Shown piece after piece: positions 1-47,422 of a stretch of DNA of 47,422 nucleotides (position 1 is its first letter; the number at the start of each line of letters is the position of its first letter). The position numbers and the translations under genes are program-made. The notes beneath the pieces are model-generated. The model made no database searches. It worked only from the letters and a program-made list of their open reading frames with translations, and was not told the DNA's origin. Source of the stretch: an uncultured Cytophagales bacterium (GTDB taxonomy: Bacteria; Bacteroidota; Bacteroidia; Cytophagales; Thermonemataceae); contig CALLAC010000027.1 of NCBI GenBank assembly GCA_938002655.1, positions 1 to 47,422 of the forward strand, read 5' to 3'.

Positions 1-294
1 TGAGGTTTGGAGACTAAAAGTTTTAAGACAATGAGAGCTCTTTGCCCCAAAACACTCTAACAAAGCTGTATTCTATTTTTTGCTTATTCAATCCGCCTGA
101 TTGATTTTGGGACTGCAAAGATAATGCATTCAAATAACTCATTCCAAATTTTTTTGAGAAAATATTTAATTTTTTTTTCAGAAATCTAAAAATCAAGTTT
201 TTGTAAAGTAAAAAAATCAAATTTTGTGATTGCCTTTTGTAACTCTGAACTTTTTGTAGAGATTTTTGTTATCTGATAAAACTAAAATTCTTGA

Positions 295-654
<360 letters not shown>

Positions 655-751
655 AAAAGATTCAACTGCTTAGGTTTAGTGTAGAAAAACAGAAAAAAAT
701 AGGAATTTAAGCATTTGGAGTCATCTATTTGAAAAGCACAGATAATTATTG

Positions 752-782
752 AAGCCACAAACTTGTTATTGTGGCTTTTTTG
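752..782 (+). terminator. Rho-independent terminator after ferredoxin gene
   Basis: The 7-bp stem GCCACAA/TTGTGGC (754-760 with 769-775) extends by two A-T pairs, has an 8-nt loop, and is followed by a T run. It lies about 100 nt after the ferredoxin stop codon. Confidence 0.8.
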
Positions 783-798
783 TTTGAACTTGAAACAC

Positions 799-806
799 TA
801 AATTTG
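799..806 (+). promoter_or_regulatory. Bacteroidota -7 element upstream of the tricorn-like gene
   Basis: TAAATTTG matches the Bacteroidota -7 consensus TAnnTTTG exactly, 36 nt before the ATG at 843. A TTTG lies 16 nt upstream (779-782), a little closer than the usual 19-21 nt. The -7 call is fair; the -33 assignment is uncertain. Confidence 0.55.
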
Positions 807-842
807 TCTTTGTTACGTTTCATAAACTAAACCTTTATAAGT

Positions 843-3800
843 ATGCTGAAAAAAATTTTTACCTTTCTATTTTCCTTCTCTGTTTTATTTTCTCAAGCAC
901 AAGAAAATCCGCTTTGGTTGCGTTATCCGGCTATTTCGCCTGATGGACAAACTATTGTGTTCAGCTATAAAGGCGATTTGTACCGAGTTCCTTCGGCTGG
1001 CGGGCTGGCTGTGCCAATTACTCTGCACGAAGCACATGATTTTATGCCTGTTTGGAGTAAAGACGGCCAATCTATTGCCTTTGCTTCTGACCGCTACGGC
1101 AATTTTGATGTATTCGTAATGCCTGCCATAGGAGGTGAAGCCAAAAGGCTTACCTTCCATTCGGCCAATGACTTTCCTACGGACTTTACACCCGATAATC
1201 AAAGAGTTATTTTTCAGAGTAACCGATTGCAAAGAGCCGAAAACAGGCAATTCCCACGTACCGAACAGCTCTACAGCGTTTCGGTAAATGGCGGACAAGC
1301 ACAAATGCTTCTTGACCTCAATGCTGAACACGCTCGATTCAACCCCGATGGCTCAATGATTGTATATCAAGATTGGAAAGGCTATGAAGATAAATGGCGA
1401 AAACATCATATTTCTTCGGTTACACGCGATATCTGGATTTACAATACCCACAAACAAAGCTATCAGAAAATTTCTACTTTTGAAGGCGAAGACCGCAACC
1501 CAATTTTTAGCCCCGATGGCAAAAGCGTCTATTTTTTAAGCGAGAAATCTGGTACTCTTAACATTTGGCAAACTGGGCTCAATGGCGAAAATCCTCAACA
1601 AATTACTACTTTTGAAAAACATCCTGTTCGTTTTCTTTCCCAAGCTAACAATGGGACATTCTGTTTTTCGTGGAATGGAGAAATTTATACCTTGCCAAGC
1701 GGCAGTCAAGCTCGTAAAGTACCTATCCAGATTGCTACCGATAGCCGCTTAAATACCGAACGTATTGTTCCTGTTTCAGGAGGCATCAGCGAAATGGCTC
1801 TTTCGCCCAATGGCAAAGAAGTTGCTTTTGTATTTCGTGGAGAAGTATTTGTGAGTGCCTTGCAAGGAGGCATTACCAAACGCATTACTAATACCCCCGA
1901 ACAAGAACGTTCTGTAAGTTTCAGCCCCGATGGACGGAGCCTTATCTATGCAGGCGAACGCAATGGCAGTTGGAATATCTACCAAAGCAGTATTGTTAGT
2001 AAGGATGAACCCTACTTTTTCTCAGCTACTTTGCTAAAAGAAGAAGCTCTCGTAGCCACTGATGCCGAAGAGTTTCAGCCTCAATACTCGCCCGATGGAA
2101 AAGAAATTGCCTACTTAGAAGAACGCACCACCCTGAAAGTCTATAACATTGCCAGCAAAAGCACACGCACCGTGCTGGCAGGTACTTACAATTATTCGTA
2201 TTCGGACGGAGACCAGCACTTTGATTGGTCACCTGATAGTCAGTATTTTTTGGTAACCTTTGTGCCCAAAGGAGGGCAAATTTTTATGGAAGAAATTGCT
2301 CTCGTAAAAGCAGACGGCAAAAGTGAGCCTATCAATCTTACACAAAGTGGCTATGACGATGGAACGCCTAAATGGGTAATGGATGGCAAAGCTATGATTT
2401 GGACCTCGGATAGAGACGGAATGAAAAACCATGCTTCATGGGGTGGCGAAAGAGATGTTTATGCAATGTTTTTTGATAAAGCCGCTTACGACCGCTTTTT
2501 ACTTTCCAAAGAAGAATTGGAAATTTTGAAAGAAAAAGAAAAGGAAGCCGAAAAAGAGAAAAAAGACAAAGAAACAACTTCGCAAGCCAAAAATAAACAA
2601 GATAGAAAAGACAAAACCGATAAAACTGAAAATGCTAAAAATCAGTGGGTGTTGGATTTGAATGATATTGAAAACCGCAAACTTCGTCTTACAATTCATT
2701 CTTCACGCCTTGCCGATGCATTACTTTCTAAAGATGGTGAAAAACTTTATTACTTGGCTCGTTTTGAAAAAGATAACGACCTTTGGGTAACAGACCTGCG
2801 TACCAAAGAAACCAAAATTCTCACCAAAAATGCTGGCAATAAAATGGAATTGAGCAAAGACGGCAAATTTTTGCTCACTTTGGCAGAAGGCAACATCTAC
2901 AAAATTGATTTGGAAAGTGGTAAAAAAGAACCTATCAGTATCAAAGCTGAAATGAACCTAAACTATGTGGCCGAAAAAAGCTATATTTTTGACCACGCTT
3001 GGCGACAAGTAGTTAAGAAGTTTTATGTAACAGACTTGCACAAAGTAGATTGGAAATTTTATTACAGAGAGTACAAACGCTTTTTGCCTCATATCAATAA
3101 CAACTACGATTTTTCGGAAATGCTCTCTGAATTACTCGGCGAACTGAATGCTTCGCATACAGGCTGTCGTTTCAATCCCAATTTTCCCAATGGTGATAAT
3201 ACAGCCTCATTAGGCGTATTTTATGACGATAGCTATCAAGGGAATGGCGTAAAAATTGCTGAAATTATCGCTAAAAGCCCCTTGGACAACGCCAAGTCGC
3301 GTATCAGGGCAGGAATGATTATTGAAAAAATTGATGGAGTAGAAATTAACCCTAATTCTGATTTTTATAGCTTGCTCAATCGAAAAGCAGGTAAAAATAC
3401 ACTTCTTTCAATATTTGACCCCAACACCAAACAACGTTTTGAAGAGGTAGTTAAGCCTATTTCGCGAAGCGAAGAAGCCGAACTCATCTACAAACGTTGG
3501 GTAGCTCGCCAAGCCCAAGAGGTTGAAAAACTTTCAGGTGGAAAAATAGGCTATGTACATGTGCGTGGAATGAATGACCCCAGTTACCGAACCGTAGTAG
3601 AAGATGCATTGGGCAAACATATAACCAAAGAAGCCCTTATCGTAGATACACGTTTCAATGGGGGAGGATGGCTACACGACGATTTGGCAACCTTTCTCAG
3701 CGGAAAAAAGTATATGACCATGATGCCTCGTGAACAAGCAATGGGCAAAGAACCTATGCGTAAATGGTCTAAACCTTCGGTAGTACTCATGAGCGAAGGC

Positions 3801-4097
3801 AACTACTCTGATGCTCACATGTTTCCTGTTGCTTACAAAGCCTACCAAATTGGCAAAACAATTGGTATGCCTGTACCTGGCACAGGAACAGCCGTCTGGT
3901 GGGAAACCCAAATAGACAACACGCTCGTATTTGGTATTCCGCAGGTGGGAATGGTAGATAATCAAGGGAAATATATGGAAAACAACCAATTAGAGCCAGA
4001 TATTAAAATCGCCAACGACCCCGCCCAACTGCTCAAAGGCAAAGACCAACAATTGGAACGTGCCGTAAAAGAACTTTTAGAAATTATCGCTAAATAA
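843..4097 (+). CDS. Secreted tricorn-like protease (PD40 propeller, PDZ, S41 peptidase)
   Basis: This 1084-residue protein has a signal peptide ending near SQAQE. Residues about 30-530 carry repeated SPDG-type PD40/TolB propeller blades (AISPDGQTIVF, FSPDGKSVYF, YSPDGKEIAY). Residues about 560-605 are a Lys/Glu-rich low-complexity linker. A second propeller-like part, a PDZ domain (about 790-880) and an S41/tricorn-type peptidase domain (about 890-1060) follow. The Ser-His pair NASHTG (S771-H772) and the nucleophile candidate S989 in NYSDAHMFP fit the tricorn active-site layout. Because of the signal peptide it should act in the periplasm or outside the cell, unlike archaeal cytosolic tricorn, and probably degrades oligopeptides. 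It is followed after 34 nt by a second secreted protease, likely in the same transcript. Confidence 0.88.
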   Translation: MLKKIFTFLFSFSVLFSQAQENPLWLRYPAISPDGQTIVFSYKGDLYRVPSAGGLAVPITLHEAHDFMPVWSKDGQSIAFASDRYGNFDVFVMPAIGGEAKRLTFHSANDFPTDFTPDNQRVIFQSNRLQRAENRQFPRTEQLYSVSVNGGQAQMLLDLNAEHARFNPDGSMIVYQDWKGYEDKWRKHHISSVTRDIWIYNTHKQSYQKISTFEGEDRNPIFSPDGKSVYFLSEKSGTLNIWQTGLNGENPQQITTFEKHPVRFLSQANNGTFCFSWNGEIYTLPSGSQARKVPIQIATDSRLNTERIVPVSGGISEMALSPNGKEVAFVFRGEVFVSALQGGITKRITNTPEQERSVSFSPDGRSLIYAGERNGSWNIYQSSIVSKDEPYFFSATLLKEEALVATDAEEFQPQYSPDGKEIAYLEERTTLKVYNIASKSTRTVLAGTYNYSYSDGDQHFDWSPDSQYFLVTFVPKGGQIFMEEIALVKADGKSEPINLTQSGYDDGTPKWVMDGKAMIWTSDRDGMKNHASWGGERDVYAMFFDKAAYDRFLLSKEELEILKEKEKEAEKEKKDKETTSQAKNKQDRKDKTDKTENAKNQWVLDLNDIENRKLRLTIHSSRLADALLSKDGEKLYYLARFEKDNDLWVTDLRTKETKILTKNAGNKMELSKDGKFLLTLAEGNIYKIDLESGKKEPISIKAEMNLNYVAEKSYIFDHAWRQVVKKFYVTDLHKVDWKFYYREYKRFLPHINNNYDFSEMLSELLGELNASHTGCRFNPNFPNGDNTASLGVFYDDSYQGNGVKIAEIIAKSPLDNAKSRIRAGMIIEKIDGVEINPNSDFYSLLNRKAGKNTLLSIFDPNTKQRFEEVVKPISRSEEAELIYKRWVARQAQEVEKLSGGKIGYVHVRGMNDPSYRTVVEDALGKHITKEALIVDTRFNGGGWLHDDLATFLSGKKYMTMMPREQAMGKEPMRKWSKPSVVLMSEGNYSDAHMFPVAYKAYQIGKTIGMPVPGTGTAVWWETQIDNTLVFGIPQVGMVDNQGKYMENNQLEPDIKIANDPAQLLKGKDQQLERAVKELLEIIAK

Positions 4098-4131
4098 AGT
4101 ATCCTTGTAAACAAACTCAATTTGTAATCGT

Positions 4132-6741
4132 ATGAAATATCTCTCTTTGTTGCTCGTAGTAGCTACCTTACTATCAGTTTCTGATGTAGAAGCCCAAAAA
4201 CGCAAAAAGAAAAAAGAGAAAGCTAAAAAAGAAGCAGATACTCCAACTGCTAATCCACAAAATCAGCCTAAAACAATTGCCTCTATCATTAGTAAGTGTA
4301 AAGCCTACCCTGGCCTTTTCAATTTGTATCAAGATGAAAAAGAAGGCACCGTGTATATGCTTATCAAAAAAGACCAGTTGGATAAAGAGTACATTTATTT
4401 CAGCCATACCATCGATGGCGTTTTGGAAGGCGGACATTTCAGGGGAAGTTTCAGAGATAACAAAGTTTTTACTATCAAGCGTTATTTTGAAAAAATTGAA
4501 TTTATCACACTCAATACCGCTTATTATTTCGACCCCAACAACGCTCTTTCCAAAGCCAAAGATGCCAACATCAGCAATGCCGTAATGATTGCTGAAAAAA
4601 TTGAAGCCGAAGACAAAGATAAAGGCGAAATACTCATCAAAGCTGAAAAAGTGTTCTTAGCAGAAGAGTTTTCTCCTATAAAGCCTAATTATCCGCCTAC
4701 TTATCAAGGGTTTAGAGTAGGAAATTTGAGTAAAGACAAAACCAAATATGCCGCCATCAAAAATTATCCTAAAAACACAGATGTAGTTGTAGAATATACC
4801 TTCGATAACCCTTCACCTCAAGGAACAACCAGCAGTGCCGTAGCTGATGCCCGTTTCATTACGATTAAGTCTCAACATAGCCTGATAGAAATGCCTCAAA
4901 ATGATTTCATCCCTACGCTTGATGACCCCCGTGTAGGCTATTTTACTACCCAAGTAACCGACCTGACAGGTACTACTTCTACAAATTACAGAGATTTAGT
5001 ACATAAATGGCATTTGAAAAAGAAAAACCCCACCGCCGCCCTTTCCGAACCTGTTGAACCTATTGTATTTTGGATTGAAAAAACAACTCCCTTAGAGTTT
5101 CGTGAAACTATCATGAAAGCTGGTTTGGCTTGGAACGAAGCCTTTGAAAAAGCTGGCTTCAAAAATGCTATTCAAATCCGAATTCAGCCTGATACTGCTA
5201 CTTGGGATGCAGGCGATATCCGCTATAATGTATTACGATGGACTTCCTCGCCACAACCTCCTTTTGGTGGGTATGGTCCCTCCTTTGTCAATCCTCGTAC
5301 AGGGCAAATCTTAGGTGCCGATATCATGCTGGAATACACCTATATTCTCAATGCTATGCGTAACGACAAAATTTTTGAAACCACAGCCATTTCCAACAAT
5401 CTTTTAGAAGCAGAGCAAGAATTTATTCGTTATCATAAAAATCACGCTCATTTCTGTACACTGGGATATCACTTGCAGGTACATAATATTTTTGGGCATA
5501 CCGCCTTGGATCTTCTGGGTGCTGATGAAACCCAAAAGAAAAAATATATTGAAGAAACACTCTATTACCTTATTTTACACGAAATGGGACATACCTTGGG
5601 CTTAAATCACAATATGAAAGCTACCCAACTGCATAGCCCCGAAAACTTACACAATGAAGAACTCACTCGTCGTGTAGGTTTGCAAGGCTCAGTAATGGAT
5701 TACCCTTTACCCAATATTGCCTCCGACAGAAGCAAACAAGGACAGTACTTTACTACCAAGCCCGGTCCTTATGATATCTGGGCTATCGAATTTGCCTATG
5801 GTACATTAGAAAACCCACAAGCCGAAAAAGAACGCTTGGAAAAGTTACTTGCACGCTCAACCGAACCTGAACTCGCCTTTGGCAACGATGCCGATGATAT
5901 GCGTAGCTCATTCAGTGGTATTGACCCCCGCGTAATGATTTTTGACCACTCTTCTGATATGATTAGCTATGGTACAGATAGAATAAAGCTGATAAATGAA
6001 ATGCTCAAAAAGCTCAAAGAAGAGTACATCAAAAGCAATCCTAATCGCTCTTATGATGAGCTTTTGGTTCGCTATTTAGCACTTACAGGGCAAAAATTTA
6101 ACGCTGCCAATGCAATTTCTCGCTATATTGGTGGTATTTATGTAGATAGAGCTTTTATCGGGCAAAAAGGAGCTACCCAACCTTTTACGCCTGTATCTGC
6201 TCAAGAACAAAAAAGAGCAATGAAAGCCCTCACCGATTACGTCTTTGCCCCCCAAGCAATGAAAGCCCCTTCAGACTTGTACAACTATCTGCAACAACAA
6301 CGCAGAGGTTTCAACTTCTTTGGACGTGGCGAAGACCCCCGTATCAACGAAAGAGTGCTTTCTATGCATGCAAGTATCCTGACCCATCTTTTAAGCCCGG
6401 TTACTCAGCAACGTATCCTCAATGCAGAGCATTATGGCAATAACTACAAACTCGCTGATATGATGAATGAGCTAACCGATGCTATTTTCAAAGCCGATTT
6501 GAATACCTCAGTAAATACTTTCCGTCAAAATTTGCAAATAGAATATGTAGGCAGACTAATTGCCATGGCAGGTTTAGGCAATAGCCCCTCGGTATATGTG
6601 TATCCTGCACAATCGGTGGCTTTGTATCAGCTCAATCAGATTCGCCGAATGCTCAAAAATAATCTTGCAGGCGATACTGCTACCAAAGCTCACCGAGAGC
6701 ATATCGTTTATAGAATTGAAAAAGCTCTCAGCGGCAAATAA
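4132..6741 (+). CDS. Secreted zinc metalloprotease, DUF5117/DUF5118 type
   Basis: This 869-residue protein begins with a signal peptide (MKYLSLLLVVATLLS...EAQ) and a very basic stretch (KRKKKKEKAKKE). The zinc-binding signature HEMGHTLGLNHN (H483, E484, H487, H493) is the extended metzincin HExxHxxGxxH motif, and SVMDYP with M522 supplies the likely Met-turn. The flanking DUF5117 and DUF5118 regions place it in the large Bacteroidota zinc-dependent metalloprotease family. It probably works in the periplasm or at the outer surface, and is likely co-transcribed with the tricorn-like protease 34 nt upstream. A strong terminator follows at 6741. Substrate unknown. Confidence 0.9.
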   Translation: MKYLSLLLVVATLLSVSDVEAQKRKKKKEKAKKEADTPTANPQNQPKTIASIISKCKAYPGLFNLYQDEKEGTVYMLIKKDQLDKEYIYFSHTIDGVLEGGHFRGSFRDNKVFTIKRYFEKIEFITLNTAYYFDPNNALSKAKDANISNAVMIAEKIEAEDKDKGEILIKAEKVFLAEEFSPIKPNYPPTYQGFRVGNLSKDKTKYAAIKNYPKNTDVVVEYTFDNPSPQGTTSSAVADARFITIKSQHSLIEMPQNDFIPTLDDPRVGYFTTQVTDLTGTTSTNYRDLVHKWHLKKKNPTAALSEPVEPIVFWIEKTTPLEFRETIMKAGLAWNEAFEKAGFKNAIQIRIQPDTATWDAGDIRYNVLRWTSSPQPPFGGYGPSFVNPRTGQILGADIMLEYTYILNAMRNDKIFETTAISNNLLEAEQEFIRYHKNHAHFCTLGYHLQVHNIFGHTALDLLGADETQKKKYIEETLYYLILHEMGHTLGLNHNMKATQLHSPENLHNEELTRRVGLQGSVMDYPLPNIASDRSKQGQYFTTKPGPYDIWAIEFAYGTLENPQAEKERLEKLLARSTEPELAFGNDADDMRSSFSGIDPRVMIFDHSSDMISYGTDRIKLINEMLKKLKEEYIKSNPNRSYDELLVRYLALTGQKFNAANAISRYIGGIYVDRAFIGQKGATQPFTPVSAQEQKRAMKALTDYVFAPQAMKAPSDLYNYLQQQRRGFNFFGRGEDPRINERVLSMHASILTHLLSPVTQQRILNAEHYGNNYKLADMMNELTDAIFKADLNTSVNTFRQNLQIEYVGRLIAMAGLGNSPSVYVYPAQSVALYQLNQIRRMLKNNLAGDTATKAHREHIVYRIEKALSGK

Positions 6742-6787
6742 AACTTCCCAAAACTTTCCAAAAATCATAACTTTTGGGAAGTTTTTT
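6741..6787 (+). terminator. Rho-independent terminator of the two-protease unit
   Basis: A 12-bp perfect stem (AACTTCCCAAAA at 6742-6753 with TTTTGGGAAGTT at 6772-6783) is followed by T residues and starts at the stop codon of the metalloprotease gene. Confidence 0.85.
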
Positions 6788-6839
6788 CGTTTTATACCAA
6801 GATTTGCAAAATCGACAAAAACTACAATGTAATTTTTTT

Positions 6840-7688
6840 ATGAAAAAGTTTTTTGCTTTTTGGACTTTACTTATTTGGAGCAAAATCGTTTTTGCACAAG
6901 AATTACCCCAAGCCAGTCCTATTTGCAAAATTGAGCAAAGAATAGGGCTTACAGATGTTGGTATTCATTATTCACGCCCAAGCGTCAAAGAACGCACTAT
7001 TTGGGGCAATCTAGTTCCCTACAATACACTTTGGCGTACAGGTGCCAACGCTTGCACAGTAATTTCTTTTTCGGATAATGTGGTACTAGCAAATCAGCAT
7101 ATTCCCGCAGGAGAGTATTCTATTTTTACCATTCCTACACAAGATGAATGGACTTTTATCTTGAACAAAAATACCAAACTCTGGGGTACTGATGGCTATA
7201 AATCTGATGATGATTTGGTGAGAATAAAGGTAAAACCCGATACGAATGCCCCCTTTACCGAAACAATGACTTTCTTTTTTGATAACATCAAAGTAGATGC
7301 CGCCGACCTTGTCTTTGCTTGGGATAGATTACGCTTTTCGCTGAAAATTAGTGTAGATACCGATACCAAAGCCCTTGCAAACATCAGAAAAGCAGTCAGC
7401 GAAGCAGAAAATATCCATCACACCTACAACTCTTCGGCTACCTACCTGTTAGATAGCAACAAGGAACTTCTCCAAGCCTTAGAATGGGCAAAAAAGTCAG
7501 TAGCTATGAAAGAAACTTACTGGAATACTTACACACTTTCGCGAGCCTATGCCGCCAATAAGCTCTACAAAGAAGCTATCGCTATGGCAGAAAAATCCTT
7601 GAAACTTGCACAAAATGCCAAAATAGATGCTTATGTAAAAATGAACCAAAAAAACCTCGAAGATTGGAAAAAGCAAAAGATGAAATAA
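6840..7688 (+). CDS. DUF2911 protein with C-terminal TPR-like repeats, secreted
   Basis: The chosen start gives 282 residues beginning MKKFFAFWTLLIWSKIVFAQ, a clear signal peptide. An upstream in-frame ATG at 6774 lies inside the preceding terminator region and is unlikely. Residues about 25-170 match the DUF2911 pattern (HYSRPSVKERTIWGNLVPYNTLWRTGANACT, quoted only in part by its PYNTLWRTGAN core), a beta-rich domain common in Bacteroidota. Residues about 190-280 are helical with TPR-like A-(x)3-Y spacing (AYAANKLYKEAIAMAEKSL). Enzymatic function is unknown. It sits between a terminator and the converging trmB gene. Confidence 0.8.
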   Translation: MKKFFAFWTLLIWSKIVFAQELPQASPICKIEQRIGLTDVGIHYSRPSVKERTIWGNLVPYNTLWRTGANACTVISFSDNVVLANQHIPAGEYSIFTIPTQDEWTFILNKNTKLWGTDGYKSDDDLVRIKVKPDTNAPFTETMTFFFDNIKVDAADLVFAWDRLRFSLKISVDTDTKALANIRKAVSEAENIHHTYNSSATYLLDSNKELLQALEWAKKSVAMKETYWNTYTLSRAYAANKLYKEAIAMAEKSLKLAQNAKIDAYVKMNQKNLEDWKKQKMK

Positions 7689-7716
7689 TCTTCTGGGGCA
7701 GAAAAAGTATCTTATT

Positions 7717-8373
7717 TTAAGCAAATTGAAACTTCAAGTATTTAATTTTTTCGCCTTCTTGCTCAAAGAGTAGCTCGTATTTGGTCTTGATACCGAAATG
7801 CTCTTTGGCATATTCCGAAGCATATAAATCTGTTGTGAAATGTAAGTTCTTGATTTTTTGCTCTTGCAAAACTTCCAAAGTGTATTCGAAAAGACCTGTA
7901 TTATCAGTTTTCAGGTGCAACCAGCCTTCTTTTTGTAATAAATTGCGATATATCTGCAAGAAACGAGGGTGCGTGAGCCTTCGCCGAGCATCTGCTTCTT
8001 TGGGACGTGGGTCAGGGTGAATAAGCCAAATTTCTGCTATTTCTTGCGGAGCAAAAAAGTTTTCAAGGTTTTGTATGTAAGTTCTCAAAAAGCCAACATT
8101 ATTCAAATTCTCTTTCAATGCCTCCTGGCTACCTTTCCACAACCTTGCACCCTTGATATCTACCCCGACAAAGTTTTTATTGGGAAAAATTTTTGCCATT
8201 CCAACCGAATATTCGCCTCTGCCACAAGCCAGTTCCAGCACTATCGGATTATTATTTTTGAAAAAATCGCTATGCCATTTACCTTTACAGGCTTCATAAA
8301 AAGGCTTTCCTGCTTCTACTACATTCCAACTCTGCTGATTTTGTGCAAAACGCTCTAATTTTTTTCTGCCCAT
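7717..8373 (-). CDS. trmB: tRNA (guanine-N7-)-methyltransferase
   Basis: TrmB methylates G46 in the variable loop of tRNAs using S-adenosylmethionine. The 218-residue protein shows the SAM-binding motif ELACGRGEYSVGMA, the following acidic residue in VGVDIKGAR, and the family-specific segment IHPDPRPKEADARRRL near residue 130, equivalent to the FPDPWPKxRHxKRRL block of TrmB. The length is close to the usual 210-240 residues. The gene converges with the DUF2911 gene and is divergent from the M23 peptidase gene. Confidence 0.94.
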   Translation of the reverse strand: MGRKKLERFAQNQQSWNVVEAGKPFYEACKGKWHSDFFKNNNPIVLELACGRGEYSVGMAKIFPNKNFVGVDIKGARLWKGSQEALKENLNNVGFLRTYIQNLENFFAPQEIAEIWLIHPDPRPKEADARRRLTHPRFLQIYRNLLQKEGWLHLKTDNTGLFEYTLEVLQEQKIKNLHFTTDLYASEYAKEHFGIKTKYELLFEQEGEKIKYLKFQFA

Positions 8374-8385
8374 TGTTTTCTGAAA

Positions 8386-8417
8386 TTTGTTTTTTGCCTT
8401 GCAAAACTGTAAATTTG
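8386..8417 (+). promoter_or_regulatory. Bacteroidota promoter of the M23 peptidase gene
   Basis: TTTG (8386-8389), 20 nt, then TAAATTTG (8410-8417), an exact TAnnTTTG. Transcription would begin near 8424, which makes the ATG at 8438 the start rather than an in-frame ATG at 8387 that lies within the promoter. Confidence 0.75.
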
Positions 8418-8437
8418 TTTATCATTCATCAAAAATT

Positions 8438-10342
8438 ATGTCCGACCTTCTTCTCAGATACGTACATACTTCATTATCAACGTTATTTTTCTTATTAGGA
8501 TTGCAACTTCGAATAGTAGCCCAAAAACCTTCTTATTCTTTTCCTGTGAAGCCAGATGATAGCACTTACTCGCAAATTATTCTTTCGGGCAATGTAGGTG
8601 AAATTCGTCCTAATCATTTTCATTGCGGCTTAGATGTAGTAGGCGAAGATTATGAGCCTATTTATAGCATTTACAAAGGCTACGTAAGCCGTATCAAAGT
8701 TTCTTCTTATGGCTATGGTAATGTGGTGTATATCACACATCCCGAAACCGACCACGTAAGTGTATACGCCCACCTGATTGATTTTAGCCCTAAAATTCGC
8801 AAATACGTACGCCAAAAGCAATACGAACAAGAAAGTTTTGAAGTAGAACTTTTCCCTCATCCCGAAGAGTTGCCCATAGAACCCAAAGAAACCATAGGTT
8901 ATATGGGCAATACAGGCAATTCTTTCGGTACACACCTGCATTTTGAAATTCGTACTATTGCCGATTTTGTACTGAACCCCCAAGATTTTTTCGCTGTGCA
9001 AAAATACGATAAAATACCTCCTCGCCTACTGAAGGTTGCTGTTTCCCCTCTTTCGCCCGAAAGTAGAGTAAACGAGAAATTTCAAACGCAAATTTTTACA
9101 CCTATTCCTTCGGCAAAAGGCTGGAAAATCGCTCAAAAAATTAAATGCTATGGATTAGTTGGCATCGAAGGATTGACTTGGGACGTTGTAAATGGCTCTA
9201 AAAGCAGTTTTGCAACCTCTAAAGTACGGATGCGTCTAAACGGAAAAGAAATTTTTTCTTTCCATATCTCCAATTTTCCTATTTACGAAATTTATGCCCT
9301 CAATTTGCATATCAATTATCCTTTGTTTTTACAAACTCGTTCTGCTTTTCAGCGGTTTTACCAAGTAGATGGTAACCGACTAGGTATTTACCAGGGCAAT
9401 GGGAAAATTTTCGTAGAAGATAGAAAAACCTATAACGTAGAAGTAGATTTGGAAGATACTAACGGCAACAGCCGTACATTAGAACTAACACTACAAGGTA
9501 AAAAACCCGATTTTCATGAAACTGATGAACTACTTGCCACAGATATTTTGAGCTATGATATTGCCGAAAATACCCTCGTTGTTCGTGGCAAATACTTAAT
9601 GAAACCCAAAGCCGAAGGTTCTATTGAACTTATTTTCCAAGATGGGAAAAGCCTGAAAATTCCGCTTGCTTACATTGAAAAAGGTAAAGAAGCCATTTTC
9701 TTGTACGACTTACGAAAGGGTTTGCCTAAACTTATTCGCTCTCAAAATATTGAAATACCTTTCCGTAAACAAATTGTTTTCCCTAAACGAAATACCCTTT
9801 TTGAAAATGAATTTATGCGGGTTTACTTCCCAAATGGCACGCTTGCCGATACGGCTTATTTAGATTTTTCAGCGAAAACAACCTATTTCTACATTGGTAA
9901 AATTGCTGAACCACTCGTTTGGGATGCAGAAATTACCTATCATCATCAAAAAAACAATGTCGGCAGTGTGCTTGACCTCACGAAAATGTTTATCAGACAT
10001 AGCAGAGGCAAGGAATTTTTAGAAAATCTTAACGATAGCACTTTTACCATACGTACAAGCTACCTTGCAGGCGATTTTAGATTTCTACAAGACACAACTC
10101 CTCCTACTATCAAATTGCTCCGCAAAACTTCTGAAAAATTGATTTTCCACATTTCAGATGATGCTTCGGGCATTTCGCATTTCAAAGCCTACCTGAACGG
10201 CAAATTCTTACTGATGGAATACGAGCACAAAAGTGCTACCCTATGGACAGAAAACCACCGTACCGAAGCCCTCACAGGTGAATTTGAACTAAAAGTTTGG
10301 GATAAAATGGGAAATATGCAAGTGTGGAAAATGATTTTGTAA
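8438..10342 (+). CDS. Secreted M23 (LytM) peptidase
   Basis: The start at 8438 gives 634 residues. The N-terminal hydrophobic segment LSTLFFLLGLQLRIVAQ is a signal peptide. The M23 zinc site is complete: HxxxD as H62-D66 in NHFHCGLDV, and HxH as H166/H168 in THLHFE. Such enzymes cut peptide cross-links in peptidoglycan or act on cell-wall-associated peptides. An insertion of about 45 residues splits the peptidase core between GYGNVVYITHP and IGYMGNTGNS. The remaining 430 residues look beta-rich (Ig-like) and have no motif I recognise. It has its own promoter and ends at a strong hairpin at 10351. Confidence 0.88.
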   Translation: MSDLLLRYVHTSLSTLFFLLGLQLRIVAQKPSYSFPVKPDDSTYSQIILSGNVGEIRPNHFHCGLDVVGEDYEPIYSIYKGYVSRIKVSSYGYGNVVYITHPETDHVSVYAHLIDFSPKIRKYVRQKQYEQESFEVELFPHPEELPIEPKETIGYMGNTGNSFGTHLHFEIRTIADFVLNPQDFFAVQKYDKIPPRLLKVAVSPLSPESRVNEKFQTQIFTPIPSAKGWKIAQKIKCYGLVGIEGLTWDVVNGSKSSFATSKVRMRLNGKEIFSFHISNFPIYEIYALNLHINYPLFLQTRSAFQRFYQVDGNRLGIYQGNGKIFVEDRKTYNVEVDLEDTNGNSRTLELTLQGKKPDFHETDELLATDILSYDIAENTLVVRGKYLMKPKAEGSIELIFQDGKSLKIPLAYIEKGKEAIFLYDLRKGLPKLIRSQNIEIPFRKQIVFPKRNTLFENEFMRVYFPNGTLADTAYLDFSAKTTYFYIGKIAEPLVWDAEITYHHQKNNVGSVLDLTKMFIRHSRGKEFLENLNDSTFTIRTSYLAGDFRFLQDTTPPTIKLLRKTSEKLIFHISDDASGISHFKAYLNGKFLLMEYEHKSATLWTENHRTEALTGEFELKVWDKMGNMQVWKMIL

Positions 10343-10350
10343 TTGAGAGT

Positions 10351-10378
10351 AGAGACGCATCGCAATGCGTCTCTTTTA
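10351..10378. terminator. Perfect 10-bp hairpin between converging M23 and fabI genes
   Basis: AGAGACGCAT (10351-10360), a CGCA loop and ATGCGTCTCT (10365-10374), then T residues. It can end the plus-strand M23 transcript. On the minus strand the T tail is weak, so bidirectional action is only possible. The GAGACGCA/TGCGTCTC core resembles palindromic repeats that I recall as abundant in some Bacteroidota and cyanobacterial genomes; this is from memory, not a search. Confidence 0.7.
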
Positions 10379-10384
10379 GTATCA

Positions 10385-11197
10385 TCAAGGCTGCATTTTT
10401 CTAACAATTTCAGGCGAAATACCCATAGACGAAAACCCACCATCGTGGTAGAGGTTCTGCATTGTTACATAGCGTGTAAGGTCGGAAAACAGTGTAATGC
10501 AGTAATCTGCACAAGCTTCGGCAGGAGCATTGCCCAAAGGCGACATCATATTGGCATACTCAAAGAAAACATCAAAGCCCGAAACGCCTGTTCCTGCGGT
10601 AGTCTTGGTAGGCGATTGCGAAATGGTATTGATACGCACTTTTTTGAGCCTTCCATAACGCTCTCCATAACTGCGAGCAATGGATTCCAATAGGGCTTTG
10701 GCTTGTGCCATATCCGAATAATCAGGAAAAGTGCGTTGAGCGGCAATATAGCTCAAAGCTACTACCGAAGCATATTCGTTTAAGGCATCTAATTTTTCGG
10801 CTACTTGCAACATTTTGTGAAAAGAAATAGCCGAAATATCCAAAGTTTTCATAAACCATTCATAATTCAAATCGCCGTAGGCTTTGCCTTTACGTACATT
10901 AGGGCTCATTCCAATAGAGTGCAACACAAAATCAATTTTCCCCTCTAAAACCTCCATTGCCTTTTTGTAAAGATTTTCGATATCTTCTACCGAAGTGGCA
11001 TCCGCTCCAATCACTTCGGCTTGGCAATGCTGGGCAAGTTCGTTGATTTTCCCCATACGCAATGCTACAGGAGCATTGGAAAGCACAAAGGTAGCCCCTT
11101 CGGCTTTGGCTTTGAGAGCCACTTGCCAAGCAATAGATTTTTCGTCTAATGCACCTGTAATAATCCCTTTTTTACCTGCTAATAAATTGTATGCCAT
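10385..11197 (-). CDS. fabI: Enoyl-[acyl-carrier-protein] reductase (NADH)
   Basis: FabI reduces trans-2-enoyl-ACP in the last step of each fatty acid elongation cycle. The 270-residue protein has the FabI-type nucleotide-binding start GIITGALDEKSIAWQVA (S21-I22-A23 as in the SIA signature) and the catalytic Tyr-x6-Lys (Y160, K167) with the additional FabI tyrosine Y150 in ALSY. These match the family spacing Y146/Y156/K163. FabI is the target of triclosan and diazaborine in other bacteria. The gene is monocistronic, with a -7 element at 11236-11243, and converges with the M23 gene. Confidence 0.95.
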   Translation of the reverse strand: MAYNLLAGKKGIITGALDEKSIAWQVALKAKAEGATFVLSNAPVALRMGKINELAQHCQAEVIGADATSVEDIENLYKKAMEVLEGKIDFVLHSIGMSPNVRKGKAYGDLNYEWFMKTLDISAISFHKMLQVAEKLDALNEYASVVALSYIAAQRTFPDYSDMAQAKALLESIARSYGERYGRLKKVRINTISQSPTKTTAGTGVSGFDVFFEYANMMSPLGNAPAEACADYCITLFSDLTRYVTMQNLYHDGGFSSMGISPEIVRKMQP

Positions 11198-11235
11198 AAT
11201 GCTAAAAAATTTAATGAAACTAAAAAGATTTTGGG

Positions 11236-11243
11236 CAAATATA
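11236..11243 (-). promoter_or_regulatory. -7 element of fabI
   Basis: On the minus strand this reads TATATTTG, an exact TAnnTTTG, 38 nt before the fabI ATG. No -33 TTTG at the usual distance was found. Confidence 0.55.
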
Positions 11244-11298
11244 GCTAATTTTCTAAGCCAACCTTACACAAAATCAAATTTTTAGCTTTCCAAAAGGT

Positions 11299-11306
11299 TA
11301 CTTTTG
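11299..11306 (+). promoter_or_regulatory. -7 element of the first ECF sigma gene
   Basis: TACTTTTG is an exact TAnnTTTG, 55 nt before the ATG at 11362. A matching -33 TTTG is not visible. It is back to back with the fabI -7 element. Confidence 0.5.
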
Positions 11307-11361
11307 TGTAAAATGGGTATTAAAGGAAAATTTTGGGCAAGATTTTGAAAATATAAGTGCA

Positions 11362-11970
11362 ATGTCTAAATTTCTGCTTTCAATCAAGGCTCAAATGAAC
11401 GAGGCTTTGCAACACTCGGAAGCAGATATTATTTCGGCACTTCGGCAAGGCGATAGTAAAGCTCTGGAAATTATCTACAAGCAACACTATCCTGCCATTT
11501 TGCACTTTATTGTTCAAAACAATGGCACCGACCAAGATGCCAAAGACCTCTACCAAGAGGCTGTCATTATTTTATACGAAAAACTCCGACAAGAACATTT
11601 TTTGCTCACTTGCCAAATTAAAACTTTTTTGTATTCGGTTTGTAGAAAATTGTGGCTCAAACGCTTACGTGAAAAAGGTAAATATTTCGGCAAGTTAGAA
11701 GATTTTGAAAGTTTTTTACCTTTGGAAGAAGATGAGCTTGGTATAGAGGAAAATGAGCAAAAACTTGGATCAATGGCAATCGCTATGGAACAACTCGGCG
11801 AGCCTTGCCGAACGCTTCTCATAGATTTTTATGTCAGAGGATTGAGCATGCAAGACATTGCCGAAAAAATGGGATACACCAACGCCGATAATGCTAAAAA
11901 TCAAAAATATAAGTGTTTGGTAAGGCTCAAAAAACTCTTTTTTGAAAAGTATAAAAAGTTCGAACTATAA
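11362..11970 (+). CDS. ECF-type RNA polymerase sigma factor
   Basis: This 202-residue protein has region sigma-2 (YKQHYPAILHFIVQNNGTDQDAKDLYQEAVIILYEKL, with the DLYQEA core) and region sigma-4 with the helix-turn-helix LSMQDIAEKMGYTNADNAK. It is a typical Bacteroidota sigma-70 family ECF factor and is clearly paralogous to the sigma factor at 37959 (shared NNGT, FLYSVC, LW, SMQDIAEK, and KxKKYKC-like blocks). The next gene encodes a membrane protein with an anti-sigma-like cytoplasmic domain, so sigma activity is probably held at the membrane. A hairpin ACAAACA/TGTTTGT (11973-11979 with 11991-11997) lies in the 51-nt gap and could reduce read-through. Confidence 0.9.
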   Translation: MSKFLLSIKAQMNEALQHSEADIISALRQGDSKALEIIYKQHYPAILHFIVQNNGTDQDAKDLYQEAVIILYEKLRQEHFLLTCQIKTFLYSVCRKLWLKRLREKGKYFGKLEDFESFLPLEEDELGIEENEQKLGSMAIAMEQLGEPCRTLLIDFYVRGLSMQDIAEKMGYTNADNAKNQKYKCLVRLKKLFFEKYKKFEL

Positions 11971-12021
11971 CAACAAACAACGAACTGTGATGTTTGTATT
12001 GTTTTGAAACCTTACATAACT

Positions 12022-13137
12022 ATGACTTTGCAACAAAAATACGAATGGATTGAAAAATACCTCGCAGGCAAGCTAGAAGGCAATGATCTGAACGATTTTG
12101 AAACGAAAATGCAAAATGAGCCTGCCTTTGCCCAAGAAGTAGAAGAACATAAGTTTTTACTAGAAATCCTTGCTCAAATGGCTCAACGTGAGCAACTCAA
12201 AGCTCAAATGAACCTCTTCCACAAAGATTTAGATAAGTACAAGGCTTGGGTTTTCTACAAACACCCTATTATTCAGAACTTTTGGAAAAAACACTTTGCT
12301 ACAATAGCAGTAGCGGCTTCGGTAGCCATTCTGACCGCTATTGGGGTACTTTGGAATGTAAAAAACCTCAATCAGTTAAAAAACAACCAAACTGCCTATT
12401 TCCGTTCGCTGAAAAAAGACATTGATGATGTAAAAAAGCGTCAGAGTAATTTGGAGGCAAAAACAGAAAAAGAAAATAACACCCAACCCATAGACCATAC
12501 CGCTACCGCTTTTGTGATTTCTGCTAATGGCTATTTGCTTACCAATTATCATGCTGTAAAAGATGCTCATGTGATTTTTGCAGAGAGCAAGCAAGATTCT
12601 CTACAACGCTATCAGGTAAAAGTTTTCTATAAAGACGAAAGAACAGATTTGGCAGTGCTGAAAATAGAAGATAGCACGTTCCAAGGCTTTAAAATTTTAC
12701 CCTATGCTTTGCGTTTGGAAGCAGATTTAGGCGAAGAAGTCTTCACGCTTGCCTATCCACGCGAAGACATCGTATATGGTAAAGGAGAAATCTCTGCTCG
12801 TACAGGCTTTGAAGGGGATAGCTTAGAGTATCAAATCTCTGTACCTGTGAACCCAGGCAATAGCGGTGCCCCACTTTTTGATGAAAAAGGCTTTTTAATT
12901 GGAGTTATCAATCGTAAACATACCTTGCAAGAAGGAGCCGCTTTTGCTATCAAAGCCAAATACATCAAGGCACTCATCGATAGCATTGCAACTACTCAAA
13001 AGATTGAAAAACAAATTATCCTACCTCAACGCAACTTGATAGCTACCCTCAAAAGACCTCAACAAATCAAGTTCTTACAAAATTACATTTTTGAACTAAA
13101 AGTTCATAAAGCTACGCAGATAACAGCGAATAAATAA
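12022..13137 (+). CDS. Membrane-anchored trypsin-like serine protease with anti-sigma-like N-terminus
   Basis: The ATG at 12022 gives 371 residues; a TTG 18 nt earlier is less likely. Residues 1-75 are a cytoplasmic helical domain (YEWIEKYLAGKLEGNDLNDF) that aligns by eye with the N-terminus of the anti-sigma candidate at 38511. One membrane helix spans about 91-112, and a coiled coil spans about 113-150. From about 158 onward there is a periplasmic trypsin/DegP-like domain with a complete triad: H177 (NYHAV), D209 (TDLAVL), S281 (PGNSGAP). No PDZ domain follows. With an ECF sigma gene directly upstream, this looks like an anti-sigma factor whose sensor domain is a protease. This is inference from architecture; the protease fold itself is firm. 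Confidence 0.8.
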   Translation: MTLQQKYEWIEKYLAGKLEGNDLNDFETKMQNEPAFAQEVEEHKFLLEILAQMAQREQLKAQMNLFHKDLDKYKAWVFYKHPIIQNFWKKHFATIAVAASVAILTAIGVLWNVKNLNQLKNNQTAYFRSLKKDIDDVKKRQSNLEAKTEKENNTQPIDHTATAFVISANGYLLTNYHAVKDAHVIFAESKQDSLQRYQVKVFYKDERTDLAVLKIEDSTFQGFKILPYALRLEADLGEEVFTLAYPREDIVYGKGEISARTGFEGDSLEYQISVPVNPGNSGAPLFDEKGFLIGVINRKHTLQEGAAFAIKAKYIKALIDSIATTQKIEKQIILPQRNLIATLKRPQQIKFLQNYIFELKVHKATQITANK

Positions 13138-13159
13138 CCAACCTACCTTTTGAAAAAAT

Positions 13160-13201
13160 ATAAGTGGCCAATTTGTCAAAAAATTTCGCCACTTATTTTT
13201 A
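13160..13201 (+). terminator. Terminator of the sigma/protease unit
   Basis: The 9-bp stem ATAAGTGGC (13160-13168) with GCCACTTAT (13188-13196) is followed by TTTTTATTT. Confidence 0.75.
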
Positions 13202-13297
13202 TTTAATCACGCAAAAAAAGACTTGGAACTTTTCTGAAAGTTATATAATTTCACATTTGTAAAAATGTTCATTTTTCCAAAACCAAAATCGAAAATT

Positions 13298-15553
13298 ATG
13301 AAAAAAAACTACTTACTTCCCCTGATTTTTTCCTGCTTTGTGTATTGGGCGAAAGCTCAAAATTTGCTTGGCATTGCCAATAGCAATTATGCAGGTACCA
13401 ACGGCTTGTACTTGAACCCAGCTAGCATTGCTGATAGCAAGTACCGCTTTTTTATGAATTTTTTCACGTTTGATTTTTACATTGCCAACAACTACTTCCA
13501 ATCAGGGCAAAAACTATCTGTTTTGCTAAAAAACTATGAAGATTTCAAAGTTGTAAAAATGATTGAACGAAGCAATGGTAATTTCTTTGGATTAGGCTTT
13601 GATATTCGCCCCTTCAACTTCCTTGTCAGAATCAACGAAAAGAATAGCTTTGCTTTGGGGGTGCGTCCGCGTTTATTGATCAATGCCACCGATGTTTCGC
13701 AGAACATCTATACATTAGCCCGTTTTGAAGGAAATAGTTTTGCCGATGCCTATCGTTTTTATCCGTTTAAATCAGCACGTGGAAATTTGAATATCAATGC
13801 TTTGGCAGAATATCGAGGCACATATGCTCGAACTCTCTGGAGCGAAGGCAATCATTATTTAAAAGCAGGAGCTACACTAAAATACTTACAAGGTTTCGGT
13901 GGTTTGACCATTCAAGGGAAAAATGTTGATTTTTTCATTGATGACGACGACTACTACAACATGGAGCAAGGTGAAATTACTATCGGATACAGCGACCCTC
14001 GCTTTGCAGATTTTAATAGCCCCCAAGATGCTTTTCGAGGCAAACTGGCTAATGGTTTCGGAGCAGATTTAGGAGTCTCTTACGAATTTCGCCCCAACCC
14101 AAATGAAAACAAATACCAAATGGACGGCGAAACCCGCACCGATCACCGAATGATTACATATAAATATCGTATAGGTCTTTCCTTGATAGACATCGGCCGT
14201 ATCACTTACAAACTGCAAGATTCGCGTTTCTATACGATTAATCGCAATACCCTCACAATCGTAAAACGCTTTGATGTATCCCAACCCGATAGCTTAGCCA
14301 AAGATTTGGGAGCCAATCTAAATCAAATCACTGCTCCGTATAAAACCACCTTGCCTACAATGCTCTTTACTACCTTCGATTACAAACTGGCTAATAAACT
14401 GTATGCCAATCTTACTTATGGGCAAAGTTTACGAAGAAAAAGTGCCATCGGTATGCACCAAGCCTCTTTTGTAAGTATTACACCACGATACGAAAGCCGC
14501 TTGTTAGAGTTTGCCTTGCCCATGATGTTGAGTGAAAATTTCAGCAATTTTAATGTGGGCTTATCTATGCGTTTGGCATATCTGTTTATAGGCTCAGATA
14601 ATATCATTGGCACACTTTTCAGTGAAACTGCTAGTGGTGCAAATATTTATACAGGCCTAAACTTACCCATTTTCAACAAAAAACGCCCCAAAGATAGCGA
14701 TGGCGACGGCATCAGCGATAAAAAAGATAAATGCCCTAACACCGCAGGTACCGTAGGAGGTTGCCCCGATAGAGATAACGACGGTATTGCTGATGCTGAT
14801 GACGCTTGCCCAGATGAAGCAGGGCTTGTTGAATTTCAAGGTTGTGCTGATAGAGACGGCGATAAAATCATTGATAAAAACGACCTCTGCCCCGACCAGC
14901 CCGGCTTGCGTGAGTTCCAAGGTTGCCCCGATACCGATGGCGATGGTATAGCAGACAAAGACGACGCTTGCCCCAACGAAGCAGGCTTAGCTCAATTCCA
15001 AGGTTGCCCCGATAAAGACGGCGACGGCATACCTGATAAAGACGATGCTTGCCCCAATGAAGCAGGCTTAGCTCAATTCCAAGGTTGTCCCGATAAAGAC
15101 GGCGACGGCGTACCTGATAAAGACGATGCTTGCCCCGATGTGCCCGGCTTAAAAGATAACAAAGGTTGCCCTGCTAATAAAATTGAAGAAGACAAACTCG
15201 CCGCTATTGCCAGTGAAATCCAGTTTGAAACAGGTAAAGCAACTATCAAGCGGCAATCGTTCCCTATGCTCGATGAACTTGCTCAACTGATGCTCAAATA
15301 CAACGAAGCTAAAATTCAAGTAGAAGGGCACACCGATAACGTAGGTAACAAACAAGCCAATAAGCAACTTTCACAACGTAGAGCTAATGCAATTAAAAAC
15401 TATTTAGTAAAAAAAGGTGTACCCCCTTCACGAATTATAGCAATTGGCTTTGGTGACGAACGCCCGAAAGATGGTTCAAAAGATATCAAAGCCGCCAACC
15501 GTACCCCTGAGCAAAGAGCCGCTAACCGAAGAGTAGAAATCAAATCTCTCTAA
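13298..15553 (+). CDS. Outer-membrane OmpA-family protein with DUF5723 domain and TSP3 repeats
   Basis: The start at 13298 gives a proper signal peptide (MKKNYLLPLIFSCFVYWAKAQ); an earlier in-frame ATG at 13265 would place 11 charged residues before it. The 751-residue protein has an N-terminal beta-barrel-like DUF5723 region (about 22-465). This is followed by calcium-binding thrombospondin type 3 repeats (about 475-625, DxDGDGIxDxxDxCP units with 27-residue period) and a C-terminal OmpA peptidoglycan-binding domain (about 640-751, IQVEGHTDNVGN...LSQRRA). It should link the outer membrane to the wall. The repeats are nearly identical at the DNA level. A terminator follows. Confidence 0.88.
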   Translation: MKKNYLLPLIFSCFVYWAKAQNLLGIANSNYAGTNGLYLNPASIADSKYRFFMNFFTFDFYIANNYFQSGQKLSVLLKNYEDFKVVKMIERSNGNFFGLGFDIRPFNFLVRINEKNSFALGVRPRLLINATDVSQNIYTLARFEGNSFADAYRFYPFKSARGNLNINALAEYRGTYARTLWSEGNHYLKAGATLKYLQGFGGLTIQGKNVDFFIDDDDYYNMEQGEITIGYSDPRFADFNSPQDAFRGKLANGFGADLGVSYEFRPNPNENKYQMDGETRTDHRMITYKYRIGLSLIDIGRITYKLQDSRFYTINRNTLTIVKRFDVSQPDSLAKDLGANLNQITAPYKTTLPTMLFTTFDYKLANKLYANLTYGQSLRRKSAIGMHQASFVSITPRYESRLLEFALPMMLSENFSNFNVGLSMRLAYLFIGSDNIIGTLFSETASGANIYTGLNLPIFNKKRPKDSDGDGISDKKDKCPNTAGTVGGCPDRDNDGIADADDACPDEAGLVEFQGCADRDGDKIIDKNDLCPDQPGLREFQGCPDTDGDGIADKDDACPNEAGLAQFQGCPDKDGDGIPDKDDACPNEAGLAQFQGCPDKDGDGVPDKDDACPDVPGLKDNKGCPANKIEEDKLAAIASEIQFETGKATIKRQSFPMLDELAQLMLKYNEAKIQVEGHTDNVGNKQANKQLSQRRANAIKNYLVKKGVPPSRIIAIGFGDERPKDGSKDIKAANRTPEQRAANRRVEIKSL
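14690..15172 (+). repeat. 81-bp tandem coding repeats (thrombospondin type 3 units)
   Basis: Units of 27 codons repeat within the OmpA-family gene. The two units beginning near 14970 and 15051 are almost identical at the DNA level (exact 81-nt offset of GCCCCAA[C/T]GA...). Earlier units are more divergent and some are shorter. Confidence 0.85.
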
Positions 15554-15562
15554 CAAAAAATC

Positions 15563-15604
15563 AAGCGATAACATTACTTGAAAGAGTGTTATCGCTTTCA
15601 TTTC
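15563..15604 (+). terminator. Terminator after the OmpA/TSP3 gene
   Basis: The 11-bp stem AAGCGATAACA (15563-15573) with TGTTATCGCTT (15587-15597) is followed by a T-rich stretch and begins 10 nt after the stop codon. Confidence 0.75.
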
Positions 15605-15697
15605 TTTCAACAGATTAGTTTTTTTATCCGATAGATTTTTTGCAAATCGATTTTTTAGTAATATTGCGAGCAATTTTCTAGATGTTCCACATTTTAA

Positions 15698-16705
<1,008 letters not shown>

Positions 16706-16737
16706 TTTGCTATTTTGCAATAAAACATTTACCTTTG
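16706..16737 (+). promoter_or_regulatory. Promoter of the tRNA-Arg/tRNA-Met unit
   Basis: TTTG (16706-16709), 20 nt, then TACCTTTG (16730-16737), an exact TAnnTTTG. Transcription would begin near 16744, about 30 nt before the first mature tRNA. Confidence 0.7.
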
Positions 16738-16750
16738 CACCCAATTCAAA

Positions 16751-16768
16751 AGCTACTGAAAAGTAGCT
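16751..16768 (+). other. Hairpin in the tRNA 5' leader
   Basis: AGCTACT, a GAAA tetraloop and AGTAGCT form a 7-bp stem that ends four bases before the first base of tRNA-Arg, where RNase P would cut. Confidence 0.6.
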
Positions 16769-16772
16769 AACT

Positions 16773-16846
16773 GGTTCCGTAGCTCAACTGGATAGAGCAA
16801 CTGCCTTCTAAGCAGTAGGTTACAGGTTCGATTCCTGTCGGAATCA
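16773..16846 (+). tRNA. tRNA-Arg (anticodon TCT)
   Basis: The 74-nt cloverleaf has acceptor pairs GGTTCCG/CGGAATC (one G-U), anticodon stem ACTGC/GCAGT and loop CTTCTAA giving anticodon TCT for AGA/AGG. The T arm contains GGTTCGATTCC. The 3' CCA is not encoded, unlike in the next tRNA. Confidence 0.95.
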
Positions 16847-16853
16847 CTCCTTT

Positions 16854-16930
16854 GGCGAGGTAGCTCAGATGGTTAGAGCGTCGGATTCATAACCCGAAGG
16901 TCAGGGGTTCAATTCCCCTCCTCGCTACCA
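16854..16930 (+). tRNA. tRNA-Met (anticodon CAT)
   Basis: The 77-nt cloverleaf has acceptor GGCGAGG/CCTCGCT, anticodon loop TTCATAA (anticodon CAT), T arm AGGGGTTCAATTCCCCT and an encoded CCA. The anticodon stem TCGGA/CCCGA lacks the three consecutive G-C pairs of initiator tRNA, so this is an elongator Met tRNA or, less likely, the lysidine-modified Ile2 tRNA. It lies 7 nt after tRNA-Arg in the same transcript. Confidence 0.92.
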
Positions 16931-16977
16931 CAAGCCTTGTCGCATCTTTCATTACACAATCTTTCCTTAAAAAACCC

Positions 16978-19011
16978 TTACAAAAAACGCATAATCACAC
17001 AAGTATAGTCATCAGAAGGTGGCAAGCCTTGTGAAAACTCTCTCACGTTTTCGATAAGACGAGTTTGCAACACATCTATGGGTAGGTGAATATTTTTGAT
17101 AAAAAAATCTTTCAGACGCTCATAGCCATACTCTTCATTTTGTGGATTTTTAGCTTCACTAATACCATCGGTATACAAGAAAATTATATCTCCTGCATGA
17201 TACGATAATTGGGTAGTAGCAATAAATTTGGTATAGGCTTTGTTTCGCATAATGCCTAAACCCATCCCTTTGTCTTGGATGTAGTCAGCTATTTGCCTTT
17301 GTGAGTTGTAATAAAGTGTAGGACAATGCCCTGCTCTGGCAATTGTAAGTGTTTTCTTTTCAGTATCTACCAAAAGCAAGGTAATCGTAATGAAAGAGGC
17401 TTTTTCAAAGCACCGAGAAACAGCTTGATTGGCATATAGTAAAAAATATTCTGGCAACATATCCAATTGAGCCAAACTCTGAAAAATGCCTTTCATCTGT
17501 GCCATATTGAAGGCGGCACTGGTGCCTTTACCTGAAACATCTCCAATCACAATATAAGCCCTATGCGGCGAAACTTCGAAAATATCGTAATAGTCTCCTC
17601 CCACAGATTTGGCAGATTCCGAAAATCCAAAAATTTCAATACTTTCGTGAAATTGTAAATTTTTAGGAAGCAAACTTTTTTGTACTTTTTCGGCTATATC
17701 AAGTTCTTGCTGTAATTTTTCTTTTTCAATGACTTGTCCTAAAAGCTGATAGTTTTCGATACTGATGCTTGCCTGCTTGCCAAAAGTTTCTAGTAAATCT
17801 TGGTATTCGCTGTTGAAACCTTCTTCTTGTAACTTCAAGAGAATAATTTTGCCTAAAACTTCTTTCTTTTTGCTATAAAGTGTTTTTATCATCACTGACC
17901 CATATCCTTGCATAGCCTCTTCCAAAAGCATCAGATTATCGGTTTGTTCATAGTCAGAAATTTTATCTTTGAGAGCATTGCAAACAAGGCGAGCATCTCT
18001 ATCTTCTATTCCCGAAGCAATAAGTTGCTTGTTTGCCTTTATTTCCATAAAACCTGCATCAGCTTGTGTTACATGCAAAGCATTTTGCAAGAGTGCCTGA
18101 TAGATATCTTGCTCGGAGCTTCCTAATTGCAAAGATTGTGTAAGTTGCTGAAAAGCAAGAATTTCTTCTATTTTTTTCTTGTACACCGAAGTTGTAGGAA
18201 TATTGAATAATAGCACCAGTATTGCCATAGTAGCATAAATAAGCACAAAGGCAAGTAAGCCCACTGTATATACCGAAAAGCCCAAATCGTATAGCATTAT
18301 GCCTTTGTTGTAATAGTAAAAAATCAGATAAGCAAAATATGCTCCAAAAAAGCTAATCAAGAGTAAAATACCAATATTACGTAATTTGGCAGGAGTACTT
18401 AGGTATGCAACCCAATGCATATTTACACAAAATAGCAAAGAAATAGCTACTAAAATTCCCAAAGTAGCCAAGTAAGGCAAACTTTGAAAAGGAAAATCAA
18501 AAAAATTAAAAATTAGGCTCGCAAAGAAAATGTAAATAAACGTATTCCAAACCCAAATTACATATTTAGGAGATTGTCGGAAAATAAGTATGCGAAAAAT
18601 GAAAAACGTATAAGTCAGAAAATTGACTGCCAGTAGCATACTCCACAAGTAAAAGCCATTGAGCAAAATAGTATTATCTTCCCAAAAACTACTTCGAATT
18701 ATTGTAATTGCAACAAAGCATAGTAGAGATAAAGCTACACTTACAAAACCAATAGAAAAGACTTTATCAATCAGTTCAGAACTTTCTTTTTCTCTGAATT
18801 TATCGATACGATAACGATAAAAGAAAAAAATAACAAGCAGTATGATGTTTTCCAATACTCCTTTCAAATAGCTATCAAACTCACCTATCCAAGTTTTACT
18901 ACGTATACTTAAAAAAAGGTAAAAAGTAGTATTGAGTGAAATTAGAGCTACCCATGCAAAAAGATTTGCTATAAGAAAGGGATTACTGCGAAATTTCAGA
19001 GCACTCAGCAT
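16978..19011 (-). CDS. Membrane GAF-SpoIIE (PP2C-type) serine phosphatase
   Basis: From ATG 19011 the protein has 677 residues; an upstream TTG overlaps the -7 element and is rejected. Residues about 10-285 contain eight or so membrane helices, a 7TM-like sensor region. A linker and GAF-like domain follow (about 300-430), then a short coiled coil (LQQELDIAEKVQKSLLP, about 440). The C-terminal SpoIIE phosphatase domain has the metal-binding motifs SVGGDYYD, IGDVSGKG, YTDGISEA and PPSDDYTC. Such proteins dephosphorylate anti-anti-sigma or other phosphoserine proteins in response to a membrane signal. The next gene upstream on the same strand is an FHA protein, suggesting a phosphorylation-linked pathway, but no kinase is in the window. 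Confidence 0.9.
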   Translation of the reverse strand: MLSALKFRSNPFLIANLFAWVALISLNTTFYLFLSIRSKTWIGEFDSYLKGVLENIILLVIFFFYRYRIDKFREKESSELIDKVFSIGFVSVALSLLCFVAITIIRSSFWEDNTILLNGFYLWSMLLAVNFLTYTFFIFRILIFRQSPKYVIWVWNTFIYIFFASLIFNFFDFPFQSLPYLATLGILVAISLLFCVNMHWVAYLSTPAKLRNIGILLLISFFGAYFAYLIFYYYNKGIMLYDLGFSVYTVGLLAFVLIYATMAILVLLFNIPTTSVYKKKIEEILAFQQLTQSLQLGSSEQDIYQALLQNALHVTQADAGFMEIKANKQLIASGIEDRDARLVCNALKDKISDYEQTDNLMLLEEAMQGYGSVMIKTLYSKKKEVLGKIILLKLQEEGFNSEYQDLLETFGKQASISIENYQLLGQVIEKEKLQQELDIAEKVQKSLLPKNLQFHESIEIFGFSESAKSVGGDYYDIFEVSPHRAYIVIGDVSGKGTSAAFNMAQMKGIFQSLAQLDMLPEYFLLYANQAVSRCFEKASFITITLLLVDTEKKTLTIARAGHCPTLYYNSQRQIADYIQDKGMGLGIMRNKAYTKFIATTQLSYHAGDIIFLYTDGISEAKNPQNEEYGYERLKDFFIKNIHLPIDVLQTRLIENVREFSQGLPPSDDYTCVIMRFL

Positions 19012-19026
19012 AGGCGGCTTCAAATA

Positions 19027-19034
19027 CAAATATA
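19027..19034 (-). promoter_or_regulatory. -7 element of the SpoIIE phosphatase gene
   Basis: The minus strand reads TATATTTG. It overlaps the upstream TTG codon, which supports the ATG at 19011 as start. No well-spaced -33 motif. Confidence 0.45.
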
Positions 19035-19076
19035 ATAGTTGAGCAGAGAGCAGTATCGATGTTCAAAATTTGAGTA

Positions 19077-20570
19077 TCATACTTGAAACTTCAACAGAGC
19101 ATCTCCGAGCTGAATTTCGTCACCATTTCTGAGGATATGTTTTTGTATGCGATTACCATTGAGAATTACGCCGTTGGTACTATTCGTATCGGTAATAAAC
19201 CAGTTGCCGCCCTCGTTTGTCAGAATTGCATGATTACCCGAAACTGTTTGAATCGGGATAACGATATCATTATTTTCTTTTCTGCCGATACTCATCGGAC
19301 TTTTGTGAATCATAAAAGTTTGCCTGAAATTTTCACTAATTACATTAAGTTTAGGTGATCCGCCACCGCCGCCAATCATTGTTTTCTTGGGGTCAAATTT
19401 TTCAGGTTCTTTGAGTGTAGTAGCTGGAGCAAAAAACTGCTGTTGTTGCTGTTGAAGGCGTTGCTGTTCTTGCTGAAAAAGTTGTTGCTGACGTTCCATT
19501 TCTGCTTTGGCAGCACGCTCTTTTTCTTCTTGCTCTTTTTTGGCTTTTTGCTGTTTATCATAGAAAAAGTAGCCTCCAATTCCTAAAATAGCCACAGCCA
19601 TCCCAATGTAAAGTAAGTTATTATTGGGTTTGCTTTCGTTTTGAGCGTTTTCACCTTCTTTGGACGCTGTGGGCTTTATTACATTGAGAGCTTGTTTTGC
19701 CCCTGCAATGCTAATTTCCAAAGCATTCAAATCGTCAGGATTGGGGAGCGTAAAAGAAATTTGATAAACCTGCACACCCTCAAAAGCAGAAGATTCTGTT
19801 TTGAAAAAATCTTGTAAACTTTCTGTAATTTCAGAGGCACTGCTTACCAAAATACTTTTGGCAGAAGTTTTATCGGCAAGTTTTTTCAGATTATCCAAAG
19901 CGTACGTAAAGCCCGTTTTATAGACCAAAGAAAACACTTGCACGCCACTTTGGTTTGCCTTGTCTATGCAGTCATCAATGCGAATGGGTGAATAGCTTTT
20001 ATTTACGCCTGCGGTAAGCACTACAATTTGTTTTTGAGGGGTATTAGCGGTTTTACTCACATAGTCAATGGCATCGTAAATGGCTTTGTGTAAATCGGCT
20101 TGTTGCTGTGGGTCAGCAACGGGCTTTATTTTTTGTGATATTTCTTCCGTGATAGCTTGCTTGTTTGTAGTAAAATCAGCACTCAAATTATTTAGAATTT
20201 TACTATCAGCATTAGCTTTCCAAAAAGAAGAAACATTGAAAAAAGTTCCTTCGGGGGCATTTTTGATAAAATCGTTGACGCCTTTTTTGCAATTATTCAC
20301 TACAACATTTGCCGTAAAGCCCGAAGTTTCTATCAGAAAGTATACGGATTTTACTCCTGCCGAGGCTGTTTTTTCAGGGGCTTTCCACTGAAAAGGAATT
20401 TCTTTTCCTGCTTGCAAAATCTTTACATCTGCTTCTTTAAGAGCTTTTTCAGAACTAATCTTGATGCTTATGTTGGGGAAAGCCGCATTATCAACACTTA
20501 TATTTACATTTTGAGCATTCAAGCCAGTAAACCCCACTGCAAAAAGGAAGATAAAAATAAATTTGTACAT
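19077..20570 (-). CDS. Secreted vWA-like domain, membrane helix and cytoplasmic FHA domain
   Basis: This 497-residue protein has a signal peptide (MYKFIFIFLFAVGFTGLNAQ) and a periplasmic region (about 20-315) resembling a von Willebrand A fold: VYFLIETSG at the MIDAS position, then QIVVLTAGVNKS and GVQVFSLVYKTG. The MIDAS DxSxS is not conserved (IETSG), so metal binding is doubtful. One membrane helix (LLYIGMAVAILGIGGYFFY, about 322-340) leads to a long Lys/Glu/Gln-rich coiled coil and a C-terminal FHA domain (about 415-497) with SIGRKENNDIVI, TVSGNHAIL and DTNSTNGVILNG. FHA domains bind phosphothreonine. The pairing with the downstream SpoIIE phosphatase suggests a common signalling route. 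Confidence 0.85.
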   Translation of the reverse strand: MYKFIFIFLFAVGFTGLNAQNVNISVDNAAFPNISIKISSEKALKEADVKILQAGKEIPFQWKAPEKTASAGVKSVYFLIETSGFTANVVVNNCKKGVNDFIKNAPEGTFFNVSSFWKANADSKILNNLSADFTTNKQAITEEISQKIKPVADPQQQADLHKAIYDAIDYVSKTANTPQKQIVVLTAGVNKSYSPIRIDDCIDKANQSGVQVFSLVYKTGFTYALDNLKKLADKTSAKSILVSSASEITESLQDFFKTESSAFEGVQVYQISFTLPNPDDLNALEISIAGAKQALNVIKPTASKEGENAQNESKPNNNLLYIGMAVAILGIGGYFFYDKQQKAKKEQEEKERAAKAEMERQQQLFQQEQQRLQQQQQQFFAPATTLKEPEKFDPKKTMIGGGGGSPKLNVISENFRQTFMIHKSPMSIGRKENNDIVIPIQTVSGNHAILTNEGGNWFITDTNSTNGVILNGNRIQKHILRNGDEIQLGDALLKFQV

Positions 20571-20589
20571 ACTTTACCGAGTTTTTCGG

Positions 20590-20620
20590 CAAACTTATTG
20601 AAAAAAATTGAGCTTGCAAA
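20590..20620 (-). promoter_or_regulatory. Promoter of the vWA-FHA gene
   Basis: On the minus strand TTTG (20620-20617), 19 nt, then TAAGTTTG (20597-20590). It is a full match to the Bacteroidota consensus, 20 nt before the ATG. Confidence 0.75.
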
Positions 20621-20626
20621 ACATTT

Positions 20627-22057
20627 TCAGCAAGAATGTAAAGTGAGATATTTACCGAAAGCTAGCAATTTTTCTTCTTTGAAATAATGAGCAAGAATTT
20701 GCAAGCCTATGGGCAAACCTTTATCATCTACACCACAAGGAACAGCAAGCCCTGGAATACCTACCACATTGGCTTGCACTGTAAAAACATCTGCCAAGAA
20801 CATTTGCAAGGGGTCTGAGGCAAAATTACCTATCGGAAAAGCAGTAGTAGGAGCCACAGGCATTAGCCAAAAATCAAATTTTTCAAAAATTTTATCGGTA
20901 GCCTCTTTGATAAGCTTTCGTACTTTCTGGGCTTTGGTATAGTAGGCATCGTAATAACTGGCACTAAGCACAAAAGTACCTAACATAATACGTCTTTGTA
21001 CATCTTTACCAAAACCTTCGGAACGAGTTTTTTTGTAGAGGCTATCCAAATCTTCTGCTTTTGGGCTACGATAGCCATACCGTACCCCATCATAACGGCT
21101 CAAATTAGAACTTGCTTCGGCGGTAGTAAGAATGTAATAGGTAGGTAAAATGTATTCTAAAAGTGGGAAATCAATGGCTTCTACACTATGCCCTTCTTTT
21201 TGCAAGAAATGAATTTTTTCTTGCATAGCCTTACGAATTTCGGGCTGTATAGCTTTGCTTTCGAGGCTTTCGCGTAGATAGGCAACTTTTACTTTTTCGC
21301 TCAATTTCAGGTTTTGCGTATATGCAGGTACAGGCTTGTGCGAGGCAGTGCTATCGTAGTCATCTGTACCTGCGATTACTTCCAAAACCAAAGCTACATC
21401 GTCTATGCTTTTACCAAAAACACCAATACAATCAAAAGAGGATGCGTAGGCTATCAAACCATAGCGAGAAATGCGTCCATAAGTAGGTTTTAAGCCGTAT
21501 ACCCCACAAAAAGCGGCGGGCTGTCTTACCGAACCTCCTGTATCAGAGCCAAGAGAAACTTGACACATATTAGCTTGTACAGCTACTGCCGAAGCCCCCG
21601 ACGAGCCTCCAGGTACGTGAGCAGGATTTGCGGCGTTGCGAGTAATACCAAAAGCAGAATTTTCGTTGGTAGAGCCCATTGCAAACTCATCGCAATTCTG
21701 CCTACCGATAATGATAGCATCTTCGGCTAGAAGCCTTTCTACTGCAGTTGCTGAAAATTGAGCAATAAAGCCATCCAAGATTTTAGAGGCGGCTTGCAGA
21801 GGATGCTCAGCATAACTGATAACATCTTTCAAGCCTACTACCAAACCAGCCAATTTGCCCGCAGTTCCTGCTTTTATTTTTTCATCAACTATTTTAGCTC
21901 TTTCTTGGGCTTCTTGGGCATAAACGCTCAAAAAAACATTCAAATTGGCATTATGAGCATTTATTTGCTCTAAATGGGCATTTACAAGCTCCAAGCAAGA
22001 AAGTGTTCCTGCTTGCAGTTCTTTGCGAATTTCTGAATATGTGCTAAAGTTTTTCAA
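20627..22057 (-). CDS. gatA: Aspartyl/glutamyl-tRNA amidotransferase subunit A
   Basis: GatA is the amidase subunit of GatCAB, which converts Glu-tRNA(Gln) or Asp-tRNA(Asn) to the amide form using ammonia from glutamine. The 476-residue protein carries the amidase signature GGSSGASAVAVQ and the catalytic Ser-cisSer-Lys set: K77 (GLKDV), S152 and S176 (GSDTGGSVRQP). The spacing matches characterised GatA. gatB and gatC are not adjacent. A strong promoter is at 22163-22194, with a leader of about 100 nt. The C-terminus ends slightly short (KYLTLHSC) but no domain is missing. Confidence 0.95.
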   Translation of the reverse strand: MKNFSTYSEIRKELQAGTLSCLELVNAHLEQINAHNANLNVFLSVYAQEAQERAKIVDEKIKAGTAGKLAGLVVGLKDVISYAEHPLQAASKILDGFIAQFSATAVERLLAEDAIIIGRQNCDEFAMGSTNENSAFGITRNAANPAHVPGGSSGASAVAVQANMCQVSLGSDTGGSVRQPAAFCGVYGLKPTYGRISRYGLIAYASSFDCIGVFGKSIDDVALVLEVIAGTDDYDSTASHKPVPAYTQNLKLSEKVKVAYLRESLESKAIQPEIRKAMQEKIHFLQKEGHSVEAIDFPLLEYILPTYYILTTAEASSNLSRYDGVRYGYRSPKAEDLDSLYKKTRSEGFGKDVQRRIMLGTFVLSASYYDAYYTKAQKVRKLIKEATDKIFEKFDFWLMPVAPTTAFPIGNFASDPLQMFLADVFTVQANVVGIPGLAVPCGVDDKGLPIGLQILAHYFKEEKLLAFGKYLTLHSC

Positions 22058-22162
22058 AGCTATTATAAAATTTACTGTTTGAAGTGATGCAAAATTCCGT
22101 AAAGGTTGCTTTTCAAAAGTTGGGTAAATTATTCCCGATTTTTAACACTTGATGACGATTTG

Positions 22163-22194
22163 CAAAAGTAGTAATAGTAAGCCTGCCTTGCAAA
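22163..22194 (-). promoter_or_regulatory. Promoter of gatA
   Basis: On the minus strand TTTG (22194-22191), 20 nt, then TACTTTTG (22170-22163). The resulting 5' leader is about 100 nt; I see no riboswitch in it. Confidence 0.7.
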
Positions 22195-22242
22195 TCTTGA
22201 GATTTTTTTTGAAAAAAACAAAAAGCATAATTTTTATTTTCG

Positions 22243-22250
22243 TAAATTTG
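22243..22250 (+). promoter_or_regulatory. -7 element of lptE
   Basis: TAAATTTG, an exact TAnnTTTG, 20 nt before the lptE ATG. No TTTG at the expected -33 distance. Confidence 0.5.
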
Positions 22251-22270
22251 GGATATTTTTCAGAAAACAA

Positions 22271-22765
22271 ATGAAAAAAATCTTTTGGATAATTGGGGCT
22301 TTGCTGGTTTTAGTCACTTGCAAAAACGTATACTATACGCTCTCTGGTTCGGCGGCGAGCGGAACAATACAAGTAGTCAGTTTCAACAATTTAAGTGGCG
22401 GCGGACCGCCGTATTTGGCTCAAAAACTTACCGAAGACCTGAAAACCTACTATTTACAAAATTCACGTTTACGTATTAGCAATTCGGAAGCTGACTACAT
22501 TGTAGAAGGCGACATAACAGAATACCAACTACTACCTTTGGCACCAGGAGCCAATCAGCAGGCGGCACAAACCCGTATCAATATTAGTGTAAAAATTCGT
22601 TTTACCGATAACAAAAACCCTGATAATAATTTTGAACAAAATTTTACCAACTATGCTGACTTTCCTCAAAGCACTACACTTGCCCAAGTAGAAGCTCAGA
22701 AAATCCAAGAAATTTTTGATAAAATAATTTTTGATATTTTTCAAAAAACTGTTGCAAATTGGTAA
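22271..22765 (+). CDS. lptE: LPS-assembly lipoprotein LptE (Bacteroidota type)
   Basis: This 164-residue lipoprotein has a lipobox LVTC with C17. The mature part follows the Bacteroidota LptE pattern: YYTLSGSAASGTIQVVSFNN, LTEDLKTYYLQNSRLRI, ADYIVEGDITEYQLLP, RINISVKIRF and the terminal IFDIFQKTVANW. LptE plugs and helps assemble the LptD pore that inserts lipopolysaccharide into the outer membrane. It is followed by a TPR protein and secG, a gene order I recall from other Bacteroidota. Confidence 0.85.
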   Translation: MKKIFWIIGALLVLVTCKNVYYTLSGSAASGTIQVVSFNNLSGGGPPYLAQKLTEDLKTYYLQNSRLRISNSEADYIVEGDITEYQLLPLAPGANQQAAQTRINISVKIRFTDNKNPDNNFEQNFTNYADFPQSTTLAQVEAQKIQEIFDKIIFDIFQKTVANW

Positions 22766-22781
22766 AAAACTTGTAAATTTG
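22752..22781 (+). promoter_or_regulatory. Promoter of the TPR gene
   Basis: TTG (22752-22754), 19 nt, then TAAATTTG (22774-22781). It overlaps the lptE stop codon region and supports the ATG at 22819, not the earlier TTG at 22786, as the next start. Confidence 0.65.
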
Positions 22782-22818
22782 TCTGTTGAAGATTGTTGAT
22801 TTATCAATTTTTTTCAGT

Positions 22819-23901
22819 ATGGATAAACAAATACTTTTAAGTTTACTGCACCAACCTGAATTTTTGAAGGATAATTTGTTGGAAGAACTAAACGAGATAA
22901 TCCAGAAATATCCTTATTTTGCTATTCCACATATTTTACTTGCCAAAAATCTACACGACCAAGGCAGTAATCTTGCACCGCAAAAAATACGACGTGCCGC
23001 TTTGTATGCTTACAATCGCTCTATCTTAAAAAAATTTATTATGGACAAACCTACTCGTATCAATGTAGAGGAAGAAAGTTTATTTTCTCCTGAAAGTATC
23101 TACCGAAATCCTTTCAGTAAAATACAAGAAGAACTAGAGGCTTTCGATAAAAAAATGGCAAATATTACGCCCGAAGAGTTGGATAAAGAGCTGGCAAGCA
23201 TTACCGAATCGTATGTTCCGCAAGAGTACAATCTGGAAAAAGAAATCCAAGAAAGCACAAATACTGAACTGCACCTAACCAAAAATCAGAAAGAGCAAAA
23301 CTCGCTGATTGACGAATTTTTGAAATCAGACCTCTCTACTTCCACTTCTCCTGTGAGTAATGTAAAAGAAAGCTCTGCTGAAACAGACAGCGAAGAATAT
23401 GCCATAGCACTTTTTGAAAAAGGGGACATTCACGGAGCCATAGCCGTTTATGAGCGTTTGAAATTGCAGAATCCTGATAAAGAAAGCTACTATCAAAGCC
23501 AAATCGATATTTTTTCAATGTCGCTCGATGATATATTGGCTGATGAAACTTTATCTACTGCCCCCGAAACTACCCATATAAATTTACAGACTGATACCGA
23601 TAATCTTTTACAAGAAATTCTAAATACCTCTAAAACAGAAACCACTACTACTTCTACTATTGAAGAGTTTCAAGCATTAAATACAGAAAATTCTACAAGC
23701 AATTCAGAAACATCTTTCCAAAATACCCAAAATTCTTTCACTGATACACCTTCTGAAGATGAAATCAGCGAAGCAAAAGCCCTTACTTACTTCAACGAGG
23801 GCAATGTAGCCAAAGCAATTGAAATTTATCGTAAATTGATGTTGCAATTTCCCGAAAAAAAGGCTTACTTTGCGTCTCAAATTGAAATTTTAGAAAGTTA
23901 A
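22819..23901 (+). CDS. TPR-like protein of the lptE-secG cluster
   Basis: This 360-residue cytoplasmic protein begins MDKQILLSLLHQPEFLKD. An N-terminal helical part (about 1-130) is followed by low-complexity Ser/Thr/Glu-rich linkers. Two copies of one TPR-type helix pair occur, near 195-235 (YAIALFEKGDIHGAIAVYER) and at the end (ALTYFNEGNVAKAIEIYRK). The repeats end in similar YYQSQIDI and YFASQIEI motifs, indicating internal duplication. No signal peptide. Function unknown; it may be a scaffold. Its stop is 11 nt from the secG start, so the two are co-transcribed. Confidence 0.75.
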   Translation: MDKQILLSLLHQPEFLKDNLLEELNEIIQKYPYFAIPHILLAKNLHDQGSNLAPQKIRRAALYAYNRSILKKFIMDKPTRINVEEESLFSPESIYRNPFSKIQEELEAFDKKMANITPEELDKELASITESYVPQEYNLEKEIQESTNTELHLTKNQKEQNSLIDEFLKSDLSTSTSPVSNVKESSAETDSEEYAIALFEKGDIHGAIAVYERLKLQNPDKESYYQSQIDIFSMSLDDILADETLSTAPETTHINLQTDTDNLLQEILNTSKTETTTTSTIEEFQALNTENSTSNSETSFQNTQNSFTDTPSEDEISEAKALTYFNEGNVAKAIEIYRKLMLQFPEKKAYFASQIEILES

Positions 23902-23912
23902 AACTTTGCCTT

Positions 23913-24134
23913 ATGTTAGGATTTATTATTGGCTTGATGATGCTACTTTCAGTACTACTAATTATTGTAATTTTACCACAACAAAGTGCTAAAAGTGGCG
24001 GCGGTATTGGTGCGGCAGCAGGAGCCAGCCAAATGTTAGGTGTTCAGAAGACTACCGATTTGATGGAAAAACTTACTTGGGGCTTGATGATAGCCATTTT
24101 TGTTCTTGCTCTCATCACCAATTTTTTTAAGTAA
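23913..24134 (+). CDS. secG: Preprotein translocase subunit SecG
   Basis: This 73-residue protein has two membrane helices (LGFIIGLMMLLSVLLIIVILPQ and LTWGLMIAIFVLALITNFF) separated by a Gly/Ala-rich loop (SGGGIGAAAGASQMLG). The loop contains the SGG..G...G pattern typical of SecG. It is the auxiliary subunit of the SecYEG channel. Length is typical. A hairpin terminator follows directly. Confidence 0.92.
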   Translation: MLGFIIGLMMLLSVLLIIVILPQQSAKSGGGIGAAAGASQMLGVQKTTDLMEKLTWGLMIAIFVLALITNFFK

Positions 24135-24144
24135 TCTTGGACAC

Positions 24145-24181
24145 ACAGAGGAATTCATCTGATCGAAGTCCTCTGTTTTTC
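24145..24181 (+). terminator. Terminator after secG
   Basis: The 7- to 8-bp stem CAGAGGA (24146-24152) with TCCTCTG (24169-24175) is followed by TTTTT. It lies between secG and the converging rsmE. Confidence 0.75.
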
Positions 24182-24193
24182 TTTGAAAGCACC

Positions 24194-24895
24194 TCAAATA
24201 AAATTTTGGCTAGCTATTATTGTACAAGCAACTATACCCGCAGTTTCGGTACGAAGTACATTTCTCCCCAAAGAAATATCTTCAAAGCCTTTTTCTTGAG
24301 CAAGATTTATTTCCTTTTCGCTGAAATCCCCTTCTGCTCCGATAAGCAGTAGATATTTCCTTTTACATTGCAAAATTTGAGCAAGGAAAGTAGTGCTTGC
24401 CACACAAGCAATCCACTTTTGGGAATATTCATCGAAGTTTTTTTCCAAGAATTTCGAAAATGTCTGCATAGAATTGAGCACAGGTAAGTAGGCTTGTTTA
24501 GATTGCTTAATTGCTTGTAAAGCAATTTTTTGTAAGCGTTCTAAACGAATTTCCTTTCTTTCAGAACGCTCGCATCGTAGAAAGCTGATTTCATCGATGC
24601 CTATTTCGGTAGCTTTTTCTACGAACCACTCTATTCGCTCAATATTTTTGGTAGGGGCAATAGCTATATGCAAGTAGTAGGGCTTAGGTTCTTGCCGCCG
24701 AATTTGCAAAATTTCAAGCAAACAATTTTTAGGTTTATTAGTAAGAAGTTTAGCCTCTGCGAAATATCCTTTGCCATCGGTGATAGCAATGATTTCACCA
24801 ACATTTTTTCTGAGTACTTGCAAACAATGAACAGCCTCTTCTTCGGGTAAAATGGTCTGAGGAGTTTGTAAATCAGGACAATAAAACACATGCAT
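24194..24895 (-). CDS. rsmE: 16S rRNA (uracil-1498-N3)-methyltransferase
   Basis: RsmE methylates U1498 of 16S rRNA in the assembled 30S subunit. The 233-residue SPOUT-class protein has an N-terminal PUA-like part (HVFYCPDL...EEAVHCLQVLRKNVGE) and the C-terminal knot region with LLIGAEGDFSEKEI and LGRNVLRTETAGIVA, which bind S-adenosylmethionine. Length is normal. It converges with secG. Confidence 0.94.
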   Translation of the reverse strand: MHVFYCPDLQTPQTILPEEEAVHCLQVLRKNVGEIIAITDGKGYFAEAKLLTNKPKNCLLEILQIRRQEPKPYYLHIAIAPTKNIERIEWFVEKATEIGIDEISFLRCERSERKEIRLERLQKIALQAIKQSKQAYLPVLNSMQTFSKFLEKNFDEYSQKWIACVASTTFLAQILQCKRKYLLLIGAEGDFSEKEINLAQEKGFEDISLGRNVLRTETAGIVACTIIASQNFI

Positions 24896-24954
24896 TTTTC
24901 AAAGACAAGTAGAACATTACTACCTTTTTTCTTTGGAAAGGTAGCACGGTGAAT

Positions 24955-26694
24955 TTATTTTATTTTAGTGAAATAAGTTTTTGAAAAATCCCAATATTGC
25001 ATAGCATTGATAGGACAATCTTTCAGATTAGGTTTGCGTAACCTGTAGATTTCGTCGTACCAAAGTACAAGTATAGGGGCTTCATTCATTAAGATTTGCT
25101 CTGCTTTACGGAAATACTCATAAGCCTCTTCTATGGTGCTAGCTTGTAAGCCTTTTTCGTAATACTCGTCGTATTTCACGTTTCGGAAGCGAGGCATATT
25201 AGGATAAGATTTTTCTTCAAAGGAATTAGGAACTTTTTTGCCCCAGAAAAGCCACAAGAAGTTTTCGGGGCTTGGGTAATCGGCATAATAAGCCATACGC
25301 ATAAATTCAAACTCGCCTTTTAAGCCTCTTTCTACGAGTTGGGCAAGGGTTTGCTGTTGGATAGTAACTTCTACGCCCAAGTTATCTTTGAGTTGGCGTG
25401 CCACCGCTTGGGCAACGTTGATGTGCCTATCACCTTCGGGAGAGATATGCAGAGTAATTGTAGGTAACTTACTGCCATCGGTATAGCCTGCTTTTTTCAA
25501 ATAATAAAGAGCAGAATCTACATTAAATTCGTATCCACGAATTTTTTCAATGTCATAGTTTTTCAAGGCGGGCGGTACAATTCCTTTTTCGCCAGGAGCT
25601 TCACCTTCTCCATTCAATACAGCTTCTAAAATTTCTTGTCGATTGATAGCGAAAGAAAAGGCTTTACGTAGATTTACATCTTTGAAGAGCCCTTTTTGTG
25701 TCATAAATACCATATATTGTGTAGTCATTTCAGGTACTCGCTCAAGTTCAAATTTTTTATTAGTAGTATCTTTATTTTTAGACAAAATCTCTATGATTTC
25801 TTCCGTAGGCAAACGCGAAACCATATCTAAGTCTCCTTTTTCAAATTCCAAAAGCTCTGTTTTCTTTTCTTTGATAAACGAAATACGTACGCCATCTAAA
25901 AATGGAAGTTGATTGCCATGTTCGTCTTTGCCGTAGTAGTGAGGGTTTTTCTTCAAAATAATCAACGAGCCTTCATCAACTTTTGAAATCATAAAAGCTC
26001 CTGTACCTACTGCCTTGATACGCATTTCATCTTTATACTTTTCTATCGCTTCTTTGGGATATATGAAAGCAAAAGGACGGGCTAAGTTAGTAGTAAAAAG
26101 TGTGTAAGGACGAGTAAGCTCTAAACGTATCGTGTATTTATCAACTACCTGAATACCCTCTATGTCTTTGGCAGGTTTATTGCCCCCTGCCGAGGCTTGA
26201 TAATACTCATTTGCTCCTTTGAGCAAGCCTTCAAAAATGGTAAAACCTTGATTTTTTTTATCCTGCGTACATACGCGTGTGAAGCAATATTTTACGTCTT
26301 CGGCAGTTACTTCTCTGCCTTTGCCATCAGGAAAGCAATCGGCGTCATGAAATTTTACTCCCTGACGAATTTTTATGGTATAAATGGTTTTCGTTTCATC
26401 AATATCAACACTTTCGGCAAGAGCAGGTTCGGGAGTAAGGTCAATAGGGTTAAATTTGAACAAACCCTCATATACTAGCGTAGCAACTCTGTAAGAGTAG
26501 ACATCAACAACTTCCAGAGGATATAAACTTCTGATGTACTCCGTCTGATTCACTTTTAAGATACCACCATACATTTTGCCTCCTTTGGCTTCTTTCAAAC
26601 TAGTAAACTCAGCATCGGAGTTTGTTTTACAAGAATACAATAAAGCACAGAAAACCCCAATTAAAATACGAGTAATAAGACTTCTTGCTTGCAT
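24955..26694 (-). CDS. ABC-type oligopeptide-binding lipoprotein (SBP_bac_5)
   Basis: The ATG at 26694 gives 579 residues; a GTG nine bases upstream is less likely. The lipobox LYSC places the lipid on C22. The mature region is a family 5 extracellular solute-binding protein: LAESVDIDETKTIYTIKIRQGVKFHD near the N-terminus (quoted by its YTIKIRQGVKFHD core), and FKDVNLRKAFSFAINRQEIL in the middle. These bind peptides or similar ligands for DppABC/OppABC-type importers. No permease or ATPase gene is adjacent. Upstream on the same strand is the NamZ-type lipoprotein, 83 nt away. Confidence 0.88.
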   Translation of the reverse strand: MQARSLITRILIGVFCALLYSCKTNSDAEFTSLKEAKGGKMYGGILKVNQTEYIRSLYPLEVVDVYSYRVATLVYEGLFKFNPIDLTPEPALAESVDIDETKTIYTIKIRQGVKFHDADCFPDGKGREVTAEDVKYCFTRVCTQDKKNQGFTIFEGLLKGANEYYQASAGGNKPAKDIEGIQVVDKYTIRLELTRPYTLFTTNLARPFAFIYPKEAIEKYKDEMRIKAVGTGAFMISKVDEGSLIILKKNPHYYGKDEHGNQLPFLDGVRISFIKEKKTELLEFEKGDLDMVSRLPTEEIIEILSKNKDTTNKKFELERVPEMTTQYMVFMTQKGLFKDVNLRKAFSFAINRQEILEAVLNGEGEAPGEKGIVPPALKNYDIEKIRGYEFNVDSALYYLKKAGYTDGSKLPTITLHISPEGDRHINVAQAVARQLKDNLGVEVTIQQQTLAQLVERGLKGEFEFMRMAYYADYPSPENFLWLFWGKKVPNSFEEKSYPNMPRFRNVKYDEYYEKGLQASTIEEAYEYFRKAEQILMNEAPILVLWYDEIYRLRKPNLKDCPINAMQYWDFSKTYFTKIK

Positions 26695-26777
26695 ATCAAA
26701 CACATTGCATTTTGGAAAGCTAAATTACAAATTTTCTCAAAAAAAATAGTTTTTTGCTCAAAAAGTTTTCTGTAAAT

Positions 26778-28034
26778 TTATTCATAAAGCAAATATTTTT
26801 TACGTATTTGAAGATACTTTTGTAAATCTTTTTGCCAAGTAGTTGCTATTTCGGCTTCGCTCATGCCTTTACGTATTTGCTCTTTAAGCAAACTATTACC
26901 TGCTAATTTATCAAAAAAAGCATTAAAAAATTTATCTTTTTCGGGAAATTTATGGTAGCAATCAATGAGTGGTTGGAGCGTAAAGTGAGGGGCTTGAGGA
27001 TAAATTTGTCTATAATCTATACCGTAGCAAAGCTGATTTTCATATAAAGGATTTTTTGCCATACCTGGCTTACTTACAGGCGTAAAAGTAAAATCTCCCA
27101 TTCTTTTATCAGGATAGCCTACCACTTGAAAAGGAAAATCGGTGCCTCTGCCTACACTCATAGGGGTACCTTCAAAAAAACATAACGAAGGATACAAACG
27201 TATAGCAAAATGATTGGGTAAATTAGGCGAAGGTTTTACAGGTAGTTCATAAGGGGTTTGGTGCGTATAGTTTTCTACAGCAATCACTTTTAGTTTGCAT
27301 TGTTTACCTCCTGAAAGCCATTTTTCACCGTTAATCATTTGGGCAAGCTCACCTACCGTAAGTCCGTGTACTACGGGAATAGGGTGCATACCGATAAAAC
27401 TTTCAAAGCCTTTTTGCAAAACAGGACCTGCTACATAGTCTCCATTCGGATTGGGGCGATCTAGAACAATAAACTCTTTATCGTTTTCGGCACAGGCTTC
27501 CATCACATAGTGCATAGTAGAAATATAAGTAAAAAATCTTACTCCTACATCTTGGATATCAAAAATAACAGTTTCCACGTCTTTCAGTTGCTCGGAACTG
27601 GGCTTTTTGTTCTTGCCATATAAAGAAACAATGAGCAACCCTGTTTGGGTATCTTTTTCATTTTGTATGGTTTCACCTGCGTCAGCATCACCTCGAAATC
27701 CGTGTTCTGGGGCGAAAACTTTCCGAATTTGCACATTTTTACTCAAGAGCACATCCACTAGATGTTTTCCTTGCACAAGTGCCGAATGATTGACCACCAA
27801 AGCTACTTTTTTACCCTGAATTTCGGGCAAGTACAATTCAAATTGCTCTGCACCCACACGCATTCGTATTTTGGGCAGAAGAGCAGTTTCATTTTTGTGA
27901 GGTTCTGTGGGAATAAGCACATTTCTCTGATTTTCAGAGTTTTTTTCACTTTCAGGAGTTTGCCAAGTGCTAATTTTTTTCTGACAGGCCAAAAAAAGAA
28001 ACATGAAAACAAGCGTAAAACGAATAGAATTCAT
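26778..28034 (-). CDS. DUF1343 lipoprotein, exo-beta-N-acetylmuramidase NamZ family
   Basis: This 418-residue lipoprotein has the lipobox FLAC (C17). Its mature part matches DUF1343: GKKVALVVNHSAL, VFAPEHGFRGDADAGE, VIFDIQDVGVRFFTYISTM, EFIVLDRPNPNGDYVAGPVL and LPNHFAIRLYPSLCFFEGT. Characterised members (NamZ) remove terminal N-acetylmuramic acid from peptidoglycan fragments, so a role in muropeptide recovery is likely. The gene sits just upstream of a peptide-binding lipoprotein, which may serve the same recovery route. Active-site residues were not assigned here. Confidence 0.85.
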   Translation of the reverse strand: MNSIRFTLVFMFLFLACQKKISTWQTPESEKNSENQRNVLIPTEPHKNETALLPKIRMRVGAEQFELYLPEIQGKKVALVVNHSALVQGKHLVDVLLSKNVQIRKVFAPEHGFRGDADAGETIQNEKDTQTGLLIVSLYGKNKKPSSEQLKDVETVIFDIQDVGVRFFTYISTMHYVMEACAENDKEFIVLDRPNPNGDYVAGPVLQKGFESFIGMHPIPVVHGLTVGELAQMINGEKWLSGGKQCKLKVIAVENYTHQTPYELPVKPSPNLPNHFAIRLYPSLCFFEGTPMSVGRGTDFPFQVVGYPDKRMGDFTFTPVSKPGMAKNPLYENQLCYGIDYRQIYPQAPHFTLQPLIDCYHKFPEKDKFFNAFFDKLAGNSLLKEQIRKGMSEAEIATTWQKDLQKYLQIRKKYLLYE

Positions 28035-28064
28035 ACAACCGAGATTTTGGTAAATCTACAAAAT

Positions 28065-28099
28065 AAATAAAGAAACACCCCAAGGTGAGATGTTTCTTT
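28065..28099 (-). terminator. Terminator of the exbB-exbD-exbD-tonB operon
   Basis: Read on the minus strand, the 9-bp stem AAAGAAACA (28099-28091) with TGTTTCTTT (28077-28069) is followed by a T-rich tail. It starts about 20 nt after the tonB stop codon. Confidence 0.7.
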
Positions 28100-28118
28100 C
28101 AATAAACTTTTGATAAGA

Positions 28119-28979
28119 TTATTTAGGCAAAGTAAATTTTACGGGAAGTGTTCTACGAACTTTTACAGGCTTTCCTTTGGCATCGGTAGCAGGCGACCAA
28201 GGGGTAGTCATTTGTTTGAGTGCTTCCAAAGCCGCTTCACCACAACCATCTCCGATATCTTTCACTATTTTAGCGTCTGTAATCTTGCCATCTTTATCGA
28301 TTACAAAGGAGATAGTAACAGTTCCTTCTGTACCTTTACGAGTAGCTTGGGAAGGATACTTGATTTTCTCTTGCAAGGCTTTCCTGAAAGCATTGATACC
28401 ACCGGGATAGTCGGCATTTTTTACAACTTCAAATTCATTGTAAACTTTGTTGGCATCTTCTTCGCCTGTACCCGCCTCTTTGAGCTCTTTGCCTGCCTCT
28501 TCTACAACTTTTACTTCTTCTACTACGTTAGAAGCGGCTTCACCTTGCTTAGTTTCTGATGCAACGGCTGTTTCTTTTTGCTCTATTTCAACATTTTCTA
28601 CGAGCGGCTTTTGCTCTTTTACTTCTTCTTTTATTTCTATTACGGTAAATTTGGTTTGGTCAACTTCTGGGGGTGGAGGCACTTCAATTACTACTTCTGC
28701 TTTTTTCTGTTCTTCGGGCTCTTGGGGTTGCTCTAGTTCCAGGGGAATTTCCTGTGTGATTTCTTCTTCTACTTGCTGTTGTACAACTACCTCTTCTTTG
28801 GGCTCTAAGAGTCGCTTGATAGTAGGATAACCAAAAACCAAAACGCTCCCTATCATTACAAAGATAAGCACTCGTGTAACAACCCCCGAATATTTACTTC
28901 TTAGCACATACGCCCCATACTCTTGGTTTCTACCTTCAAAACCTTCGTGAGGTAAGTAGCAAAAACTTTGAATATCCAT
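28119..28979 (-). CDS. tonB: Energy transducer TonB
   Basis: This 286-residue protein has a short cytoplasmic start (EYGAYVLRSKYSG), one membrane helix (VLIFVMIGSVLVFGYP, about 37-53), a long Glu/Pro/Val-rich periplasmic spacer (about 60-185) and a C-terminal TonB domain (about 195-286). The C-terminal domain contains YPGGINAFRKALQEKIKYPSQ-type sequence, GTVTISFVIDKDGKI and the ending RRTLPVKFTLPK. TonB passes proton-motive energy from ExbB/ExbD to outer-membrane receptors. It is the last gene of the exbB-exbD-exbD-tonB operon. The spacer is Glu-rich rather than mainly Pro-Lys, as is common in Bacteroidota. Confidence 0.92.
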   Translation of the reverse strand: MDIQSFCYLPHEGFEGRNQEYGAYVLRSKYSGVVTRVLIFVMIGSVLVFGYPTIKRLLEPKEEVVVQQQVEEEITQEIPLELEQPQEPEEQKKAEVVIEVPPPPEVDQTKFTVIEIKEEVKEQKPLVENVEIEQKETAVASETKQGEAASNVVEEVKVVEEAGKELKEAGTGEEDANKVYNEFEVVKNADYPGGINAFRKALQEKIKYPSQATRKGTEGTVTISFVIDKDGKITDAKIVKDIGDGCGEAALEALKQMTTPWSPATDAKGKPVKVRRTLPVKFTLPK

Positions 28980-29009
28980 AATTTTTAAGATTTTAGGTTA
29001 TAGTGTACA

Positions 29010-29561
29010 CTAACGTTTTGCCTGCTTTTTATACTCTTCTATGAGTTTGAGGTCGTTTGGTTCAATATCCTGAATACCATAACGCGAAACTCCTACAATT
29101 GCCATTTCATCAAGCACATCTACCATATTTTTGAAACGAGCATCATCTTTAAACTTAATTACCACAATCATCTGAGGGCAATCGCTTTTAGATTTAATTT
29201 CTTTTTTCTTTTGTGTGAGAAATTCTCTGATTTTTTCAGAGCTATACTCAATTTCTTGAAGTTGAGGTGTTTGCCCTTTGATAACTTGATACCAATATAG
29301 CTTATTATCTCTGTCACCGAGAATAATAATGGAGCAGTCACCTTTGGCTTGGTCACGTTTGTTAGGGTCTTTTTCGGTTTTATCAGGCATAATTACCTGC
29401 ATAATTTTCGGCGTATTGAAGGTGGTAGTAAGCATAAAAAAGGTAATGAGCAAAAAAGCCAAATCTACCATAGGGGTCATATCTACTTTGGTCGAAACCT
29501 TCTTAGGTCCTTTCTTTTTGCCGTCCTTACTACCACTTTGCGAGGTATCTATATCTGCCAT
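29010..29561 (-). CDS. exbD: ExbD/TolR family transport protein (second copy)
   Basis: This 183-residue protein has a basic N-terminus (KDGKKKGPKKVSTKVDMTPMVDLAFLLITFFMLTTTF, with the ExbD signature VDMTPMVDLAFLLITFF). The Asp in PMVD is the conserved proton-path residue. The periplasmic part follows to the C-terminus. It shares the fold with the ExbD encoded 18 nt upstream but is shorter. Two different ExbD subunits in one operon are frequent in Bacteroidota. The stop codon lies in a 12-bp palindrome, TAGTGTACACTA (29001-29012). Confidence 0.9.
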   Translation of the reverse strand: MADIDTSQSGSKDGKKKGPKKVSTKVDMTPMVDLAFLLITFFMLTTTFNTPKIMQVIMPDKTEKDPNKRDQAKGDCSIIILGDRDNKLYWYQVIKGQTPQLQEIEYSSEKIREFLTQKKKEIKSKSDCPQMIVVIKFKDDARFKNMVDVLDEMAIVGVSRYGIQDIEPNDLKLIEEYKKQAKR

Positions 29562-29579
29562 AGTTTCAGAAAATTTAGT

Positions 29580-30341
29580 TTAGCTTTTCTTTTGTTGGTT
29601 GGCGGCACCTGCGGGTGCTTCGCGTAGGTTGGTTACCAGATGTACTTTGTTTACTTTTCTTTCTTGCAAAACTTCCAAAACTCTCTTGATTACCTTAAAT
29701 TGCGAGCGTTGGTCTCCAAAAATAACTATTTTGAGCATTTGTTTTTGCTCTTCTTCCCAAATTTTCTTTTCAGCTTCGCTTAGGCCTTCTGTGGAAGGTT
29801 TAGAAATAATCGCTTTGGTTTTTTCATCTAATCCTTGTCTACGATTAAAAGTTTCGTTCTCATATACCTTATTGGTGTAAAGAATCCAGTAACCGAGCTG
29901 ATTATTTGTTGTATCCATAGGTATGCCTATTCTTACACCTAGTTTTTTGTAAGCATCATTAGAAAGAGCCTTATTTTTCAGCACTTTGGGTAAGTCTTGA
30001 ATAGATACACCAATGCTTTGCCTACCTGCAAACTCTTTGTAGTCCTCATCAGTGAGTTGGTCAGCAATTTTGTAGTGGCGAGCTATGGCTCTTAAAATTT
30101 CCTCACGTTTATTAGCTTCCTTTATTTCAAAAAATACTCTTCCTGCCGTATCAACAATAATTTTAGCAACCTTGGGGGTTTCTTCTTTATTAGAAGACGA
30201 CGAGGGGGCATCTACTTCAAGCGGTGTTTCAGGTTTGAACTGAGCCGTAAGAATAAAAAATGTAAGAAGTAAGAATGCCATATCACACATTGCCGTCATA
30301 TCCAATGATGGATTTTTTCGGGGTGGTTTGATTTTTCCCAT
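29580..30341 (-). CDS. exbD: ExbD/TolR family transport protein (first copy, longer)
   Basis: This 253-residue protein starts MGKIKPPRKNPSLDMTAMCD with one membrane helix (MAFLLLTFFILTAQF) and the conserved Asp in AMCDMAFLLLTFF. The periplasmic domain is longer than in the second ExbD and ends QERKVNKVHLVTNLREAPAG, a typical C-terminal ExbD block. It forms the proton-driven motor with ExbB. The gene lies 62 nt after exbB and 18 nt before the second exbD. Confidence 0.9.
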   Translation of the reverse strand: MGKIKPPRKNPSLDMTAMCDMAFLLLTFFILTAQFKPETPLEVDAPSSSSNKEETPKVAKIIVDTAGRVFFEIKEANKREEILRAIARHYKIADQLTDEDYKEFAGRQSIGVSIQDLPKVLKNKALSNDAYKKLGVRIGIPMDTTNNQLGYWILYTNKVYENETFNRRQGLDEKTKAIISKPSTEGLSEAEKKIWEEEQKQMLKIVIFGDQRSQFKVIKRVLEVLQERKVNKVHLVTNLREAPAGAANQQKKS

Positions 30342-30403
30342 AGAATTAGATACGATTTGGGATACAACAAAGTATTAGTAAAATACAGCAAATTTTATAC
30401 CGA

Positions 30404-31210
30404 TTAAGCTTTTACCTGTGTATTAAAATTTTGTAATATACTATAACTTACTTCTTCAATGTTGTAAGTAAGTTCATCAATTTTGCTTGTAAAGTAGTTG
30501 TAAGCTATAATGGCAAGGGCTGAAGCACCGATACCCGTAGCTGTATTGATAAGAGCTTCTGAAATACCTACTGCAAGTTGAGCCGCCGCTGCTGCACCAC
30601 CACCACTCATTGAGGAGAAAGCCTTAATCATACCGAGTACTGTGCCCAATAGACCAATCAGCGTAGAAACTGAAGCCAATGTAGCAATAATGGTTAGGTT
30701 CTTTTCAAGCATAGGGAGTTCAAGGGCAGTAGCATCTTCTTGTTCTTTAGTAATAGCGGCAATTTTTTGCTCTTTATCTTTGGTATTATCGTGAAGCATT
30801 TCTTTGTATTTTTCCAACACTGATTTGATTACATTACCGATAGAGCCTTTTTGCTTGTCGCAAGCCGCTATAGCCCCCTCGATATCGTTTTCGGCAAGTA
30901 AACCTTTTACTTTGTATACAAAATTGGTAATAGAACCTGTACCAGAAGCCGCTGAAATAGTAATAAGACGCTCAATAGAAAATGTAATTACTACCAGCAG
31001 ACAGGTAATCAGAAAAGGTACAACTTCTCCACCCAAATAAATAGTTCCCCACACATTTTTAGGATGAGGATGGCCGTCTTTCATTTCAAAGTTATTGGGG
31101 TCGCCTAAAAATACGCGGAAAAATACTTGTGCAATAATGAAAAGCACCACAATAGCAAGACCTGCAAAAACGTTTTGAAATGTACTGGGTTTCTTTTTAA
31201 TAGTACTCAT
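30404..31210 (-). CDS. exbB: MotA/TolQ/ExbB proton channel protein
   Basis: This 268-residue protein has an N-terminal membrane helix (VFAGLAIVVLFIIAQVFF), a second (VPFLITCLLVVITFSIERLI), and the two C-terminal channel helices. The channel helices contain the conserved block LIGLLGTVLGMIKAFSSM and the GISEALINTATGIGASALAIIAYN segment (quoted by its core EALINTATG). This is the ExbB motor stator partner of the two ExbD proteins and TonB that follow. An insert carrying HPHPKNVWG between the first helices is typical of Bacteroidota ExbB. A strong promoter lies at 31247-31277. Confidence 0.94.
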   Translation of the reverse strand: MSTIKKKPSTFQNVFAGLAIVVLFIIAQVFFRVFLGDPNNFEMKDGHPHPKNVWGTIYLGGEVVPFLITCLLVVITFSIERLITISAASGTGSITNFVYKVKGLLAENDIEGAIAACDKQKGSIGNVIKSVLEKYKEMLHDNTKDKEQKIAAITKEQEDATALELPMLEKNLTIIATLASVSTLIGLLGTVLGMIKAFSSMSGGGAAAAAQLAVGISEALINTATGIGASALAIIAYNYFTSKIDELTYNIEEVSYSILQNFNTQVKA

Positions 31211-31246
31211 AAAACAATTTGGTTTAGGTTTTAGTAAAATTTAGTG

Positions 31247-31277
31247 CAAAACTACTATTTTGTTTGGTAGTTGCAAA
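31247..31277 (-). promoter_or_regulatory. Promoter of the exbB-exbD-exbD-tonB operon
   Basis: On the minus strand TTTG (31277-31274), 19 nt, then TAGTTTTG (31254-31247). The start point would be near 31240, giving a 30-nt leader. A second exact -7 motif, TATCTTTG, lies further upstream at 31368-31361. Confidence 0.75.
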
Positions 31278-31411
31278 ACGGAATTTTCGCAAATATGAAA
31301 AAATAAATAAATCGCCGCACAAAAAAAACTAAAAAAAATTTTTTCTTTGGTTATTACTTTCAAAGATAAACAAAAATTTGCTTTTAGTATCAAGTGTTTA
31401 TTAAGCGAGTA

Positions 31412-32155
31412 TCATTTTTCTATGAAAATTTGCCTTGCATGCTGGTAGCCCACCTCAAAAATTTCATCGGCTTTTGCAAAATCACGAAAGCGAAAATACT
31501 TCATAGCAGGGGGTTCAAACCAAATATCTACTATGTTTTGGGCTTGTAGAGCGAATTTGGAAACTGCCGCAACAAACATTTGCTCAAAGGCTTGCACCAA
31601 ATTTTTACTTTGAGCTTTCAGAGGTACATTACAATGTGAAGCTATGAGTATGTCGCATCTGTTGCGTATGATTTGAGCAGGGATATTGTCCAAAATACCG
31701 CCATCAATGAGTTCGTAGCCTTTCCAAAGTACAGGATGAGCCAAAGGCGGAATAGTAATACTTCCGATGAGTGGTTCAAGCAGTTCGTTTTCTGAAAAAT
31801 AAATAGTTTGTACGCTAATAAGATCGGTACAGGCAATCCAAAAAGGCTTTTGTAAAACTCCAAAGCTATTTTCAGGAAAGTATTGTTCTAAAACTCTGCG
31901 AACTTTCCGGTAATTTAACAACCCTTTGCGTACATTCAGGTGCAACAGCGAAGTAAGCGTAAATTTTTTAAGAATTTCTAAAATCTGCTCTGCCGAATAG
32001 CCCTTTGCCCAAAAAGCTCCAATCAGTGCTCCCATGCTTGTTGCTGAAAGAATATCTATCTGTATTTGTTTTTCTTCGAAAAATTTCAGTAAGCCCAAAT
32101 GAGCAAAGCCTCTGGCACCACCCCCTGAAAGTGTAAGACCTATTTTCTTTTTCAT
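31412..32155 (-). CDS. Patatin-like phospholipase
   Basis: This 247-residue protein has the oxyanion glycine loop SGGGARGFAHLG (residues about 10-21), the nucleophile S40 in ATSMGAL and the catalytic D151 in LIDGGILDN, forming the patatin Ser-Asp dyad. Such enzymes hydrolyse phospholipids or other acyl esters. No signal peptide or C-terminal barrel is present, so it is the short, probably cytoplasmic RssA-like type, not the PlpD autotransporter type. It is divergent from the cryptochrome gene, with a -7 element at 32167-32174. Confidence 0.92.
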   Translation of the reverse strand: MKKKIGLTLSGGGARGFAHLGLLKFFEEKQIQIDILSATSMGALIGAFWAKGYSAEQILEILKKFTLTSLLHLNVRKGLLNYRKVRRVLEQYFPENSFGVLQKPFWIACTDLISVQTIYFSENELLEPLIGSITIPPLAHPVLWKGYELIDGGILDNIPAQIIRNRCDILIASHCNVPLKAQSKNLVQAFEQMFVAAVSKFALQAQNIVDIWFEPPAMKYFRFRDFAKADEIFEVGYQHARQIFIEK

Positions 32156-32166
32156 AAAAATTCAAA

Positions 32167-32174
32167 CAAAGCTA
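32167..32174 (-). promoter_or_regulatory. -7 element of the patatin gene
   Basis: The minus strand reads TAGCTTTG, 12 nt before the ATG. The -33 element is unclear (a TTG lies 16 nt away). Confidence 0.4.
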
Positions 32175-32232
32175 TGAACAAACAGTTATGCAAGTAAAAT
32201 TTTTGAAGTTAATTTTCTTGTCAAAGAACAGA

Positions 32233-33663
32233 ATGAAAAACATTTTAGTTTGGCTTCGTAACGATTTACGCCTGCACGATAATGTTCCTTTATACGAGGC
32301 TATGCAAAAAGCGGAAAAAGTCTGGGTAGCTTATTGTGTTGATAGCCGTTGGTTTGCCAAAAATTCTTTGAATATTCCCAGAACAAGCATTTTTAGAGCA
32401 AAATTTTTACTTGAAAGTCTTTTAGATATACGTTTGCAACTTCGCAAGCAAAAGAGCGATTTGATAGTTCGTTTGGGCAAGCCCGAAACAGAAATAGCTA
32501 AAATTGCCGAAATTTTACGAGTAGAAGCCGTTTTTAGTTCCAAAGAAGTTACCCAAGAAGAACTTGACATAGAAACGGCCTTGGAAAAAAATCTGATAAA
32601 CAAAGGGATAGGAATAGAGTATTTTTGGCAAGCTACCTTATACCATATCCATGATTTACCTTTTCCAGTTTGCAAAGTACCTGATGTTTTCACCGAGTTC
32701 AGAAAATCGGTAGAAAAGTATGCAGAAGTTCGTAGACCTTTGGTTTTTGTTCCCAAAAACATAGCACCCCTGCCTGAAACCCTTGTTGCTGGTAATATAC
32801 CAACCTTGAAAGATTTAGGTTTGCAAGAAGTGCAAAATTTACATAAAGGCACTTTTGTCTTTAAAGGTGGCGAAAATGAGGCACTCAGAAGGCTACACTA
32901 CTACTTGTGGGAAAGCAATCTAGTGGCTTCTTACAAAGAAACTCGCAACGGGCTTTTAGGAAAAGATTATTCTTCAAAGTTTTCGCCTTATTTAGCTTTG
33001 GGTTGTATCTCGCCACGTCAAATCTGGCAAGAAATCAAAAAATATGAAAAAGAACGCACCGCCAATGAATCAACTTATTGGCTTATTTTTGAGCTGATTT
33101 GGCGAGATTTTTTCCGTTTCACTGCCAAAAAATATGGAAATCGTTTGTTTTATCCTTCGGGCTTCAAAGGCGAAAAGTTGCCTCTTTTGAAAAATAGTGA
33201 TATCTTTTGGAAATGGGCAAAAGGCGAAACAGGGGTGCCTTTCATAGATGCCAATATGCGAGAGCTAAATGCCACAGGATTTATGAGCAACCGAGGCAGG
33301 CAGAATGTAGCCAGCTTTTTGGTAAAAGATTTGAAAATCAGTTGGATTTGGGGGGCAAGCTATTTCGAGAGCCTTCTCATAGATTACGATGTATGTAGCA
33401 ATTGGGGAAATTGGCAATATGTAGCAGGCGTAGGCAACGACCCTCGAGAAAATCGCTATTTCAACATTATTTCACAAGCCGAACGCTACGATAGCCAAGC
33501 AGAATTTATCAAATACTGGCTTCCTGAACTCAAAAACGTACCCCCCAAGAAAATCAACTACTTGTTTGAACTTTCACCCAAAGAGTTATTGGCATATGGT
33601 ATTCGAATTGGGGTAAATTATCCTAAAGCTATCATCAAATACAAGCACTCGCAAGCAAATTAA
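32233..33663 (+). CDS. DASH-family cryptochrome/photolyase
   Basis: From ATG 32233 the protein has 476 residues starting MKNILVWLRNDLRLHDN, the classical photolyase N-terminus; an ATG 45 nt earlier adds a non-homologous extension. The C-terminal FAD domain has GCISPRQIW, WRDFFRF, GVPFIDANMRELNATGFMSN and the DASH-typical stretch from IDYDVCSNWGNWQYVAG to ENRYFNIISQ. DASH enzymes repair cyclobutane dimers in single-stranded DNA and may sense light. It converges with rsmI, with only 5 nt between stops. Confidence 0.93.
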   Translation: MKNILVWLRNDLRLHDNVPLYEAMQKAEKVWVAYCVDSRWFAKNSLNIPRTSIFRAKFLLESLLDIRLQLRKQKSDLIVRLGKPETEIAKIAEILRVEAVFSSKEVTQEELDIETALEKNLINKGIGIEYFWQATLYHIHDLPFPVCKVPDVFTEFRKSVEKYAEVRRPLVFVPKNIAPLPETLVAGNIPTLKDLGLQEVQNLHKGTFVFKGGENEALRRLHYYLWESNLVASYKETRNGLLGKDYSSKFSPYLALGCISPRQIWQEIKKYEKERTANESTYWLIFELIWRDFFRFTAKKYGNRLFYPSGFKGEKLPLLKNSDIFWKWAKGETGVPFIDANMRELNATGFMSNRGRQNVASFLVKDLKISWIWGASYFESLLIDYDVCSNWGNWQYVAGVGNDPRENRYFNIISQAERYDSQAEFIKYWLPELKNVPPKKINYLFELSPKELLAYGIRIGVNYPKAIIKYKHSQAN

Positions 33664-33668
33664 GCATT

Positions 33669-34340
33669 TCATTCTTTACCTGCTACCACAATTACAAATT
33701 CACCTTTTACGCCTTTTTGCGAAAAGTATTCGTAGGCAGTCTGGATAGTGCCATTAAAGGTTTCTTCATACATTTTGGTAAGCTCGCGGGAAATAGAGCA
33801 GGCTCTTTCTGCACCACAAAAATTTTGGAGCTCTTGCAAAGTTTTCAGCAAACGATAAGGCGATTCATATAAAACAAAAGTGCGTTTTTCTTCCGAAAGC
33901 TCTTGTAAGCGAGTTTGCCTTCCTTTTTTATGAGGTAAAAAGCCCTCAAAAACAAATCTATCCGTAGGTAATCCTGATTTCACAAGAGCAGGTACAAAAG
34001 CCGTTGCACCAGGCAAGCACTCTACAGCAATGTTATTTTTCAGGCAAGTTCGCACCAACAAAAAGCCAGGGTCTGAAATGGCAGGCGTACCTGCATCAGA
34101 AATCAAGGCTATTTGCTTACCTTCTTTCAAACGCTTGATAATTTTTTCTTGAATTTGATGTTCGTTGAAATTATGATAGCTCATCAAAGGTTTAAAAATT
34201 TGGTAATGTTTGAGCAAAACACTCGCCACACGCGTATCTTCCGCCAAAATGCTATCCACCTCTTGAAGCACTCGCAAAGCCCGTAGCGTGATATCTTCTA
34301 GATTACCGATAGGGGTAGGTACCAAGTAAAGTTGAGGCAT
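33669..34340 (-). CDS. rsmI: 16S rRNA (cytidine-1402-2'-O)-methyltransferase
   Basis: RsmI methylates the ribose of C1402 in 16S rRNA. Starting at 34340 (MPQLYLVPTPIGNLEDITLR) the 223-residue protein matches the family N-terminus exactly; an ATG nine bases earlier lies very close to the predicted transcription start. Motifs seen: EDTRVASVLLKHY, ALISDAGTPAISDPG and ERACSISRELTKMYEE. The length is shorter than E. coli RsmI (286), lacking the C-terminal extension, as is usual in Bacteroidota. Confidence 0.93.
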   Translation of the reverse strand: MPQLYLVPTPIGNLEDITLRALRVLQEVDSILAEDTRVASVLLKHYQIFKPLMSYHNFNEHQIQEKIIKRLKEGKQIALISDAGTPAISDPGFLLVRTCLKNNIAVECLPGATAFVPALVKSGLPTDRFVFEGFLPHKKGRQTRLQELSEEKRTFVLYESPYRLLKTLQELQNFCGAERACSISRELTKMYEETFNGTIQTAYEYFSQKGVKGEFVIVVAGKE

Positions 34341-34359
34341 AGTTTTCATAAAATTTCGT

Positions 34360-34367
34360 CAAATTTA
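34360..34367 (-). promoter_or_regulatory. -7 element of rsmI
   Basis: The minus strand reads TAAATTTG, 20 nt before the chosen ATG. No -33 TTTG at the usual spacing. Confidence 0.45.
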
Positions 34368-34465
34368 GCATATTCGCTGAACAAAACACTTAAACAATTT
34401 TGTTTTTAAAAAAAGTTAACACGTAATTTGCAAGGTTTTTTTACGAAAGTCAAAAACGAAATTGA

Positions 34466-35365
34466 ATGAAAATTACTATTGATAAGAATTCGGGGTATTG
34501 TTTTGGGGTAGAATACGCTATCTCAATGGCAGAAGAAGAATTGAACGAAAGTAGCCCTTTGTATTGCTTGGGTGATATTGTACACAATGATAAAGAAGTG
34601 GCTCGTCTTGCGGCAAAAGGGCTGAAAATCATCAATAGAGAAGACTTGAAAACACTTTCTGATTGTAAGGTGCTTATCCGAGCTCACGGCGAACCGCCAG
34701 AAACTTACCAAATTGCTCTACAAAACAATATAGAACTCATAGACGCCTCTTGCCCTGTAGTTTTGAAATTGCAAAACCGTATCAAAACAGCCTACGATAA
34801 TGCCAAAATGCAAAACGGACAAATCGTGATTTATGGCAAAAAAGGACATGCCGAAGTCATTGGTCTTTCGGGGCAAACTAACCAAGAAGCTATCATCGTA
34901 ACTGATGAAAAAGATTTAGAAAGCCTAGATTACAGCAAGCCTATCACTTTTTTTAGCCAAACTACCAAAAGCACTGATGGTTTCTATAAAATGAAACACC
35001 TTATCGCCAAAAATATCCAAGAAAAAGGGTTTTCGGACAATTTGGCTCTTTTTGATGCCAATGATAGCATTTGCCGACAAGTTGCCAATCGTGAGCCACA
35101 ACTTGCTAAATTTGCCAAAGAAAATGATGTGATTGTCTTTGTCAGTGGTAAAAAAAGCTCTAACGGAAAATCTTTGTTCAATGTATGCCAAAAGGCAAAT
35201 CCAAAAAGTTATTTTGTAGAAGATGAAAGTGAATTACAACCCGAATGGTTTGAAAATGCCCAAAACATAGGCATCTGTGGAGCAACTTCTACACCTATGT
35301 GGCTCATGGAAAAAGTAAAAAGCCGAATAGAAAAGCTATTTTGCTTGGAGCCATCAAATGAATAA
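34466..35365 (+). CDS. ispH: 4-hydroxy-3-methylbut-2-enyl diphosphate reductase
   Basis: IspH makes isopentenyl and dimethylallyl diphosphate in the last step of the MEP isoprenoid pathway, using a 4Fe-4S cluster. The 299-residue protein carries the three cluster cysteines C12 (SGYCFGV), C96 (DASCPVV) and C203 (DSICRQVANRE), at positions close to those of E. coli IspH (12, 96, 197). The substrate motifs RAHGEPPE and GKKGHAEVIG are also present. It is monocistronic and converges with the PorE-like gene. Confidence 0.96.
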   Translation: MKITIDKNSGYCFGVEYAISMAEEELNESSPLYCLGDIVHNDKEVARLAAKGLKIINREDLKTLSDCKVLIRAHGEPPETYQIALQNNIELIDASCPVVLKLQNRIKTAYDNAKMQNGQIVIYGKKGHAEVIGLSGQTNQEAIIVTDEKDLESLDYSKPITFFSQTTKSTDGFYKMKHLIAKNIQEKGFSDNLALFDANDSICRQVANREPQLAKFAKENDVIVFVSGKKSSNGKSLFNVCQKANPKSYFVEDESELQPEWFENAQNIGICGATSTPMWLMEKVKSRIEKLFCLEPSNE

Positions 35366-35398
35366 TAGTTCGCAGAGTGCCATTTTTGCGATGTTATA

Positions 35399-37387
35399 CT
35401 ACAAGAACTTGAACTCAATTCTACGATTTTTCTGACGATTTTCTTCTGTATCGTTTGGAGCGGCAGGTTGCGAATCGCCATAGCCCCTGAAAGTTAGCCG
35501 ATTAGGCTCTATACCTTTTTGTAAAAGGTAATCATAGACGGATTTTGCTCTTTTGAGTGATAGTTCTTGGTTGTTCTTTTTATCACCTACGTTATCGGTA
35601 TGCCCCGAAATCTCGCCTTTCACTTGTGGATTTTCCATCATGAAAAGGGCAAGCTCATCAAGTTCGGCTTTTGATTTCTCTTCTAGTTCCCATTTGCCCG
35701 TAGCGAAAAAAATGTTGTTCAGCACAAACTTTTTATCTTTTTCAATAGGCGAAAGCAAAATATCCAGTTCTAAGGGTTTGAAATCATCAATGCTTTTATT
35801 GGAGAAATCGAAACGCAAGCTGTTGAAAACATATCCATTTTTACGTACTTCTAAGGCGTATTCTGTCTTTTCATTAACTACAAGCAGATAAGAACCATCT
35901 ACTCTATCCGAAGTAGTAGAACTCTCTTTTTGCCCATTGGCAAGGTTAATTAAATCAATGTGAGCATCAAGCGGTTGCTTATTTTTCTGATCCAGAACTT
36001 TTCCTTTCACGTATTGTGTACGTGTACTTATGGCAATGGGGGCAGGAATTTCAAATTCCATGATGATTCCACTTTCTTCAATGCCATTAGAGTCAAATTT
36101 TCTATCCGCATAGAAGCCTTTTTTCCCATCGGCAGTTACGAAAAGCGAAACTTGATCAAGATAATTATTGATAGGATAACCCAAATTTTTAGGTTCACTC
36201 CACGAGCCATCATTTTGTTTTTCGCTAAAAAACAAATCTAATCCACCCATTCCTACGTGCCCATTAGAGGCAAAAAAAAGTGTTTTGCCATTGGGGTGGA
36301 TAAAAGGGGAAAATTCGTCATAGAATGTATTGATAGGGGCAGGCAAAGGTACTGCTTGCGACCATTCGCCTTGTGCATTACGATAGGCAACATAAATATC
36401 GTTACGATTACGTTTGTTTCTATCTGAAACAAAGTATAAGGTTTTGCCATCGGCAGAAAGCGAAGGTTGCGAATCCCACTCTGTGGAATTCACTTTTGGA
36501 CCTAAATTGACAGGTTCGGTCCATTCTTCACCAATTTTTTCGCTGATGTACAAATCGCAAGAGCCGATACCTCTTCTGTCTTGGCAAGCGGCAAATACCA
36601 GCGTTCTACCATCAGCAGAAATGGCACAAGTGCCTTCGTTGGCTTGCGTATTGATGCGTGGCGAGATAGACTGAGGCTCGCTCCAATTACCATTTTTTTT
36701 GTAACTCACGAAAATATCTTCACCTGTTCCCTTTCTGATTTCACTTTTAGGAACAGCTGTAAAGATGAGCATTTCTTGATCGGCAGTTAGGCTCGGAAAC
36801 TCTTGGATGTAATCTTTACGATTTATGACAGCAGGCAAAGGTTTAGGTTTAAAGTCTAGGGGCTTTTGCATCTGTTCTTGGGCAAATGCCACGATTTTTA
36901 GGTTAAATTCAGCTTCTTGCTTCAATTTCTCTGTGATATTAGTAAATTGTAGGAGTTGTTCTGCAAATTTTTGTGTTTTATTATAATTACCTTTGGCAAG
37001 ATAGTGCTTCATTAAAACCCAAGCCGCTTCCATGTTTTTAGGATTTTGTGGAGCGGCTTTGATAGCTTGTTCATAATGATAAATGTATTTTTCAAAATAT
37101 GCAGGATTTTGAAAGCGAAAAGCCTCGTAAATACGAGCTAATTCTAAATGGGCTTCTACGAATTTGGGGTCTTTACGAATAGCTTTTTCCAAATATTCAG
37201 CGGCTTCATCATAACGATTTTCAATCTTTTGTCTTTGTTTGGTCTTCAAGTCATAGTCTAATGTACGGCGTAATTCATCCTGAGCTTTTTCGTAATAACT
37301 AATAGCGGCTTTATTTTGTGTAGAATACTTTTGAGCAAAGGCATTGCAGTAAGCAAAAAAACAAACAATGAAGCAAAAACGTAACAT
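35399..37387 (-). CDS. PorE-like outer-membrane protein (TPR, PD40 propeller, CRD, OmpA)
   Basis: The start at 37387 gives 662 residues with a signal peptide (MLRFCFIVCFFAYCNAFAQ); an ATG 66 nt upstream precedes it with unrelated residues. Domain order: TPR repeats (about 25-170), PD40 propeller blades (about 190-440; ISADGRTLVFA, LSADGKTLYFVSDRN, HPNGKTLFFASNG), a carboxypeptidase-regulatory-like beta domain (about 455-535) and an OmpA peptidoglycan-binding domain (about 545-662; ISGHTDNVGDKKNNQELSLKRA). This is the architecture of PorE (PG1058) of the type IX secretion system, but Bacteroidota have many paralogues. No clear lipobox is seen, whereas PorE is a lipoprotein. Assignment to T9SS is therefore tentative. 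Confidence 0.85.
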   Translation of the reverse strand: MLRFCFIVCFFAYCNAFAQKYSTQNKAAISYYEKAQDELRRTLDYDLKTKQRQKIENRYDEAAEYLEKAIRKDPKFVEAHLELARIYEAFRFQNPAYFEKYIYHYEQAIKAAPQNPKNMEAAWVLMKHYLAKGNYNKTQKFAEQLLQFTNITEKLKQEAEFNLKIVAFAQEQMQKPLDFKPKPLPAVINRKDYIQEFPSLTADQEMLIFTAVPKSEIRKGTGEDIFVSYKKNGNWSEPQSISPRINTQANEGTCAISADGRTLVFAACQDRRGIGSCDLYISEKIGEEWTEPVNLGPKVNSTEWDSQPSLSADGKTLYFVSDRNKRNRNDIYVAYRNAQGEWSQAVPLPAPINTFYDEFSPFIHPNGKTLFFASNGHVGMGGLDLFFSEKQNDGSWSEPKNLGYPINNYLDQVSLFVTADGKKGFYADRKFDSNGIEESGIIMEFEIPAPIAISTRTQYVKGKVLDQKNKQPLDAHIDLINLANGQKESSTTSDRVDGSYLLVVNEKTEYALEVRKNGYVFNSLRFDFSNKSIDDFKPLELDILLSPIEKDKKFVLNNIFFATGKWELEEKSKAELDELALFMMENPQVKGEISGHTDNVGDKKNNQELSLKRAKSVYDYLLQKGIEPNRLTFRGYGDSQPAAPNDTEENRQKNRRIEFKFL

Positions 37388-37958
37388 ATCTTTGTATGAA
37401 AGTAAATCAGCCTTCAAGATAGAAATTTTTGGGTAAAGTTCAAAATATATCAACCAGTATATCTGCCAATTTCATAATTTAAATAGTTGGCTCTGAAAAA
37501 TCTATTCCCTTTTACTTATGATACGCAATACTTGCATATCGAGCTTTTTACTTTTTGTTTCGGTTGTAGTAAAGATTGTATGATATTTTCTTAAACGACA
37601 AAGAAGGCGTATTTTTTGATATATTTAGAAATTAACGTGCCCTCATTGCCACAGTGCAAAAATAGTCAAGAAGAGTTACAAAAAAGATAGAACACAAAAT
37701 TTTTTGTATAAGAGGTGTGCCAAGTCCCAAGCAATAATACTGCAAAAGCATTCAAATGGACGAACATTGGTCTGACATACAATAAAAAACTCAATAACGC
37801 TTTAAGAGCAAGAAATAGGAATTTTGTGTGAAGAACTACCTCCTCTAAAAGATAAGTAGCACGAAGCCGCTATCTAGATAATGTTTCAACAACGTAACTA
37901 TGCTTTTTTTTTTAATTTTTTTGGTTACCTTTCGGGTGTAAATTGTATCTATGAACAA
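37388..37958. other. Long intergenic region between divergent PorE-like and sigma genes
   Basis: About 570 nt with no gene I can support. It is AT-rich and carries the 5' regions of both neighbours. An exact minus-strand -7 motif TATTTTTG lies at 37664-37657 without a spaced -33 element. A 38-codon frame at 37715-37831 is probably chance. Confidence 0.5.
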
Positions 37959-38507
37959 ATGAGAGATAAAGAAATTTTAGAGCGTATTCGTAAAAGTGAT
38001 GAAACTGCTCTACAATATCTTTACAAGAATTATTACCGAACTATTCTTCGCTTGGTTGTCAAAAACAATGGCACAGAAAGCGAAGCAAAAGATATTTTTC
38101 AAGATGCTCTCATTTCGCTTTGGGAAAAGGTCAGAAAACCAGATTTTACACTAACTTCTAAATTGAGTACCTATTTATACAGTGTTTGCCACAATTTGTG
38201 GCTTAAAGAACTCAAAAAAAAGACAAGGTTTGCTGATAGAGAAGTTCCCGAAAATATCCTTACCGATAACCAAAGTTTAGAACGTGAGGAAAAAATTAAA
38301 ATTATGCAATCTTGCATTGAAAAATTAGGCGAATTGTGTCGAAAAATTTTACAATATTATTATTTTGACGAACTTTCCATGCAAGATATTGCCGAAAAAT
38401 TAGGTTTATCGAATGCCGACTCGGCAAAAAGTAAAAAATATAAATGCAAAAAAGAATTAGATGAAATCATTAAAAAACATTTTTCCACAAAAGATTTATT
38501 AGATTAA
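37959..38507 (+). CDS. ECF-type RNA polymerase sigma factor (second module)
   Basis: From ATG 37959 this is a 182-residue sigma factor; an in-frame ATG 78 nt upstream adds a Phe-rich, non-homologous stretch. Region 2 (YKNYYRTILRLVVKNNGTESEAKDIFQDALISLWEKV, core DIFQDA) and region 4 (LSMQDIAEKLGLSNADSAK) are present. It is paralogous to the sigma factor at 11362 across its length. It is followed after 3 nt by a membrane protein with an anti-sigma-like N-terminus. Confidence 0.92.
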   Translation: MRDKEILERIRKSDETALQYLYKNYYRTILRLVVKNNGTESEAKDIFQDALISLWEKVRKPDFTLTSKLSTYLYSVCHNLWLKELKKKTRFADREVPENILTDNQSLEREEKIKIMQSCIEKLGELCRKILQYYYFDELSMQDIAEKLGLSNADSAKSKKYKCKKELDEIIKKHFSTKDLLD

Positions 38508-38510
38508 GTT

Positions 38511-39254
38511 ATGAAAGACACTAAATTTTATGAAATGGATTTTATCGAGGCTTATGTAAAAGGAAAAGTATCGGAAGCCGAAAGCCAAGCTATGCAAAAA
38601 CTTATCGCCCAAGACGCTCATTTAGCGGCAGAAGTTGAAATGCAAAGAAATTTGCAAGAGGCTTTGGCACGCACTCGCAGAGCCGAACTCAAACAACTGC
38701 TTCAAAATACACCTATTCCTACTTGTACCATCTTACCTACAGCCTGGCAATGGATTGCCGCAAGTGTAGGAATAGTAAGTTTGATGGTATCTCTTTGGTT
38801 GGGCATGAAACTTTGGAATAGCCAAAAAATAAACGAAACACCAGCTACTATTCTGAAGCCACAAACTGAAACTTTGAAAGAAGAAACTCCAAAAGTTGAT
38901 GAAAATACTACTATAACTAATGAAAACACTGTAAACCAAAACCCTCAAAAACTTACAACTGAAAACACACAAAAACCAAGCGAAAACAAAAAAGCAGAAA
39001 AACCCAAAGATTTTACCAAAGAAATTTTCTATCAGTATGATGGCAAAAATGTTCTGCAAATTTTTGGTGACTTCAGCTACGAAATTTTAGAAAACATCCC
39101 TACCAAAGAAGGTGAAAAAAAGTTCATATTTATTCAAAACAAGTTCTATGAATTGGTGCCTACCCCCGAAGATGAAGTGAGAAACTTAAAAGAAAATGAA
39201 GTTAAAAATCCTGATTTAATACGTTTGCTCTCCGAAAGGTTAAAAAACAAATAA
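38511..39254 (+). CDS. Putative anti-sigma factor, single-pass membrane protein
   Basis: This 247-residue protein has an N-terminal helical domain (about 8-65; DFIEAYVKGKVSEAESQAM) that aligns by eye with the start of the protease at 12022. A membrane helix follows at about 79-102 (WQWIAASVGIVSLMVSLWLG), then a Thr/Asn/Lys/Pro-rich linker (about 105-165) and a small C-terminal periplasmic domain of unknown fold. No zinc-binding HxxxCxxC motif is present. The gene begins 3 nt after the sigma factor stop, so translation is probably coupled, which fits a sigma/anti-sigma pair. The function is inferred from position and architecture. Confidence 0.7.
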   Translation: MKDTKFYEMDFIEAYVKGKVSEAESQAMQKLIAQDAHLAAEVEMQRNLQEALARTRRAELKQLLQNTPIPTCTILPTAWQWIAASVGIVSLMVSLWLGMKLWNSQKINETPATILKPQTETLKEETPKVDENTTITNENTVNQNPQKLTTENTQKPSENKKAEKPKDFTKEIFYQYDGKNVLQIFGDFSYEILENIPTKEGEKKFIFIQNKFYELVPTPEDEVRNLKENEVKNPDLIRLLSERLKNK

Positions 39255-39257
39255 TAA

Positions 39258-39288
39258 AGAAGTCCGCTTTGATATGCGGGCTTTTTTA
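39258..39288 (+). terminator. Terminator of the second sigma module
   Basis: The 8-bp stem AAGTCCGC (39260-39267) with GCGGGCTT (39276-39283), one G-U pair, is followed by TTTT. It begins 5 nt after the stop codon. Confidence 0.8.
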
Positions 39289-39329
39289 TACTACTTGCCG
39301 AAACCTTTGAACTTCTTAAAAGTTACGTA

Positions 39330-39361
39330 TTTGCAAATCCAAAGAAAGATTTTTACTTTTG
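39330..39361 (+). promoter_or_regulatory. Promoter of recR
   Basis: TTTG (39330-39333), 20 nt, then TACTTTTG (39354-39361). Transcription would begin near 39368, after the in-frame ATG at 39366. The ATG at 39390 is therefore the likely start. Confidence 0.7.
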
Positions 39362-39389
39362 TGAAATGTTCTTTTTTGCAGAAAATGCC

Positions 39390-40001
39390 ATGATCTCTTT
39401 CTCTTCCAAACTTATCGAAGATGCAATGAACGAAATAGCAAAGCTACCAGGTATCGGCAGAAAATCGGCTTTTCGGATAGTTTTACATCTCCTCAAGCAA
39501 GAGCCTTCTTTCACCCATAACTTGACTTCTGCTCTTTCTCGCTTGCGTAACGAAATCTGCTATTGCTCACGCTGTTTTAATATTTCAGATGAAGAAATTT
39601 GCTCTATTTGTGCAAGCACTCAACGCGATAGAAGTGTTATCTGTGTAGTAGAAAACTTCAAAGATGTATTGATTATAGAAAATACAGGGCAATTCAAGGG
39701 GTTGTATCACGTTTTAGGGGGATTGATAGCTCCCATTGAAAATATCACTCCCGATAAGCTCAAAATTCAGGAACTTATTCAAAGAGTTGAGAATGAAAAT
39801 ATTACAGAAATCATTTTTGCTCTCTCGGCAAGTATAGAGGGCGATACAACAGCTTTTTATATTACTAAACAGCTCAAACACCTTAAAAATCTGAAAATCA
39901 CTTCATTAGCTCGTGGCTTACCCATTGGTAGCGAACTGGAATACGCTGATGAAATTACCTTAGGACGAAGCATTCAGGCAAGAGTAGCTTATGGCTCCTG
40001 A
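39390..40001 (+). CDS. recR: Recombination mediator RecR
   Basis: RecR acts with RecO (and RecF) to load RecA at single-stranded gaps. The 203-residue protein has the helix-hairpin-helix LPGIGRKSAFRI, a zinc finger with C59, C62, C71 and C74 (CSRCFNISDEEICSIC), and a Toprim domain (ICVVENFKDVLIIE, with LYHVLGGLIAPIENI and LARGLPIGSELEYAD). Length is typical. A membrane CPBP protease gene follows after 27 nt and is probably co-transcribed. Confidence 0.96.
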   Translation: MISFSSKLIEDAMNEIAKLPGIGRKSAFRIVLHLLKQEPSFTHNLTSALSRLRNEICYCSRCFNISDEEICSICASTQRDRSVICVVENFKDVLIIENTGQFKGLYHVLGGLIAPIENITPDKLKIQELIQRVENENITEIIFALSASIEGDTTAFYITKQLKHLKNLKITSLARGLPIGSELEYADEITLGRSIQARVAYGS

Positions 40002-40028
40002 ACATTTTTCCAAAAAAACTTGAACTCG

Positions 40029-40943
40029 ATGAAACATACGCACCCTTTTTTTAATCTCATCGTTATTACTTTGGTCGTTTTTGGCACTTCAGTAGTTGCT
40101 CAATTTGTAGGAGTACTCTTTGCCTCGCTGGCAGTAGGCAAAAATATAGTTGAAGTTACCAATATTTTACTTGAAAAATCTAATACTTTTCCCCAACAGC
40201 GGGAAATTCTGTGGATAGTTCAGGCTTTTTCTTTACTTGGCGGTTTGGGTGGAGGGGCTTTTTTATACCAATCTTGGGTGGCTCGTTCTCGTTTTTCAGA
40301 ATTAAGCCCCAATACTAAAATTGATACCTCTGCATTGCTTTGGGTAGTAGCCATTTTCTTTTTCACATTACCACTCATTGCCCAGATAATGCAGTGGAAC
40401 AAAGAAATTAACTTTGGTATTTTTGATAAATCTATTCGCCAGACGGAAGTAGAATTAGAATTACTTACAGAAAAACTTACCCAAATGCACCATTTCGGTG
40501 ATTTTCTGATAGTACTTCTGGTGATTGCGATTATTCCTGCCTTTGCCGAAGAATTTTTGTTTCGGGGGCTTATACAAAATGAGTTTTTACGTTGGTTCAA
40601 AAATCTGCACTTGGCTGTTTGGCTTACAGGAGCCATTTTTTCGGCTGTTCATTTTCAGTTCTTGGGCTTTTTTCCTAGAATGATTTTGGGGGCACTGCTA
40701 GGCTATGTGTATGCGTGGTCGGGAAATATTGCTTACCCTATGCTTGGGCATTTTGTAAATAATGGCATACAAGTGCTTGCTTTGTATCTAGCACAAAGCA
40801 CTCTTATCAGTGAGGAGTTCAGCAAAGATGATTACCAATTTCCTACATTCATTACCGCTCTTTCTGTGGTGCTTTTAGCCCTTGCTTTGTACTCTTTTTA
40901 CAAGAAACAAAAAACAACAAATCCCCTTAATTTTGAAAGTTGA
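40029..40943 (+). CDS. CPBP family intramembrane metalloprotease
   Basis: This 304-residue multi-spanning protein starts at ATG 40029; a TTG nine bases earlier is less likely. The CPBP/Abi signature is complete: AEEFLFRGLIQNEFLRW (Glu-Glu and Arg), HFQFLGFFPRMILGALLGYVYAWSG (start HFQF) and GHFVNNGIQV. These are the Glu and His residues proposed to hold zinc within the membrane. Relatives include type II CAAX prenyl proteases and bacteriocin self-immunity proteins. The natural substrate is unknown. It is co-oriented with recR. Confidence 0.9.
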   Translation: MKHTHPFFNLIVITLVVFGTSVVAQFVGVLFASLAVGKNIVEVTNILLEKSNTFPQQREILWIVQAFSLLGGLGGGAFLYQSWVARSRFSELSPNTKIDTSALLWVVAIFFFTLPLIAQIMQWNKEINFGIFDKSIRQTEVELELLTEKLTQMHHFGDFLIVLLVIAIIPAFAEEFLFRGLIQNEFLRWFKNLHLAVWLTGAIFSAVHFQFLGFFPRMILGALLGYVYAWSGNIAYPMLGHFVNNGIQVLALYLAQSTLISEEFSKDDYQFPTFITALSVVLLALALYSFYKKQKTTNPLNFES

Positions 40944-40962
40944 AATTTCTGAACGCTTATCT

Positions 40963-41952
40963 TCAGGCTTTATTGAGCCATTCCCAAGTTTTCTGCAAGC
41001 CGATTTTTAGAGGTGTAATCGTATATCCTAACTCTTTTTGAGCTTTTTCGCTACTCACTTTCCAATCGTATAAATATTTTTTCACAAATGGTGGCGTAAT
41101 AAGTGGTGCAGTGCCTACCAAACGTGTTTTAAGCATTTGTAAATGAGCAAAAGTATTCATTATTGCTACAGGCAAGGGCAGAAGCCAATACTTCTTTCCT
41201 GTAATTTCTGCAAAAATACTAAAAAGCTCTTCATAGCTTACATTTTCACCACCGAGAATGTAGCGCTCTCCAGTTCTACCTTTTTGCATTGCCAATAAAT
41301 GCCCTTGTACTACATCATCAACAAAAACATAATTACCAACTTTTTTGCCATTACCGGGCAAAATTCGCCATTTACCTTGGGCATATTTCTCTAAAAGCAT
41401 CGTTACGGCGTTGCTTGGGCTTCGTTGCCCCCCTCCATACACACGCGTAGGATTGACCGTAACTATTTCCAAACCTTTGTCTAAAAACTTTTGGACTTCT
41501 TTTTCAGCTTGGGCTTTTGTTCTTTCGTATTCAGTGCTTAAAGGCACAAGTAAAGGAGTATTTTCAGAAATTACTTTGCCATTTAATGAAGCTCCCAAAA
41601 CCCCCGCCGTAGAGGTCAGTACGACACGTTTTACACCCAATTTAACTGCTGTTTGAACAACATTTAAGGTTCCTTGTACATTGATTTTGTAAAAGCTATG
41701 CGGATTTTTGTCCCAAACTTTTGCCTGTGCTGCCAGATGATATACCTGCTCGCATTCTTGCATAGCTTTTTGGATTTCTTCATTTATCAACTCCCCCTGA
41801 AAAAATCGTATATTAGGCGTTGAAGCAAATATTTCTTGGGCTTTTGTTAGCGAACGTACCAAAATATGCACCTCATTTTGAGCATTTTCAGCTAATTTCT
41901 TTACTAGCTGCTCACCTACAAAGCCTGTTGCACCTGTTACAAAGATTTTCAT
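40963..41952 (-). CDS. NAD-dependent epimerase/dehydratase
   Basis: The ATG at 41952 gives 329 residues with the Rossmann start MKIFVTGATGFVGEQL; an upstream ATG at 41994 is not homologous. The catalytic YxxxK is YERTK (about residue 147-151) and LTSTAGVLG supplies the serine. It belongs to the extended short-chain dehydrogenase family near dihydroflavonol reductase and hopanoid-associated sugar epimerases. The exact substrate cannot be read. This is the last chromosomal gene before the mobile-element region. Confidence 0.88.
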   Translation of the reverse strand: MKIFVTGATGFVGEQLVKKLAENAQNEVHILVRSLTKAQEIFASTPNIRFFQGELINEEIQKAMQECEQVYHLAAQAKVWDKNPHSFYKINVQGTLNVVQTAVKLGVKRVVLTSTAGVLGASLNGKVISENTPLLVPLSTEYERTKAQAEKEVQKFLDKGLEIVTVNPTRVYGGGQRSPSNAVTMLLEKYAQGKWRILPGNGKKVGNYVFVDDVVQGHLLAMQKGRTGERYILGGENVSYEELFSIFAEITGKKYWLLPLPVAIMNTFAHLQMLKTRLVGTAPLITPPFVKKYLYDWKVSSEKAQKELGYTITPLKIGLQKTWEWLNKA

Positions 41953-42185
41953 ACTTACTTTCCAATGCAAAAAGTAACAAAACTTGATAATCAATTTTTT
42001 ACGAAAAAAAGGTACAAATAAGGTACGAAAGTATTGTATTTTACTGCATATTTAAGTTTTTTCTCTGAAATATTCTTAATAAATAATAAATTTATTATCA
42101 CGAAAATAAACAAATTGCTTTCGGTTGCCTTTTTTGCCTACAAAATACCAGCAACGCCCTTTCCTGTTTTTCCAATTTACATAAG
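41953..42185. other. AT-rich junction between core chromosome and mobile element
   Basis: This 233-nt stretch has no supported gene. It contains AGGTAC twice within 18 nt (near 42010-42025), a 16-bp palindrome (42083-42098, ATAATAAATTTATTAT) and an inverted repeat TTCCAATT/AATTGGAA (42170-42177 with 42188-42195) overlapping the stop codon of the next gene. The element boundary should lie here, but I cannot identify an attachment site. Confidence 0.5.
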
Positions 42186-42827
42186 TCAATTGGAATTTGC
42201 TTTTTTTTTATTATTTTCATTTGATAGTATAAGCGTTACATTGTCAGGGTCTTTTGCTTTGATGCGAAAAAATACTTTGGTCCGTTTGTGCTCAAAACCT
42301 TGTGAAATAAGCTGTTTCGCATAAAAAGAGCCTTTCCAATTTTTCAAAGAGTTTGCGTACTTTGCGAACCTACTCGCATAAATGATAAAAAAAGGTCTAT
42401 CTTTAAAGATAGATGGGGGTATTTCATTGTAAGAAAGGACTTCTGGGTATCTCTTTGCAAGCCGTGCAAACCACTTTGTCGGCTTACCTTTGAAAGTCTT
42501 TTTTCTGAACCCCGTCATTCTTTCGTTTATGTACGCTTCTTTGCCCCAACCTGTTAGCTTATCCCAATACCTGAATTTTTTGCTACGGCGTTGGCAGTCG
42601 TATAATCCGAAACGGTGCCTTGTATAAAATGAGAAATCTCTTTCATCATAAAAAATAAACCTGCAAAGTTTGCTTGTATTTGGACAAACGAAAAACCAAA
42701 TCTTTTTGCCGTCAAGGTTTGAAGGCTTGTAAGTAATTCTGAATTTGGAACGCCCTTCAAACACAATATAAGCGTTTTCAAAATCTTTTGCGAAAAACCT
42801 CAAAATTGATGCCTCTATATTTGCCAA
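42186..42827 (-). CDS. Mobile-element protein with CPxTxKxCR-type motif, function unknown
   Basis: The open frame has 213 codons from a TTG at 42827; no ATG or GTG is available in frame before the upstream stop. The protein is basic. Its N-terminal part RSKFRITYKPSNLDGKKIWF leads into VCPNTSKLCRFIFY and YDCQRRSKKFRYWDKL, then a positively charged GKPTKWFARL segment. From memory, similar CPxTGKxCRKLY...QTxSKxYR proteins occur in Bacteroidota mobile elements with unknown function. The ATG at 42882 in another frame, in a good leader context, would join this frame if one G were lost from the GGGG run (42828-42831 on the complement). The 5' end may therefore be frameshifted. The first 43 nt lie in a tandem repeat. 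Confidence 0.6.
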   Translation of the reverse strand: MANIEASILRFFAKDFENAYIVFEGRSKFRITYKPSNLDGKKIWFFVCPNTSKLCRFIFYDERDFSFYTRHRFGLYDCQRRSKKFRYWDKLTGWGKEAYINERMTGFRKKTFKGKPTKWFARLAKRYPEVLSYNEIPPSIFKDRPFFIIYASRFAKYANSLKNWKGSFYAKQLISQGFEHKRTKVFFRIKAKDPDNVTLILSNENNKKKANSN

Positions 42828-42893
42828 CCCCGTTGCTGGGTTCTTGCAAATACGGGTTCAATATTTTTGCTTTTATTTTCATTTTTTTTGGAT

Positions 42894-42929
42894 GTTTTTT
42901 TAGAGAGTAACTTTAGTAACTTTAGTAAC
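42894..42929 (-). repeat. 36-bp iterated motif, copy A
   Basis: On the minus strand the motif has three GTTACT blocks spaced by AAA (9-nt period), then CTCTAAAAAAAC. It is identical to 43065-43100 (same orientation) and to the inverted copy at 44133-44168. Confidence 0.95.
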
Positions 42930-43052
42930 CTTTTTCAAAGCGACACTTGCGACACTTTTGCGAAAAACCTCAAAATTGATGCCTCTATATTTGCCAACCC
43001 CGTTGCTGGGTTCTTGCAAATACGGGTTCAATATTTTTGCTTTTATTTTCAT
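42900..43052 (-). CDS. Small open frame created across the tandem repeat junction
   Basis: A 50-codon frame starts MKIKAKILNPYLQEPSNGVG and ends KKVTKVTKVTL, the last part encoded by the 9-nt iterations. It starts in repeat unit 2 and ends in unit 1. The same ATG in unit 1 (42882) gives only 34 codons, to 42778. I recognise no family. It may be only the 5' remnant of the neighbouring gene or a leader peptide. Confidence 0.3.
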   Translation of the reverse strand: MKIKAKILNPYLQEPSNGVGKYRGINFEVFRKSVASVALKKVTKVTKVTL

Positions 43053-43064
43053 TTTTTTTAAAAG

Positions 43065-43100
43065 GTTTTTTTAGAGAGTAACTTTAGTAACTTTAGTAAC
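43065..43100 (-). repeat. 36-bp iterated motif, copy B (left arm of inverted pair)
   Basis: Identical to copy A and the perfect inverted partner of 44133-44168. The two arms enclose the DUF6371-like gene and the small overlapping gene. Confidence 0.95.
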
Positions 43101-43221
43101 CTTTTTCAAAGCGACACTTGCGACACTAAATTACCTAAACATTTAGCGTTTGGGGGTGTAATATCTTACAAAATTGTTCAAGGTCCGACATGTTTTCAAT
43201 TGATTTTCAACAAAATCCCTT

Positions 43222-43359
43222 TCAATTGAAAATTATTGTGAAAGCCTTTGCTGTATTTGTAGAGCGTTCGTTGTACTTTATGGGACCTGTTGGCAGTTCA
43301 ATGCTCGCAAAGAACGCTTCAAGTTCGTTTTGCGGGGCTTCATTGGGAGGGGGGTTCAT
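43222..43359 (-). CDS. Small DUF6965-like protein, probably truncated
   Basis: This 45-codon frame starts ATG at 43359, overlapping the last 20 nt of the DUF6371-like gene in another frame. It encodes MNPPPNEAPQNELEAFFASI and ELPTGPIKYNERST, which resemble from memory the N-terminal half of DUF6965 proteins (ELEAFFxGxxLPxxPxxLNxxSTITD). Usual members have about 65-75 residues; here the frame ends at NTAKAFTIIFN. The overlap with the upstream stop suggests translational coupling. It is too short for routine gene calling. Confidence 0.5.
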   Translation of the reverse strand: MNPPPNEAPQNELEAFFASIELPTGPIKYNERSTNTAKAFTIIFN

Positions 43360-44128
43360 TTCTGAACAAACGCCAATCATATTTGATAAGGTAGTCGGCA
43401 AGGGGTGTTTTTGCTAATTCAGAAAAGGTAAAGCGTGCTTTCAATATCTTTTCATATTCTTGTTTTTTACATTCAAACACACACACATTACGCCCCTGTA
43501 ATACTTTCAGTTTGTCAATTGAAAAGCTACCTGCAACCCAAATGAAATTTTCAGGGGGTTCAGGAAATCCAAAGTAAAGAGTTCCATAAACCGCCGTTTT
43601 GGGGTCTTCAACCAATGCAACGGGGTTATTGGGGTATTTGCTTAACAGGTGCTCGCCAAACAAACAGGTATTTTCGTGGTTTTGCAACCCCCTTACATTG
43701 CCTTTTATATCAATGTATGGAAAGGTTGCCCCGCCCGTTGAATTTGTACCGATTAGGTACAACTCAATAACCTTCGTAACATCTTTGACATCAAAAGGGA
43801 AAGGAACGTTTGTAAGCAAGTTCTGAATAAACGTATTCTTTTCATAGTTTTGCAAGGTTTGTTTGAGGGTTTCAAAGTCAAAAACGGGGGCTTTTCTTTG
43901 CAGTGGTTTCAAAAAACCTTGTTCCTGTTTCCAAATCATTTTAGCATACCCATCTTTGTACGGGTTGAGGTGGTACCTGCAATTGTGTTCACGGTCGCAC
44001 CTCCCATATTTTTCGGGTAAATAGTCGTTTGTTACCGTATCAATGTACCTCACAAACCTTTTTTTACCGCATTGTGGGCAAATGAATTTTCTACTGCCCG
44101 CCTCTAATGTATATCTGTATGTACTCAT
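43340..44128 (-). CDS. DUF6371-like zinc-ribbon, primase-related protein
   Basis: This 262-residue protein has an N-terminal zinc ribbon with C17, C20, C44 and C50 (FICPQCGKKRFVRY...GRCDREHNCRYH). This matches, from memory, the start of DUF6371/PG0870-type proteins of Bacteroidota mobile elements. The middle and C-terminal parts resemble a Toprim-like primase core: TFPYIDIKGNVRG, then VALVEDPKTAVYG, whose Glu is at the Toprim position. The later acidic motif is VCVFECKKQEYEK, where relatives have a PD pair, so catalysis is doubtful. It lies just downstream of the P4-type primase-helicase and is probably part of the same replication module. The 36-bp motif forms its 5' leader. Confidence 0.7.
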   Translation of the reverse strand: MSTYRYTLEAGSRKFICPQCGKKRFVRYIDTVTNDYLPEKYGRCDREHNCRYHLNPYKDGYAKMIWKQEQGFLKPLQRKAPVFDFETLKQTLQNYEKNTFIQNLLTNVPFPFDVKDVTKVIELYLIGTNSTGGATFPYIDIKGNVRGLQNHENTCLFGEHLLSKYPNNPVALVEDPKTAVYGTLYFGFPEPPENFIWVAGSFSIDKLKVLQGRNVCVFECKKQEYEKILKARFTFSELAKTPLADYLIKYDWRLFRNEPPSQ

Positions 44129-44132
44129 AAAA

Positions 44133-44168
44133 GTTACTAAAGTTACTAAAGTTACTCTCTAAAAAAAC
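44133..44168 (+). repeat. 36-bp iterated motif, copy C (right arm of inverted pair)
   Basis: The plus strand carries GTTACT three times at 9-nt spacing, then CTCTAAAAAAAC. It lies in the 47-nt gap between the primase-helicase stop and the DUF6371-like start, 4 nt upstream of that ATG. Confidence 0.95.
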
Positions 44169-44175
44169 TTTTTTT

Positions 44176-46287
44176 TTACTCAATAAATACCGCCAACTGA
44201 TTTTGCGAAACCCTATCTACAACAAAACTTAAAGCCCGTAACTGTTTTATGAAATTGGTCTTTTTAAAAGGTGTTATTCCTTCGTCAGTGCAAAATATCC
44301 TGTATTCCTTATAGAGTTCTTTTATTAGTTTGTATCTTGTTGGACTGCTTTTATATTCGTTTTCGGATATAAACATTTGGACGCTATTACTTTCAATCTT
44401 ATATTGCTCCACTGCTTGGCGTGCGGCTTGGCAATCTGAAAACCTTCCCTGTTCAAGTAATCTATTAAGACCCTCCAAAACCCAATTAAAAACGCCTGAA
44501 AGTTCATTATCAATTATTTTGTTGTGCAGGTTCTTGTCTTGTTCGCTTTCAGGAATAGTAACATCAAAAGGAATAATTAGAAACCTTCTAAAAAAGGCGT
44601 GGGTATGCTCCACGTCTTTTGGCAATTCGTTACAATTGAATATAAGTTTTGCGTATTGTCTCAAAATGAAAGGTTGCCCGTAAGGTAGCCTCGCCTCAAC
44701 GGGTTCGCCTGAAACAAGGTTCTTGAAAAGAGCTGCTTCAAGTTTGTCGTTTATTTCACTTGCATAATTTACTAACTTGTTGGCTATCATAGCTCTATAA
44801 TACCCGCTTTTGTCTGTAAGACTTTGAAGAGAATAACTGCTTACATTTTCCTTACCTAACAAAGCATTTACAACCTCAAAGAATACGCTTTTGCCGTTTG
44901 CACCTGTACCGTACAGAATTAAGGCTTTTTCCTCTTTTAGTACTTTACTCCCGTGTTTTACGAAAATATAGCCCAAATATTCAGCCAAAACTCTTTGGCG
45001 TTCAGGGTCGGGTAATACTCTATTTAAGTACGCTTCAAAAATGGGGGCTTTGGCTTGTGGGTCGTACTCAAATGGCAGTTGGTAGGTAAGAAAATCCGAA
45101 CGGTCAAAAGGTCTTAATTTCGTGCCTTTTGGTCCTACCTCAAATGTTCCGTTTTGTAAGTTTATCAAAACAGTATTGGTATTGCTTTCGGGTGTTGGCA
45201 AATAAGCCGTTGCAATAAATTGTTTAAACAGCTGTTCCCTAAATTGGTAAAACCTTGCTGAAAACATAGCAACGCCCATTTGTTCGGCTGCTTCGCCTAA
45301 AAACTTTTGAAATGTTTCTTTATCAATCTCGGACCAAAAAGCACCGTTGTACAAATAAATAAAATCGTGGTTTTTGCACAAACTCCAATTATTTTTTTCA
45401 GCTACCCGCAACACGTTTTCAATTGATAAAACCAAAAAATTCTTGTGGTTCAATTTCATTTTTTCCAAACTCCTTTGAATATCCTTTGCTTGGTCGCTCC
45501 CTGGTTCAGCTTTTTTCAGTTGCTCCCTTAATTTTTCAACTTTTGGGAACGCTAATGCTTGGAAATCAATAGGTTCTATTTGTTCAAGCAGTTGGCTAAA
45601 TATTTCAGCATGGGGGGTGAGTGTGGGGTTTGTTGTTTTTCGGTTCTCCCCCCTAACATAGTTTAATATAGCTTCGGGAGTGAGGTCGGCAAATGGGGGG
45701 TTCAGTTTCGTTCCCTTGCAAAGGTCGTTTATATTTATTGTAGGTGCTTCGGGTTGGTAAATTGCTTCGGGGTCGTGGCACAAAAAGCAAGCCCTTGCAA
45801 TATCCTTGCAATTGTCAATTTTTATGCCCCATTCATCTGAAAAAAACTTTTCAAAACCCACAAAATAATTCAAATGCTCGGCTTGCGAAGGGTTTATTCT
45901 ATACACAACCTTTAAGCCCGTGCCCGTTGGACTTACAAACATCAATGCGGGGGGTAGTTTTTCCAACAATTTTTCTTTTACCTCCTTAATATTGGTAACG
46001 TCGTCCAAATCCAAACAAAAAAGGTTGGAACGTTCTTTAAGCCCTTCATTACTGCGTTTTGAAAAAACCCCGCTAAATGTAACGTAATCTAATTTTGATT
46101 TTTTTATTTCATTTTGTTTTTCTTTATTCCCTTTCCTTATTGCCTGCGTTACCTCTTTATATTTGTCGCTTTTAATCAGCTCAAAAACCTCCTCCAACGT
46201 TACCGCTTTTTTTGGCAAATTATTTGTTATAGGTGCGAGAAAAAAAGAAAATTCTTTATCTTTGCATTGAGTAGCTTTCATTTTCAT
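44176..46287 (-). CDS. VirE_N (BT4734-like) and P4-type primase-helicase
   Basis: The ATG at 46287 gives 703 residues; a TTG 18 nt upstream is less likely. The N-terminal part (about 45-190) matches the VirE_N/BT4734-like domain: VTFSGVFSKRSNEGLKERSN, LFCLDLDDV, LMFVSPTGTGLKVVYRI and CKDIARACFLCHDPEAIY. The C-terminal part (about 300-690) is a phage/plasmid P4-family SF3 helicase. It has GYIFVKHGSKVLKEEKALIL followed by the Walker A GTGANGKS (460-467), LVNYASEIN, KLIFNCNELP and the RRFLIIPFDVTIPE arginine-finger region. It probably opens and primes the element's own origin. It is the core replication protein of the mobile region. Confidence 0.88.
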   Translation of the reverse strand: MKMKATQCKDKEFSFFLAPITNNLPKKAVTLEEVFELIKSDKYKEVTQAIRKGNKEKQNEIKKSKLDYVTFSGVFSKRSNEGLKERSNLFCLDLDDVTNIKEVKEKLLEKLPPALMFVSPTGTGLKVVYRINPSQAEHLNYFVGFEKFFSDEWGIKIDNCKDIARACFLCHDPEAIYQPEAPTININDLCKGTKLNPPFADLTPEAILNYVRGENRKTTNPTLTPHAEIFSQLLEQIEPIDFQALAFPKVEKLREQLKKAEPGSDQAKDIQRSLEKMKLNHKNFLVLSIENVLRVAEKNNWSLCKNHDFIYLYNGAFWSEIDKETFQKFLGEAAEQMGVAMFSARFYQFREQLFKQFIATAYLPTPESNTNTVLINLQNGTFEVGPKGTKLRPFDRSDFLTYQLPFEYDPQAKAPIFEAYLNRVLPDPERQRVLAEYLGYIFVKHGSKVLKEEKALILYGTGANGKSVFFEVVNALLGKENVSSYSLQSLTDKSGYYRAMIANKLVNYASEINDKLEAALFKNLVSGEPVEARLPYGQPFILRQYAKLIFNCNELPKDVEHTHAFFRRFLIIPFDVTIPESEQDKNLHNKIIDNELSGVFNWVLEGLNRLLEQGRFSDCQAARQAVEQYKIESNSVQMFISENEYKSSPTRYKLIKELYKEYRIFCTDEGITPFKKTNFIKQLRALSFVVDRVSQNQLAVFIE

Positions 46288-46301
46288 TTCAGTTTTTTTG
46301 T

Positions 46302-46477
46302 TCAACGTTCGTTTTGAGTGCCACTTTTTTTTAAGTGGTCTATTAAGTCAATTCGGGAAAAATACAGGCGTTTGCTCGTTTTAGTTTTGTGCTGCCTGTA
46401 AAGGCTACAAATACTTTTTGCATTTGTGCCTGAAAATGCGTATTTTTACCCCGTCCTTTATGCTTAGGGCTGTTCAT
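46302..46477 (-). pseudogene. Small winged-helix-like gene with a probable frameshift
   Basis: From ATG 46477 the frame reads MNSPKHKGRGKNTHFQAQMQ, then VFVAFTGSTKLKRANACIF, and stops at 46343 after 44 codons. The N-terminus resembles, from memory, small HTH proteins next to primases in Bacteroidota elements (FQAQ...V...AF). A -1 shift at the A5/T5 run (46358-46362) would continue as SRIDLIDHLKKSGTQNER and stop at 46302, immediately before the primase gene. The ATG is 5 nt after the stop of the excisionase-like gene. It could be a mutation, a programmed shift, or a genuinely short gene. Confidence 0.4.
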
Positions 46478-46481
46478 TTGG

Positions 46482-46838
46482 TTACTTTCCATTGTTCAGC
46501 CCTTTTTTATTGTTCAAATACGCTTTGGCTTCCTGCTCAATTTCAGCGTTTGACTTTTTACGCCCTTGTTTTATCCAATCAATTATTGTTTGACGGACAA
46601 AATACAAGCGTTTGCCCTGCTTACATACTCCCGGTATTTCATTTCTTGAAACTTTTGAGTATAGCGTTGCCTTTGAGAGGTGCAAAAGTTTTGCAACCTC
46701 ATCAACGCTCAAAAACTGTTCGGGGTGGTCGGTGGGTTGTTCCTGTCTTTCAATTAACAGGCGTTTTAATTCGCTAACTTCTTTTGTTAGCATTGTTACC
46801 GCTTCGGGTAACTTGTCAAATGTTAATACTTGTTCCAT
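46482..46838 (-). CDS. Helix-turn-helix excisionase-like DNA-binding protein
   Basis: This 118-residue protein starts with a predicted coiled coil (LPEAVTMLTKEVSELKRLLIERQEQ, about 9-35), followed by an HTH_17/excisionase-type domain (about 42-95). The domain contains FLSVDEVAKLLHLSKATLYSK, then VSRNEIPGVCKQGKRLYFVRQTIIDWIKQG (core KQGKRLYFVRQTI). Such proteins regulate excision or replication genes of Bacteroidota conjugative and mobilizable elements. Two 14-bp direct repeats in its upstream region (46877-46911) may be its operators. Confidence 0.88.
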   Translation of the reverse strand: MEQVLTFDKLPEAVTMLTKEVSELKRLLIERQEQPTDHPEQFLSVDEVAKLLHLSKATLYSKVSRNEIPGVCKQGKRLYFVRQTIIDWIKQGRKKSNAEIEQEAKAYLNNKKGLNNGK

Positions 46839-46876
46839 TACAAAAGATTTTTTTTATTTCTTTTGCAATGTTCGGT

Positions 46877-46911
46877 GTGGTATTTACGGGTAAAAAGGTG
46901 GTATTTACGGG
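46877..46911. promoter_or_regulatory. Two 14-bp direct repeats, candidate operator
   Basis: GTGGTATTTACGGG occurs at 46877-46890 and 46898-46911, an exact 21-nt offset (two helical turns). They lie between the partial gene and the excisionase-like gene, 39-73 nt before the latter's ATG. Confidence 0.6.
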
Positions 46912-46939
46912 CTTCCTTGTTTCTTAATTTTAGTTGGTT

Positions 46940-47422
46940 TTACCTTGTTAATGCCTTGTATAAATCCCCTTCCGTTTCTTTTTCAAAGTGGCTTAAAACC
47001 CTAATAAGTTGAAAATATTTTGTATCGGTACTTAGTTTATTTTCATTACTCAATTCCTTATGTATTTCGCCTAATGCTTTTGCAACCTTTGTTTTACAAG
47101 TCCTTTTTAGCTGTATTATTGTTTCGGGTAATTTATAGGGTTTGTATTCAAAAAAGTTTGTAAGTAAATCAGTAAACAAATTAAAATCCTGTTCAGAAAC
47201 AAAGGCGTATTTCCAACCTTGTTTATCCATATTTGTAAAGGCTTCGATAATTACTCTCTTTGTCCTGCTTTCGTTTACACTAATCGTTTGAGGTGTATCC
47301 CTTTCATTAAGTTTCTCCCAAAGTGGTGTTTTTAGGTCTTTACTCATTTCTTTGAGTTCCATTGGACTGTATGGGTTGAATGTTTCCAACCATTCATTTT
47401 GCCAATTGATGCACCATTTTAC
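46940..47422 (-). CDS. Conserved mobile-element protein of unknown function, 5' end beyond window
   Basis: The frame is open from the right edge of the window to a stop at 46940, at least 160 codons. The visible part begins VKWCINWQNEWLETFNPYSP. It is a helical, charged protein with no motif I recognise (MDKQGWKYAFVSEQDFNLF, IQLKRTCKTKVAKALGEIHK). No ATG is needed at 47389, where only a TTG occurs, because the frame continues upstream. Its position before an excisionase-like gene fits accessory regulation or replication, but no function can be assigned. Confidence 0.65.
   Translation of the reverse strand, partial: VKWCINWQNEWLETFNPYSPMELKEMSKDLKTPLWEKLNERDTPQTISVNESRTKRVIIEAFTNMDKQGWKYAFVSEQDFNLFTDLLTNFFEYKPYKLPETIIQLKRTCKTKVAKALGEIHKELSNENKLSTDTKYFQLIRVLSHFEKETEGDLYKALTR

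Follow-up and report, generated by a model that had tools for sequence, protein, structure and literature searches.

Inverted iteron-like arrays flanking a DUF6371 gene: a candidate split replication origin in an integrative element of a Cytophagales bacterium

An integrative element at the edge of a Cytophagales contig carries copies of a short triple-repeat array, two of which stand in opposite orientation on either side of a DUF6371 gene. From comparison of sequences we consider it probable that these arrays are iteron half-origins, bound by the predicted winged-helix end of the element's own D5-type replication protein (Rep), and that they constitute an origin split by the 1-kb DUF6371 gene. 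The window, by which we mean the whole stretch of 47,422 nt that was analysed, is contig C27 of a 2.64-Mb genome in 44 contigs.

The element begins in the window at an 18-nt direct repeat, TTACTTTCCAATGCAAAA (41955-41972), which is found again at positions 2009-2026 of contig C11 of the same genome. There it forms the last 18 nt of a host gene that, from its sequence, we take to be mnmE. Because the end of mnmE recurs in this way, a single element seems to be inserted in the mnmE 3' end, with one of its ends running from 41955 to the end of the window and the other occupying the first 2 kb of C11. The part between them is absent from the assembly. C11 carries, in order, a tyrosine integrase gene (int) running off the contig, a gene for an HTH_17 protein (HTHc11) and the host mnmE. 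Along the direction of transcription the element therefore reads HTHc11, int, the gap, HTH_17, rep, DUF6371, a truncated DUF6965-like ORF and a gene of unknown function, g213. Relatives have a gene of variable length between int and HTH_17; that of L098 (related loci carry L numbers), used as a query to bridge the contig gap, had no match in this genome.

The element genes described here for the window lie on the reverse strand. An ORF that leaves the contig end (46940-47422) is followed by the gene for the HTH_17 protein, of the excisionase family (46482-46838), and by rep (44176-46305). Rep combines a BT4734-like N-terminal domain, a D5_N/DUF5906 helicase and a predicted C-terminal winged helix. 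It passes the TIGR01613 model (P4-family primase C-terminal) with 185.4 bits against a cut-off of 108.7, and has a profile match to PDB entry 7ola, named DNA primase (E 4.7e-15). The BT4734-like N-terminal primase domain was matched by tblastn in two of the 80 related loci described below. DUF6371 (43340-44128), which starts with a Zn_ribbon_16 domain, occupies the space between the two half-origins. Its end is overlapped by a small ORF (43222-43401) whose similarity to the first third of DUF6965 is weak (E 3.8e-4, under the Pfam cut-off); DUF6965 is fused to DUF6371 in L076. Relatives of g213 (42186-42827) are equally placed in some related elements. Five window proteins scanned against PHROGs matched primase, excisionase and DNA-binding families, with some weak matches besides. 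No mobilization gene was recognised among the visible element genes scanned, the middle of the element being absent.

The initial annotation had reported perfect 36-bp arms, three blocks per arm at 9-nt spacing and a right arm ending 4 nt from the ATG of the zinc-ribbon gene, and was correct in each respect. Positions 43065-43100 are the exact reverse complement of 44133-44168, and each arm holds GTAAC (GTTAC on the other strand) three times. With two mismatches allowed the arms reach 45 nt. In 200 order-2 Markov copies of 41953-47422 no exact inverted repeat exceeded 22 nt and the longest averaged 14.2 nt, so that the 36-nt repeat is not a product of chance. Two further copies had been overlooked, an identical one at 42894-42929 and one of 35 nt on C11, between HTHc11 and int and 15 nt upstream of the int ATG, bringing the arrays found in the element to four. 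Each has a T-tract (GTTTTTTT in the window, at the start of the arm as first drawn), about 5 nt, and then three 5-nt cores at a 9-nt period, 36-45 nt overall. The three units with this period cover 23 bp.

Such arrays recur in relatives at three places: (a) upstream of int, (b) between rep and DUF6371, and (c) beyond the DUF6371 domain. The putative half-origin at site b in the window, with its T-tract and three GTAAC, is the former right arm (44129-44168, reverse strand); its triple, 44133-44155, lies 20 nt 3' of the rep stop. The former left arm is the first of two candidate inverted half-origins at site c (43065-43104, forward strand; triple at 43078-43100), and the second, also a T-tract with three GTAAC, has the same orientation (42894-42933, forward strand). 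A near-tandem duplication is seen here, with copies of 117 nt at 42785-42901 and 42955-43071 that are 97% identical, and each copy runs into one half-origin. The stretch 42785-43071 thus has a doubled half-origin and a doubled start of a short ORF. L111 and L140 have duplicated half-origins as well, spaced 73 bp at site a of L111 and 83 bp in L140, where they lie downstream of DUF6965. Beside each site-c array in the window there is an extra 9-nt-period pair, GCGACACTTGCGACAC, on the plus strand (42940-42955 and 43111-43126).

Is the array conserved? An integrase-alignment scan of named genomes gave 423 relatives of any similarity, of which the best 80 were kept for comparison. In these 80 loci tblastn found the mnmE end in 74, HTHc11 in 75, HTH_17 in 61, DUF6371 in 45 and the D5 Rep in 20. 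Exact 5-mers in triplicate at a lag of 9 nt number 99 in the 80 loci (1.30 Mb), compared with 1 to 39 at lags of 6-8 and 10-16. The arrays are sometimes within DUF6371. Their cores differ among elements and include GTAAC, TTCAC, GTCAC, CTACA, TGTTACA, GTGCCAC and TGCAA, among others. As judged from these loci the array is a conserved layout, a 5-nt core in three copies with a 9-nt period, mostly in Bacteroidota, with place and relative orientation largely kept. The search for conserved arrays in related elements, as suggested in the initial annotation, therefore finds that place, spacing and mostly orientation are maintained and that sequence is not. An exact-letter search for two GTTAC/GTAAC units with 9-nt spacing, over 40 loci from relatives in the same order, gave none outside this genome and resembled non-conservation, an appearance that fell away because the period replaced the letters as the search criterion. 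A T-run of at least four lies within 18 nt on the 5' side in 42 of 50 hand-listed arrays, on the 3' side in 18 of the 50, and in 575 of 3600 random 18-mers.

In L102 (11749-11930) two iteron sets, of GTAAC/GTTAC and GTACG types, adjoin each other before DUF6371 and are possibly two origins. L192, with a D5 rep whose frame is broken, also has CCACT-type arrays in both orientations. With regard to distribution, an integrase alignment at E 1e-110 matched 8 other genomes out of 395 in a phylum sample. Viral contigs had no match to the DUF6371 protein as query; with the integrase they gave 8 loci, one 79% identical and the others 60% or less. Four plasmid records hold a distant DUF6371. We found no published account of these arrays among open-licence papers, searched by titles and abstract openings.

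Orientation and position in coding sequence bear on whether the arrays might be operators, by which Rep or an HTH regulator would control expression of int and DUF6371. In elements with a D5 Rep (type I, see below) the site-a arrays of 13 elements point in one direction and the site-c arrays of 12 in the opposite one, a contrast that is partly due to shared descent; L134 is an exception with an inverted array at site b. In 12 of the 13 relatives tested the site-c array is inside the DUF6371 ORF, which is not so in the window. GTTAC cores there encode KVTKVTKVT, and GTGAA or GTGAC cores REKREKRE and SDGSDG. Since the cores are read in different codon phases, it seems to be DNA rather than peptide that is conserved. 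Initiators often repress their own operons, and arrays stop 4 nt before the ATG of DUF6371 and 15 nt before that of int. Among type I elements HTHc11 does track the core (rho 0.23, p 0.01). At site b of types I-III (32 elements), however, neither HTH protein does so (rho -0.002 for HTHc11, 0.012 for HTH_17), and the site-c arrays lie within the DUF6371 ORF in most relatives and point the opposite way. We therefore think control of expression an unlikely explanation for the arrays. Since two start codons have an array next to them, the repeated operator and leader of the initial annotation may survive as an additional role, though this leaves the arrays in coding sequence and those 3' of rep without explanation.

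The arrays are associated with rep. The gene before DUF6371 is of at least four types, D5 (I), DUF3987 (II), AAA_25 (III) and one with no Pfam match (IV). The types were assigned by short sequence patterns, and one or two members of each were run against Pfam. DUF3987 and RepA-type ATPases are described, in the relevant passages of PMC5862659, as predicted replicative helicases of mobile elements. Between -60 and +320 nt from the rep stop, a lag-9 triple is present in 9/17, 10/11, 14/15 and 1/3 loci of types I to IV, respectively, in the family sharing this integrase. The corresponding background windows give 24/595, 9/374, 17/520 and 4/102, and the background is 2-4% overall. Other lags in these nearer sets give 2/17 (lag 6) and 3/17 (lag 12) for type I, 2/11 (lag 11) for type II, and for type IV two at lag 8 and 3/3 at lag 13; all remaining combinations of lag and type give none. 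Distant D5 loci, 20 of 35 of which had been inspected when the bounds of the region were fixed, have a lag-9 array in 16 of 34 (background 51/1265), and lags of 6, 7, 8, 10, 11, 12 and 13 give 0, 0, 1, 0, 0, 0 and 1 of 34. This distant set consists of 20 of 26 listed places outside this genome and 15 other D5 loci, with L192 left out (35 to 34) for its broken frame. Most have an integrase that is no more than 50% identical or is not recognised, L085 being an exception at 68%. No array by this criterion lies 3' of rep in 18 of the 34 distant and 8 of the 17 nearer D5 loci.

Four cross-type pairs of similar elements were compared using blastn. Outside an exchanged stretch, L098 (D5 Rep) and L096 (DUF3987 Rep) share 83-95% identity; within it, from 72 nt inside rep up to the start of DUF6371, there is no match. 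In this pair, in L098/L099 and in L097/L113 the exchanged block extends from 40-70 nt inside rep to the DUF6371 start and includes the array, whilst the outer arrays are unchanged. In the fourth pair, L097/L101, the Rep is exchanged, yet L101 has no site-b array. The helicase types (rep genes of L096-L174) have in common one N-terminal segment of approximately 25 residues, the left edge of the exchanged cassette. Cassette exchange explains why the site-b core of L096, L099 and L107 is unlike the site-a or site-c cores. Because elements such as these three retain arrays that do not resemble the core beside their present Rep, arrays can persist as relics, and those considered here may be relics in part.

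We now consider which part of Rep might read the core. Core similarity was correlated with that of seven protein segments: the Rep C-terminus, Rep body, integrase, integrase arm, HTHc11, HTH_17 and DUF6371. The arrays used include the site-b arrays of L136, L146, L132, L162 and L133, taken manually from a strict scan (L133 contributes to no statistic), and exclude one L162 site-c array; L101, L132 and L148 were reassigned to type III on visual inspection. In type I the C-terminal 62 residues of Rep give rho 0.36 (p 0.001, 18 elements), with 0.56 at site a alone (p 0.001, 13 elements) and 0.46 at site c alone, and rank top of the seven segments both overall and at site a; DUF6371 gives 0.31 (p 0.0005). 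At site b of types I-III (32 elements) the values are 0.37 for the Rep C-terminus, 0.34 for the Rep body, 0.22 for the integrase, 0.18 for DUF6371 and 0.15 for the integrase arm. In type II the integrase is slightly above the Rep C-terminus (0.60 versus 0.56), and in type III the Rep body and C-terminus are equal (0.56), with the integrase at 0.51. The combined D5 set of 34 elements gives 0.18 for the C-terminus versus 0.23 for the helicase body; given the body, the partial correlations are 0.07 (p 0.14) for the C-terminus and 0.13 (p 0.02) for an 18-residue recognition stretch. Since the C-terminus tracks the core no better than the body in this set, the reading domain is not separately proven by the correlations.

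The last 70 residues of Rep are modelled as a winged helix with block-mean pLDDT over 90, whereas the rest of Rep is poorly modelled (mean pLDDT of the whole-Rep model 54). The nearest fold is the RFX DNA-binding domain (Z 9.0, rmsd 1.7 Å over 67 residues), followed by the C-terminal part of AsfvPrimPol (8iqi; Z 7.6, rmsd 2.7 Å, 69 residues), a D5-type primase-helicase, and Cdc6/Orc1 (Z 6.4). A Foldseek search with the Rep C-terminus had no match at E 0.001. D5/SaPI-type Reps are reported to bind iterons 3' of their own genes through the C-terminus. On the predicted fold and the parallel with Cch2, discussed below, the Rep C-terminus is likely to be the reader of the array. A residue-to-base code for the recognition helix was considered and is broken by L136 and L160, where the helix resembles that of the window and the cores are TTCAT/TTCAC. 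Nearest-neighbour prediction of cores is unreliable for distant Reps; L184 and L188 have CTACA cores and nearest Reps of TTCAC type.

The integrase, which carries an Arm-DNA-bind_5 domain, could itself be the binder, the arrays then being arm-type sites. Each element end has one array at a distance of about 0.9 kb, and similarity of the arm domain goes with that of the site-a cores (rho 0.36, p 0.03, 13 elements). As noted above, site-b cores of types II and III also follow the integrase, which is the best of the seven segments for the leftover site-a and site-c arrays of those types (0.37, p 0.07, 8 elements). However, just 20 of the 81 loci with this integrase have an array within 160 nt upstream of int, and 16 of the 34 distant D5 loci have arrays 3' of rep despite integrases that are mostly dissimilar or unrecognised. 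Different cores, moreover, accompany integrases that are 81% identical. We judge arm-type sites improbable. The same divergence of cores counts against an invertible segment, one of the possibilities raised in the initial annotation, in which recombination between the arms would flip 43065-44168. The arms are indeed perfect over 36 nt, but the sole recombinase-like gene among the seven scanned is that of the integrase (the middle of the element being absent). In addition, DUF6371 lies downstream of int on the integrase strand in 46 of the 46 relatives that have it, of 81 loci (the 80 and L076), with no piece of DUF6371 on the opposite strand. Inversion is consequently a very remote prospect.

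All ten distant D5 loci that carry a pair of arrays 3' of rep have the two mutually inverted, orientation being judged by eye from the cores. Of the 16 relatives in which the gap between such pairs was measured, 12 have 2-37 nt and the remaining four 208-271 nt. Six of the distant D5 pairs have gaps of 16-37 nt and the other four are those with 208-271 nt, and the six compact pairs measured in the nearer family have 2-17 nt. In L079-L081, which belong to the group with gaps of 208-271 nt, the second array is inside DUF6371 and the inverted array comes first. With L134 they show that the order of the halves is not fixed. Inverted arrays flank DUF6371 in L098, L138 and L160 with gaps of 1080-1088 nt, compared with 1032 nt in the window. 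In L076, L097, L105, L106 and L115 the pair is placed upstream of int and beyond DUF6371, 5412-6408 nt apart. The intervening stretch is thus a gene (1.03-1.09 kb, the window and three relatives) or an operon (5.4-6.4 kb, five relatives). In the window one half is at the usual place 3' of rep and the others are 1.03 and 1.20 kb further on, past DUF6371. No AT-rich region was found between the window halves, where AT content is 60% compared with 62% in the window. Because the same inverted pairs recur compactly in relatives, the locus looks like an origin of a known kind with its halves pulled apart.

Iteron plasmids provide a further comparison, since in these the incA/incC arrays titrate Rep or pair with the origin array. 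Arrays here might serve copy-number or incompatibility control in a similar way, one lying in the origin and the others titrating Rep or pairing with it, a reading compatible with the preferred one. Four arrays in one element exceed the need of a two-set origin, duplicated arrays are present also in L111 and L140, and as Rep would still be the binder the linkage to rep and the cassette data fit equally well. Titration needs no set orientation, yet site-a and site-c arrays of type I are opposed and the paired 3' arrays are consistently inverted. Such control is possible, if somewhat doubtful.

The pair of origin or iteron sites envisaged in the initial annotation is accordingly supported in so far as the arrays are conserved in relatives and adjoin rep; the core sequence itself varies. 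How might a split origin operate? In the excised element Rep would bind two half-origins of opposite orientation and load two helicase rings facing opposite ways, from which replication of the element would start. We suggest tentatively, and with some reserve, that two inverted half-sites work despite a gene or operon between them, one half often lying inside DUF6371, and that the distant rings are matched by DNA looping. On an excised circle the joined ends would have one outer half to each side, some 0.9 kb away, and, if this is true, pairing could depend on excision.

A 2017 review (PMC5704250) discusses how excised mobilizable elements are maintained under the heading 'an unexplored world' and states that no study had been made of their replication. 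Replication of SGI1, at least, has been reported since. The present locus offers a candidate initiator, with a candidate 23-bp site, for elements of a common group found mostly in Bacteroidota, and relatives with exchanged Rep types and cores are natural tests of specificity. Should the split arrangement prove functional, it would mean that origins of this sort can do without two iteron sets closely bracketing a melting region. Reading the locus as a split origin would also give a handle on how a widespread class of elements copies itself.

Several known systems are comparable. Phage P4, a phage satellite, has a P4-family primase-helicase and two iteron regions, ori1 and crr, kilobases apart, one of which consists of two direct repeats of approximately 120 bp. 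The likeness is in the type of primase-helicase and in two separate iteron regions; we know of no 9-nt triples in P4. The nearest named element, by gene names alone, is Tn4555, a mobilizable transposon of Bacteroides, for which the published gene names run in the order TnpA, integrase, TnpC, excisionase, AAA ATPase, DUF6371 (PMC13183296). This resembles HTHc11, int, variable gene, HTH_17, rep, DUF6371, and the contig gap falls where the tnpC counterpart would sit. In contrast to Tn4555 (PMC5704250), no mobilization gene was recognised in the visible part here, and the target is mnmE.

The SaPI/PICI elements have rep followed by an origin of two iteron sets flanking an AT-rich region, according to PMC6092414. 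Shared features would be a Rep, a two-set origin and residence on an integrative element that also encodes an integrase and an excisionase-like protein; in contrast to PICI, the sets here are 1.03 kb apart, with a gene and no AT-rich stretch between. A further parallel is SCCmec, where the C-terminal domain of the D5-family helicase Cch2 is reported to bind a 23-bp site of three 5-nt iterons located 3' of its gene (PMC7581432). Our locus differs from the Cch2 origin so described in having at least an inverted pair of triples in place of three iterons, a different core, and arrays also upstream of int and beyond DUF6371. In common with it there is a D5-type helicase and, directly 3' of the gene, a site with three 5-nt iterons in 23 bp. 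A D5-type Rep, a predicted C-terminal winged helix and iterons directly 3' of rep, the traits of a SaPI/SCC-type replicon, are all found in the element.
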